Below are positions 1 to 40,396 of a DNA stretch of 40,396 bases, piece after piece (within the stretch, counting starts at the first letter, position 1; each line of letters starts with the position of its first letter). The stretch is from an uncultured Anaerolineaceae bacterium. Its GTDB lineage: Bacteria; Chloroflexota; Anaerolineae; Anaerolineales; Anaerolineaceae. The DNA is taken from positions 1 through 40,396 of the forward strand of contig CAKMKJ010000028.1 of NCBI GenBank assembly GCA_927443345.1, read 5' to 3'. A model generated the notes under the pieces. It had not been told where the DNA came from, did no database searches, and was given only the letters and a program-made list of their open reading frames with translations. Position numbers and translations under genes: made by a program.

Positions 1-1239
1 ATGTCATTTTATGCAGCATCGTATGGCGCTAATGCCACCACAATTGGCTTACTAGGTGCGGCATATCCTGCCATGCAGGTAGTTGGTGCGCCAATCCTTG
101 GGCGCCTTTCTGATCGTTTCGGTAGAAAGCCCATTTTAATCATTAGCCAGATAGGTACATTTTTGGGGTTCATCCTTCTGGGCTTTGCCGATGCGATATG
201 GATGCTGTTCGCTGCTCGCCTCCTGGACGGTCTTTCAGGCGCTAATATCTCAACCGCCCAGGCCGTAATCAGCGATATTACCACTGAAAAAAACCGCACT
301 CAGGGATTGGGGTTGGTCGGTGCTGCCTTTGGATTGGGTTTTGTGATTGGCCCTGTGATTGCTTTCCTTTCATTGGCAATCAGCGGAAACAATTATCATG
401 TGCCTGCTTTTGTGGCGGCAGGGTTTTCACTTATTTCTATCATCATGACTGCTGTACTGCTTAAAGAAACCCATCCAGCAGGAAAAAACCTTGCCTTAAC
501 TGCACCTAGAGAAATCTCGCTAAAGCAGTTCTTTGCAACCTTGAAGAAACCTATGGTGGGTTTTTTATTGGTGATGATCTTTATTTATCAAATAGCATTT
601 GGGGGGTTCCAACAATTACTTTCTTTGTTTACCCTCAATCGGCTTGGTTTAAATGCCTCTGGCAATTCAATCATCTTTGTTTGGGTCGGCATACTAGTCG
701 TCTCAGTGCAAGGTTACTTCATTGGAAAATGGAGCCGCCGTTTTGGAGAAATTAAGCTCATCCGCTTTGGGTTGGCCATGCTGGTGGCAGGTTTGCTGCT
801 AACTGCGTTAACCCCACGAGTGCCACCTCCCTGGTATTCACAAGCAGAAGTCACTACTGAATTGAGCAGCAGCCGAAACCTGCCTGGCGAAACACCTCCC
901 ACCCATAACTTACAAATTGAGGTTCCTCCAGAAACCAACAAAGGACTGCTCGGACTGGGTTGGCTATTGTTTGCCATGATCCCTGCCGCGATAGGAGGAG
1001 GGGTGCTGCAGCCTTCAGTTAATAGTTTGTTGACCCGCAAAGTCGCTGTGGAGGATATTGGCGGTACGTTGGGAATCTCGGCCTCACTATTAAGCGCAGC
1101 CAATGCACTAGCGCCAGTGGTTGGCGGCACTTTATTCCAGACCCTGGGATCAAGTGCACCTTACTTATTTGGCGCAGTTCTTTGTGCATTGCTGTTTTTT
1201 ATATCAAAACAAATTTTTTCTCACCCTAGTGTGGATTAA
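1..1239 (+). CDS. MFS transporter, 5'-truncated by window edge
   Basis: This is the C-terminal majority of a major facilitator superfamily transporter of the TetA-like drug/solute antiporter type, an inner-membrane secondary transporter of unknown substrate. The visible protein (412 residues) begins in what is normally the first periplasmic loop. Residues 33-46 carry the MFS motif A between TM2 and TM3 (GRLSDRFGRKPIL). About ten hydrophobic segments follow. An unusually long Pro/Thr/Ser-rich hydrophilic stretch lies at about residues 270-312 between two membrane helices. Because family members normally have a TM1 before this point, the true start lies upstream of the window and the ATG at base 1 is internal. 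The next gene, glgC, has its own promoter, so the two are probably separate units. The substrate cannot be told from sequence. Confidence 0.85.
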   Translation: MSFYAASYGANATTIGLLGAAYPAMQVVGAPILGRLSDRFGRKPILIISQIGTFLGFILLGFADAIWMLFAARLLDGLSGANISTAQAVISDITTEKNRTQGLGLVGAAFGLGFVIGPVIAFLSLAISGNNYHVPAFVAAGFSLISIIMTAVLLKETHPAGKNLALTAPREISLKQFFATLKKPMVGFLLVMIFIYQIAFGGFQQLLSLFTLNRLGLNASGNSIIFVWVGILVVSVQGYFIGKWSRRFGEIKLIRFGLAMLVAGLLLTALTPRVPPPWYSQAEVTTELSSSRNLPGETPPTHNLQIEVPPETNKGLLGLGWLLFAMIPAAIGGGVLQPSVNSLLTRKVAVEDIGGTLGISASLLSAANALAPVVGGTLFQTLGSSAPYLFGAVLCALLFFISKQIFSHPSVD

Positions 1240-1285
1240 TTCAAATATTGGTAGTATAAAATTTGATAGAACCGATTAAAATAAA

Positions 1286-1314
1286 TTGACGAGTCATTTT
1301 GAATGATGTATTCT
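1286..1314 (+). promoter_or_regulatory. Sigma70-type promoter of glgC
   Basis: A -35 box TTGACG (1286-1291) is followed after exactly 17 nt by a -10 box TATTCT (1309-1314). Transcription would start near 1321, giving a leader of about 70 nt before glgC. A short inverted repeat (ATTCTT-AC-AAGAAT, 1310-1323) overlaps the expected start site and might be an operator. Confidence 0.65.
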
Positions 1315-1389
1315 TACAAGAATTTCTTTTGAGCAATTCGATATTGATGATTGTTGAGACCCCCTACCCAATTGTGAGAAAGGTGCAGA

Positions 1390-2649
1390 ATGACAAATGT
1401 AGATGACATCCTGGCGGTCATTTTAGGCGGTGGAAGAGGTTCAAGACTATTTCCTTTAACCCAACAGCGCTCCAAGCCGGCAGTACCAATGGCTGGCAAA
1501 TATCGATTGATCGATATTCCTATCAGCAATTGTATTAATTCTGGCATCCTTCGTATTGGTGTGCTCACTCAATTTAATTCGATCTCACTGCATCGTCATA
1601 TTGTCCGCACATACAATTTCGACGCGTTTCACCAAGGATGGGTACAGATTTGGGCAGCAGAACAAACCATGGGCAACAATGCCTGGTACCAGGGGACCGC
1701 TGATGCTGTACGAAAACAGCTACCCGAAATTCGTTCTTCAAGAGCCAAATATGTTTTGATTCTGGCTGGTGATCATCTTTACCGTATGGATTTTGCGAAG
1801 ATGGCAGATTTTCACGTCAGCCAAAATGCTGATATCACCGTTGCAGTTCAACCCGTCAGCAAAGAAGACGCTCCACGCTTTGGAATTTTAAAACGAGATT
1901 CCGCAAACAAAATTACCGATTTCTTTGAAAAACCAAAAGACCCTGAAACACTTGAATACGCGATGAGTCGAGATGACCCCGAAAAGCCATATCTCGGTTC
2001 AATGGGGATTTATCTCTTTAAAACGGATGTTTTAATTGACCTGCTCGAAACCAATACAGATGACGATTTCGGTGGTGAAGTAATTCCATCTGCAATTAAC
2101 ACCCACTCGGTTTATGGCTACGATTTTGAAGGGTTCTGGGAAGATATTGGTACCATACGCACTTTTTATGATACCAACCTTGCGCTTGCGATGCAGAATC
2201 CACCATTTAATTTTTTCGATCCATCCAATCCCATTTACAGCCATCCGCGCTTTCTACCGGGTTCTGTGATAACCAACTGTGTGATGGAAGATACGATGCT
2301 ATCAGAAGGCTGTCGCATTGAAAATGCAACTATCAAACATTCGGTAATTGGTCTGCGCAGCCAAATATGCAGCGGGGTCAAGATCAAAGACTGCATCTTA
2401 ATGGGAAATGACTATTATGAAAGAGATTGGGCTGCCGAAGGAAAAAAGCTGCCCCTTCATATTGGAGAAAATTGCTGTATAGAAGGTGCAATAATTGATA
2501 AAAATGCCCGACTGGGTGCAGGTGTAATCATTCGTCCTTTTCCTCTCGGAACAGAGATGGATGGCGCCCAATGGGTGGTACGGGATGGAATTGTAGTAAT
2601 CCCGAAAAATTCACAAATTTTACCCGGCACAGTTATTGCGCCTGAGTGA
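1390..2649 (+). CDS. glgC: Glucose-1-phosphate adenylyltransferase (ADP-glucose pyrophosphorylase)
   Basis: GlgC makes ADP-glucose and pyrophosphate from ATP and glucose-1-phosphate, the committed step of bacterial glycogen synthesis in the cytosol. The 419-residue protein has the usual length. Near residues 13-30 it carries the nucleotide-binding signature GGGRGSRLFPLT followed by SKPAVPMAGKYRLIDIPISN. LAGDHLYRMD sits near residue 127 and FEKP near 178. The C-terminal third has the hexapeptide left-handed beta-helix pattern (SVITNCVMEDTMLSEGC and onward). The ATG is preceded by an AAAGGTG ribosome-binding site at 1379-1385. No glgA is present in the window; a GH13 enzyme lies 16 kb away. The assignment is close to certain at family level. 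Confidence 0.97.
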   Translation: MTNVDDILAVILGGGRGSRLFPLTQQRSKPAVPMAGKYRLIDIPISNCINSGILRIGVLTQFNSISLHRHIVRTYNFDAFHQGWVQIWAAEQTMGNNAWYQGTADAVRKQLPEIRSSRAKYVLILAGDHLYRMDFAKMADFHVSQNADITVAVQPVSKEDAPRFGILKRDSANKITDFFEKPKDPETLEYAMSRDDPEKPYLGSMGIYLFKTDVLIDLLETNTDDDFGGEVIPSAINTHSVYGYDFEGFWEDIGTIRTFYDTNLALAMQNPPFNFFDPSNPIYSHPRFLPGSVITNCVMEDTMLSEGCRIENATIKHSVIGLRSQICSGVKIKDCILMGNDYYERDWAAEGKKLPLHIGENCCIEGAIIDKNARLGAGVIIRPFPLGTEMDGAQWVVRDGIVVIPKNSQILPGTVIAPE

Positions 2650-2679
2650 TTTTCATTTTTTAGTTTAGGAGTTAATTAT

Positions 2680-5538
2680 ATGAAAGAAAAGAAACAAGAC
2701 GCCTCGCTAAAAGCGGCGGATGATCTTACTGTTGCATGGTATGCGCTTGGCGCGACTGAGGTTTTAAACCGCTTAGATACTACACCGGAAAAAGGGTTAA
2801 CCGTCGCTGAGGTGGAAAACCGTCAACAAATTCACGGTCTAAATCAGCTTACAGAAAAACCGAGAGCCACTTTTTTGCAGCTCGTTTTTGCTCAATTAAA
2901 ATCTTTCGTCATTATTTTGCTTATCGTTGCCTCTGTCATCTCCATGGTACTTGGAGAATGGGTGAATTCTGCAGCAATTCTGTTGATTGTGATTTTAAAC
3001 GCAGTCCTGGGTGTCATCCAGGAATCTCGTGCCGAAGAAGCATTGGCTGCCTTAAAGAAAATGGCTGCTCCAGATGCACAGGTGATGAGAGATGGAAAAC
3101 GTGTATCAGTCCCATCCAATCAACTGGTGCCTGGTGATATTGTTTTTCTTGAAGCTGGCAATTTCGTTCCTGCTGATCTGCGTTTACTTGAAGCAGTGAA
3201 TATGCGGGTTGAAGAAGCCGCACTCACTGGTGAATCTGTTCCTGTGCAAAAGAACGCTTCACTCAGGCTTGAAGCAAAATCTTCACTCGGCGACCGTAAG
3301 AACACCGTTTTCATGGGCACAGTCATTTCTTATGGCCGTGGACACGGTGTGGTCACCAGCACAGGCATGTATACCCAACTAGGATTGATTGCCAATATGC
3401 TTCAATCTGTCAGCGAAGAACAAACACCGCTGCAAAAACGTTTGGATCAATTAGGCAAGACCCTGGGTTGGGCTTGTCTTGTGGTGTGTGCCATTGTTTT
3501 TGGCGTAGGAATCGTTGGGGGTGGCGACCCACTGGAACTCTTCATGATCGCGGTCAGCCTTGCCATCGCAGCCGTACCAGAAGGCCTGCCCGCTATCGTG
3601 ACTATCAGCCTGGCGCTGGGCATGCAAGAAATGATCAAAAAACATGCACTGATTCGTCGTTTGTCTTCTGTTGAGACCCTTGGCTCCACAACTATAATTT
3701 GTTCAGATAAAACTGGCACGCTGACCCAAAACGAAATGACGGTCACAAGCATCTGGGTAGATGGGCAATTCGTTGAGGTCACCGGTCAGGGTTATGCCCC
3801 ACAAGGCGAATTTAAAGTAGACGGCAATAAAGTAGATCTTAGTCTATACCCGGCGGTCAAATCAGCTTTATGGGTAGGCGCGCTTAACAATGATGCCCTG
3901 CTCGAAAAACCCGATTCAGAAGAATCTAATTCTGAATACCGTATGATTGGCGATCCTACAGAAGGCTCCATTTTGGTTGCGGCATATAAAGCCGGTGCCG
4001 GAACAAAAGACCTGAACAACGCTTACCCCCGCAAGAATGAGGTACCGTTTGATTCAGAGCGCAAACGCATGATCACCATTCACGCTATTGATAACCCCCG
4101 CTTGCAAGACATTTCTCCATTTGTTGATGACACATATAAGAACAAGCAAGTGATCGCGGTCAAAGGCGCTCCCGACGTGGTCTTGAAACTGTGCACCCAG
4201 ATTCAATCAATGGATGACAAATCAACCAAAATATTGGATGATGCCGCCCGGAAACAAATTCTAGACGCCAATGATGCCATGACCAAAGATGCTCTGCGCG
4301 TGATTGGTGTTGCCTACAGACTTGTCAATGACACCCCCTCTGAATTGAACAGCAAAGAACTCGAAAAAGATTTAATCTTTGCCGGGTTGATTGGCATGAT
4401 TGATCCCGCTAGACCTGAAGTAAAACCAGCTTTATTGACAGCTGCAAAAGCAGGCATCCGCACATTGATGATTACTGGTGATTATCCGAACACAGCACGC
4501 GCTATTGCTGAAAGCATTGGTCTTCTGCGACCCGGACATAAAGTACTTACCGGCGCTCAATTAGACGAAATTGACGACAAGCAATTGATTATAGAAGTGG
4601 AAGAAACCGACGTGTTCGCCCGGGTATCTCCTGAACACAAAATGCGGATCGTCAACGCACTGCAAGCCAATGGCGAAGTGGTGGCCATGACCGGTGACGG
4701 TGTCAATGATGCGCCAGCCATCAAACAAGCCGATATTGGTGTTTCAATGGGCATCACCGGCACAGATGTAGCCAAAGACACAGCCGATATGGTGCTCACC
4801 GACGATAACTATGTCAGTATTGTTTCTGCGGTTGAGCAAGGCCGAATTATTTATTCAAACATTAGGAAATTTGTATACTTTTTGGTCTCATGCAACATAG
4901 CAGAGATTATGATCATATTCTTGCCTACCGCATTTGGAAGATTTGTGTTTCCTGGATTGAGCACAGAACAACTATCACCCTTGGTGCCTATTCAATTGTT
5001 ATGGTTGAACCTGATCTCTGATGGAGCACCTGCTTTAGCTCTTGGAACTGAAAAGGGTGATCCTGATATCATGGATCAAAAACCCCGTCCTAAAAAAGAA
5101 CCCATAATTAACAAACAAATGTTGATTGGCGTTGCTCTTCAAACTATTGCTAAAACTACCATTACGCTTTTTGCATTCTGGATTGGTTTATCAGCAATGG
5201 AACTACCACTGGAAACGCGATTATCGGTTGCATACACCATGGCATTTCTCACACTGGCTGTATCAGAGCTAATTAGAGCATTCACAGCTCGATCAGAACG
5301 ATATTCGATTTTCAAGATTGGTATTTTATCAAATAAATGGATGAACAGAGCCGTGCTTCTTTCACTGGTTCTTTTGATGGGCGTTGTCTATATACCCTTC
5401 CTCAATCCAGTGTTCCAAACTTACCCCATTGGCTGGTATGAATGGTCATGGATCCTTTCGTTAGTATTCATCCCCGCTATTGTTGACGAACTCACCAAGT
5501 GGCTTGTTTACCGAAGAGGAAAGAAAAAAGCAAATTAA
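2680..5538 (+). CDS. P2A-type cation-transporting ATPase, probably calcium
   Basis: A complete P-type ATPase of 952 residues, an inner-membrane ATP-driven cation pump. Visible elements in order are an N-terminal cation ATPase domain, the actuator TGES at residues 183-186, TM4 PEGLPA with Glu301, the phosphorylation site DKTGTLT with Asp343, and the hinge TGDGVNDAP at about 671-679. The ion-site residues fit calcium pumps. TM5 has an Asn and a Glu in SCNIAEI. TM6 has LLWLNLISDG, where SERCA has NLVTDG, so a Ser replaces the site Thr. This resembles SERCA/PMR1-like P2A enzymes more than P1B heavy-metal pumps, and no Cys-rich metal domain is present. The start has an AGGAG site 8 nt upstream. 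It lies 30 nt after glgC and may be co-transcribed. Substrate (Ca2+ rather than Mn2+) is inferred. Confidence 0.93.
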   Translation: MKEKKQDASLKAADDLTVAWYALGATEVLNRLDTTPEKGLTVAEVENRQQIHGLNQLTEKPRATFLQLVFAQLKSFVIILLIVASVISMVLGEWVNSAAILLIVILNAVLGVIQESRAEEALAALKKMAAPDAQVMRDGKRVSVPSNQLVPGDIVFLEAGNFVPADLRLLEAVNMRVEEAALTGESVPVQKNASLRLEAKSSLGDRKNTVFMGTVISYGRGHGVVTSTGMYTQLGLIANMLQSVSEEQTPLQKRLDQLGKTLGWACLVVCAIVFGVGIVGGGDPLELFMIAVSLAIAAVPEGLPAIVTISLALGMQEMIKKHALIRRLSSVETLGSTTIICSDKTGTLTQNEMTVTSIWVDGQFVEVTGQGYAPQGEFKVDGNKVDLSLYPAVKSALWVGALNNDALLEKPDSEESNSEYRMIGDPTEGSILVAAYKAGAGTKDLNNAYPRKNEVPFDSERKRMITIHAIDNPRLQDISPFVDDTYKNKQVIAVKGAPDVVLKLCTQIQSMDDKSTKILDDAARKQILDANDAMTKDALRVIGVAYRLVNDTPSELNSKELEKDLIFAGLIGMIDPARPEVKPALLTAAKAGIRTLMITGDYPNTARAIAESIGLLRPGHKVLTGAQLDEIDDKQLIIEVEETDVFARVSPEHKMRIVNALQANGEVVAMTGDGVNDAPAIKQADIGVSMGITGTDVAKDTADMVLTDDNYVSIVSAVEQGRIIYSNIRKFVYFLVSCNIAEIMIIFLPTAFGRFVFPGLSTEQLSPLVPIQLLWLNLISDGAPALALGTEKGDPDIMDQKPRPKKEPIINKQMLIGVALQTIAKTTITLFAFWIGLSAMELPLETRLSVAYTMAFLTLAVSELIRAFTARSERYSIFKIGILSNKWMNRAVLLSLVLLMGVVYIPFLNPVFQTYPIGWYEWSWILSLVFIPAIVDELTKWLVYRRGKKKAN

Positions 5539-5547
5539 GCTGGACTC

Positions 5548-5581
5548 AAAAAAAGTGATGGTCGTGACCATCACTTTTTTT
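5548..5581. terminator. Bidirectional Rho-independent terminator
   Basis: A 9-bp arm (GTGATGGTC/GACCATCAC) is flanked by seven A on the left and seven T on the right, so it can terminate both the ATPase gene from the left and rnhB from the right. The stop codon of rnhB lies in the T tract. Confidence 0.85.
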
Positions 5582-6236
5582 ATTTCATTATTACGTCTTT
5601 GATTGGTTTGTAAGTTTTACGATGCAAGTCACAAATCCCTGAGTGGATCAATGCTGTTTGGTGGATTTTTGTACCGTAGCCCTTATGCAAATCAAATCGA
5701 TATGCCGGAAATTGATCATGTACGGCAATCATCCAGGCGTCTCTTTCAGTCTTGGCTAAAATGGATGCTGCCGCAATACTGAGGCTGCGCTGATCACCTT
5801 TAATCAATGAAGTCTGGCTTTGCTCCAAATCTGGCAGGAACAATGCGTCAATTAAAAGGTGCTCGGCTTGGCATTGCAAGGCTACAACAGCCCGCATCAT
5901 GGCAAGGCGATTGGCGGGTAATATGCCCAATACATCAATTTCGCGGGTATCTGCTTGGGCCACAGCATATGACAGTGCATATTTCTTGATTAGCGAGGCA
6001 AGTTGAGTGCGTTTTTGGGGGCTAAGTTGTTTGGAATCACGAATACCAGCCAGACTGCTCTCAATGGTTGAATCACAGGGCAATATTACGGCTGCCGCGA
6101 AAACAGGTCCAGCCCACGCCCCCCGACCTGCTTCATCAATCCCCGCTACTTTGTGAATATTATTTAACCATAAACTTTGTTCAAAGCTTAGATTCGGAGC
6201 CTGGGGAATTTCAGTAAGGTCAAATTTGTTTCTCAT
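5580..6236 (-). CDS. rnhB: Ribonuclease HII
   Basis: RNase HII cleaves the RNA strand of RNA-DNA hybrids and removes single ribonucleotides misincorporated into DNA. The 218-residue protein shows the signature IDEAGRGAWAGPV near residue 34 with the catalytic Asp-Glu pair. A further acidic residue lies in LLIDAL, and the last one in KGDQRS, followed by the conserved SIAAASILAKTERD. The C-terminal DLHKGYGT motif is present. It is the last gene of a minus-strand operon. Its ATG lies inside the end of the upstream glycosyltransferase gene (17-nt overlap) and has no clear ribosome-binding site, so translation is probably coupled. The length is normal and the call is secure. Confidence 0.96.
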   Translation of the reverse strand: MRNKFDLTEIPQAPNLSFEQSLWLNNIHKVAGIDEAGRGAWAGPVFAAAVILPCDSTIESSLAGIRDSKQLSPQKRTQLASLIKKYALSYAVAQADTREIDVLGILPANRLAMMRAVVALQCQAEHLLIDALFLPDLEQSQTSLIKGDQRSLSIAAASILAKTERDAWMIAVHDQFPAYRFDLHKGYGTKIHQTALIHSGICDLHRKTYKPIKDVIMK

Positions 6237-6960
6237 ATGAGCGGGTGCGGATAATTTTGCGTACTTTGAATAATTCTTTTATGGTACGCAAAAAATCTCT
6301 GACCACATTTACTTTACTCTGCGGCTGATAATACCAGGGGACAGGAACTTCAACGACTTTGTAACCCAACTGCCTGGCAATTGCCAAAATTTCAACATCA
6401 AAGGTCCAGCCATGAATGGATTGCAAAGGAAACAGTTTTTCTGTAACCGCAGCCGAAAAACACTTGAAGCCGCATTGTGTATCATTAATGCCGGGTAAAA
6501 CCAGAACCCATACAACCATATTAAACACTCGTCCAATAATATGGCGGGTTAGGGGTTCATCATATCGAATAGCCCCTTTTGCCTCTCTTGAAGCAATTGC
6601 AATATCCACATTTTTTTGGAGGGGAGGTAGAAACCTGGGTATTTCTGTAATCGGCATCGAAAAATCCACGTCACAGAAAATGCGGTATTCGCCTGAAGCT
6701 GCCAGCATACCTTCTTTAACAGCCAATCCTTTGCCCGGCCGTTCTTCATGCAAAACCAACACGTTTTCATATTGAGAAGCATACTCACGCGCAATATCCA
6801 GGGTGCGGTCTTTGCTGGCATTTTCGACAATCACTATTTCGATTGGGTAATTTTGAGATTGGACAAACTGAGTCACTTGCTGCAAAGTCTCAGGGAGCCT
6901 TTGTTCTTCATTGTGAGCAGGCAATATGATAGAAAGGTATGGTTGTGTTTTTTGAGTCAT
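6220..6960 (-). CDS. Family 2 glycosyltransferase, polyprenyl-phosphate glycosyltransferase (ALG5/DPG-synthase type)
   Basis: A 246-residue GT-A enzyme. The N-terminus reads LSIILPAHNEEQRLPETL, followed by the nucleotide-sugar region with ENASKDRT, and a DVDFS acidic motif near residue 118 where GT2 enzymes bind metal. DTQCGFKCF near residue 160 is typical of dolichyl-phosphate glucosyltransferase relatives. A hydrophobic patch around residues 145-155 could touch the membrane. The family moves a hexose from a nucleotide sugar to a polyprenyl phosphate, making the donor for GT-C enzymes. The upstream partner gene encodes a GT-C-like membrane protein. I chose the ATG at 6960, which overlaps that gene's stop by one base (TGATG), over the TTG one codon earlier. 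Sugar and acceptor are unknown. Confidence 0.88.
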   Translation of the reverse strand: MTQKTQPYLSIILPAHNEEQRLPETLQQVTQFVQSQNYPIEIVIVENASKDRTLDIAREYASQYENVLVLHEERPGKGLAVKEGMLAASGEYRIFCDVDFSMPITEIPRFLPPLQKNVDIAIASREAKGAIRYDEPLTRHIIGRVFNMVVWVLVLPGINDTQCGFKCFSAAVTEKLFPLQSIHGWTFDVEILAIARQLGYKVVEVPVPWYYQPQSKVNVVRDFLRTIKELFKVRKIIRTRSYEKQI

Positions 6961-9026
6961 CAAGGTTCCAGTGTTGAACAGTTTTGAGAATTATATACCG
7001 TTTCAACGCTAGAGAGTGGAATTGATGGATTTTCTTCCAGCACATCATGCCACAGCTGACAGATGGGTTGATAAGAAAGAGTTTCCCTTCTAAAGGATTC
7101 TGCTGTAAGTGCCACGGCTTCGTCAATTAGACCTGAATAAGCGTAAGATTTTATGAATGGCAAAAATTCTATAGCTTCTAGTGGAACCAAATTTTTTGAA
7201 ACAGCCTGTTCATAGTAATCTATAGCCTCTTCATACTTCCCTTTACTTTGAAACAGATCACCTTTTTCAAAAAAATAACACCACGTATTTTGCGGACTTG
7301 TATCGATAATTTCAGAAAGATTATTCGTTAGCGGTCCTGTCTCTCCGATCACATCCTGGTTTGTAAGCTCACCATAATAATAAAAATTATTGATTTTTTC
7401 AGGATAAATTGCATAATAGTGATCAATAACCCATACACAGCCACCGTCAGACATAAACACGTTAACCACTTTCGACGCGGTACCCTTGAAATTAAATATT
7501 CGCAAACCATCTGTGATCTCTATTGAAGGATCCACCGCCATTTCGGCAGGATTATAATATCGCGGTGTGGTGAACCAATAATCAAGGTCAGTATTAATTG
7601 TCTCTGAATTAAACAGTAGATTTAATCCCATTGAAATGGAGTAATCCGCTTCTTTTCCTGTCGGAATTCCAGGAGAAAAAATGGTGGTTCCGGGTTCGAG
7701 ACTGGGGATGCGCCACGCCAATTGAGTATAGAATGTTTTTTGACGATTAAAATCTTTGCGATACTCATTAGCCATTTGAATCTGATAGCTGATCGAAAGA
7801 CCAGTGATAATGATTAAAATAATATTCCGTGTTTTTGAGCTCATTACGATGATAAAGAGTATGGTAATAAGCAAAATGGCCACCCCAAACATTACGGGGA
7901 TGTCGAATCGATCTGACCATTTTCCTTTTGTGATCTGTCGTAAACTACTCCAGATGGGGAATAAACCAAACAGAATGATGGCAAGGGATAAGGTAACATT
8001 ACGAAATACTTCTTTTGCCTTAAGCGATAATCCTTCCACTCGATTTTCATCCTGAAAGAAATAATGCATCACTAATGTGAATCCCACGCCTATTATTACA
8101 GATAACCAGAATGTGACACTCTTAATCTCAATGGCAGTGGGAATGATCCGATCTGTCCAAATGCCAACCATTAAGAAACGAAAATCACTGTAAATTGCCT
8201 GGAGGAAATTTACTAGTGTATCCAATGGAGCATTTACAAAATCAGTAAATAAATGAGGATAATTTGCCATTCCATAACCCAATTCAGGGTCAGGATAGAT
8301 AATCATTCGCCAATAAACATAGAATCCTAAAACAGCCAGATATGGCAGCCAATGTAGTAGTGTTTTAAGCAGACTCTTACTCTTCTTTTGACCTCCATCA
8401 ATAAGCAGCCAATAAATCAATAAGGGGCGCAGCAGTTCCAGGCCAACAAAGTATTCCATCGAAAACAGGTGGATAATCGTAAAAACCAGTGATAGCGGGT
8501 AAAAGAGCCAAAATTTACGCGGTTCCTTTATTGCCATAACCATAAAAAGCAATGAGAGTCCAAAAACGGTATATACTATAAAATGCGAACCAAAAGACAC
8601 CGAAGCGAATTGATCAGCAAACCCAGGGAAAACCACAAAGAACACCGCGGCCCATTGAAGAAGATTCTTTTGACGCGGAAATACATTCTTAAAAGTGTAA
8701 TAGAGGGTTAATGATGCTGTCCATCTGGCCAAAATTGCCGAAAGCTGCCATAAGAATGCAGAATCACGGCAAATTGGAAATAGCAGATAATATGTCCAGG
8801 ATTGGAACGGTCGATCATATAAAAAATAATCCCAGACCATGGACTTTTCAGGAAGATGAGAAAGTAAAATTGGCGGCCAGTCATCCCAATAAAAACCCAA
8901 TTCGGTAATGAACAAGCCATATGCAACTAGTGCAAAAGCCAACAATACAAACGGAAATACTACCGGATGAGCGTCTGAAAAACGGGAAATTTTTAAGACA
9001 ACCGAAGAGATTTTTGATTTAATCAT
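6960..9026 (-). CDS. Multi-pass GT-C-like membrane protein with C-terminal soluble domain
   Basis: A 688-residue integral membrane protein. TM1 (about residues 22-44) is followed at once by YWDDWP with Asp48 and Asp49, the position of the acidic motif in the first external loop of GT-C glycosyltransferases that use polyprenyl-phosphate sugars. About a dozen hydrophobic segments follow up to about residue 415. The rest is soluble. It ends in a TPR-like helical hairpin (about 575-655) with a repeat-like KGKYEEAIDYYEQAVSK stretch. The next gene makes a likely polyprenyl-phosphate sugar donor, which supports the enzyme reading. The gene is AT-rich relative to its neighbours. The ATG at 9026 has no visible Shine-Dalgarno. 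I cannot name a characterised orthologue; a non-enzymatic surface-assembly role remains possible. Confidence 0.72.
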   Translation of the reverse strand: MIKSKISSVVLKISRFSDAHPVVFPFVLLAFALVAYGLFITELGFYWDDWPPILLSHLPEKSMVWDYFLYDRPFQSWTYYLLFPICRDSAFLWQLSAILARWTASLTLYYTFKNVFPRQKNLLQWAAVFFVVFPGFADQFASVSFGSHFIVYTVFGLSLLFMVMAIKEPRKFWLFYPLSLVFTIIHLFSMEYFVGLELLRPLLIYWLLIDGGQKKSKSLLKTLLHWLPYLAVLGFYVYWRMIIYPDPELGYGMANYPHLFTDFVNAPLDTLVNFLQAIYSDFRFLMVGIWTDRIIPTAIEIKSVTFWLSVIIGVGFTLVMHYFFQDENRVEGLSLKAKEVFRNVTLSLAIILFGLFPIWSSLRQITKGKWSDRFDIPVMFGVAILLITILFIIVMSSKTRNIILIIITGLSISYQIQMANEYRKDFNRQKTFYTQLAWRIPSLEPGTTIFSPGIPTGKEADYSISMGLNLLFNSETINTDLDYWFTTPRYYNPAEMAVDPSIEITDGLRIFNFKGTASKVVNVFMSDGGCVWVIDHYYAIYPEKINNFYYYGELTNQDVIGETGPLTNNLSEIIDTSPQNTWCYFFEKGDLFQSKGKYEEAIDYYEQAVSKNLVPLEAIEFLPFIKSYAYSGLIDEAVALTAESFRRETLSYQPICQLWHDVLEENPSIPLSSVETVYNSQNCSTLEP

Positions 9027-9109
9027 TCTAGAATAGACCGTTTTCGGGAAAAAATTAACAAAAATTGCAGTAAGTTATTGAAGCAAAAAAATACCATTAA
9101 AAAACACAG

Positions 9110-9182
9110 TCGGGGTGGGCGGACTTGAACCGCCGGCCCCCGCGTCCCAAACGCGGTGCGCTGCCAACTGCGCTACACCCCG
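9110..9182 (-). tRNA. tRNA-Pro (anticodon UGG)
   Basis: The minus strand folds as a full cloverleaf of 73 nt. The acceptor stem is CGGGGTG/CACCCCG, the D arm GCGC-AGTTGGCA-GCGC, and the anticodon stem CCGCG/CGCGG around loop TTTGGGA with TGG at 9149-9147. The variable region is five bases, and the T arm is GGCGG-TTCAAGT-CCGCC. The discriminator is A at 9110 and the CCA end is not encoded. A promoter lies just upstream. Confidence 0.96.
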
Positions 9183-9191
9183 AACCTCTAG

Positions 9192-9221
9192 AGTATAATC
9201 GGTAGCAGCACGAAACGTCAA
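9192..9221 (-). promoter_or_regulatory. Promoter of tRNA-Pro
   Basis: On the minus strand a -35 box TTGACG (9221-9216) is followed after 18 nt by a -10 box TATACT (9197-9192). The start site would fall near 9185, a few bases before the mature tRNA 5' end at 9182. On the plus strand a TATAAT overlaps it (9194-9199) and might serve the divergent esterase gene, though no -35 box is seen for it. Confidence 0.65.
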
Positions 9222-9237
9222 GGATTATGGCAGCGTT

Positions 9238-10161
9238 ATGACTGATCATCAAACCTCTTTTAACTTGTTTAACCTACTAAAAATCAGCCTTATTTTGATG
9301 GTTGGAATTTCTGCTTGCAGCTATCGCGCGCCACGTATTCAGATCACAGAAACCCCCACCCCACAGCCCGCCCAGTTAACTCCTGAAAAATCTCAGACTG
9401 AAATTCCTTCTCCTACACAAACCACGGTTCCCTGCAACGAAACCAACGGCAACGTGGTAGAGAGTGATGTTCCCTCCGAGTTACTTACTGAACCTGTAAG
9501 TGTTAAAATTTATCTTCCACCTTGTTACGACAGTCAGAGCGGGGTTAGTTACTCCGTGTTATATATGCTGCACGGACAAACAAGCATGGACGACCAATGG
9601 GTGCGTATTGGATTATTAACCAAAATGGATGAACTTATCGCTGAAAAAAAGGTGCAACCCTTTTTGATCGTGCTTCCCACTGAAATCCGTTCAAATGCTA
9701 ATTCAGGCCAATCAAAATTTGGCGATGCCATCATCGAAGAAGTCATTCCATATATTGAGCAGCAGTTCAACGTTTGTTCTAAAAGAGAATGCCGAGTGAT
9801 CGGTGGACTGTCTCGAGGCGGCAATTGGGCTGTTCATCTTGGTTTCTCACATCCTGAGCTCTTCAACGCAGTTGGCGCTCACAGCGCCCCTCTCTTTTAC
9901 GGCGAGATCAGCAATATTCAGTTGAAAACCGCCTACGGCGAAGCCACAATAGCCCTTCCAAATTTTTATATTGATGTAGGCAATAAAGATCCAGACCATG
10001 ATGACGTAATTCTATTTCTCGAAACCTTGCAAGAACTAAATGTTCCACGCAAGTTTAGCAATAACCTCGGTTATCATGATGAACCCTATTGGCATGCGCA
10101 CGTTGAAGACTACCTGCTGTGGTATGACAGTCAGTTATTGCCCCCTTCACAAACACCGTAA
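9238..10161 (+). CDS. Alpha/beta-hydrolase esterase lipoprotein (esterase D / enterochelin-esterase-like fold)
   Basis: A 307-residue secreted lipoprotein. Residues 1-27 form a lipoprotein signal ending in the lipobox ISAC, so Cys27 would be lipidated. A Thr/Pro/Gln-rich linker (about 35-65) tethers the domain. The hydrolase domain shows VLYMLHG (oxyanion strand), the nucleophile elbow GGLSRGG with Ser192, an acid in DVGNKDPDHDD near 242, and a late His in WHAHVEDYL (286 or 288). This layout matches the esterase family that includes Fes, esterase D and feruloyl esterases. It probably cleaves an ester or acyl group outside the cell. The substrate is not inferable. It stands alone between a divergent tRNA gene and a convergent yjjX-like gene. 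Confidence 0.86.
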   Translation: MTDHQTSFNLFNLLKISLILMVGISACSYRAPRIQITETPTPQPAQLTPEKSQTEIPSPTQTTVPCNETNGNVVESDVPSELLTEPVSVKIYLPPCYDSQSGVSYSVLYMLHGQTSMDDQWVRIGLLTKMDELIAEKKVQPFLIVLPTEIRSNANSGQSKFGDAIIEEVIPYIEQQFNVCSKRECRVIGGLSRGGNWAVHLGFSHPELFNAVGAHSAPLFYGEISNIQLKTAYGEATIALPNFYIDVGNKDPDHDDVILFLETLQELNVPRKFSNNLGYHDEPYWHAHVEDYLLWYDSQLLPPSQTP

Positions 10162-10171
10162 TTAATAATTG

Positions 10172-10699
10172 CTAATACAAATCTGGATTCTTAAAGGGAA
10201 TCAAGGCAAAGATGACTGCCGGAATATAAAGATTCAACCGATCAATAGCATCACCGGTTAACAATCCAACGGCACCATTGTTTTGTTTAGAATTATTTCT
10301 AGAAAAAACAATGTCATCTGCTTCACCCAATTCAACACCCTTACGTACCAACTCTGCAAGATTTTCAGGTAGAAAAAACTCACCACTACGACCGACTCCC
10401 CTTTTACCTTCAGAGAGCACCACCACCCAGGCAAAACCACTCAAGTGTGTTCCTCTATCCATCACACCGCCTTCAATCCCCACCCAATAATCCGCTTCGG
10501 GCATGAGTTCTCGTGCACGGAGCGCACGTGCGTCTGCGCCTTCAAGGGTTTCCTCATCAGTCATGGGTTGGTCAGAAACCGTAGATGGGATTTTTAAGGT
10601 GCGCACCTCAAATGATTCGCGCGGAAACATACGTTGAAATCCATCCAGTGCAGCCTGTAATTTGACCGGGTTGGTTGAGGCGACAGAAATAATATTCAT
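10172..10699 (-). CDS. yjjX: YjjX-type inosine/xanthosine triphosphatase (DUF84)
   Basis: A 175-residue protein of the DUF84/YjjX family, which hydrolyses non-canonical purine nucleoside triphosphates (ITP, XTP) to keep them out of nucleic acids. The N-terminal ASTNPVKLQAALDGF is the nucleotide-binding strand-loop. VSDQPMTDEETLEGADARA near residues 44-62 is the family signature, and YWVGIEGGV near residue 75 is also conserved. Length matches the family. AAGGA lies 6 nt before the ATG. Its stop is 10 bp from the stop of the convergent esterase gene, and no terminator is visible between them. The family is close to certain; enzyme specificity is inferred from the family. Confidence 0.9.
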   Translation of the reverse strand: MNIISVASTNPVKLQAALDGFQRMFPRESFEVRTLKIPSTVSDQPMTDEETLEGADARALRARELMPEADYWVGIEGGVMDRGTHLSGFAWVVVLSEGKRGVGRSGEFFLPENLAELVRKGVELGEADDIVFSRNNSKQNNGAVGLLTGDAIDRLNLYIPAVIFALIPFKNPDLY

Positions 10700-10730
10700 T
10701 GATTATCCTTATTTGATAAACTGGGTTAAA

Positions 10731-10757
10731 GTAGGGGCGGTTGGGAACCGCCCCTAC
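10731..10757. repeat. Perfect 27-bp palindromic repeat (GTAGGGGC family)
   Basis: A 12-bp arm GTAGGGGCGGTT and its exact complement flank a GGG centre. It lies between yjjX and the DUF4332 gene. Related elements occur at about 30345-30376, 36268-36313 and 40135-40162, so it belongs to a dispersed family. Read as RNA it would fold into a strong hairpin without a T tract. Confidence 0.85.
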
Positions 10758-10780
10758 ATGATAACAATAAATCGAGCGAA

Positions 10781-11185
10781 TTAGTATTTTACCTTGCGAT
10801 CAAGTTTTTTGGCTTGATTAATCCAATCTGCAATCTGGGTCTCAGAAGGAAGTTTGCGGACCAATTTCTGATTTCCATTGATTTCGACCATTTTTTCATA
10901 CAAATTCTTTGAGACGCGTTTACTGAGTTCAACTACGGTATCCACCCCGACTTCTTCAAGCAAATCTGAATATTCACTTCCGACGCCTTTGATGCGGTAT
11001 AAGTCAGCCAGATTAACCCATTCAAGAATCAATGCTTCGCTAATGCCGGTTTTCTCAGCCAGTAATTTGCGCCCCTGTGGCGTAGCGCCTGTATCTAATA
11101 AAGCATCGGTGGTAAATATGTTTACTTTAGCCAATTTGCTTTTGTATGCTTTTCCGATTCCTTCAACATCAATAATGCCGGGCAT
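10781..11185 (-). CDS. DUF4332 helix-hairpin-helix protein
   Basis: A 134-residue cytosolic protein made of two helix-hairpin-helix-like halves: GIIDVEGIGKAYKSKLAK near residue 4 and LYRIKGVGSEYSDLLEEVGV near residue 62, each followed by short helices. This matches DUF4332, a family related to the HhH/SAM-like DNA-binding folds and of unknown function. The longer reading from 11218 was rejected. The ATG at 11185 has a perfect GGAGGA site (11191-11196) 5 nt upstream, while the earlier start has none. Nothing in the neighbourhood gives a role. Confidence 0.82.
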   Translation of the reverse strand: MPGIIDVEGIGKAYKSKLAKVNIFTTDALLDTGATPQGRKLLAEKTGISEALILEWVNLADLYRIKGVGSEYSDLLEEVGVDTVVELSKRVSKNLYEKMVEINGNQKLVRKLPSETQIADWINQAKKLDRKVKY

Positions 11186-11288
11186 TTCAGTCCTCCATTT
11201 TACCGATATGTTTTTCAAATTTAAGTATAGAACCTTTTTATTTTGGTTGCAACATCAAAACATCAACATTGATATCAGCGCACTCGTG

Positions 11289-11301
11289 TATAATAGCACG
11301 C
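11289..11301 (+). promoter_or_regulatory. -10 box of gatC, probably leaderless
   Basis: A consensus TATAAT (11289-11294) lies seven bases before the gatC ATG, where transcription itself should begin. A possible -35 TTGATA (11269-11274) is spaced by only 14 nt. No Shine-Dalgarno is present. The likely transcript therefore starts at or within a base of the start codon. Confidence 0.6.
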
Positions 11302-11589
11302 ATGAGTTTAACCCTTGCTGAAGTCGAACATATTGCCAAATTAGCCCGCCTCAACTTGACGGATGAGGAAAAATCGAGATATCGCGAGCAGCTTTCATCG
11401 ATTCTGGATTATGTGACCATGCTGCAAGAGTTGGATACCACTTCAATATCGACAGCCTCAGGTGTACAGCCGGATGAATGTCTGCTGCGTGTGGATGACC
11501 CTGTTGCGCCAATGTCTACATCTGAACTACTTGAGAACTCTCCTGCCACAACCAAAAATCAATTTAAAGTCCCACCGGTGTTTGAATGA
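11302..11589 (+). CDS. gatC: Asp-tRNA(Asn)/Glu-tRNA(Gln) amidotransferase subunit C
   Basis: GatC is the small clamp subunit that holds GatA and GatB together in the GatCAB complex, which converts misacylated Glu-tRNA(Gln) or Asp-tRNA(Asn) to the amide forms. The 95-residue protein begins SLTLAEVEHIAKLARLNLTDEE, the family's N-terminal helix, and continues with YVTMLQELDT and the C-terminal VPPVFE. The start at 11302 rather than 11269 follows from family alignment and from the -10 box seven bases upstream. Its stop overlaps the gatA start (ATGA), the normal gatCA arrangement. gatB lies about 5.7 kb downstream, unlinked as an operon. Confidence 0.95.
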   Translation: MSLTLAEVEHIAKLARLNLTDEEKSRYREQLSSILDYVTMLQELDTTSISTASGVQPDECLLRVDDPVAPMSTSELLENSPATTKNQFKVPPVFE

Positions 11590-13067
11590 GCGCCGACCTG
11601 ACCTTTCTTTCAATATTTGAAATGCAAGCAGGGCTGCGCTCTGGTGACTTTTCATGTACGGAGTTGCTTGAAGGGCACTTGCAGCGCATCCATATCTTTG
11701 AACCGCGTATTCATGCATTCATTACACTGGTTGAAGAATCTGCCCGAACCGAAGCAAAAAAGGCTGATAGCCGCTTCGTGGATGCTCGTAAAGTAAACCA
11801 AATTGATCAACTACCCGCGCTCTTGGGTATTCCCATTGCTGTAAAAGACCTGATCACAGTTAAAGATGTGCGCTGCAGTTGCGGCTCAAAAGTGTTAGGC
11901 AATTGGATCGCTCCTTTCACCGCCACGGCAGTGCAACATTTGATTAATGCCGGGGCGATCATAATCGGCAAAACGAACACCGATGAATTCGCCATGGGAT
12001 CATCCACTGAAACCTCGGCATTCGGACCCACCTTCAATCCTTGGGATACCACCCGTGTGCCGGGCGGTTCCTCTGGCGGCAGTGCTGCAGCAGTAGCTGC
12101 CCGCATGGTGCCTGCAGCCATCGGTTCAGATACCGGCGGATCCATCCGCCAACCAGCCGCTTTTTGCGGTGTGACCGGCATGAAACCCAGCTACGGCCGT
12201 GTGTCGCGCTACGGACTGGTTGCTTATGGTTCATCACTGGATTCAATGGGTGCTTTTGCTCGCAGCGGCGCTGAAACAGCACTGTTGATTGGAATCATGG
12301 CCGGACTGGACAAAATGGATTCCACATCTGCGGCTCAGCCCGTGCCAGATTACCTCAAAAAGATAGAAAACGGCATAAAGAGATTGCGCCTAGGCGTGCC
12401 GCGCGAATATTTTATCGAAGGCATCCAGCCCGAGATAAGTAACACCATTAAAGAGTCAATAGAGACATACCGCTCGCTGGGTGCTGAAATTATTGAGATC
12501 AGCCTGCCTCACACCAAATATGCACTCCCTGTTTATTATTTGATTGCCCCGGCTGAAGCCTCTGCCAACCTGGCTCGTTATGACGGCGTCCGTTTTGGCG
12601 CACGTCAATCTACTGGCTCGATGATTGATATGTTCTTTGACACCCGCGGACAGGGTTTTGGCCAAGAGGTAAAACGCCGCATTATGCTTGGCACTTACGC
12701 GCTCTCAGCCGGTTATTACGACGCTTATTACGGCCAGGCGCAAAAAGTGCGTACTTTAATCAAACAGGATTTTGAAAAAGCTTTTGAGTCGGTAGATGTG
12801 ATCGCCTGCCCGGTAACACCAACCACGGCATTCAAGGTAGGAGAGCACGGCGACGATCCGCTGGCCATGTATCTCGAAGACGTATTCACCCTGCCCGCTA
12901 ATCTGGCTGGGGTGCCTGGCATTGCCTTTCCGGTTGGAGTGGATTCTTACAAGCTGCCCATCGGCATGCAGTTAATGGGAAAACGCTTTGAGGAAGAAAC
13001 TTTATTCCAGGCGGTTCAAGCCTTCCAGCAATCCACCACTTTTCATCTTCAATACCCTGCTCTTTAA
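11586..13067 (+). CDS. gatA: Asp-tRNA(Asn)/Glu-tRNA(Gln) amidotransferase subunit A
   Basis: GatA is the glutaminase subunit of GatCAB; it releases ammonia that is channelled to GatB. The 493-residue protein has the amidase-signature fold. The catalytic Lys lies in AVKDLITV near residue 85. The Gly/Ser-rich block RVPGGSSGGSAAAVAA (about 155-170) and GSDTGGSIRQPAAFCG (about 178-193) hold the Ser-cisSer-Lys triad residues. MKPSYGRVSRYGLVAYGSSLDSMG follows as expected. Length is standard. It overlaps gatC by 4 nt and is translated with it. Confidence 0.97.
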   Translation: MSADLTFLSIFEMQAGLRSGDFSCTELLEGHLQRIHIFEPRIHAFITLVEESARTEAKKADSRFVDARKVNQIDQLPALLGIPIAVKDLITVKDVRCSCGSKVLGNWIAPFTATAVQHLINAGAIIIGKTNTDEFAMGSSTETSAFGPTFNPWDTTRVPGGSSGGSAAAVAARMVPAAIGSDTGGSIRQPAAFCGVTGMKPSYGRVSRYGLVAYGSSLDSMGAFARSGAETALLIGIMAGLDKMDSTSAAQPVPDYLKKIENGIKRLRLGVPREYFIEGIQPEISNTIKESIETYRSLGAEIIEISLPHTKYALPVYYLIAPAEASANLARYDGVRFGARQSTGSMIDMFFDTRGQGFGQEVKRRIMLGTYALSAGYYDAYYGQAQKVRTLIKQDFEKAFESVDVIACPVTPTTAFKVGEHGDDPLAMYLEDVFTLPANLAGVPGIAFPVGVDSYKLPIGMQLMGKRFEEETLFQAVQAFQQSTTFHLQYPAL

Positions 13068-13151
13068 TTATTTCTTCCAATAAAGAACAGGCGTGATATG
13101 TGAAACTGTTTATTCAAAAACACGTATATATGTGTGGAAAGGATTTAAAAA

Positions 13152-13592
13152 ATGACAAATCAAACCACCCCTGTAAATGTTCCAAACGCTGGTCCAGGTT
13201 GTCTGGTTCGCTTGCTTTACCTTGCTTTTGTAGGCTGGTGGCTGGGTTTAATCTGGACGCTGGTTGCCTGGTTCTTAAATTTGACTATCATCGGTCTACC
13301 TCTAGGACTGGCCATGATTAACCGCATCCCCTATATCATGACGCTGAAGCCGTCACGTGTGCAAACCACGGTTGAAGTTCGAGATGGCCTAACGGTTGTC
13401 AAACAATCGGCTCCGAGGCAACTACCGTTTCTCCTGCGCGCGTTGTATTTCATTGTGATTGGCTTCTGGTTCAGCCTGGTGTGGATGCTGCTGGCCTGGA
13501 TTTTTGCCACCCTAACTCTTGGTTTCGGTCTTCCTCTGGCCTTATGGATGTTCGACAGCACGCCCGCAATCACCACATTGGCAAGAAATTAA
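13152..13592 (+). CDS. YccF-domain inner membrane protein
   Basis: A 146-residue membrane protein with two copies of the YccF (DUF307) unit. Each pairs hydrophobic helices: residues 16-60 and 95-140, with LVRLLYLAFVGWWLGLIW matching LLRALYFIVIGFWFSLVW and IIGLPLGLAM matching LGFGLPLALWMFD. Function is unknown for the family; an inner-membrane location is expected. The first 15 residues are a Gly/Pro/Asn-rich cytosolic tail. The ATG has an AAAGGA site 8 nt upstream. A strong terminator follows. Confidence 0.85.
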   Translation: MTNQTTPVNVPNAGPGCLVRLLYLAFVGWWLGLIWTLVAWFLNLTIIGLPLGLAMINRIPYIMTLKPSRVQTTVEVRDGLTVVKQSAPRQLPFLLRALYFIVIGFWFSLVWMLLAWIFATLTLGFGLPLALWMFDSTPAITTLARN

Positions 13593-13611
13593 CAAAATCG
13601 AGGTACACCCC

Positions 13612-13641
13612 AAAAACCCTTCAAAATTTGAAGGGTTTTTT
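13612..13641 (+). terminator. Rho-independent terminator after the YccF gene
   Basis: A 14-bp near-perfect inverted repeat AAAAACCCTTCAAA / TTTGAAGGGTTTTT ends in six T. The A-run on the left would let it work weakly on the other strand as well. Confidence 0.85.
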
Positions 13642-13669
13642 GATTCCAGAAATCAATTCGCCTTTTTTC

Positions 13670-13678
13670 TGCTAGAAT
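13670..13678 (+). promoter_or_regulatory. Extended -10 promoter candidate for the nucleotidyltransferase gene
   Basis: TGCTAGAAT has the TGn extension and a TAGAAT hexamer, about 95 nt before the ATG at 13772 and just past the upstream terminator. No good -35 box stands at 17 nt, which extended -10 promoters can tolerate. Confidence 0.35.
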
Positions 13679-13771
13679 TATAAAATTACCTAACAAACAA
13701 ATCGTCAGGCCGGAGTACAATTAAGAAACAATTACTTTTTCAATAATAACCTTTGAAATGGATACTGATAA

Positions 13772-14785
13772 ATGACTTCTTCATACAAAATTGTCATCCC
13801 CATGGCTGGATTAGGTTCTCGCATGCGCCCGCATACCTGGAACCGCCCAAAACCGCTTTTATATCTGGCGGGTATGACTGTGCTGGATCACTCCCTGGAT
13901 CAATTTAAAACACTTCCAGATCTGGAACATGCTGAATATGTATTCATCGTCAGCCCAAACCAGGGTGAACAAATTCAAGAACACATGCAAACCGTGCATC
14001 CCGAAAAGAAGGTGCATTTTATCGTTCAAGAACAAATGGAAGGGCAATCCAAAGCGCTATATCTGGCGAAGGACTTGTTGGATGGACCGGTATTGGTCGC
14101 CTTCTCAGACACTTTGATTGAAACTGACCTGGCCTTTTTATCTACCGAAACCGCTGACGGAGTTGCCTGGGTTAAGCCGATGGAAGATCCGCGCCGTTTT
14201 GGGGTGATTGAGTTGGATCAAAGAGGTTTTGCAACAAAACTAACAGAAAAACCAACAGACATGAGCAATAATCTGGTTGTGGTTGGTTTCTACTATTTTA
14301 AGGATGGCTGTCAACTCGTTGACGCAATAGAAGAACAGGTTCAACGCGGAAAAACACTGAAAGGGGAATATTTTCTCTCAGAAGCAATCAATATTTTATT
14401 AGAACGCGGTGCCAAGATCAAAGCCAAACAAACTGAAGTCTGGTTGGATGCTGGCATCCCGGAAGCGTTGCTCGATACCAACCGCTACCTATTAGATCAC
14501 GGCCGCTGCAATTGTGAACCTCGAGAAACACAAGACGGAGTAACCATCATTCCACCGGTATCCATCCCGGCAAACGTGAAATTAAAATCTGCGGTAATCG
14601 GCCCGCACGTCACCTTGGGCGAAGATTGCGACCTTGAAAATGTAGTCATCCGCAATTCAATCATCGAAGCTGGTACCAAAATTTTGGATATGGTCATTGA
14701 AAGTTCTTTAATCGGCCGCGACGTGATTCTTGAAGGACGACCTGAACGTTTGAATATTGGCGACAATTCGTGGATGACACGTTAG
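13772..14785 (+). CDS. Sugar-phosphate nucleotidyltransferase (NDP-sugar pyrophosphorylase)
   Basis: A 337-residue cytosolic nucleotidyltransferase that would activate a sugar-1-phosphate with an NTP. The N-terminal GT-A domain has IPMAGLGSRMRPHTWNRPKPLL (signature G-x-G-S-R-M-x-P-x-T plus the KP lysine). It also has LVAFSDTLIETD near residue 110, in place of the usual GD, and EKPTD near 160. The C-terminal 80 residues form a short left-handed beta-helix of hexapeptides (VIGPHVTLGEDC, VIRNSIIEAG). This domain order suits RmlA/ManC/GlmU-like enzymes of UDP-, dTDP- or GDP-sugar synthesis. The specific nucleotide and sugar cannot be read. An aminotransferase follows after 32 nt. Confidence 0.85.
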   Translation: MTSSYKIVIPMAGLGSRMRPHTWNRPKPLLYLAGMTVLDHSLDQFKTLPDLEHAEYVFIVSPNQGEQIQEHMQTVHPEKKVHFIVQEQMEGQSKALYLAKDLLDGPVLVAFSDTLIETDLAFLSTETADGVAWVKPMEDPRRFGVIELDQRGFATKLTEKPTDMSNNLVVVGFYYFKDGCQLVDAIEEQVQRGKTLKGEYFLSEAINILLERGAKIKAKQTEVWLDAGIPEALLDTNRYLLDHGRCNCEPRETQDGVTIIPPVSIPANVKLKSAVIGPHVTLGEDCDLENVVIRNSIIEAGTKILDMVIESSLIGRDVILEGRPERLNIGDNSWMTR

Positions 14786-14817
14786 TCATTTTTTTACAGG
14801 ATTATTAAGGAGTAACA

Positions 14818-15978
14818 ATGCGCGATCATTATCTTTCACGACGAGTTGCTGGAATGAAACCCTCTGGTATTCGAAAATTCTTTGACATCGCCGCCACGAT
14901 GAAGGATGTGATCTCATTGGGTGTTGGAGAACCTGATTTCACCACCCCGCTGCCCATTCTTAATGCTGGTATTGCAGCTTTAAATAATGGACAAACCCAT
15001 TACACATCCAACTTGGGGATTATTGAACTTCGCCGCGCGCTCTCAAACCATCTTGAAGCGCGATATGGCGTGCATTACAAACCCGAGACAGAGATAGTGA
15101 TCACTGTAGGCGGTTCTGAAGCACTAAATCTGGCAGCCATAGCCTTATTAAACCCTGGAGATGAGGTCATCATCCCGACCCCATGTTTTGTTTCTTATCA
15201 GGCTGCTGTGATCATGGCTGGCGGCGTCGCCGTAGAAGTGCCTTGCAAGATTGAAAATAACTTCGATTTTGACCCGGATCAAATCCGCGCCGCCATCACC
15301 CCGCGAACCAAGGCAATTTTGGTGGGCTTTCCGAGTAATCCCACCGGGGCGGTTTCAAGCCGTGAACACCTGCTTGAAATCTCCAAGATGGCTGAGGAAC
15401 ATGATTTAATCGTCCTCTCTGATGAGATCTATGACCGCCTGGTCTACGGCGTGGAGCATGTGTGTTATCCGTCTTTGCCAGGCACGCATGACCGCACCTT
15501 GTTATTGGGCGGTTTTTCAAAAGATTATGCCATGACAGGCTGGCGCATCGGCTACGCTGCCGGACCTGAACACCTGATCAATGGCTTGCTGCGGGTGCAT
15601 CAATTCATGGTCATGTCAGCCCCCACCGTTGCCCAGTTTGCCGGTCTAGAAGCGCTGTTGAGCGGTGAACCTTATGTGCAAAAAATGGTTGCTGAATACG
15701 ACCGGCGTCGAAAATTGTTGGTCTCAGGTCTCAACCAGATCGGTTTGGCAACATTTGAACCCAAGGGCGCTTTTTACGCTTTCCCCAAAGTGGATGTGAC
15801 CGGCTTGGACGATGAAACCTTCTGCGACCGTCTATTGAAAGAAGAACACGTTGCCATCATCCCCGGCAACTCGTTTGGCGCAGGCGGCGAAGGGTTTGCC
15901 CGAGCCTGTTATGCCACAGGCTATGATCAACTTGAAGAGGCGCTTGAACGTATTGAAAGGTTTGTAGGAAGACTTTAG
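14818..15978 (+). CDS. Class I/II PLP-dependent aminotransferase (aspartate/alanine type)
   Basis: A 386-residue fold-type I aminotransferase of the aspartate aminotransferase subgroup. ISLGVGEPDF near residue 34 binds substrate. TVGGSEALNLA near residue 99 contacts the cofactor phosphate, PSNPTGAV has the cofactor Asn, and SDEIYDRLVYG the cofactor Asp/Tyr. GGFSKDYAMTGWRIGY carries the Schiff-base Lys235. It would move an amino group between an amino acid and a 2-oxo acid in the cytosol. Candidates include aspartate, alanine or aromatic substrates, and sequence alone does not decide. An AAGGAG site sits 6 nt before the ATG. It ends at a strong terminator and is probably co-transcribed with the preceding gene, though a shared pathway is not evident. 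Confidence 0.93.
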   Translation: MRDHYLSRRVAGMKPSGIRKFFDIAATMKDVISLGVGEPDFTTPLPILNAGIAALNNGQTHYTSNLGIIELRRALSNHLEARYGVHYKPETEIVITVGGSEALNLAAIALLNPGDEVIIPTPCFVSYQAAVIMAGGVAVEVPCKIENNFDFDPDQIRAAITPRTKAILVGFPSNPTGAVSSREHLLEISKMAEEHDLIVLSDEIYDRLVYGVEHVCYPSLPGTHDRTLLLGGFSKDYAMTGWRIGYAAGPEHLINGLLRVHQFMVMSAPTVAQFAGLEALLSGEPYVQKMVAEYDRRRKLLVSGLNQIGLATFEPKGAFYAFPKVDVTGLDDETFCDRLLKEEHVAIIPGNSFGAGGEGFARACYATGYDQLEEALERIERFVGRL

Positions 15979-15981
15979 TCA

Positions 15982-16013
15982 AACTCCCCGCCGGTTACAA
16001 GCGGGGAGTTTTT
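15982..16013 (+). terminator. Rho-independent terminator after the aminotransferase gene
   Basis: A 10-bp stem AACTCCCCGC / GCGGGGAGTT with a 9-nt loop is followed by a T tract. It lies between convergent genes. The opposite side has only three A, so it mainly serves the plus strand. Confidence 0.85.
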
Positions 16014-16014
16014 A

Positions 16015-16779
16015 TTATTGATTATGTTCGTAGATCATCCTCAACCCGAGCAGGGTAAGTTCAGGTTCGACTGCGTCTATGCAGCCAACCTCACTTGAAA
16101 TTAGATAGGCAAGGCCCCCGGTGGCGACCACTTTTGCCTCTCCGCCCAACTCTTTTTTCATGCGCGCAACAATGCCTTCGACCAGACCGGCAAAACCATA
16201 GATCAGACCGGATTGCAGCGAGAGGATGGTATTCTTACCAATCACATGATCCGGGCGGTGAAGATCCACTGCAGGCAGCATTGCGCCGGCGTCAAAAAGC
16301 GCTTCAGCGCCAGTACCAACACCCGGGGCAATAGCGACCCCCTCAAACACCCTTTCTTTCGAAACCGCAGAAAAGGTGGTGGCGGTGCCAAACCCGATTA
16401 CAATCACCGGCGTACCAAACAAAGAGATGGCGCCAACCGCATTAGCAATCAGATCAGGGCCGACTTCTTTAGGGTTATCGGTGTTGATGCGCAAAATAGG
16501 CTTTTTCGCACTGCCGACAATGACTGCTTCAAGATCCAGGTGTCGCTTGACCAAGTCACGAAAAGCAATAGTCAGATCAGGTACCACAGATGAAATGGCG
16601 CAGCCGAGAATATCCTCTTTGCGTATATTCTCGCTGGCAAAAAGCGAAAGCAACAGTACCCCATATTCATCGGCTAATTTGCTGGTATTAGTGAAAATAC
16701 GCCAATGAGCTACCAACTTCTCTTCTTCATAAAGACCAAATTTAATGTTGGTATTACCGATATCGATACACAAGAGCAT
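16015..16779 (-). CDS. coaX: Type III pantothenate kinase, with an altered active-site motif
   Basis: CoaX phosphorylates pantothenate, the first step of coenzyme A synthesis. The 254-residue length, LLCIDIGNTNIKFGLY at the N-terminus (Asp6 in the first phosphate motif), GPDLIANAVGA, and GVAIAPGVGTGAEALFDAGAMLP all fit the ASKHA-fold family. The second phosphate motif is unusual. Where most members have DxGTATT, this protein has GFGTATTFS, so Gly129 (codon GGG) replaces the expected Asp. That Asp has been proposed as the catalytic base. Activity is therefore uncertain. It is transcribed with the small membrane protein 6 nt upstream. Confidence 0.88.
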   Translation of the reverse strand: MLLCIDIGNTNIKFGLYEEEKLVAHWRIFTNTSKLADEYGVLLLSLFASENIRKEDILGCAISSVVPDLTIAFRDLVKRHLDLEAVIVGSAKKPILRINTDNPKEVGPDLIANAVGAISLFGTPVIVIGFGTATTFSAVSKERVFEGVAIAPGVGTGAEALFDAGAMLPAVDLHRPDHVIGKNTILSLQSGLIYGFAGLVEGIVARMKKELGGEAKVVATGGLAYLISSEVGCIDAVEPELTLLGLRMIYEHNQ

Positions 16780-16785
16780 GGCTGA

Positions 16786-17154
16786 TTATCCTATCCCAAT
16801 CGCGCCAAACAACGAATTGAGCCCTGAAACAAGACTGCCGAAAATGGTCACGGCTAAAACGATTAGCAATATGGTGACGATAATGTAGATCCACCCCAGC
16901 CACAAACCTGTGTTTGCCATTTTCTTGCCGCCGACCAAGCCGTCACTCCGGCGTATCAACTTTTTGGCACGCGCACCAACAAAAATGGCGATCAAAGCAG
17001 TAATAGGCGCTAAAAAAAGAGCCAGACCTAATTTCATTTCAATGAGAGCGTGAAAGAACAGCAAGATATAGCTAAGAACGCCGCTAACCACGCTGACCAG
17101 GGCAGAGATATTTAAATTTTTGGGTGTCTTCTGAACCTCAAGTTCTTCTGTCAT
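16786..17154 (-). CDS. Small membrane protein, DUF4190-like
   Basis: A 122-residue protein with a charged 15-residue N-terminus and three hydrophobic segments (about 18-38, 42-62 and 85-110). A basic cytosolic loop ARAKKLIRRSDGLVGGKK sits between the second and third. The layout (two helices, a KxxGxKxA-type loop, then LGWIYIIVTILLIV) resembles the DUF4190 family of small membrane proteins of unknown role. The start at 17154 is fixed by an AAGGAGA site at 17161-17167; an upstream in-frame reading to 17229 lacks one. It precedes coaX by 6 nt and shares its transcript, without an obvious functional link. Confidence 0.75.
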   Translation of the reverse strand: MTEELEVQKTPKNLNISALVSVVSGVLSYILLFFHALIEMKLGLALFLAPITALIAIFVGARAKKLIRRSDGLVGGKKMANTGLWLGWIYIIVTILLIVLAVTIFGSLVSGLNSLFGAIGIG

Positions 17155-17286
17155 CTCAATTCTCCTTGTATAGTGATCAATTAGATTATAGCAGGAAGAT
17201 GCATGCTGATACCAGTAAGAGCATTTCACGCAAAGCGTCCACTTGCAGGATGAATTGCCCTTACTTTGTTTAAGTCAGGTTAATGA

Positions 17287-17292
17287 TAAAAT
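17287..17292 (+). promoter_or_regulatory. -10 candidate of gatB, near-leaderless
   Basis: TAAAAT lies ten bases before the gatB ATG, which lacks a Shine-Dalgarno. The -35 region (17261-17271) is only a weak match. The expected transcript would have a leader of about 3-5 nt. Confidence 0.35.
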
Positions 17293-17302
17293 CATCTGCA
17301 TT

Positions 17303-18766
17303 ATGAAGTATGAACCCGTGATCGGTCTTGAAGTGCATGCTGAGTTGGCAAGCGCAACCAAAATGTTTTGCGGCTGCCCTGTTGTGGATACGACCCTGAC
17401 TGAGCCCAACACCACAGTCTGCCCGGTATGCGCCGGCATGCCTGGCACGCTGCCGGTGCTAAACCAAAAAGCAGTTGAATATGGCATCCGCGCTGCGCTG
17501 GCATTGGAATGCGAAGTGCAGCGGGTTTCTGTTTTTGCACGAAAAAACTATTTTTACCCCGACATCCCTAAAGGCTATCAAATCTCACAATATGAACTGC
17601 CGTTGGCAACTAATGGACGGTTGGTTGTGGACACACCTCAAGGCGAAAGCGTCATCCGCGTCAGGCGGGCGCATCTCGAAGAAGACACTGGCAAACTCAG
17701 CCACATCCACGAAGGCAGCGAGGACTATTCGCTGGTGGATCTCAACCGTGCAGGGGTGCCGCTGCTCGAGATCGTCTCTGAGCCGGATATGCACTCAATT
17801 GAAGAAGTACGCGGCTATGCCACCAGTTTGCGCGCCATCTTGAAAGAGATCGGCGTCAATTCAGGTGATATGGAAAAAGGCGTCATCCGCTTTGAAGCCA
17901 ACGTCTCCATCCGCCCGGTGGGAAGCACGGAACTGGGCACGCGCACCGAGATCAAGAACCTGAATTCTTTCCGCGCCATGGAACGCGGTATCCTTTATGA
18001 ACTTGATCGCCAGGCCAAACTGCTGGACAGCGGTCAATCCGTGGCACAAGAAACCCTGGGCTGGAATGAAGCCGAACAGAAAACTTATTCGCAGCGCTCC
18101 AAAGAAGACGCGCACGATTACCGTTACTTCCCTGAACCTGATCTGCCGCCGCTGGTGGTTGAAAAGGAATGGGTCGAAGAAATCAGGGCGACACTGCCAG
18201 AACTTCCGCGCACCAAGAGCTTGCGACTTCAGAATCAGTTTGGCCTCAACCGCGTGGATGCCTTTAAGATCGCGGCTGAACGCGAATTCTGCGACTTTTT
18301 TGAGGCATGCGTCAAGGCTCAGAGAATACCAAACACAAAATCTGTTGCTTCCTGGCTCACCGGTGAATTGTTTGCCTGGTTAAACCTCTCGGGTAAAAAC
18401 TTTGTTGAGATTAAAGTGACTCCCAAAGGATTAGCAGAATTGATAGACCTGGTGCAAGAGGGCTTGATTAACCAGAACACAGCCAAAGCCGTGTTTGTGA
18501 AAATGCTTGAAAGCGGCGCCTCCGCCGGAGAGATCGTCAAAGCTGAAGGGTTGGCTCAAACCTCGGATGGCGATGCGATTGCCAAAATGGTCAGCGAGGT
18601 CATTTCCGCTTACCCGGAAGAGCTGGCAAGTTACAAATCTGGCAAAGAAACCCTATCGAATTGGTTCTTCGGTCAGGTTATGAAAGCTGCCAGCGGCAAA
18701 GCCAACCCGACCGTGCTGAAAAGCGAACTTGAGAAGCAGCTTCAGCAGCATAAATTAAATAGCTAG
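17303..18766 (+). CDS. gatB: Asp-tRNA(Asn)/Glu-tRNA(Gln) amidotransferase subunit B
   Basis: GatB binds the misacylated tRNA and carries the kinase and amidotransferase site of GatCAB. The 487-residue protein begins KYEPVIGLEVHAELASATKMFCGC, followed by CPVCAGMPGTLP, which supplies the zinc-binding cysteines. ARKNYFYPDIPKGYQISQY, HLEEDTGK and DLNRAGVPLLEIVSEPD are diagnostic. DYRYFPEPDLPPL ends the catalytic cradle, and the C-terminal YqeY-like tail helical domain is complete. The start at 17303 is set by the family N-terminus and the -10 box just upstream; the extra 20 residues from 17243 have no support. gatC and gatA are nearby but in a separate unit. Confidence 0.97.
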   Translation: MKYEPVIGLEVHAELASATKMFCGCPVVDTTLTEPNTTVCPVCAGMPGTLPVLNQKAVEYGIRAALALECEVQRVSVFARKNYFYPDIPKGYQISQYELPLATNGRLVVDTPQGESVIRVRRAHLEEDTGKLSHIHEGSEDYSLVDLNRAGVPLLEIVSEPDMHSIEEVRGYATSLRAILKEIGVNSGDMEKGVIRFEANVSIRPVGSTELGTRTEIKNLNSFRAMERGILYELDRQAKLLDSGQSVAQETLGWNEAEQKTYSQRSKEDAHDYRYFPEPDLPPLVVEKEWVEEIRATLPELPRTKSLRLQNQFGLNRVDAFKIAAEREFCDFFEACVKAQRIPNTKSVASWLTGELFAWLNLSGKNFVEIKVTPKGLAELIDLVQEGLINQNTAKAVFVKMLESGASAGEIVKAEGLAQTSDGDAIAKMVSEVISAYPEELASYKSGKETLSNWFFGQVMKAASGKANPTVLKSELEKQLQQHKLNS

Positions 18767-18789
18767 CTTCTTGCTCTAATAAGGGATAT

Positions 18790-18825
18790 AAACGGATTGT
18801 AAAAATTTTTACAATCCGTTTTTTT
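18790..18825. terminator. Bidirectional terminator between gatB and the GH13 gene
   Basis: A perfect 32-bp palindrome AAACGGATTGTAAAAA plus its complement is followed by a run of T. Being symmetric and placed between convergent genes, it probably ends both. Confidence 0.85.
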
Positions 18826-18841
18826 AATAACTTAATGGGTA

Positions 18842-20179
18842 TTAATGGAGTGAAAAATCCAGCAGGTCACAATAAAACGGCGTGATGTCGCTCAAGGTGC
18901 CAGGCACACGAAAGATACATGCTGATTCAGGCATCTGCATTTTTTCTTGTTTGACTGTGCACGTTTTGTCAGAAATGAGATCAACATATTCACCATCCGG
19001 GATATTAACCTTAATTTGTCCGTGTTCACCACTGACATTGAAGACACCGAATAGGTTGCCTCCCTCATGTTTCCAGACCGCCTGGATGGCAGGGGTTGCT
19101 CCTACAACGATGAATTTTCCAAATTGCTGAGCCGGGTCTTTTTTGAGTTTGGCCAAGGAGGTAAGAAAAGCAGAAAGTTCATACTTCTTCCAATCAACCT
19201 TATCAACATCAAATAGAGATGGGGTACGATTCGCAGCCGATTCTTGCCCGGCGTAAATTAAAAAAGCACCGCGGTTGAAAGCAGCAAAAGCCGTCCAGGC
19301 CAGCGCTTTATTACGCTCAGGCACAAGGTCCATAATACGCGGCTGGTCATGATTTTCAACAAAGCGTAGCTTGTTAAAGTTAGCAGGATAGATCGCATCT
19401 TGAAAACGCAGCATTTCAAGATATCGAGAAACTGGAAGTTTGTTTTTTACCACCGCCTGCCAGATGGTGACAATGTCATAATCATAGGTCATGTCAAAAC
19501 CGCGTAACACCTCGCTGTCAGAAATGGCAAACAGATTCTCACGCCGGCGCCCTTCTACGAAACCGGCATGAACGGATTCAGCCAGCCAAATTACACCTGG
19601 TTTGACTTTATCCACCTGGATTCGGGCTTCCACCCAAAACGTTTCGGGGATCAAAGAGGCAACATCACAGCGAAAGCCATCCACGCCAAATTTTGCCCAC
19701 TCAACCAATGTGTCGATCAAATACTTCGACAGGTCAGGGTTTGGGTGCTTCAGATCGATCACATCACTCCAATCAGGGACTGTAGTGACGGGTTTTCCAG
19801 CGGCGTTCTGGTGATACCAATCAGGATGATCGCCCACCAGCACTGAATCGTGGGCGGTGTGATTAAAGACCACATCAATCATCACTTTTAACCCGAGGGT
19901 ATGCGCTTTTTCAATTAACTGAGAAAAATCAGCTTTTGTTCCGTATTCAGGATTGATTTCTCGATAATCTGAAATCGAATAGGGACAACCTAAAGAACCT
20001 TTCTTGTTGAGCTTGCCAATGGGGTGAATAGGCATGAACCACACAACATCAACACCTAACGCCTGAATTCTTTCAAGGTCATTTTCAACTTCGATAAATT
20101 TTCCATTATGTCCATGGTTGCGAACATAAACCTCATAGATGACCAAATTTCTCGTAGAAAGCGATGTGTTTTGTGCCAT
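18842..20179 (-). CDS. GH13 alpha-amylase-family glycosidase, cytosolic
   Basis: A 445-residue (beta/alpha)8 enzyme acting on alpha-glucans or related sugars. All four GH13 regions are visible: DVVFNHTAHDS, GFRCDVASLI (nucleophile Asp), VIWLAESVH (acid/base Glu) and FVENHDQPR (transition-state Asp). A short C-terminal beta domain follows. No signal peptide is seen, so it should act in the cytosol, perhaps on maltodextrin, trehalose-type or glycogen-derived substrates. Exact specificity is not readable. The start at 20179 follows a GGAGG site, and the longer frame to 20248 is unsupported. It is divergent from padR with a 237-bp shared upstream region. Confidence 0.9.
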   Translation of the reverse strand: MAQNTSLSTRNLVIYEVYVRNHGHNGKFIEVENDLERIQALGVDVVWFMPIHPIGKLNKKGSLGCPYSISDYREINPEYGTKADFSQLIEKAHTLGLKVMIDVVFNHTAHDSVLVGDHPDWYHQNAAGKPVTTVPDWSDVIDLKHPNPDLSKYLIDTLVEWAKFGVDGFRCDVASLIPETFWVEARIQVDKVKPGVIWLAESVHAGFVEGRRRENLFAISDSEVLRGFDMTYDYDIVTIWQAVVKNKLPVSRYLEMLRFQDAIYPANFNKLRFVENHDQPRIMDLVPERNKALAWTAFAAFNRGAFLIYAGQESAANRTPSLFDVDKVDWKKYELSAFLTSLAKLKKDPAQQFGKFIVVGATPAIQAVWKHEGGNLFGVFNVSGEHGQIKVNIPDGEYVDLISDKTCTVKQEKMQMPESACIFRVPGTLSDITPFYCDLLDFSLH

Positions 20180-20238
20180 GCTCAATACCTCCGAATACTT
20201 TGTAAGTACAAATAATTGTCTTTCCAATATCCGGCACA

Positions 20239-20247
20239 ATTGTAGCA
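20239..20247 (-). promoter_or_regulatory. Extended -10 promoter of the GH13 gene
   Basis: On the minus strand TGCTACAAT provides a TGn extension and a TACAAT hexamer, about 60 nt before the ATG. A weak -35 (TTCTGT) stands 18 nt further from the TACAAT hexamer. Confidence 0.45.
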
Positions 20248-20327
20248 TTCTTCTTGCCTCTCACAGAACAGCGCCATTGTTACTTTTTCCTGCTTGTGCA
20301 TCTTCTAAAATTATTTCAAATAACCTC

Positions 20328-20356
20328 TTGACAAAATAAAAACCCTTTGTTATTAT
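20328..20356 (+). promoter_or_regulatory. Strong sigma70 promoter of the padR-DUF2812 operon
   Basis: Consensus TTGACA (20328-20333) and TATTAT (20351-20356) are separated by 17 nt. Transcription should start near 20363, giving a leader of about 55 nt that contains the repeated operator-like sequence. Confidence 0.8.
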
Positions 20357-20405
20357 ATCGCTACACGATACATCGTTATTCGCTACAACACTTAACGATA
20401 CAACG
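20355..20405 (+). promoter_or_regulatory. Operator candidate: repeated TCGCTACA...CGATACA...CG units
   Basis: Two direct units start TCGCTACA and end with GATACA(T/A)CG: 20358-20375 and 20380-20405. The first holds the inverted pairs TATCG-CTACA-CGATA and CGAT-AC-ATCG. They lie from the -10 box to just before the padR ribosome-binding site. Autorepression by the PadR protein is the simple reading, as is common for this family. Confidence 0.5.
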
Positions 20406-20416
20406 AAAGGCGTAAT

Positions 20417-20758
20417 ATGGATGAAAACAAGAAACTACAAGAACTGATCAAAAAAGCCACACCGCTTACGGAGGCCTCATACTACATATTGATCTCGCTT
20501 AAAGAGCCGCTGCATGGCTACGGTGTGATGCAAAAGGTGGATGAGTTGAGTCAAAAACGGGTACAGTTGGGCCCTGGCACCTTATATGGAGCACTCTCCA
20601 ATTTGCAGACACTGGGACTGATCGAGGCTGTTGGTGAAAGTGGCGGCGAGCGGCGCAAACTTTACTGCATGACCGAAACGGGACGGTTGGTTGCAGAACA
20701 CGAAGTTAAACGATTTGAAGAGCTCGCCCGGCATGGGCGGTTGTTAATGGAAATGTGA
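20417..20758 (+). CDS. PadR-family transcriptional regulator
   Basis: A 113-residue winged-helix regulator of the short PadR class (dimerisation through a single C-terminal helix). LTEASYYILISLKEPLHGYGVMQKV (residues 17-41) and LGPGTLYGALSNLQTLGLIE (53-72) are the family's helix-turn-helix core. SGGERRKLYCMTETGR forms the wing. The C-terminal helix FEELARHGRLLMEM completes it. It is the first gene of an operon; the next ORF, a DUF2812 protein, begins 8 nt after its stop. PadR regulators next to DUF2812 genes are a known pairing and suggest control of the membrane proteins behind it. The inducer is unknown. Confidence 0.92.
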   Translation: MDENKKLQELIKKATPLTEASYYILISLKEPLHGYGVMQKVDELSQKRVQLGPGTLYGALSNLQTLGLIEAVGESGGERRKLYCMTETGRLVAEHEVKRFEELARHGRLLMEM

Positions 20759-20766
20759 GGAGAAAT

Positions 20767-21333
20767 ATGAAAAACGAGTTAAATCCAGAGACCAAAACAG
20801 TTTTCAAAGCCATCTTTGCCTGGGAAGATGAAAAAGAAGAAAAGTGGCTCGAACAAATGGCGGCTGAAGGCTGGAAATTAACATCCGTTGCCCCCTATAT
20901 CTACAAGTTCCAGCGCAGCGAACCTGAAAAAAATATTTTTCGAATGGATTATAAAAACACTCTTGATAAAGATTATCAGGAATATTTATCGATCTTTAAG
21001 GATGCGGGTTGGGAAATGTTTGCCACATATGCGAACTGGCATTACTTCAAAGTTAAACCTGAAAACGAAAAAACTCCAGAAATCTATAACTCTGGCAAAG
21101 CCAAAGCACAGAAGTATCGCCGCTTATTGCTGGGAATGGTACCTCTTTTTCCAATTTACGTGATCTTACTCAATCCCGCTTTTCGCTATTCTGAAAGTAC
21201 GACTGATGGATTTTTCTATGGCTTACTGGGAGCTATAAAAATTGTAATGACACTTCTTTTGTTACTTATGGTTTATGCATTCATTAGAATTTTTGCCAAG
21301 ATCAAAAAACTGGAATCAGAAAGTAAGGAATAG
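20767..21333 (+). CDS. DUF2812 membrane protein, copy 1
   Basis: A 188-residue protein. Residues 12-80 form a soluble domain with FAWEDEKEEKWLEQMAAEGWKL, then MDYKNTLDKDYQEYLSIF and GWEMFATYANWHYFK, the DUF2812 pattern. Two hydrophobic helices follow (about 118-138 and 150-175), then a basic tail. Function is unknown; a cytosolic N-domain on a two-pass membrane anchor is the likely layout. I use the ATG at 20767 with GGAG 4 nt upstream rather than the GTG four codons earlier. It follows padR by 8 nt and overlaps nothing. It is clearly homologous to the next two genes. Confidence 0.85.
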   Translation: MKNELNPETKTVFKAIFAWEDEKEEKWLEQMAAEGWKLTSVAPYIYKFQRSEPEKNIFRMDYKNTLDKDYQEYLSIFKDAGWEMFATYANWHYFKVKPENEKTPEIYNSGKAKAQKYRRLLLGMVPLFPIYVILLNPAFRYSESTTDGFFYGLLGAIKIVMTLLLLLMVYAFIRIFAKIKKLESESKE

Positions 21334-21334
21334 A

Positions 21335-21892
21335 ATGATGAATCAAAAAATAACTACAACCAGGACCTCTTTCAAAGTTTTTCTTCCCTGGCAGGACGAA
21401 AATGAAGAAAAGTGGCTTGAAGAGTTGGCCATGGATGGCTGGATGCTGGAATCAGTGGTTCCTTTCGCTTATCGGTTTCGAAAGAGCATAGAAAAATCCA
21501 CAGTCATTCGACTTGATTACAAGAACTCCTGGGATAAAGATTATCAGGTATACCTTGCCACGTTTAGCGATGCGGGATGGACGCTGCTCACTACTTTCGG
21601 TAACTGGCATTACTTCAGCACCAACCCGCAAAACGAAATGATACCTGAGATCTATAATACAAATCGAACAAAAGCCATGAAATATCGCCGGGTGTTGATT
21701 GGGCTGGCTCCGCTCATGCTGCTCATGGTTAATCCATTGGCGCACGCATTTGATTTTGGCAGCCAATCTGAGGTTACAGGATTTGATATTGGTCTCAGGG
21801 TGTTCTTTCTTCTCGCGGCAGGGTTATTCATCTATTCATTCTTGAGAGTATGCATTAAACTGATATTATTGAAAACAAACAATCGGGAATGA
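21335..21892 (+). CDS. DUF2812 membrane protein, copy 2
   Basis: A 185-residue paralogue of the preceding protein with the same blocks: LPWQDENEEKWLEELAMDGWML, LDYKNSWDKDYQVYLATF and GWTLLTTFGNWHYFS. Two membrane helices follow (about 120-138 and 152-175). The ATG at 21335 starts one base after the previous stop. The ATG at 21338 is equally possible and lies 8 nt from an AAGGA site. The tight junction implies co-transcription and coupled translation with copy 1. Confidence 0.84.
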   Translation: MMNQKITTTRTSFKVFLPWQDENEEKWLEELAMDGWMLESVVPFAYRFRKSIEKSTVIRLDYKNSWDKDYQVYLATFSDAGWTLLTTFGNWHYFSTNPQNEMIPEIYNTNRTKAMKYRRVLIGLAPLMLLMVNPLAHAFDFGSQSEVTGFDIGLRVFFLLAAGLFIYSFLRVCIKLILLKTNNRE

Positions 21893-21942
21893 CACTTCAG
21901 GAGTGAGCCCTTTTTTTACTCGAAAATGAAAAAGAGTCAGAT

Positions 21943-22500
21943 ATGAGAAATCAACAGATCAAAAAAGTGAACCGGGTATTCTTTTCCGGGCAGAATGAAG
22001 AAAAACAAAAATGGCTGGAACAGATGTCAGCAGAAGGCTGGCAGCTTGTATCCGATACCTCATTTGTGTATTCTTTTCAAAGAGTGACTTCAGAAATTGT
22101 CGAAAATCAATTGTCTTACAGGTCGGTTTTAGGCAAGGATTTTCAAAAGTCCCAGCCGCTGTTTCAGGAGCCCAGACAAGATTGGGATGCTTTACTCGTT
22201 GAAAGCGAACCCGCCCCCAATCGCTTGATGCTAAAGACTCCTGCTCGCGTGGATGCAAGACAAGCTGGCGACTTCACAAAGAAACGTAGACTCGCAGCAG
22301 GGGTATTTGCGCTATTTCTATTCCTGATCGTTTTGATGACCAAGATCGTCATTATTTCTACCGGAGACTTCATGTCTCTTTTCAAATTGCAGTTTTTTGC
22401 TGGCATCCTCTTTGTTGGAACCTGCCTGATCTTTGGATTAGTCATGGTATTCAAGGTTTTTATAAAAGTCATCTCACCTGTCTGCAAAACAAAGAAATAA
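21943..22500 (+). CDS. DUF2812-like membrane protein, divergent copy 3
   Basis: A 185-residue protein that keeps the first DUF2812 block (FSGQNEEKQKWLEQMSAEGWQL, FVYSFQR) but has lost the conserved middle. In place of the DKDYQxY and GNWHYF blocks it has GKDFQKSQPLFQEPRQDWDALLVE and a basic segment. Two hydrophobic helices (about 112-132 and 145-172) end it. It lies 50 nt after copy 2, and its ribosome-binding site is weak. It reads as a degenerating or repurposed duplicate. It is the last gene before a long-stem terminator. Confidence 0.75.
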   Translation: MRNQQIKKVNRVFFSGQNEEKQKWLEQMSAEGWQLVSDTSFVYSFQRVTSEIVENQLSYRSVLGKDFQKSQPLFQEPRQDWDALLVESEPAPNRLMLKTPARVDARQAGDFTKKRRLAAGVFALFLFLIVLMTKIVIISTGDFMSLFKLQFFAGILFVGTCLIFGLVMVFKVFIKVISPVCKTKK

Positions 22501-22516
22501 AATTATCTGCCGCTTT

Positions 22517-22561
22517 AAAGAGGTTTATTAATCGGTTTAATCTGATTAATAAACCTCTTTT
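22517..22561 (+). terminator. Long-stem terminator ending the padR-DUF2812 operon
   Basis: A perfect 17-bp stem (AAAGAGGTTTATTAATC and its complement) encloses a 10-nt loop and ends in CTCTTTT. The 3' T run is short but the stem is long. Confidence 0.7.
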
Positions 22562-22597
22562 CTGACAATCATTACCCATTTTACGACAAAGCTCATA

Positions 22598-22626
22598 TTG
22601 ACTTGCCCTTTTAAAAAAGATACTCT
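22598..22626 (+). promoter_or_regulatory. Promoter of the leader ORF and gdhA
   Basis: TTGACT (22598-22603) and TACTCT (22621-22626) are 17 nt apart. Transcription should start near 22633, leaving a 155-nt leader that contains a small ORF and a 9-bp hairpin (22692-22718, arms AGCGGACAC/GTGTCCGCT). Confidence 0.55.
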
Positions 22627-22658
22627 TAACTTGCAAGACCTACTGGCGGAGGAAAAAT

Positions 22659-22775
22659 TTGCAGTTTATGAGTAACATCACTGCTCACTTCAGCGGACAC
22701 GGAACCGGTGTGTCCGCTCATGATTTAACCTCCCGTCAAAAATTCTTGAATCCCATCTTTAATTCGATTAATTAA
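22659..22775 (+). CDS. Small leader ORF (38 codons) upstream of gdhA
   Basis: A short reading frame starts with TTG at 22659, six bases after a strong GGAGG site (22648-22652). An in-frame ATG is at 22668. It ends with TAA at 22773-22775, inside the AAGGAG ribosome-binding site of gdhA. The product from the ATG begins MSNITAHFSGHGTG and ends FNSIN, 35 residues, with no clear signal or membrane helix. It is the first translatable frame after the predicted start site. It could be a small protein or a translation-coupling leader; no known family is recognised. Conservation is untested, so confidence is low. Confidence 0.38.
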   Translation: MQFMSNITAHFSGHGTGVSAHDLTSRQKFLNPIFNSIN

Positions 22776-22787
22776 GGAGAGCAGTGT

Positions 22788-24074
22788 ATGGCAAATCAGA
22801 TTAATGCATTTGAAATGGCTCAAAGACAGTTTGATCATGTAGCTGAATTATTGAACCTTGACCCACAAGTCTCAGAGATTCTGCGCTGGCCGCTGCGTGA
22901 GTTTTCTTTCCGCATTCCGGTGCGTATGGATGACGGCAGTGTGCGTGTCTTCCAGGGATTTCGTGTGCAGCACAATGACGCCCGCGGACCCAATAAAGGC
23001 GGCATCCGTTTTCACCCGGCTGAAACCATCGACACTGTGCGCGCCCTGGCCACCTGGATGACCTGGAAATGCGCCGTAGCAGACATACCGCTGGGAGGCG
23101 GCAAGGGCGGCATCATTCTTGACCCGGCCACCCTCTCCAACAGCGAAAAAGAGCGCCTGGTGCGCGGCTGGGTGCAGGTCATGTGGCGCAACATCGGCCC
23201 ACGGCAAGATGTGCCCGCACCTGATGTAGGCACGACTCCCCAAATGATGGCCTGGATGATGGATGAATACTCCAAGCTGGTTGGGGCATACACCCCCGGC
23301 ACAATCACCGGCAAACCCCTCGGCGGCGGCGGTTCACTCGGACGCACCGAAGCCACCGGTTACGGCGTGATCTATACCGTGCGCGAAGCCATGAAATACC
23401 TTAAACTGGACCCTGCTAAATGTACGGCGGCCATCCAGGGTTTTGGCAATGTCTCTCAATATGCAGCCATCGGCTTCACAGAATTGTTTAAAGGCAAAGT
23501 GATCTGCGTTTCATTCTATGACCGCGACGACAAAGTCTCTTACACCGTCAGCAAAGCGGACGGTATTGATCCTCATTTCTTGATGACCATCACCGACCAA
23601 TATGGCTCGATAGACAAAGCCAAAGCCAAGGCTGCAGGTTACGCCATTGAAGACGGCGGTGAGTGGATCAAGAAAGATGTGGATGTGCTCATCCCCGCCG
23701 CGCTGGAAGGCCAGATCAACAACGAGACAGTCAATCTGATCTCTCCGCGTGTCAAGATCGTGGCTGAAGGTGCCAACGGCCCTACCACTCCCGAAGCAGA
23801 TGAAGTCTTGAAAGCCAAAAACGTCTTCGTAATCCCTGACTTTTTATGCAACGCTGGCGGCGTGACCGTTTCTTACTTCGAGGGCGTGCAGAACGACATG
23901 AACTATTACTGGACCAAAGAAGAAGTTCTCGAAAAGCTTGACACCAAGATGACCATCGCCTTCCAGGGCGTGCTGGATATGAGCCTGAACCGCAAAGTAT
24001 TCATGCGCGACGCTGCCTACATGGTGGCGATTGACCGTGTGGTCAAGGCCATGCAATTACGAGGTTGGGTGTAA
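22788..24074 (+). CDS. gdhA: Glutamate dehydrogenase (Glu/Leu/Phe/Val dehydrogenase family)
   Basis: The enzyme interconverts glutamate with 2-oxoglutarate and ammonia, using NAD(P)H. The 428-residue length is that of hexameric class I GDHs of the 420-residue type. GFRVQHNDARGPNKGGIRFHP and MTWKCAVADIPLGGGKGGI (residues 55-107) contain the substrate and catalytic Lys residues. PAPDVGTTPQMMAWMMDEYS carries the catalytic Asp. IQGFGNVSQYAA near 218 is the dinucleotide-binding turn, and EGANGPTTPEAD follows. The ATG has an excellent AAGGAG site. Its leader contains a probable translated short ORF. Cofactor preference is not read here. A close substrate alternative (leucine or phenylalanine) is unlikely given the sequence as a whole. 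Confidence 0.93.
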   Translation: MANQINAFEMAQRQFDHVAELLNLDPQVSEILRWPLREFSFRIPVRMDDGSVRVFQGFRVQHNDARGPNKGGIRFHPAETIDTVRALATWMTWKCAVADIPLGGGKGGIILDPATLSNSEKERLVRGWVQVMWRNIGPRQDVPAPDVGTTPQMMAWMMDEYSKLVGAYTPGTITGKPLGGGGSLGRTEATGYGVIYTVREAMKYLKLDPAKCTAAIQGFGNVSQYAAIGFTELFKGKVICVSFYDRDDKVSYTVSKADGIDPHFLMTITDQYGSIDKAKAKAAGYAIEDGGEWIKKDVDVLIPAALEGQINNETVNLISPRVKIVAEGANGPTTPEADEVLKAKNVFVIPDFLCNAGGVTVSYFEGVQNDMNYYWTKEEVLEKLDTKMTIAFQGVLDMSLNRKVFMRDAAYMVAIDRVVKAMQLRGWV

Positions 24075-24099
24075 TTAATCACCAACTCATTTATTGGAG

Positions 24100-24130
24100 A
24101 AAATCGCTGGCTAATCGCTGGCGATTTTTT
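24100..24130 (+). terminator. Terminator candidate after gdhA
   Basis: An 8-bp stem AAAATCGC / GCGATTTT with a loop of about 14 nt ends in six T, 25 nt after the gdhA stop. Confidence 0.65.
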
Positions 24131-24176
24131 ATTATTTCACTTTTTAATCGACTAACCCTCAAGATTTCCATAAAGT

Positions 24177-24225
24177 GGACTTGGCTCAAGTCCATATTGC
24201 GAGAAAATGGTCTTGGTTCAAGTTC
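24177..24225. repeat. Two tandem imperfect hairpins
   Basis: A 7-bp hairpin GGACTTG-GCT-CAAGTCC (24177-24193) is followed by a related copy GGTCTTG-GTT-CAAGTTC (24209-24225), in a spacer of 218 bp between the convergent gdhA and the minus-strand operon. Nothing else is seen in that spacer. Confidence 0.5.
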
Positions 24226-24292
24226 ATTTCTCAACGTGAGGGGTTATACAATGGCGCTTTCCTATCACACTGTGTATTATTTCTAGAAATAA

Positions 24293-25141
24293 TTACGGCT
24301 GGGTAAACACGACTCTCAGGCTGCCGTAAGTGGTTTTGTTCGCAGCATCATTGCCGCAGACAGGCGCAGAAAGACCGGTGACCGGTTGGCCAGATTCGCC
24401 GATGCGGATGGTGTAGACAGCGTCAGGCTGAAACAGGTAATCTGCGTAGCCCAGGCTGATTTCGGGGTAGAGACCGGTATAAAAGGTCTCAACGCCACCT
24501 GTGGCTTGAGAGATTTCGATGCGCACGCCCGGCACGGCCTGACCGCTCGAGTCGAGGACGATGATCTGCAAGAGTGAAACGGCCGGTAGCGGGTCGCAGA
24601 TAATGGTGGGCTCCTCCTGGATGACAAAAGGTGAACCCAGTGTGGGCTGCGGTGTCATGGTGGGACGGGGTGTATTGGTTGCGCCCGGTGTGTTGGCGGC
24701 AGCTTGAGGGGTCTCAGCACCGCTTGTGCCGGCATCTTCTGGTGTGGCAGGGATGATCTCGACAGCCATGGGGGTGAGCATGGGCAGCGGGGTGATCGAA
24801 AGAGAAGGTTCACTGACCGCCGCTGCCAGCAAAGCCAGTGCTCTGGCGCGTGCGTCGCTGCCGCTTTCGGCCAGCATGCTTTGCGCCTGGGCGATTACCA
24901 CCTCGGCAGGATTAACGTCTTGCAGCAACGCCAATCTAGACCTGGCGCGTCCGCCATCACCTTCGGCGAGGTAGGCCTGGGCGACCATGATGCGGTATGC
25001 CTCTTTGCCCTCCGCGGATAAGGTGGAGGGGTCAGTGTTGATGTATTGCACAGGGATCACCGTCACCGAGAGAACCAGGCCTATGATCACACCTATAATC
25101 ACACCTGTTAAGAGATACCATGAACCGCGATTTTCGGTCAT
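24293..25141 (-). CDS. Membrane-anchored hypothetical protein with Thr/Pro-rich linker
   Basis: A 282-residue protein not recognised beyond its architecture. One N-terminal membrane helix (about 9-31) ends in IPVQ. It is followed by an Ala/Arg-rich helical region (about 35-115) with repeat-like segments (YRIMVAQAYLAEGDGGRAR, ARALALLAAAVSE). A Thr/Pro/Ala-rich linker (about 116-175) leads to a C-terminal beta-rich domain (about 185-282) with VPGVRIEISQATGG, which looks like an Ig/carboxypeptidase-regulatory-like fold. The C-domain is expected outside the cell. The first half is clearly paralogous to the gene immediately upstream, with which it overlaps by 4 nt (ATGA). Co-transcribed with hutU. 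Confidence 0.72.
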   Translation of the reverse strand: MTENRGSWYLLTGVIIGVIIGLVLSVTVIPVQYINTDPSTLSAEGKEAYRIMVAQAYLAEGDGGRARSRLALLQDVNPAEVVIAQAQSMLAESGSDARARALALLAAAVSEPSLSITPLPMLTPMAVEIIPATPEDAGTSGAETPQAAANTPGATNTPRPTMTPQPTLGSPFVIQEEPTIICDPLPAVSLLQIIVLDSSGQAVPGVRIEISQATGGVETFYTGLYPEISLGYADYLFQPDAVYTIRIGESGQPVTGLSAPVCGNDAANKTTYGSLRVVFTQP

Positions 25142-25515
25142 GGCGTCACCTCCGTTGTTGGAGTTATCGGTGCTGCGTTTGAAGAAGCACCCATGGCGGT
25201 CTGGAGCAAGGTGATCAACTGCAATTCACGGGGAGAGTAACCCAACTGCTGACCGAGGATGAGCGCTTCTTTGATGCTGGCGGCAGGGTCGGATGGCTTA
25301 ATATCACGCAACAAGGCAGTGGCAGTGAGCACATCTTGATCGGCGGCGAATTTCTCAGCCACCATCAAGACATAATCCGCCTGGTAGTCGCCGCGCAGAG
25401 ACTCAAGGGGGGCGTTTTTGACCTGCGCGGGGATAAGCAGCCAGCCAATCACCAATCCGGCAAAAACCCCGACCAGTATGGCGATCATGAATCCGATTTG
25501 GCGCTTATTCTGCAT
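25138..25515 (-). CDS. Membrane-anchored hypothetical protein, paralogue of the next gene
   Basis: A 125-residue protein with one N-terminal membrane helix (about 8-30) ending in IPAQ, then a helical region with YQADYVLMVAEKFAADQDVLTATALLRDI and LQLITLLQTAM, and a Thr/Pro tail. It aligns through its whole length with the first half of the following protein, so the pair arose by tandem duplication. AAGGA lies 7 nt before the ATG. It sits 3 nt after hutU, so it is in the same operon. No function is known to me; the helical part resembles solenoid repeats that could hold a partner protein at the membrane. Confidence 0.72.
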   Translation of the reverse strand: MQNKRQIGFMIAILVGVFAGLVIGWLLIPAQVKNAPLESLRGDYQADYVLMVAEKFAADQDVLTATALLRDIKPSDPAASIKEALILGQQLGYSPRELQLITLLQTAMGASSNAAPITPTTEVTP

Positions 25516-25518
25516 GGG

Positions 25519-27177
<1,659 letters not shown>

Positions 27178-27208
27178 TCAGCCTCCGAGTGATGGAGAAT
27201 TTTGTGTA

Positions 27209-27214
27209 ATTATA
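27209..27214 (-). promoter_or_regulatory. -10 box of the hutU operon
   Basis: TATAAT on the minus strand lies about 31 nt upstream of the hutU ATG, giving a short leader that just holds the GGAGG site. No good -35 box is seen at 17 nt. Confidence 0.4.
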
Positions 27215-27902
27215 CGCTGAAATAAAAAGCCTGCCTCATCCAAAGTTCGCAAAGAAAATGCACGCAAAGGGCTCAGAGAAAACCTTTAAGGCTTAACCAC
27301 GAAAGACGCTAAATTTTCTAAACACACAAAATTTCTTGATGCCAATAAAGGAATTTTTTGGTTGGAAACGAATGGTTCGTACCCATAAAACGAATCGGGG
27401 AAATGGTGGAAAAGATGAAAACTCGAGATCAAAAATGATTAATATTGTTGAAAAAGTGATTCGTATTTGTTCCAAAGACCCCTCTCGCTTCGCTTGGGGG
27501 CGCAAAGATCGCGAAATCGGAAACAAATACCCTTCGCTTCGCTCGGGCACAGGTAAAACGAATATTTTAGCCTTGATTGATGGTGCGGTTTTAAAAATCA
27601 ATTAAAAACAATTCGACAAAACGACTCACTAAGGCGGAATGGTGGTAGAGGATTTGATCACCGCGTAGTTGAATAATTTGATTATATTAGAACAATAATT
27701 CTAATTTGTCAAGAGGCTGGATAGTGTAATTGTAAACACTCCTTTCTGAAGCAGGCGATTCGTTTATCAGAAATGGCATGGTTGAAAGCAGGTATGTCAT
27801 TTTTGTTAGGTATTTATTCAGGGTCTGTTAGGGACATTGGTATCAATAATCGCATAGGATAATCTTGTGACAAAAGCTAAATAATTAATAGGAGAATATG
27901 AA
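27215..27902. other. Gene-poor 690-bp spacer with short repeats
   Basis: No reading frame with a plausible start and protein character was found. The spacer holds fragments of dispersed repeats: CGCAAAG motifs around 27247-27270 and TTAACCACGAAAG near 27294-27306. An imperfect inverted repeat GTATTTGTTCC/GGAAACAAATAC (27463-27473 and 27519-27530) surrounds a TCGCTTCGCTTGGGG hairpin. A 7-bp inverted repeat ATTAGAA-N6-TTCTAAT lies at 27686-27705. The last 40 bases carry the ribosome-binding site of the small lipoprotein. Confidence 0.6.
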
Positions 27903-28187
27903 ATGAACAACAATAAACAACTTTTTAAACGAATGATCACGATAAGTTCATTTTTGGTAATTACAGTTTTGTTGTTAACCGCTTGCGGCAATTTTTCAAT
28001 CCAGGCTTCGGCTAACCCTAATGAGAGCGGCGGCATAGACGTCAGCGCTGGTTCACAACCGGCTGCCGAAGGGAATGGTATGAATGAAACCACCATTATC
28101 CTGATTGTCGTCGGGGTTGTCATTTTGATCCTGGTGTTGATTGCACTGGCATCTCGCGGAAGATCGAAAAACGAACCGCCTTCATAA
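27903..28187 (+). CDS. Small lipoprotein with C-terminal membrane helix
   Basis: A 94-residue protein. A basic N-terminus and hydrophobic stretch end in the lipobox LLTAC, so Cys28 would be lipidated. About 30 polar residues rich in Gly, Ser, Asn and Glu follow. Residues 62-84 then form a strongly hydrophobic helix (TIILIVVGVVILILVLIAL) followed by a basic tail ASRGRSKNE, so the chain may be anchored at both ends. AGGAG precedes the ATG. It is unrecognised as a family. It lies 91 bp before the zinc metallopeptidase gene and could be its transcript partner. Confidence 0.72.
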   Translation: MNNNKQLFKRMITISSFLVITVLLLTACGNFSIQASANPNESGGIDVSAGSQPAAEGNGMNETTIILIVVGVVILILVLIALASRGRSKNEPPS

Positions 28188-28278
28188 TCTTTTTACCATT
28201 CGGAAACCGGGTGAAGAAATAGTGAATAAATTTTACAAAGAAGCTTGAAAAATAATATTTTCAAGACGGAGAATCCCT

Positions 28279-29157
28279 ATGCCTTTTAATGATAAATCCC
28301 GTTTGGATCCATCGCAGGTGCAAGACCGCCGCGGACGCAGTGTTGGCCGCACGATGGCGGTTGGCGGCGGCATTGGCTTGATCATTCTCGTGGTTTCACT
28401 GCTCTTAGGCGCCAACCCTGGCGACCTGTTGGGAATGATCGCGAACGACTCATCGAGCGGCATTCAGGGTACCAGCGAGACGAGCGATCTTCAAACCGCT
28501 TGCCAGACCGGTGCGGATGCCAATAGCAGAGCAGACTGCCGCATTGTGGGCTACGTCAACAGTATTCAAGATTTTTGGACTGATGAATTTGCCGCGCAAA
28601 ACGCTCAATATACTCCGGCACAGACTGTGCTTTACAGCGGGTCCACCGAGGGAGCCTGCGGTTATGCTTCGGGAGCGTCTGGTCCGTTTTATTGCCCAAG
28701 TGATCAGATGGTTTATCTGGATCTCGCGTTCTTCGAAGAGTTAACGACGCGCTTCGGCGCACAGGGGGGGCCGTTTGCAGAAGCCTACGTGCTGGCTCAC
28801 GAGTATGGGCACCACGTTCAGAATCTTTTTGGTTTGCTCGACCGATCCGGTGATAATTCAACAGGCCCGAAAAGCATGTCGGTAAATATCGAATTGCAGG
28901 CCGATTGTCTGGCCGGTGTGTGGGCTTATCATGCCGCCGAAACCGGGTATTTGATGACTCCAAGTAAAGAAGAAATTGCCCAAAGCCTGGATGCAGCCTC
29001 AGCCGTGGGTGACGACCGCATCCAACGCGAGACACAAGGCTATGTATCGCCCGAGTCGTGGACGCACGGATCCTCCGAACAGCGGCGGGATGCGTTTATC
29101 GACGGCTATCAATCCGGTGATATTAATTCTTGTGAATCGCCCGGTTGGACAGGATAA
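28279..29157 (+). CDS. YpfJ-type neutral zinc metallopeptidase
   Basis: A 292-residue membrane-anchored protein of the YpfJ/KPN_02809 putative zinc metallopeptidase family. A cytosolic N-terminus with RRGRSVGRTMAVGGGIG leads to one membrane helix (about 30-52). The extracytoplasmic domain carries the zinc motif HEYGHH (His174-Glu175, His178) and downstream ELQADCLAGVWAY, where Glu and Asp probably serve as third ligand and structural residues. Paired Cys residues (for example in LQTACQTGADANSRADC) suggest disulfides outside the cytosol. Length fits the family. Natural substrates are unknown. A GGAG site lies 8 nt before the ATG. An 8-bp inverted repeat CTTGAAAA/TTTTCAAG at 28244-28265 lies directly upstream. 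Confidence 0.9.
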   Translation: MPFNDKSRLDPSQVQDRRGRSVGRTMAVGGGIGLIILVVSLLLGANPGDLLGMIANDSSSGIQGTSETSDLQTACQTGADANSRADCRIVGYVNSIQDFWTDEFAAQNAQYTPAQTVLYSGSTEGACGYASGASGPFYCPSDQMVYLDLAFFEELTTRFGAQGGPFAEAYVLAHEYGHHVQNLFGLLDRSGDNSTGPKSMSVNIELQADCLAGVWAYHAAETGYLMTPSKEEIAQSLDAASAVGDDRIQRETQGYVSPESWTHGSSEQRRDAFIDGYQSGDINSCESPGWTG

Positions 29158-29228
29158 CCAGCATCCGCAAATAAATGGTGTGTTGCTAAACAACGGAGCA
29201 TACGAGTTTTTGGTGAAAAGCAATCTCT

Positions 29229-29252
29229 CGCAAAGGCGCAAAGCACGCAAAG
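29229..29252. repeat. Three CGCAAAG repeats
   Basis: CGCAAAG occurs at 29229, 29237 and 29246 in the 178-bp spacer between the metallopeptidase and the methyltransferase. The same motif recurs near 27247-27270. Nothing else is visible in this spacer. Confidence 0.55.
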
Positions 29253-29335
29253 AAGTGCGTTTTATAAAAATTTAAAAAAACACGTTTACTTAAATAAACA
29301 TACAATAAACGAAATACACGGAATAAAATTTACTA

Positions 29336-29983
29336 TTAGGGTTTTCTCGCAAAGATATACGCCCGGTGGGATTGGTGTTCGACCTCTGGCGCATACGGCG
29401 CACGGACGGTGGTTTCTATGTTGTCATAGCCTGCCTGCTTGAGGTAGCCTTCCATTTCGTCGGGCTGGAACATGACGAAATCCATGGAGACATCTTGTTC
29501 AAAGAATTTGTCGATGTGGATGATGTCTGAGCCGATATGGAAGGTGAGGAGCAGCAGACCGCCGGGTTTGAGCACGCGCTTGATTTCTTTGAGGGCATCC
29601 ACAATCTGATCGTGGGGGATATGGATTAGGCTGTAAAAAGCAACGACCCCCGCCCAGGAATTGTCGGGCAGTTCAAGATCAAGCATGTCACCTTGAATGA
29701 AACCGATCTGAGGATGCAGTTTGCGCGCCTCCTCGATGAAGCGAGGCGAGAGGTCAATGCCGATGACGTCTTTGACGCCGCAATGTTCATTGAGCCAGGC
29801 ACCCACCTGACCAGGTCCGCAGCCCATGTCGCACACGATGCCTTTGCCGTGTACTTCATCTGCAAAACGCTGGAGCATTTCGTGGTCCATGGGTTTTTTG
29901 GCTTGTTCGTCGATGAAGGTCTGAGCGTAGGCTGAAGCGACCTTGTCGTAACCGGATTGTATGTCAGATTGAATGGGTTCCAT
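29336..29983 (-). CDS. Class I SAM-dependent methyltransferase
   Basis: A 215-residue Rossmann-fold methyltransferase with a methyltransferase-11/25 type core. Motif I is VCDMGCGPGQVGAWL near residue 50. GIDLSPRFIEEAR supplies the acidic ribose contact, GDMLDLELPDNSWAGVV is motif II, and LKPGGLLLLTFHIG is motif III. It lacks membrane segments. The substrate is a small molecule of unknown type. The start was set at the ATG at 29983 rather than a TTG seven codons earlier. It stands alone between repeat-containing spacers, so no pathway is suggested. Confidence 0.88.
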   Translation of the reverse strand: MEPIQSDIQSGYDKVASAYAQTFIDEQAKKPMDHEMLQRFADEVHGKGIVCDMGCGPGQVGAWLNEHCGVKDVIGIDLSPRFIEEARKLHPQIGFIQGDMLDLELPDNSWAGVVAFYSLIHIPHDQIVDALKEIKRVLKPGGLLLLTFHIGSDIIHIDKFFEQDVSMDFVMFQPDEMEGYLKQAGYDNIETTVRAPYAPEVEHQSHRAYIFARKP

Positions 29984-30069
29984 GTGTCCTGTTTTCTGCC
30001 TCAACCCCGACCCAATGAAATGATATTGAGGTCTTCATGGGTGAAGGCTGGGGAATAAATGATCGGGTT

Positions 30070-30172
30070 GGAGATCGCTTCTCATTGACAGAGTGAATGG
30101 CAAATTAATTTCATGTTTGCGCCAAGTTATGTCCGTTGATAGTGTTTCTGGCAATGCTCGCGATGACAGTGG
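30070..30172. repeat. About 100-nt dispersed intergenic repeat, copy at 30 kb
   Basis: The unit runs from GATCGCTTCTCATTGACAG through GCGCCAAG and GTCCGTTG to GGCAATGCTCGCGATGACAG. The same ordered blocks recur at 35342-35450 and 35460-35562, and a fragment at 35263-35316. The spacer 29984-30400 holds no gene. Confidence 0.8.
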
Positions 30173-30235
30173 GCGGAGGGTTGTATGTCAGCGTGAACAG
30201 GTTCCATGTGATTCCCCGATCTCTGCCTCACCCCC

Positions 30236-30289
30236 GACCCCAACATACGAACCGTTGGGGTCTTCCCCTCCATCTTAGATGGAGAGGGG
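30236..30289. repeat. Two adjacent hairpins in the 30-kb spacer
   Basis: The first is a 9-bp stem GACCCCAAC/GTTGGGGTC with a 9-nt loop (30236-30262). The second, 30265-30289, pairs CCCCTCCATC with GATGGAGAGGGG with one bulged base. Confidence 0.6.
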
Positions 30290-30344
30290 TGCAGGGGAGA
30301 GGTAACTATTTAAAAAATAGCAATTCTGTCAAAACAAATCAAAG

Positions 30345-30403
30345 CCCCTACAAGGCCGGGCACGGCGTGCCGTGCCACTCGCGATGTCAGAGAGATAATT
30401 TTA
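30345..30403. repeat. Composite palindromic repeat and 100-nt repeat fragment
   Basis: GCCCCTAC (half of the GTAGGGGC palindrome family) stands beside the palindrome GGCACGGC-GT-GCCGTGCC (30359-30376). These are followed by CTCGCGATGTCAGAGAGAT, a fragment of the 100-nt repeat end. The fragment runs up to the stop of the permease gene. Confidence 0.65.
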
Positions 30404-31720
30404 TTCGTATTTCAACGCGGTGACGGGCACCAGGGTGGCGGCACGCAACGCGGGGTAAAGACCAGAAATTAAACCGATGACGGTGGCAAAGATCAAGGCA
30501 AAAGCCGGCAGCCAGAAGGGGGTGGAGGCAACACTCGAAAGCGGCGATCCGCCGCCTTCAGACGCCTGGCTGGCGTAATACGAGACAGCGACGATGTTCA
30601 GGATGGCGCTGGCCCCCCAACCGAAGATGACGCCGCCCAGCCCGCCAATAAAGCCGATGCCGGCTGCTTCGCCGAGGAAGATACTCATCACATCTTTATT
30701 GGTAGCACCGATTGCTTTCATCAAACCAATCTCGCGGGTGCGCTCCAAAATGGCCATAGCCATGGTGTTGGCAATGCCGATGGCCGCCACGAGGAGGGCG
30801 ATAGCGCCTACACCGCCAAAGATGACTTGCAAGATGGTGAAGAAGGAGTTGATGCCCTGCACCGTGGCTTGAGGGGTGTAAGCCATGTACCCCAGGGTGT
30901 TGATCTGATCGGTGATGTCAATTACCTGCTCAGGACTTTCAACTTTGACAATTACGTTAGAGTATCCTTCTTTATTGCGATTTATACGCGTGCCACGAAC
31001 CCATTCATTCCAGGCGGTAACGTCCTCCAAACGCATGAAAATACTACCGTCTGCCTGTCCGCGTGATTCTTTGAGCACGCCCACGATCTTGATCGAGTAA
31101 GTCTTCTTGATCTCGATGCCGTCTTGTGACCATTTGCTGACCACGAATTTGAGCGTTTGACCCATCAAGTCAGGCGGCTCAAGGGGTGGATCATCCGGTC
31201 TGGCTTTGGGATCATAGAAGTTACGGTTAATCCAAGACCCCACGATGGCCGTACCTTTCACCAGTTCGGTAGTGCCTGCGTTAGCCTCAAGACCCATATC
31301 CGCCAGGTCATCCAGGCTGATGCCCATCAGGCTGGAATAGCCATGCAGTTTGCCGTGGATCACATTCAAATTGCCTTGAAAATAATCTTCAACGATCACT
31401 TGTTTTACACCGGGGATGGCTTCAAACTCTTTAATGGCATTAGGGGTGAGGTATTTAATATCCTCAATTTCACCGCCGCCGCCCATCATCATGCCACCGC
31501 CACTACTTTTCACGTTATAGCCGGGATAAACCTCAATGGAGGTGAGATCGTTGATGCCCCAGAGCTGCTTGGTTGCATTTTCACGCAAACCAACCGCCAG
31601 AGACACCAGCACGACCACAGCAGAGGTGCCAATAACCACCCCGACTGCGGTGAGCAGCACCCTGCCCTTGCGCCGGCTGAGATTGTAAAAAATCAAACTT
31701 ACCAGATCCAAAAATCGCAT
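30401..31720 (-). CDS. MacB-like ABC transporter permease (FtsX domain)
   Basis: A 439-residue permease of the MacB/LolC group. An N-terminal helix (about 20-45) with LLTAVGVVIGTSAVVVLVSLAVG is followed by a large extracytoplasmic MacB_PCD domain (about 50-300). The FtsX domain then has three helices (about 315-345, 365-395 and 405-430) with ERTREIGLMKAIGATNKDV, the conserved coupling stretch. A Gly/Met-rich loop (GGGMMMGGGG) sits near residue 75. It is the last gene of a four-gene operon with its own ATPase. Such transporters work by mechanotransmission, moving lipoproteins, peptides or toxins outside the membrane rather than importing solutes. No MacA adaptor is encoded here; a COG1361-like protein occupies that slot. 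Confidence 0.88.
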   Translation of the reverse strand: MRFLDLVSLIFYNLSRRKGRVLLTAVGVVIGTSAVVVLVSLAVGLRENATKQLWGINDLTSIEVYPGYNVKSSGGGMMMGGGGEIEDIKYLTPNAIKEFEAIPGVKQVIVEDYFQGNLNVIHGKLHGYSSLMGISLDDLADMGLEANAGTTELVKGTAIVGSWINRNFYDPKARPDDPPLEPPDLMGQTLKFVVSKWSQDGIEIKKTYSIKIVGVLKESRGQADGSIFMRLEDVTAWNEWVRGTRINRNKEGYSNVIVKVESPEQVIDITDQINTLGYMAYTPQATVQGINSFFTILQVIFGGVGAIALLVAAIGIANTMAMAILERTREIGLMKAIGATNKDVMSIFLGEAAGIGFIGGLGGVIFGWGASAILNIVAVSYYASQASEGGGSPLSSVASTPFWLPAFALIFATVIGLISGLYPALRAATLVPVTALKYE

Positions 31721-31735
31721 GATGGATTCCGATCC

Positions 31736-33511
31736 CTATCCCTTGGGGCCAGAAATGATGACGCCTGGTTCGACAGGCATTTCATCAGGCGAAAAATCAC
31801 CGCCAGCGGGTTCTTTGACTCCGCTATCCAGACCAAAGAGGCCTTTGAAAAAGCGGCCAATTTTGCTCCAGAAGGTTTCAGTTTCAGGTTGGCCAATGGG
31901 CATGCCGTCTTCACCCATCATGGGGTCAGGCGTGTAAACAGGCTCAGGCATGACGTCGACATTGAGGGTTTGAACCACCTCGCGGGTGGTGTTGAAATCA
32001 TCTGTGTAAGTGATGGTGACCATAATCTCAAGCGGACCTTCAGAGAAGGGCATGATTTCAGAATCGAGGGTGAAATAGCCCCCCGGGTCGAGCGCTCCAA
32101 CCAGTGCCGTGTTATTCATAACATCCACACCATCGGCAGTGACGATCATATTGCCCAGTACGCTGGATTTCTTGCCAAGATTGGTGACCTGTAAAGGTAG
32201 CACGTTGGGCATGCCGGCGGTCATCATACCAGGGTCACGGTAGAAGCTGACATCCACCTGGGGCAACTGGTAGACCAACATGGTGATGACCTGGTCATCA
32301 ATATAATTTTTGGATGCCGCATCTGTGTAGACAAACGAGGTTTTAAGAGTGTAAGCCCCGGGTACGGTGGTGACATTTACCACCAGTTGGAGTTTGATGG
32401 TGACTTCGGCGCCCTGAGCCACATCACCGACGACGACAATATTAGAACTGCCGAGGGGTGCGAAATTGGTCAGTTCTGCACCGGCACCGGGCTGGGGAGT
32501 GCCCTGATCATTGACGGAGTTCGCGCCGCCACCCAGCACCATGGTCACAGATTTGGCATCTGTGGTGCCGAGGTTCTTGACCTTCAGACTCAACTCAAAG
32601 ATCGAACCCGGCTGCAGCGGATTAATATCCGTGGTGTTTTCGGTGATGACCAACTGCGGTTTGCTGGTGGTCTTGGGTGTAGCGGTAGCACCATAGTGTA
32701 TGCCTGAGGTGACAGGTATGGAAAGGCTGAAGGTATCTGTGTAGGCTTTGCCGGTCGTGTCTAGATAAGCCACCGTAGCTTTAATCACGCCGGTTTCAAC
32801 ATAATCGAGCACATCTCCGACCATGAAATTCTGAGTGAAGGTCCATTTGCCGCCGCTGGGCGAGATGTTCTGGATGTATTGCACACCGCCGTTGCCCTGG
32901 GGGAAGAAGCCTTCGCCTTCGAAGGTGATATTGTTGTTGTAGGCCGTGAGCGGGCCGCGGTTTTCAAGCACCCCGGTGAGGGTGAAGACGGTGCCGACTT
33001 TGGCAAATTTGGCATTGATGCTGTAAGAAGGGATGTTCAACTGCGGTCGGTCTGATCCGCCGGTAGTTCCAGTTACTGCATGCACGATTAATGAACTGGT
33101 TGTTGCTTCATCTACTCCATCAAAATATCTAATTGATAGAATTTCACTTGTGCCTACAGCAGTAGCGGGGTGAATTGCTACTGACACCATTATGGTCGCT
33201 GTAGACTCTGCTGCAATAGTTACAGTAGACGGAGAAATTGTTGTTAAAGATGAAGTGCTGGTTGAACAAGGGGCAGTCCCAATAAAACAGGTGATATCCA
33301 AAGTTACTGCATCAGGATCACCGTTAGTAACGGTAATGGGAAAATACAGCGTTGTTCCGGGTTGGCCAGATTGTTCAAAAGAAGGTGTTGTGGCGGTGAT
33401 ATTTGTTGCCGCAATACCGGTGGCATTAGGCAGCGCCAGGGCAACTGCCGCGAGGATTAACGATGCCATGAGCATGATTGAAATAATTCTTTTAGATTGG
33501 TTTTTCATCAT
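31736..33511 (-). CDS. Exported protein with CARDB/COG1361-like repeated beta domains
   Basis: A 591-residue exported protein. Residues 1-34 form a signal peptide (basic MMKNQSKR, hydrophobic core, then Ala-rich end). An N-terminal Ig-like region (about 38-140) with Thr/Ser-rich strands is followed by three or four repeated beta-sandwich units, with motifs such as LVITENTTDINPLQPGSIFELSLKVKNLGTTDAKSV and VDVSFYRDPGMMTAGMPNVLPLQVTNLGKKSS. These resemble CARDB/NEW3 domains of the COG1361 group. The C-terminus has an amphipathic stretch WSKIGRFFKGLFGLD and an acidic Pro-rich tail that might touch the membrane. The N-terminal module is AT-richer than the rest. The gene is embedded between the ATPase (3 nt) and permease (15 nt) genes, so it is likely the transporter's extracytoplasmic partner. 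Confidence 0.8.
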   Translation of the reverse strand: MMKNQSKRIISIMLMASLILAAVALALPNATGIAATNITATTPSFEQSGQPGTTLYFPITVTNGDPDAVTLDITCFIGTAPCSTSTSSLTTISPSTVTIAAESTATIMVSVAIHPATAVGTSEILSIRYFDGVDEATTSSLIVHAVTGTTGGSDRPQLNIPSYSINAKFAKVGTVFTLTGVLENRGPLTAYNNNITFEGEGFFPQGNGGVQYIQNISPSGGKWTFTQNFMVGDVLDYVETGVIKATVAYLDTTGKAYTDTFSLSIPVTSGIHYGATATPKTTSKPQLVITENTTDINPLQPGSIFELSLKVKNLGTTDAKSVTMVLGGGANSVNDQGTPQPGAGAELTNFAPLGSSNIVVVGDVAQGAEVTIKLQLVVNVTTVPGAYTLKTSFVYTDAASKNYIDDQVITMLVYQLPQVDVSFYRDPGMMTAGMPNVLPLQVTNLGKKSSVLGNMIVTADGVDVMNNTALVGALDPGGYFTLDSEIMPFSEGPLEIMVTITYTDDFNTTREVVQTLNVDVMPEPVYTPDPMMGEDGMPIGQPETETFWSKIGRFFKGLFGLDSGVKEPAGGDFSPDEMPVEPGVIISGPKG

Positions 33512-33514
33512 AAG

Positions 33515-34246
33515 TTATCCCTTTTCAAAAGGTTGGGTGAGTAATTCGGTGGCGTCTTTATAATCCGCCTCGCTGACGATGCTGCCATCCAGCAGAAAGA
33601 CCATATTGGTGGCGAACTGGCGCATACGCGGATCATGTGTGACCACTATGATGGTTTTGCCGGCTTTATGCAGATCAGAAAGCAACTGCATAATGGCCAG
33701 CCCGCTGAAGCTGTCGAGGTTACCGGTGGGCTCGTCTGCCAGAATGAGCGGCGGATCATTGATCAGAGCGCGGGCCACGGCCACACGCTGCTGCTGACCG
33801 CCTGATAGTTCGGTGGGTCTATGGGTCATGCGGTCGCTCAAACCCACCAGGTCAAGCAGTTTTTGCGAACGCACTTTGCGCTCGGCAGGGTTGATACCAG
33901 AAAAACGCAGCGGAAAGGAAACATTTTCTTCCGCGGCCATGGAGGCAATCAGGTTGAAAGATTGGAAGATGAAACCCACTTTGTTGCGGCGAAACACGGC
34001 CAGCGTGTTCTCATCCAGGGTTTCAATTTCCTGTTCGTCCACGTGGATGGTGCCCGCCGTTGGCCAATCCAGACCGCCGATAAGGTAGAGCAGGGTGCTT
34101 TTGCCTGAACCGGATGGCCCCATGATGACCGTGAACGATCCGCGCTCAATGCCGATTGAAACGCCATTGAGGGCTTTCACCAGGGTTTCACCCATCTTAA
34201 AATCTTTGTGCAGCTCAGACACACGAACAAAAGGTTGATTTTTCAT
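33515..34246 (-). CDS. ABC transporter ATPase (MacB/LolD type)
   Basis: A 243-residue ATPase with all motifs: Walker A GPSGSGKST near residue 44, Q-loop in FIFQSFNLIASM, signature LSGGQQQRVAVARAL near 144, Walker B LILADEPTGNLDS, and the H-loop THDPRM. The overall sequence fits the LolD/MacB/FtsE subclass that pairs with FtsX-type permeases. It is a separate protein rather than fused to the permease as in MacB. The C-terminal tail is short. It lies 23 nt after the Yip1-like gene and 3 nt before the COG1361-like gene. Its ATG has no clear Shine-Dalgarno, so translation may be coupled. Confidence 0.94.
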   Translation of the reverse strand: MKNQPFVRVSELHKDFKMGETLVKALNGVSIGIERGSFTVIMGPSGSGKSTLLYLIGGLDWPTAGTIHVDEQEIETLDENTLAVFRRNKVGFIFQSFNLIASMAAEENVSFPLRFSGINPAERKVRSQKLLDLVGLSDRMTHRPTELSGGQQQRVAVARALINDPPLILADEPTGNLDSFSGLAIMQLLSDLHKAGKTIIVVTHDPRMRQFATNMVFLLDGSIVSEADYKDATELLTQPFEKG

Positions 34247-34269
34247 AAGATTGGTTAAAGAATGATTCC

Positions 34270-35055
34270 CTAGAAAAAGAAGGGTGTAGACGAGGTGAGT
34301 CCGCTGAGTGCAGAAGAGAGAAAGCCCGGCACAGATTGCAGCAGCATCAAGATCACCAATGAGATGGCGGTGGCCATCCAGGCGCTGGAGCGCTTCAATC
34401 CGCTCAAGGGTCTGACCCCCACCAACAGCAGGATGATCTGCCAGATGAAATAAATATCAATCAATGCCAGCAAGGCAGCGGCAAAAGCAGCAAACCCTTT
34501 GATATCCCCGGTGATAAAACCCGAAAGACCAGGGTTGCTGACCACGGTTTTGGTGACCAACATGGCAACAATCTGCACCAGGAGCCGCACCCCCAGGGGC
34601 AGCATCGACCATCCGACCAGGTTGTAAGAGCGCATGTTTTGGCTGCGGCTGCCAGCCAGGGTGAGGCTGAGATGCAGCAAGCTGCTGAGCAGAAAAAACG
34701 AGACCCACAATCCAGCCAGGCTGGTGAGAATGGGGAACACGTAGAGGAACAGCGGCGAAGTGCGATTGGCCTGGGCGTTCATAAACTGCATTTGCTGCTC
34801 TTCAGAATAATACTGAAAACTCTCGGGCATGTTCAATCCCATTTGGATGATATTGCGCTTGATCGGTCCCGCCACCAGGGCGGCAAGGATAATCAGCACA
34901 GAGATCACCACAAGCGGCGTGAGCCAGACGGACTTCTCTTGTGAGGTGATCTTTTCAATGGTCTTTCCTGGTTTCGTGATTACCGGTAATATCCATTCGA
35001 AATGGAATGGATTCTTTTTTATTTTTTCTTTGATTTCAGTTTTATTGGTTTCCAT
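34270..35055 (-). CDS. Yip1-domain membrane protein
   Basis: A 261-residue protein with a charged cytosolic N-terminus (about 1-40) and five hydrophobic segments (about 46-66, 105-125, 150-172, 190-212 and 232-255), the arrangement of Yip1/YIF1-like proteins. The conserved-type LVGWSMLPLGVRLLVQIV block is present. Function in bacteria is unknown. It begins the operon of the MacB-like transporter, where Yip1-type genes often occur, which suggests a role in assembly or regulation of that system. The ATG at 35055 has an AGGGAG site; the longer frame to 35115 lacks one. Confidence 0.78.
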   Translation of the reverse strand: METNKTEIKEKIKKNPFHFEWILPVITKPGKTIEKITSQEKSVWLTPLVVISVLIILAALVAGPIKRNIIQMGLNMPESFQYYSEEQQMQFMNAQANRTSPLFLYVFPILTSLAGLWVSFFLLSSLLHLSLTLAGSRSQNMRSYNLVGWSMLPLGVRLLVQIVAMLVTKTVVSNPGLSGFITGDIKGFAAFAAALLALIDIYFIWQIILLLVGVRPLSGLKRSSAWMATAISLVILMLLQSVPGFLSSALSGLTSSTPFFF

Positions 35056-35113
35056 AAATCTCCCTATCTTGGCGCATATTAAATATTGACGCCAAAAAAT
35101 GATTATAAGTTCC

Positions 35114-35140
35114 ATTTTAAGAATTGTGCAGATTTGTCAA
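35114..35140 (-). promoter_or_regulatory. Promoter candidate of the transporter operon
   Basis: On the minus strand TTGACA (35140-35135) is followed after 15 nt by TAAAAT (35119-35114). A second -10-like TATAAT lies at 35107-35102. The spacing of the first pair is short, so the exact -10 is uncertain. Confidence 0.45.
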
Positions 35141-35262
35141 GAACCAATAAACCCCTGGTGATCACACCGCTAATGCTATAATCTTACCATTCTCGCAAGA
35201 GGTGCAAGGCATATTAATTATAATTGGGTCAGAAAAAAGGTTTGTTTATTTTGCCTCACCCC

Positions 35263-35562
35263 CATGAAAGTGTGTCCGTTGAAGGTGTGTGCGGCAAGAC
35301 TCACGATTACAGAGGGGGTTAGTTGGGGATTCCCCCTACGGGGGACTTCGCGCTTCGCATTGACGATGAGAATGGTAAATTGATCTTGGGCTTGCGCCAA
35401 GTGTTGTCCGTTGTAGGTGTGCGCGGTAATGCTCGCGATGACAGTATGGGTTCAGGTTGGGGATCGCTTCGCATTGACAAGGCAAGTGATTAATTGACCT
35501 CAAACCTACGCCAAGATTTGAACGATAAAGGCGTGTTTGGCAATGCTCGCGATGACAGAGAG
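35263..35562. repeat. Cluster of 100-nt dispersed repeats
   Basis: A partial copy (35263-35316) and two full copies (35342-35450 and 35460-35562) share ordered blocks: GATCGCTTCGCATTGACA, (T/G)GCGCCAAG, GTCCGTTG and AATGCTCGCGATGACAG. The copies differ at many positions, so the cluster is old. The remaining spacer 35056-35262 contains the operon promoter, an isolated TGCTATAAT on the plus strand at 35174-35182, and no gene. Confidence 0.8.
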
Positions 35563-35581
35563 ATTTTTTTAGGAGCACCAG

Positions 35582-36262
35582 ATGTTGGTCAAAATTGGAT
35601 CAGAGAACGGTTTCGTAGAAAAATCAATAGCCTGGGCGTTTGACCATCCCGGCTGTTTTGCGTATGGCGAAGATGACAAGGAAGCCATTTTACGCGTGCC
35701 GCAGGCGATGGTGGCTTATCAAGAATGGATCGGCAAGCATACGGAGGATTCGTGGCTTTCTGACCTGGGGGATTTCGACGTCAGGTTAATTGAAGCGCTT
35801 GAAAAACCCAAAGACGGATCGCCTTCGCGAGATTGGTTCCAGTTTGACGGGCAGCCGCTTAGCCAGTTGGAAGTAGAGCAAGGCCTCAAGCTGTTGAGTT
35901 GGTCGCGCGCGGATCTGCTGGATATCGCCACCTCTTTTTCAGACCAGGAACTTAATCAGACTTTTGAGGGTGAGCGCTGGTCCATCCGCGGGATTGTAGG
36001 ACATATCGCCAGCGCTGAAAACTGGTACCTTGACCGACTGGGGCTGGCGGATGGGTTAAAAGAGAATCGAGAAAAGGATGTTTTTGCAAGACTGATTGAG
36101 GTAAGAAAGAGGACGGTTGAAGTGCTTCCGTTATGGGTTGGGAATGGGGAGATTCGAGAGATAGACCTCGAGAAGTGGTCCGCGCGGAAGTTGCTGCGCC
36201 GGGTCGCTTGGCACGAGATGGATCATACTGGGCACATTGTGAAGTTGATGATGTTTTTATGA
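35582..36262 (+). CDS. DinB-fold protein with HicB-like N-terminal segment
   Basis: A 226-residue soluble protein. Residues 1-45 (VKIGSENGFVEKSIAWAFDHPGCFAYGEDDKEAILRV) look like the small beta-alpha-beta unit of HicB-type proteins, an inference from pattern alone. The rest resembles the DinB/YfiT four-helix family: RSWSIRG-type entry (GERWSIRGIVGHIASAENWYLDRL near residue 138) and a C-terminal HEMDHTGHI block. Together these supply the three His metal ligands. Such proteins are often metal-dependent thiol transferases or damage-response proteins, but this one's reaction is unknown. AGGAG lies 6 nt before the ATG. The upstream spacer is filled by dispersed repeats. Confidence 0.75.
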   Translation: MLVKIGSENGFVEKSIAWAFDHPGCFAYGEDDKEAILRVPQAMVAYQEWIGKHTEDSWLSDLGDFDVRLIEALEKPKDGSPSRDWFQFDGQPLSQLEVEQGLKLLSWSRADLLDIATSFSDQELNQTFEGERWSIRGIVGHIASAENWYLDRLGLADGLKENREKDVFARLIEVRKRTVEVLPLWVGNGEIREIDLEKWSARKLLRRVAWHEMDHTGHIVKLMMFL

Positions 36263-36267
36263 TTGGC

Positions 36268-36313
36268 GTAGGGGCAATTCATCGGGTAGGGACACGGCGC
36301 GCCGTGTCCTTAC
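36268..36313. repeat. Composite short palindromic repeat
   Basis: Half of the GTAGGGGCAATTCAT element (36268-36285) abuts a 28-bp element (36286-36313), arms GTAGGGACACGGCG and its complement with one mismatch. It lies between the DinB-like gene and a terminator. Confidence 0.8.
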
Positions 36314-36316
36314 AAC

Positions 36317-36351
36317 AAAAACGCGCCCTGCTGTATCGAAGGCGCGTTTTT
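36317..36351. terminator. Bidirectional terminator
   Basis: An 11-bp stem AAAAACGCGCC / GGCGCGTTTTT encloses a 13-nt loop, with T runs on both strands. It lies between the DinB-like gene (+) and the 29-residue ORF (-). Confidence 0.8.
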
Positions 36352-36378
36352 AAATATGGGTGGATGAGATACGTCTAA

Positions 36379-36468
36379 TCATTTGTTTTTGGATTCCAAA
36401 CCAATGAAACTAAACGCGGCGAACATGACGCCAAAAAAACCGACTACCAGATACACTACCATGGACAT
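36379..36468 (-). CDS. 29-residue membrane microprotein (candidate)
   Basis: On the minus strand an ATG at 36468 begins a 29-codon frame ending in TGA at 36381-36379. The product starts MSMVVYLVVGFFGVMFAAFS and ends in IGLESKNK. It is a single hydrophobic helix of about 20 residues with a short charged C-terminus, the classic layout of bacterial microproteins that bind larger membrane complexes. A GAAGG ribosome-binding site lies 5 nt upstream. A bidirectional terminator lies 28 nt after the stop. No partner is obvious. No promoter was identified with confidence. The remaining spacer to 36697 shows nothing else. Confidence 0.5.
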   Translation of the reverse strand: MSMVVYLVVGFFGVMFAAFSFIGLESKNK

Positions 36469-36697
36469 TCTTGCCTTCTACTTTCCGTGCTTTTCTATTG
36501 CACCTGTTTGGATGTTAAAACACGCGTTCTAACATTTAGTAACGATATAAGATATACGCAAAAGGCATCAAAAAAGTTCCGCGTTTTTGGGAGGCAATTT
36601 TGTTTTTGATGATTAGATTATCGGATAATTTGGAGCTATATTGAATTGAAACGACGTAAAAATAGTGCCTTTCGGGTTAAATTCTGCATAAATTCGT

Positions 36698-37753
36698 TTA
36701 TTGAAACACGCCGGCAATCTTTTCCCCGCAAAACGGACAAGCGCCCTCAAGTGTGACAAGGTTTTGGGTGATGCGATATCCGCAGCGCTGGATGAGCAGT
36801 TTCGTACACCTGGGGCAGTGAGTGTCTTCGAGCGAACCGACGCGCCCCGGAAGGTTGCCGGCATAGACGTAGCGCAGCCCGGCCTCCTGGCCAATTTCAG
36901 CGGCACGCTGCAGGTCCTCGGCAGAGGTAGGCGGAGCGTCTTGCATCTGGTAGTCGGGATGGTAGCCAGTGACATGCCAGGGGATATCCGCGGAGAGGGA
37001 GGTCAAGAAGCGCCCGGCCTGCCACATCTCTTCATTGGAATCGTTCAAGCCGGGGATGACCAGGGTGACCACCTCAACCCACAAGCCCAGTTCACGCGCC
37101 AGCTTGATCGTGTCGAGCACCGGCTGAAGACGCCCACCCATTTTGCGGTATTGGGCGTCTTGCATGCTTTTGAGATCCACCTTGAGCGCGTCAAGGTGTG
37201 GTCGGATAAAGGCGAGCGATTCGGGGGTGGCGAAACCGTTCGAGACCATGGCCGTTTTGAGTCCGCGTTTTTTGGCAAGTTTGAAGACTTCGGCGGCCCA
37301 TTCGATGCTGATCAGCGGTTCGTTATAAGAGGAGGCGATGGAGGATGCGCCACCGTCCACGGCGAGGGAGACCAGTTTCTCGGCGGAGACCTTGTGGATA
37401 GAGTCGATGGAGGGGTCCGCGCAGGGATCGCGCAGCACCTGTGAAGACTGCCAGTTCTGACAGAAGGAGCAGTGGAAGTTGCAGCCCAGCATGCCGAAGG
37501 TCAGCACCTGGCTGCCAGGCAAGAAGTGGCTGAAGGGTTTTTTCTCGATGGGGTCCATCTGCGCGCCATCTACATATCCCATGGGAACCATGAGGATGCC
37601 GTCCGTGTTGAAACGCACGCCGCACAGTCCGCGTTTGTTGGGGTAGATCAGGCAGCGGTGCGCGCAAGCCTGGCAACGGAGGTCATGGTTGTCGAGGCTT
37701 TCGAAGAGGCTGCCGGGTTGGGCGAGTTTGTCGAGCGCGGAGGGGGTATCCAT
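36698..37753 (-). CDS. amrS: AmmeMemoRadiSam system radical SAM enzyme
   Basis: A 351-residue radical SAM enzyme of the AmrS family. The cluster-binding motif CNFHCSFC has Cys91, Cys95 and Cys98, inside the typical GMLGCNFHCSFCQNWQSSQ stretch. An N-terminal group of four cysteines (27, 30, 34, 44) and a C-terminal zinc-ribbon-like pair (HCPRC...CPFCGEKI) are as expected for this family. The family is usually associated with Memo and AMMECR1 proteins, whose genes are not in this window. Its reaction is not established. The start at 37753 is chosen because a perfect TATAAT ends seven bases upstream, which would make the ATG nine bases earlier part of the -10 box. Confidence 0.93.
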   Translation of the reverse strand: MDTPSALDKLAQPGSLFESLDNHDLRCQACAHRCLIYPNKRGLCGVRFNTDGILMVPMGYVDGAQMDPIEKKPFSHFLPGSQVLTFGMLGCNFHCSFCQNWQSSQVLRDPCADPSIDSIHKVSAEKLVSLAVDGGASSIASSYNEPLISIEWAAEVFKLAKKRGLKTAMVSNGFATPESLAFIRPHLDALKVDLKSMQDAQYRKMGGRLQPVLDTIKLARELGLWVEVVTLVIPGLNDSNEEMWQAGRFLTSLSADIPWHVTGYHPDYQMQDAPPTSAEDLQRAAEIGQEAGLRYVYAGNLPGRVGSLEDTHCPRCTKLLIQRCGYRITQNLVTLEGACPFCGEKIAGVFQ

Positions 37754-37760
37754 TGTATAC

Positions 37761-37766
37761 ATTATA
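37761..37766 (-). promoter_or_regulatory. -10 box of amrS, probably leaderless
   Basis: TATAAT on the minus strand is separated from the amrS ATG by seven bases, the same spacing as at gatC, with no ribosome-binding site. The -35 region is a weak match. Confidence 0.55.
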
Positions 37767-37784
37767 GCTAAAAGATAAACCCAT

Positions 37785-37937
37785 TTAACCACGAAAGCCA
37801 CTAAAATATCCTTTGTAAAAAATTCAAAAAACGAAATAACTTTATACTAGACAATTTTCTTGATACAAACTTTTCGTGTTTGCCTTTTTGAACTGTTTTG
37901 AATTTCCCTTTAATATTTTGGTGATTTTCGTGGTTAA
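37785..37937. repeat. 153-bp inverted-repeat element with TTAACCACGAAA ends
   Basis: Left arm 37785-37809 and right arm 37913-37937 are complementary at 22 of 25 positions, each beginning TTAACCACGAAA. An inner pair AAATTCAAAA/TTTTGAATTT (37820-37829 and 37896-37905) extends the pairing. The interior is AT-rich with no ORF. The remaining spacer to 38041 shows nothing further of note. Confidence 0.75.
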
Positions 37938-38041
37938 GACCTTTGTTTTCTAGAATAATCCATCAAGGCGAAGAGCGATGACGGATTTATTCTAGAAATA
38001 ATTCGGTTTTTTGTTTAATCTTTGAGCGGCGCCCGGTAAAT

Positions 38042-38722
38042 CTAGAGGAAGGTAAATTCAAAAAGAATAGCCGAAAAACCTATCAGCATTAGCGGAGCTC
38101 TCACAAATCCGTCGCGACACCACATGAGAAAATCGCGTATGGCTGGTGCTACAGACATGTAATAATCTTGTGGAGCGATTGTTGGCAAGAAAAACACAAA
38201 AGCCATCGTCAATGAAATGATCCACTTCATCATGGTGTTGCTGCGGTAATAAATGAATGAAATAAACCAGCCGAGACAGATCAAAAAGAAATATGACAAA
38301 AATTGAACCAACATAGCTCTCAACCAAACAATTGTCGAATCATAAAACGCATTGGTGATTGATGAGATCGGCCAAATCAAGTTGTGTACGTTCAATATCA
38401 CCTGAGTTGCTATGGCAAAAACAACAGCCATTAAGCCTGCAACGGGAAGGTTAGCCAACATGAACGTTTTGCGTGAAATACCATTTGCCAACGCCACCCT
38501 GAAATGAGGACGAAAGTACAACAACCCGATAAGTAGGGAAAATACTCCGGCGGTCATCTCCACCGTCCCGGGCACGGACGATTGGCTCATATTAAAACCA
38601 CCGGTGCGGTAGAAAATGTAATCCGTAAGGATCACCACGCCCAACATCACAAGAACTCCGGCGACCATCATCCACTTATGACTTTTGGTAAGGTATTGCA
38701 TCGTTTGAAGTGTTCTATTCAT
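38042..38722 (-). CDS. ABC-type membrane permease of a YtrA-regulated operon
   Basis: A 226-residue membrane protein with six hydrophobic segments (about 18-36, 52-70, 88-110, 130-155, 165-183 and 203-224). The sequence has the look of the ABC-2 class permeases encoded next to YtrA-type regulators, with loops such as YFRPHFRVALANGISRKTFMLANLPVAG between TM2 and TM3. It pairs with the ATPase 19 nt upstream and lies third in the operon. An AAAGGGG site precedes the ATG. Substrate and direction are unknown; exporters of this type often respond to cell-wall or antibiotic stress. Confidence 0.8.
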   Translation of the reverse strand: MNRTLQTMQYLTKSHKWMMVAGVLVMLGVVILTDYIFYRTGGFNMSQSSVPGTVEMTAGVFSLLIGLLYFRPHFRVALANGISRKTFMLANLPVAGLMAVVFAIATQVILNVHNLIWPISSITNAFYDSTIVWLRAMLVQFLSYFFLICLGWFISFIYYRSNTMMKWIISLTMAFVFFLPTIAPQDYYMSVAPAIRDFLMWCRDGFVRAPLMLIGFSAILFEFTFL

Positions 38723-38741
38723 TTTTACTGCCCCTTTCTGC

Positions 38742-39602
38742 TCAATTGGTCAAACTGATGAAGACGTCTTGCAGTTTGGCAGGCATCAGATCCAGGCCCA
38801 GTTGAGAAATCAGTTCGTCATCCGCAGCGGTGCGGGTTTGGTAGAGGGTGGCGGATTTATAGCGACCCAGCGTTTCGCGGCTGATAACTTTCTTGTCTAC
38901 GGCATAGCGATCCACGGATTCTTGATCGCCAGAAACCGTATAGGCTAACTGCAAGATGCTATCGACAGGCTGATCAAGGAGCATGGCACCTTCCCTGAGC
39001 ATGATCACATCTTCCAGCAAGCGGGTAACCTCTTCAATCAAGTGCGTAGAGAGAATGACCGTATTTGGAGCGTCGTTGTAATGTGAGATCAGTTCCTTGT
39101 AGAAGAGATCGCGGTGGTTGGCGTCCAGGCCGAGAACGGGTTCGTCATAGATGGTGATGGGCGCATCGGAAGCAAGCGTTAGAACCAGCTTCAAAATTGT
39201 CAGGTAACCCGTTGAAAGACTGCTGATCTTCTTCCTGGGTTCCAATTTAAAGCGGTCAGATAAAGAAGCAGCATAATCAAGGTCAAAGCTCGGGTAGAAC
39301 CCTTTGGTGATCTTGAAAACTTCGCTCACGCGTGTCTCTTTGGGATAGAGTGTCTTTTCGGTCATGTAGAAGATGGTGCCCTGTATCTTGTCGTTTTCAA
39401 TGACAGGTTCGTCGTTGATATACACTTGTCCCTGGTCGGCGAAAATACGGTTGGTGATGATGTTTAGCAGGGTGGTCTTGCCTGCTCCGTTGCGTCCAAG
39501 CAGGCCGCAGATTTTGCCGTCGCTGATCGTAGCGGTAACGTCTTTCAATGCGACTGTCTTGCCATACGCTTTACTTACATGTCTAATCTCAATGCGGCTC
39601 AT
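38742..39602 (-). CDS. ABC transporter ATPase
   Basis: A 286-residue ATPase of the ABC-2 exporter type. Walker A is GLLGRNGAGKTTLLNI near residue 36. The Q-loop region is FYMTEKTLYPKETRV. The signature is degenerate (ISSLSTGYLTILKLVLTLAS near 131), as in YtrB/YtrE-like proteins, and Walker B is PITIYDEPVLGLD. The H-loop is in ILSTHLIEEV. The C-terminal 80 residues lie outside the nucleotide-binding core and may be regulatory. A GGAGG site stands 7 nt before the ATG. It overlaps the GntR gene by 14 nt. Confidence 0.92.
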   Translation of the reverse strand: MSRIEIRHVSKAYGKTVALKDVTATISDGKICGLLGRNGAGKTTLLNIITNRIFADQGQVYINDEPVIENDKIQGTIFYMTEKTLYPKETRVSEVFKITKGFYPSFDLDYAASLSDRFKLEPRKKISSLSTGYLTILKLVLTLASDAPITIYDEPVLGLDANHRDLFYKELISHYNDAPNTVILSTHLIEEVTRLLEDVIMLREGAMLLDQPVDSILQLAYTVSGDQESVDRYAVDKKVISRETLGRYKSATLYQTRTAADDELISQLGLDLMPAKLQDVFISLTN

Positions 39603-39993
39603 TAGAAATCCTCCCTTCAGCGGGTTCGATTTTGGTCGAAGAATTTAACATCTGACTAATCTCTTCGCGCGACAATCCCAGGTTTTTGGCTTCTTCCAGT
39701 ATGGGTAGTAAAAAATTCTGATAGAAGGCCTGTTTATGCTTAGCCATGATCTTTTCGTGTGCTCCCTGGCAAACAAACATGCCTACGCCGCGTTTCTTAT
39801 AGATGATGCCGTCATCCACCAGCAGATTAACCCCCCGGTTGACCGTGGCGGGATTGATTTTTAAGGTTACTGCCACTTCTGTGGTTGAGGGGATCTGCGT
39901 TTCTTCTGGATAGATGCCTTTCAGAATGTTGTCTTCAATCGATTCGGCCAGTTGGATAAAGATGGGTTTTTCATTTTCGGCGTCCAACTGCAT
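39589..39993 (-). CDS. GntR-family regulator, YtrA subfamily
   Basis: A 134-residue regulator with a winged helix at residues 8-75: PIFIQLAESIEDNILKGIYPEETQIPSTTEVAVTLKINPATVNRGVNLLVDDGIIYKKRGVGMFV. The short helical C-terminal part (about 80-134) is typical of YtrA dimers and lacks an FCD or UTRA effector domain. It heads the operon with an ATPase and permease, as in YtrABC. The start at 39993 has an AAGGAG site; the longer frame to 40017 does not. Its operator candidate lies just upstream. Confidence 0.93.
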   Translation of the reverse strand: MQLDAENEKPIFIQLAESIEDNILKGIYPEETQIPSTTEVAVTLKINPATVNRGVNLLVDDGIIYKKRGVGMFVCQGAHEKIMAKHKQAFYQNFLLPILEEAKNLGLSREEISQMLNSSTKIEPAEGRISNEPH

Positions 39994-40044
39994 GGTTTTA
40001 CTCCTTTCAATAAGCATGTGTTCCTGGTTTAGTATGTTGGTTAG

Positions 40045-40087
40045 TTAGTTATGTAATTAACTATATAACTAAATTTTGATTTGTCAA
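40045..40087 (-). promoter_or_regulatory. Promoter and YtrA-type operator of the regulator-ABC operon
   Basis: On the minus strand a TTGACA (40087-40082) and TATAGT (40065-40060) are 16 nt apart. An inverted repeat TTAGTTAT-N12-ATAACTAA (40045-40052 and 40065-40072) overlaps the -10 and the start region. YtrA of Bacillus subtilis is known to bind AGTGTA-N13-TACACT, so the half-site geometry here is very similar. Confidence 0.75.
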
Positions 40088-40112
40088 TAGGGAGTTTGTA
40101 AAACCTATTTTT

Positions 40113-40195
40113 TTGACCACGAAATACAGTTCTGGTAAGGGCAATTCATGAATTGCCCTTACATCAAACTCTTTTTCTCTGTGGTTCGTGGTTAA
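40113..40195. repeat. Nested repeat: CCACGAA arms around a perfect 28-bp palindrome
   Basis: Outer arms TTGACCACGAA..ACAG (40113-40129) and its near-complement CTGTGGTTCGTGGTTAA (40179-40195) flank GTAAGGGCAATTCA and its exact complement (40135-40162). This combines two dispersed repeat families in one site. The spacer around it has no gene. Confidence 0.8.
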
Positions 40196-40231
40196 GAATG
40201 GTTTTGTAAAGAATGTGATAAACTGACACAC

Positions 40232-40396
40232 ATGGACGAGAAAACATTAAAAACGCTTGAATTTCACAAGGTGATCGAGAAGCTGGCCGGGTTCGCTGCC
40301 TTCAGCGCGTCTGCTGAACTTGCGCACGCGCTCAGACCTGCCGCCACGCTGGCAGAAGCCCTTGAACGCCAGGCCAAGACCACCGAAGCCCGCCGT
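40232..40396 (+). CDS. mutS2: Endonuclease MutS2, N-terminal fragment (window edge)
   Basis: Only the first 55 codons lie in the window; the gene runs off the end. The residues MDEKTLKTLEFHKVIEKLAGFA, followed by an ELAHALRP-like block and TTEARR, match the start of MutS2 proteins, which commonly begin (M)xEKTLKxLEFxKI. MutS2 acts on branched DNA or collided ribosomes in other bacteria, but the active domains are not visible here. No Shine-Dalgarno is present. A weak -10 (TAAACT, 40219-40224) lies seven bases upstream, in keeping with a leaderless start. Confidence 0.82.
   Translation, partial: MDEKTLKTLEFHKVIEKLAGFAAFSASAELAHALRPAATLAEALERQAKTTEARR

What the first reader, a model, noticed from the sequence alone, without database searches (positions are those of the whole stretch)
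20417..22500. PadR operon with three tandem DUF2812 membrane proteins
PadR-DUF2812 pairs are known mainly as one regulator with one membrane protein. Here three paralogues follow in tandem, the third having lost the conserved middle blocks while keeping the first block and both membrane helices. This suggests a hetero-oligomeric membrane system or serial duplication with divergence of a sensor.
Basis: partly seen in the sequence, partly recalled or inferred. Interest (0 to 1): 0.5.

Follow-up and report, generated by a model that had tools for sequence, protein, structure and literature searches.

The report
PadR operon, three DUF2812 membrane paralogues
A small bacterial operon encodes a repressor and three related membrane proteins of unknown function, the third a reduced but selectively kept copy, and it sits behind a regularly spaced DNA repeat that also precedes its relatives in several other bacterial phyla.

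Summary
A PadR repressor gene is followed by three tandem DUF2812 genes. Copies 1 and 2 are complete and 44% identical. Copy 3 keeps the first half of the domain and the membrane hairpin but has lost the second-half beta hairpin.

The locus lies between gatB and a glutamate dehydrogenase gene. Of 16 genomes of the genus, three (the window's included) carry the triple, copy 2 broken in one; a fourth has copies 2 and 3, a fifth a single gene, seven an empty site; four were not informative. Copy 3 is intact in 4 of 4 and under purifying selection. Tandem or fused DUF2812 modules recur rarely in Bacillota and Oxalobacteraceae, with another triple in Massilia arenosa.

The more striking result lies upstream: a ladder of CGATATATCG-like units every 15 bp overlaps the -10. 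Its core palindrome precedes 74 of 95 PadR genes in DUF2812 loci from at least four phyla, against 1 of 342 control gene starts. In 147 genomes, 13 of 16 exact palindromes lie beside PadR-DUF2812.

Best reading: an autorepressed envelope-stress module with membrane-anchored sensor or effector proteins, copy 3 a specialised partner. DNA binding, sensing and hetero-oligomerisation are inferred, not shown.

The parts
20328..20356 (+). sigma-70-type promoter TTGACA-17-TATTAT, 11 of 12 consensus bases
   Evidence: count of such sites not above chance; TTGACA and TATTATAT invariant in 5 syntenic genomes
20354..20405 (.). operator ladder with a 15-bp period: TATATCG ctaca CGATACATCG ttatt CGCTACAACA cttaa CGATACAACG; overlaps the -10
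   Evidence: PadR binding is inferred. At the script's threshold of 7/10 only the first two units count as consecutive; the third matches 6/10 and the fourth 8/10, all in register
20417..20758 (+). PadR-family repressor, 113 aa, no tryptophan
   Evidence: PF03551 E 5.5e-14
20767..21333 (+). DUF2812 copy 1, complete: soluble domain plus two membrane helices
   Evidence: PF11193 E 7.9e-29; model pLDDT 89.7
21335..21892 (+). DUF2812 copy 2, complete
   Evidence: PF11193 E 1.8e-23
21943..22500 (+). DUF2812 copy 3, reduced: first unit and second helix kept, beta5-beta6 hairpin lost, membrane hairpin kept
   Evidence: PF11193 E 1.2e-7, profile 3-55
22517..22560 (+). terminator-like hairpin of 19 pairs with a weak T run
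   Evidence: not listed by the consensus scan

Best explanation
This is a self-contained, PadR-autoregulated envelope-stress operon. In the resting state PadR dimers sit side by side on a ladder of operator units spaced 15 bp apart that covers the -10 and the stretch up to the ribosome-binding site, and block transcription (inferred). DUF2812 proteins are predicted to be a beta-alpha-beta-beta / beta-alpha-beta-beta domain on a two-helix membrane hairpin (predicted), the domain facing the cytoplasm (inferred). When the membrane is disturbed, the domain most likely relieves PadR repression, and/or the induced proteins protect the membrane (inferred). The operon arose from a one-regulator-one-membrane-protein unit at the same chromosomal site by tandem duplication (best reading of synteny and tree). 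Copies 1 and 2 remained complete. Copy 3 shed the second-half hairpin but stayed under selection (shown) and most likely works as a specialised partner of the complete copies in a mixed assembly (inferred).
For: (i) Order and spacing; the median PadR-to-DUF2812 gap is -1 nt in 78 pairs (a set with near-copies, start codons guessed by script), which suggests coupled translation. (ii) A single-copy relative at the same gatB-gdh site (G015) and an empty site in 7 of 16 genus members. (iii) Copies 1, 2 and 3 each form a clade with bootstrap 100 across species; the copy 3 profile scores copy 1 and the single copy of G015 at 72-80 bits, copy 2 at 28-63, other DUF2812 loci at about 45 or less. (iv) Copy 3 is open in 4 of 4 genomes that have it, dN/dS 0.11-0.25 in the five of six pairs that could be computed, first unit pN/pS 0.13-0.19; residues 1-16 are 15/16 invariant and 63-81 are 15/19. 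(v) Ladder: palindrome at 74 of 95 PadR starts against 1 of 342 control gene starts; three or more consecutive units in 56 of 95 at period 15 and in 0 at periods 11-14 and 16-22; 13 of 16 exact matches in 147 whole genomes lie beside PadR-DUF2812, reversed control 0. (vi) At 3 of those 13 sites DUF2812 is the first gene of the operon and the site still precedes the operon. (vii) 6 of 95 of these PadR proteins have a Trp in the C-terminal helix region and the window's has none, so an LmrR-type drug pocket is less likely and sensing by the partner more likely. (viii) Two-module chains and further tandem sets in other phyla.
Against: No binding, expression or phenotype data. The related genome G006 lacks copy 1 and G003 has a broken copy 2, so no full triple is strictly required. 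The window's own ladder is degenerate in its third unit (6/10) and 21 of 95 loci lack the palindrome, 13 of them in Bacillota. A profile comparison gave no support for an internal repeat in the domain. No known fold was matched. The copy 3 model is poor (pLDDT 69.0, residues 52-104 under 50), so it may not fold alone or the alignment may be too thin. Tandem copies are rare even within the family (4 of 147 genomes). In the nearest studied analogue the membrane protein BC4207 acts as a resistance effector, and nothing in the passages I read says that it is a DUF2812 protein (PMC2774856).
Confidence: 0.5

Rival explanations
1. The three proteins act independently as sub-functionalised sensors or effectors (different ligands or lipids) under one repressor, with no mixed complex.
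For: The single-copy form is the norm. G006 has copies 2 and 3 only and G003 a broken copy 2. Copies 2 and 3 evolve faster than copy 1.
Against: Two-module DUF2812 chains in Bacillota show that modules can work side by side. Copy 3 alone lacks the second-half hairpin and is modelled with low confidence there although residues 63-81 are conserved, which suggests it needs a partner.
Confidence: 0.33
2. DUF2812 proteins are pure effectors (membrane protection or resistance), and PadR senses the inducer directly, as LmrR does.
For: In B. cereus the PadR-linked membrane protein BC4207 raises AS-48 resistance (PMC2774856, passages). [quoted passage not shown]).
Against: Only 6 of 95 PadR proteins of this set have a Trp in the C-terminal helix region, and the B. 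cereus structure paper considers an indirect mechanism with another protein (PMC3506622, Discussion).
Confidence: 0.3
3. Copy 3, and perhaps copy 2, is a decaying by-product of tandem duplication.
For: Copy 2 of G003 has a frameshift and a stop. The copy 3 linker 82-112 is nearly unconstrained (2/31 invariant; pN/pS 0.34-1.12 for 71-112). Long branch 2.72.
Against: Copy 3 is open in 4 of 4 genomes with dN/dS 0.11-0.25 at dS 0.7-1.9 (one pair saturated), and its first 16 residues are 15/16 invariant.
Confidence: 0.05
4. The 15-bp ladder is not a PadR operator but another element (promoter architecture, RNA signal, binding site of another protein).
For: The first unit overlaps the -10, so part of the TATA signal is shared with the promoter. 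21 of 95 PadR starts in DUF2812 loci lack the palindrome (some of these are operons with DUF2812 first, where the site lies before DUF2812).
Against: It extends past the -10 in strict register, is nearly absent from control gene starts (1 of 342) and the strict site is absent from the stretches around the 12 PadR genes of the same genome without DUF2812. A second PadR-DUF2812 pair in the same genome has the same geometry with a changed half-site (CTATATA).
Confidence: 0.1

Closest known systems
PadR-DUF2812 gene pairs (PF03551 + PF11193) in Bacillota and Chloroflexota
   Same: Adjacent, usually closely spaced genes; same domain and membrane hairpin; same palindrome at 54 of 61 Chloroflexota and 11 of 24 Bacillota PadR starts
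   Different: Here three DUF2812 genes, one of them reduced
Massilia arenosa PadR plus three DUF2812 genes (L097)
   Same: One PadR and three tandem DUF2812 genes; the palindrome is present
   Different: Different phylum; taken as separate in origin because its complete copy falls elsewhere in the tree (only that copy was placed). Two copies lack 5 and 4 of 40 second-unit positions, the complete one 1; all keep the beta5-beta6 hairpin that window copy 3 lost
Proteins with two DUF2812 modules in Bacillota (L127, L128, L129, L131)
   Same: PadR upstream; two modules side by side
   Different: One polypeptide; both modules keep the hairpin and lack 3-6 of 15 positions of the second helix; no CGATATA palindrome at the PadR start
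B. cereus BC4206-BC4207 (bcPadR1 and a 4-segment membrane protein)
   Same: Short PadR plus membrane protein, thought to be autoregulated, induced by a membrane-active peptide that had no effect on DNA binding in vitro (PMC2774856 passages; PMC3506622 passages and Discussion)
   Different: Membrane protein with four segments, not said to be DUF2812; proposed motif ATGT-N10-ATAA
Listeria LltR operon (PadR, DUF1700, DUF4097)
   Same: PadR followed by membrane proteins, strong autorepression (PMC6624303, abstract and passages)
   Different: Other domains; no ladder described in the passages read
cdPadR1 of Clostridioides difficile
   Same: Short PadR with two inverted repeats in its own promoter, motif overlapping the -10 at some targets, several shifted complexes (PMC5050560, passages)
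   Different: Motif TACT-N11/12-AGTA with a tolerant spacer; conserved Trp in helix 4

Membership tests
DUF2812 (PF11193) | Profile match over the gathering score | tested here: met
   All three: 100.6, 83.3 and 32.4 bits against 27.8
DUF2812 (PF11193) | Whole domain present (copies 1 and 2) | tested here: met
   Profile 3-102 of 110 in both
DUF2812 (PF11193) | Whole domain present (copy 3) | tested here: not met
   Profile 3-55 only; 14 of 14 beta5-beta6 positions missing. Copy 3 is a reduced relative, not a full member
DUF2812 (PF11193) | Known function or fold | not testable with these tools
   No function in the passages of the two papers that name it; no confident fold match, though the soluble domain was not searched alone
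PadR family (PF03551) | PadR winged-helix profile | tested here: met
   52.4 bits against 27
PadR-s2 subfamily (LmrR, bcPadR1, cdPadR1) | Short protein with one C-terminal helix | tested here: inconclusive
   113 aa, and the median of the set is 113; related by sequence to solved PadR-like chains including 3f8b and 3f8c, which PMC5050560 calls LmrR; structure not modelled
PadR-s2 subfamily (LmrR, bcPadR1, cdPadR1) | Conserved Trp in helix 4 (PMC5050560) | tested here: not met
   No Trp in the window PadR; 6 of 95 in the set have one in that region
PadR-s2 subfamily (LmrR, bcPadR1, cdPadR1) | Operator ATGT-N8/10-ACAT or TACT-N11/12-AGTA | tested here: not met
   0 exact matches in the window for either (degenerate forms not searched); a 15-bp ladder of CGATATATCG-like units instead
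Anti-phage defence systems (PADLOC) | Profile match | tested here: not met
   Best E 0.0099, AbiO against copy 3; no other below 0.01

The most novel reading that the evidence does not exclude
PadR-DUF2812 is a membrane-stress circuit found across several phyla, in which PadR assembles as a contiguous row of dimers on a 15-bp operator ladder whose geometry is fixed while the half-site can change between co-resident copies (CGATATA against CTATATA). The membrane-anchored DUF2812 domain directly strips PadR from that row. The window's operon is a hetero-oligomeric version in which a half-domain paralogue tunes the response.
Probability: 0.25. Interest if true: 0.7.

Novelty: new variant of a known kind. 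Interest (0 to 1): 0.5.

Why it matters
DUF2812 has no known function that I found: a full-text search of the held library gave two papers that name it in passing and none that name its Pfam accession. The ladder gives a concrete, testable regulator-operator pair seen in Chloroflexota, Bacillota and Pseudomonadota, in the one Acidobacteriota locus and in two Aminicenantes loci, which makes the function of the family directly testable with a reporter. It also gives a way to find such systems from DNA alone. The reduced copy 3 is a natural truncation that marks which half of the domain can be shed and which is kept.

Tried and rejected
Pseudogene reading of copy 3: rejected. Internal duplication of the DUF2812 domain, suggested by the symmetric predicted order of strands and helices: the two halves did not match by profile comparison (E 0.14, score 9.2, within the range of 30 column shuffles, 4.7-12.2). 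The order resembles a tandem SHS2 / GyrI-like fold, but that is recalled, and the fold search did not test it: Foldseek gave no match at E <= 0.001, and the second look was filled mostly by the membrane-helix part (model 108-188), so absence of a family there says nothing. DUF4177 (15 of 65 members, best 3.9e-5) and DUF2207_C (14 of 65, best 1.3e-4) appear as weak relatives and were not followed.

A second promoter inside the end of copy 2 (TTGAGA-16-TATTAT) and unusual synonymous conservation there: windows of codons showed nothing clearly above the rest of the operon. Defence system: no match of note. Plasmid context: 18 plasmid records have a match, four regions were read, and no shared neighbour pointed to a function. 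PadR recognition segment against operator: SGT-YGTL goes mostly without the palindrome (1 with, 4 without), but 57 of 95 rows fell into 'other', so weak. Four further paper searches on PadR with membrane proteins or repeats gave only the analogues cited.

Start codons were guessed by script. The shuffles keep only base composition; the 342 other gene starts and the whole-genome search are the better controls. In the window's genome the reversed control of the one-mismatch pattern also gave one match. The viral-contig search for the double unit gave 2 contigs with no PadR or DUF2812 in the stretches held. dS is above 1 for many pairs, so dN/dS is rough. For G015 the script printed a wrong stretch, so its ladder is read. 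Two-module counts rest on match positions in the listed tables.
Full report
CHECK OF THE OBSERVATION. The operon is as described. PadR (20417-20758) is followed by copy 1 (20767-21333), copy 2 (21335-21892) and copy 3 (21943-22500) on the same strand. PadR matches PF03551 and the copies match PF11193 at 7.9e-29, 1.8e-23 and 1.2e-7. The copies are paralogues: 44%, 29% and 34% identity in pairs, with E-values from 3e-62 to 2e-12. A sigma-70-type promoter ends 60 nt before PadR; the number of such sites in the stretch is not above chance, but both boxes are invariant in five syntenic genomes. A 19-bp hairpin with a weak T run follows the operon. The neighbours are gatB and an alpha-amylase gene upstream and a glutamate dehydrogenase gene (gdh) downstream.

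WHAT COPY 3 IS. The AlphaFold model of copy 1 is good (pLDDT 89.7, pTM 0.82): strand 9-13, helix 18-33, strands 36-42, 45-50 and 57-62, helix 70-79, strands 83-88 and 91-96, then helices 110-124, 127-140 and 148-186. Copy 3 keeps the first strand-helix-strand-strand unit and the second helix, and loses the last two strands and the linker. Its model is confident for about residues 1-50, below 50 for 52-104, and fair for the membrane helices (mean 69.0). In 56 relatives with one complete copy at most 2 of 40 second-unit positions are missing; in copy 3, 17 of 40 are. Basic residues flank the membrane hairpin on both sides in copy 1 (KAKAQKYRR before, AKIKK after), so I infer that the soluble domain faces the cytoplasm.

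HISTORY. PF11193 was searched in 16 genomes of the genus: 6 have it. The window's locus is syntenic in four others (regions; names by equal contig length). Chloroflexi bacterium WY2.bin104 (G013) has all three copies open. HGW-Chloroflexi-4 (G003) has three, copy 2 broken by a frameshift and a stop, unless that is an assembly error. UBA8523 (G006) has PadR, copy 2 and copy 3. Anaerolineaceae bin45 (G015) has PadR and one complete DUF2812. In 7 of the 16 genomes gatB and gdh lie 230-340 nt apart with no PadR or DUF2812 match between; 4 of 16 were not informative (contig ends or no orthologue). In the tree of 70 proteins each copy is a clade with bootstrap 100, and copies 1, 2 and the G015 protein group together at 94/80; copy 3 sits on a very long branch outside them. 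The copy 3 profile scores copy 1 and G015 at 72-80 bits, copy 2 at 28-63 and other loci at about 45 or less. So copy 3 most likely came from a local duplication before these four species split.

SELECTION. Nei-Gojobori estimates: copy 1 dN/dS 0.06-0.11 among the three genomes that have it; copy 2 0.18-0.20 for complete pairs (0.11-0.31 with the partial G003 gene); copy 3 0.11-0.25 in five of six pairs, the sixth saturated; gdh 0.01-0.06. In copy 3, pN/pS is 0.13-0.19 in the first 70 codons, 0.34-1.12 in 71-112 and 0.25-0.37 in the membrane part. Residues 1-16 are 15/16 invariant, 63-81 15/19, 82-112 2/31. Copy 3 is kept by selection, while the linker drifts.

HOW COMMON. In the family, 42 of 147 genomes have DUF2812, and arrays occur in 4 of 147, all in this genus. 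Of 400 Chloroflexota genomes sampled, 5 have it and, by match positions, only the window's genome has an array. Of 398 Bacillota genomes, 65 have it. By match positions, 6 of those 65 have two adjacent modules: two as separate genes, three as one chain, one as a two-module chain interrupted by a stop. I saw none with three. A fused two-module gene also occurs in Aquibacillus koreensis. Of 245 genomes of the family of Massilia (Oxalobacteraceae), 26 have it, with one pair and one triple. The triple is Massilia arenosa: PadR, then a copy with 5 of 40 second-unit positions missing, a complete copy (1 of 40) and one with 4 of 40 missing. Among the 65 loci of the genome-contig scan, 63 have PadR beside DUF2812. 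So one-to-one is the rule, and multi-module sets appear now and then in other lineages.

THE OPERATOR LADDER. Aligning the five syntenic promoters showed an invariant core on the -10 (TATTATATCG, then CGATA after five bases) and a 15-nt gap in G006 and G015. Upstream of PadR in DUF2812 loci the same palindrome recurs. In 95 non-redundant PadR starts (114 before removal of near-copies) 74 have TATATCG-N5-CGATATA with at most one mismatch per half within 200 nt; among 342 other gene starts in the genome-scan loci 1 has it; 486 half-sites were found against 75.4 in shuffles. Same-strand half-sites lie 15, 30 and 45 bp apart (75, 54 and 24 cases), opposite ones 12 and 27 (148 and 92). Read as units CGATATATCG plus 5 bp, three or more in a row at 7/10 occur in 56 of 95 loci at period 15 and in none at periods 11-14 or 16-22; shuffles gave 0.00. 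The palindrome is present in 54 of 61 Chloroflexota, 11 of 24 Bacillota, 6 of 7 Pseudomonadota, 2 of 2 Aminicenantes and 1 of 1 Acidobacteriota loci. The window itself has two strict consecutive units, a third at 6/10 and a fourth at 8/10, all in register. The 15-nt gap in G006 and G015 equals one unit.

GENOME-WIDE TEST. An exact search for TATATCG-N5-CGATATA in the 147 family genomes, blind to genes, found 16 sites in 14 genomes; the reversed control found none. The window's own site, with one base different, is not among them. 13 of the 16 (in 12 genomes) lie beside a PadR-DUF2812 operon; at three of these DUF2812 is the first gene and the site still precedes the operon; the other three sites (one in G056, two in G123) lie elsewhere. 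In the window's genome a search for TATATCG-N5-CGATAYA with up to one mismatch gives the window's site and one other place with one mismatch; the reversed control also gives one match. Of the 14 PadR matches in that genome, only the window's has the strict site in the stretch held. A second PadR-DUF2812 pair in that genome, and its relatives in G013 and G014, have a ladder with the same 15-bp step, with CTATATA or a near form in place of CGATATA in most units. I read this as two insulated copies of the same kind of circuit.

MECHANISM. Shown: gene order, conservation, ladder, selection. Inferred: PadR is the protein that binds the ladder; it represses by covering the -10; DUF2812 senses or protects the membrane; copy 3 is a partner of complete copies. 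Support for sensing outside PadR: the window PadR has no Trp, and 6 of 95 in the set have one in the C-terminal helix region, where LmrR-type repressors have a conserved Trp tied to drug binding (PMC5050560, passages). The authors of the B. cereus structure paper consider an indirect mechanism with another protein (PMC3506622, Discussion read). Support for an envelope-stress role is by analogy: BC4206-BC4207 (PMC2774856, passages) and the Listeria PadR operons, whose authors assume a response to compounds acting on the cell envelope (PMC6624303, abstract and passages).

LITERATURE. DUF2812 occurs in 2 papers of the held library: as an unstudied gene near a resistance gene (PMC13095541, one passage) and as a fusion partner of RelI homologues, said to have no reliable similarity to known families (PMC13284704, one passage). 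PF11193 occurs in none. Searches for PadR with CGATATA (4 papers), TATATCG (7) and ATATCG (52, of which 15 were listed) returned no listed paper whose title pointed to this operator; I opened passages of three, where the strings shown lie in primer or oligonucleotide lists. This is not proof of absence: most subscription papers are not held.

VERDICT. Observation confirmed; interpretation partly supported. The triple array is a real, selected, local elaboration of a known gene pair. The ladder is the most surprising part, and the cheapest to test.

Noticed in passing
window 20354-20405 and upstream of PadR in DUF2812 loci of several phyla: Operator ladder with a strict 15-bp period, not part of the finding as given; became the main new result.
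   Followed up: yes
L002 (G000:C18), L022, L023 upstream of PadR: Second PadR-DUF2812 pair in the same genome and its relatives have the same 15-bp ladder geometry with CTATATA-like half-sites instead of CGATATA in most units.
   Followed up: partly
L195 306-339, L196 4129-4162: Two viral contigs (IMG/VR) carry an exact double ladder unit with no PadR or DUF2812 found in the stretches held.
   Followed up: no
L127, L128, L129, L131: Proteins of about 370-400 aa from Bacillota genomes with two DUF2812 modules and membrane helices in one chain, PadR upstream.
   Followed up: partly
L133-L136: Other Bacillota DUF2812 proteins of about 390-460 aa with one clear DUF2812 module and a long unidentified C-terminal part.
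   Followed up: no
L163 4645-5510: A Listeria monocytogenes record has PadR-DUF2812 beside two glucosaminidase-domain genes; the record is labelled a plasmid but carries cobalamin genes, so it may be chromosomal.
   Followed up: no
window 24293-25515: Two neighbouring minus-strand ORFs without a Pfam match at 1e-10 look like distant paralogues of each other (28% over 78 aa).
   Followed up: no
L017 about 6195-6300: Copy 2 of HGW-Chloroflexi-4 is broken near its start by a frameshift and a stop, while copies 1 and 3 are open.
   Followed up: partly
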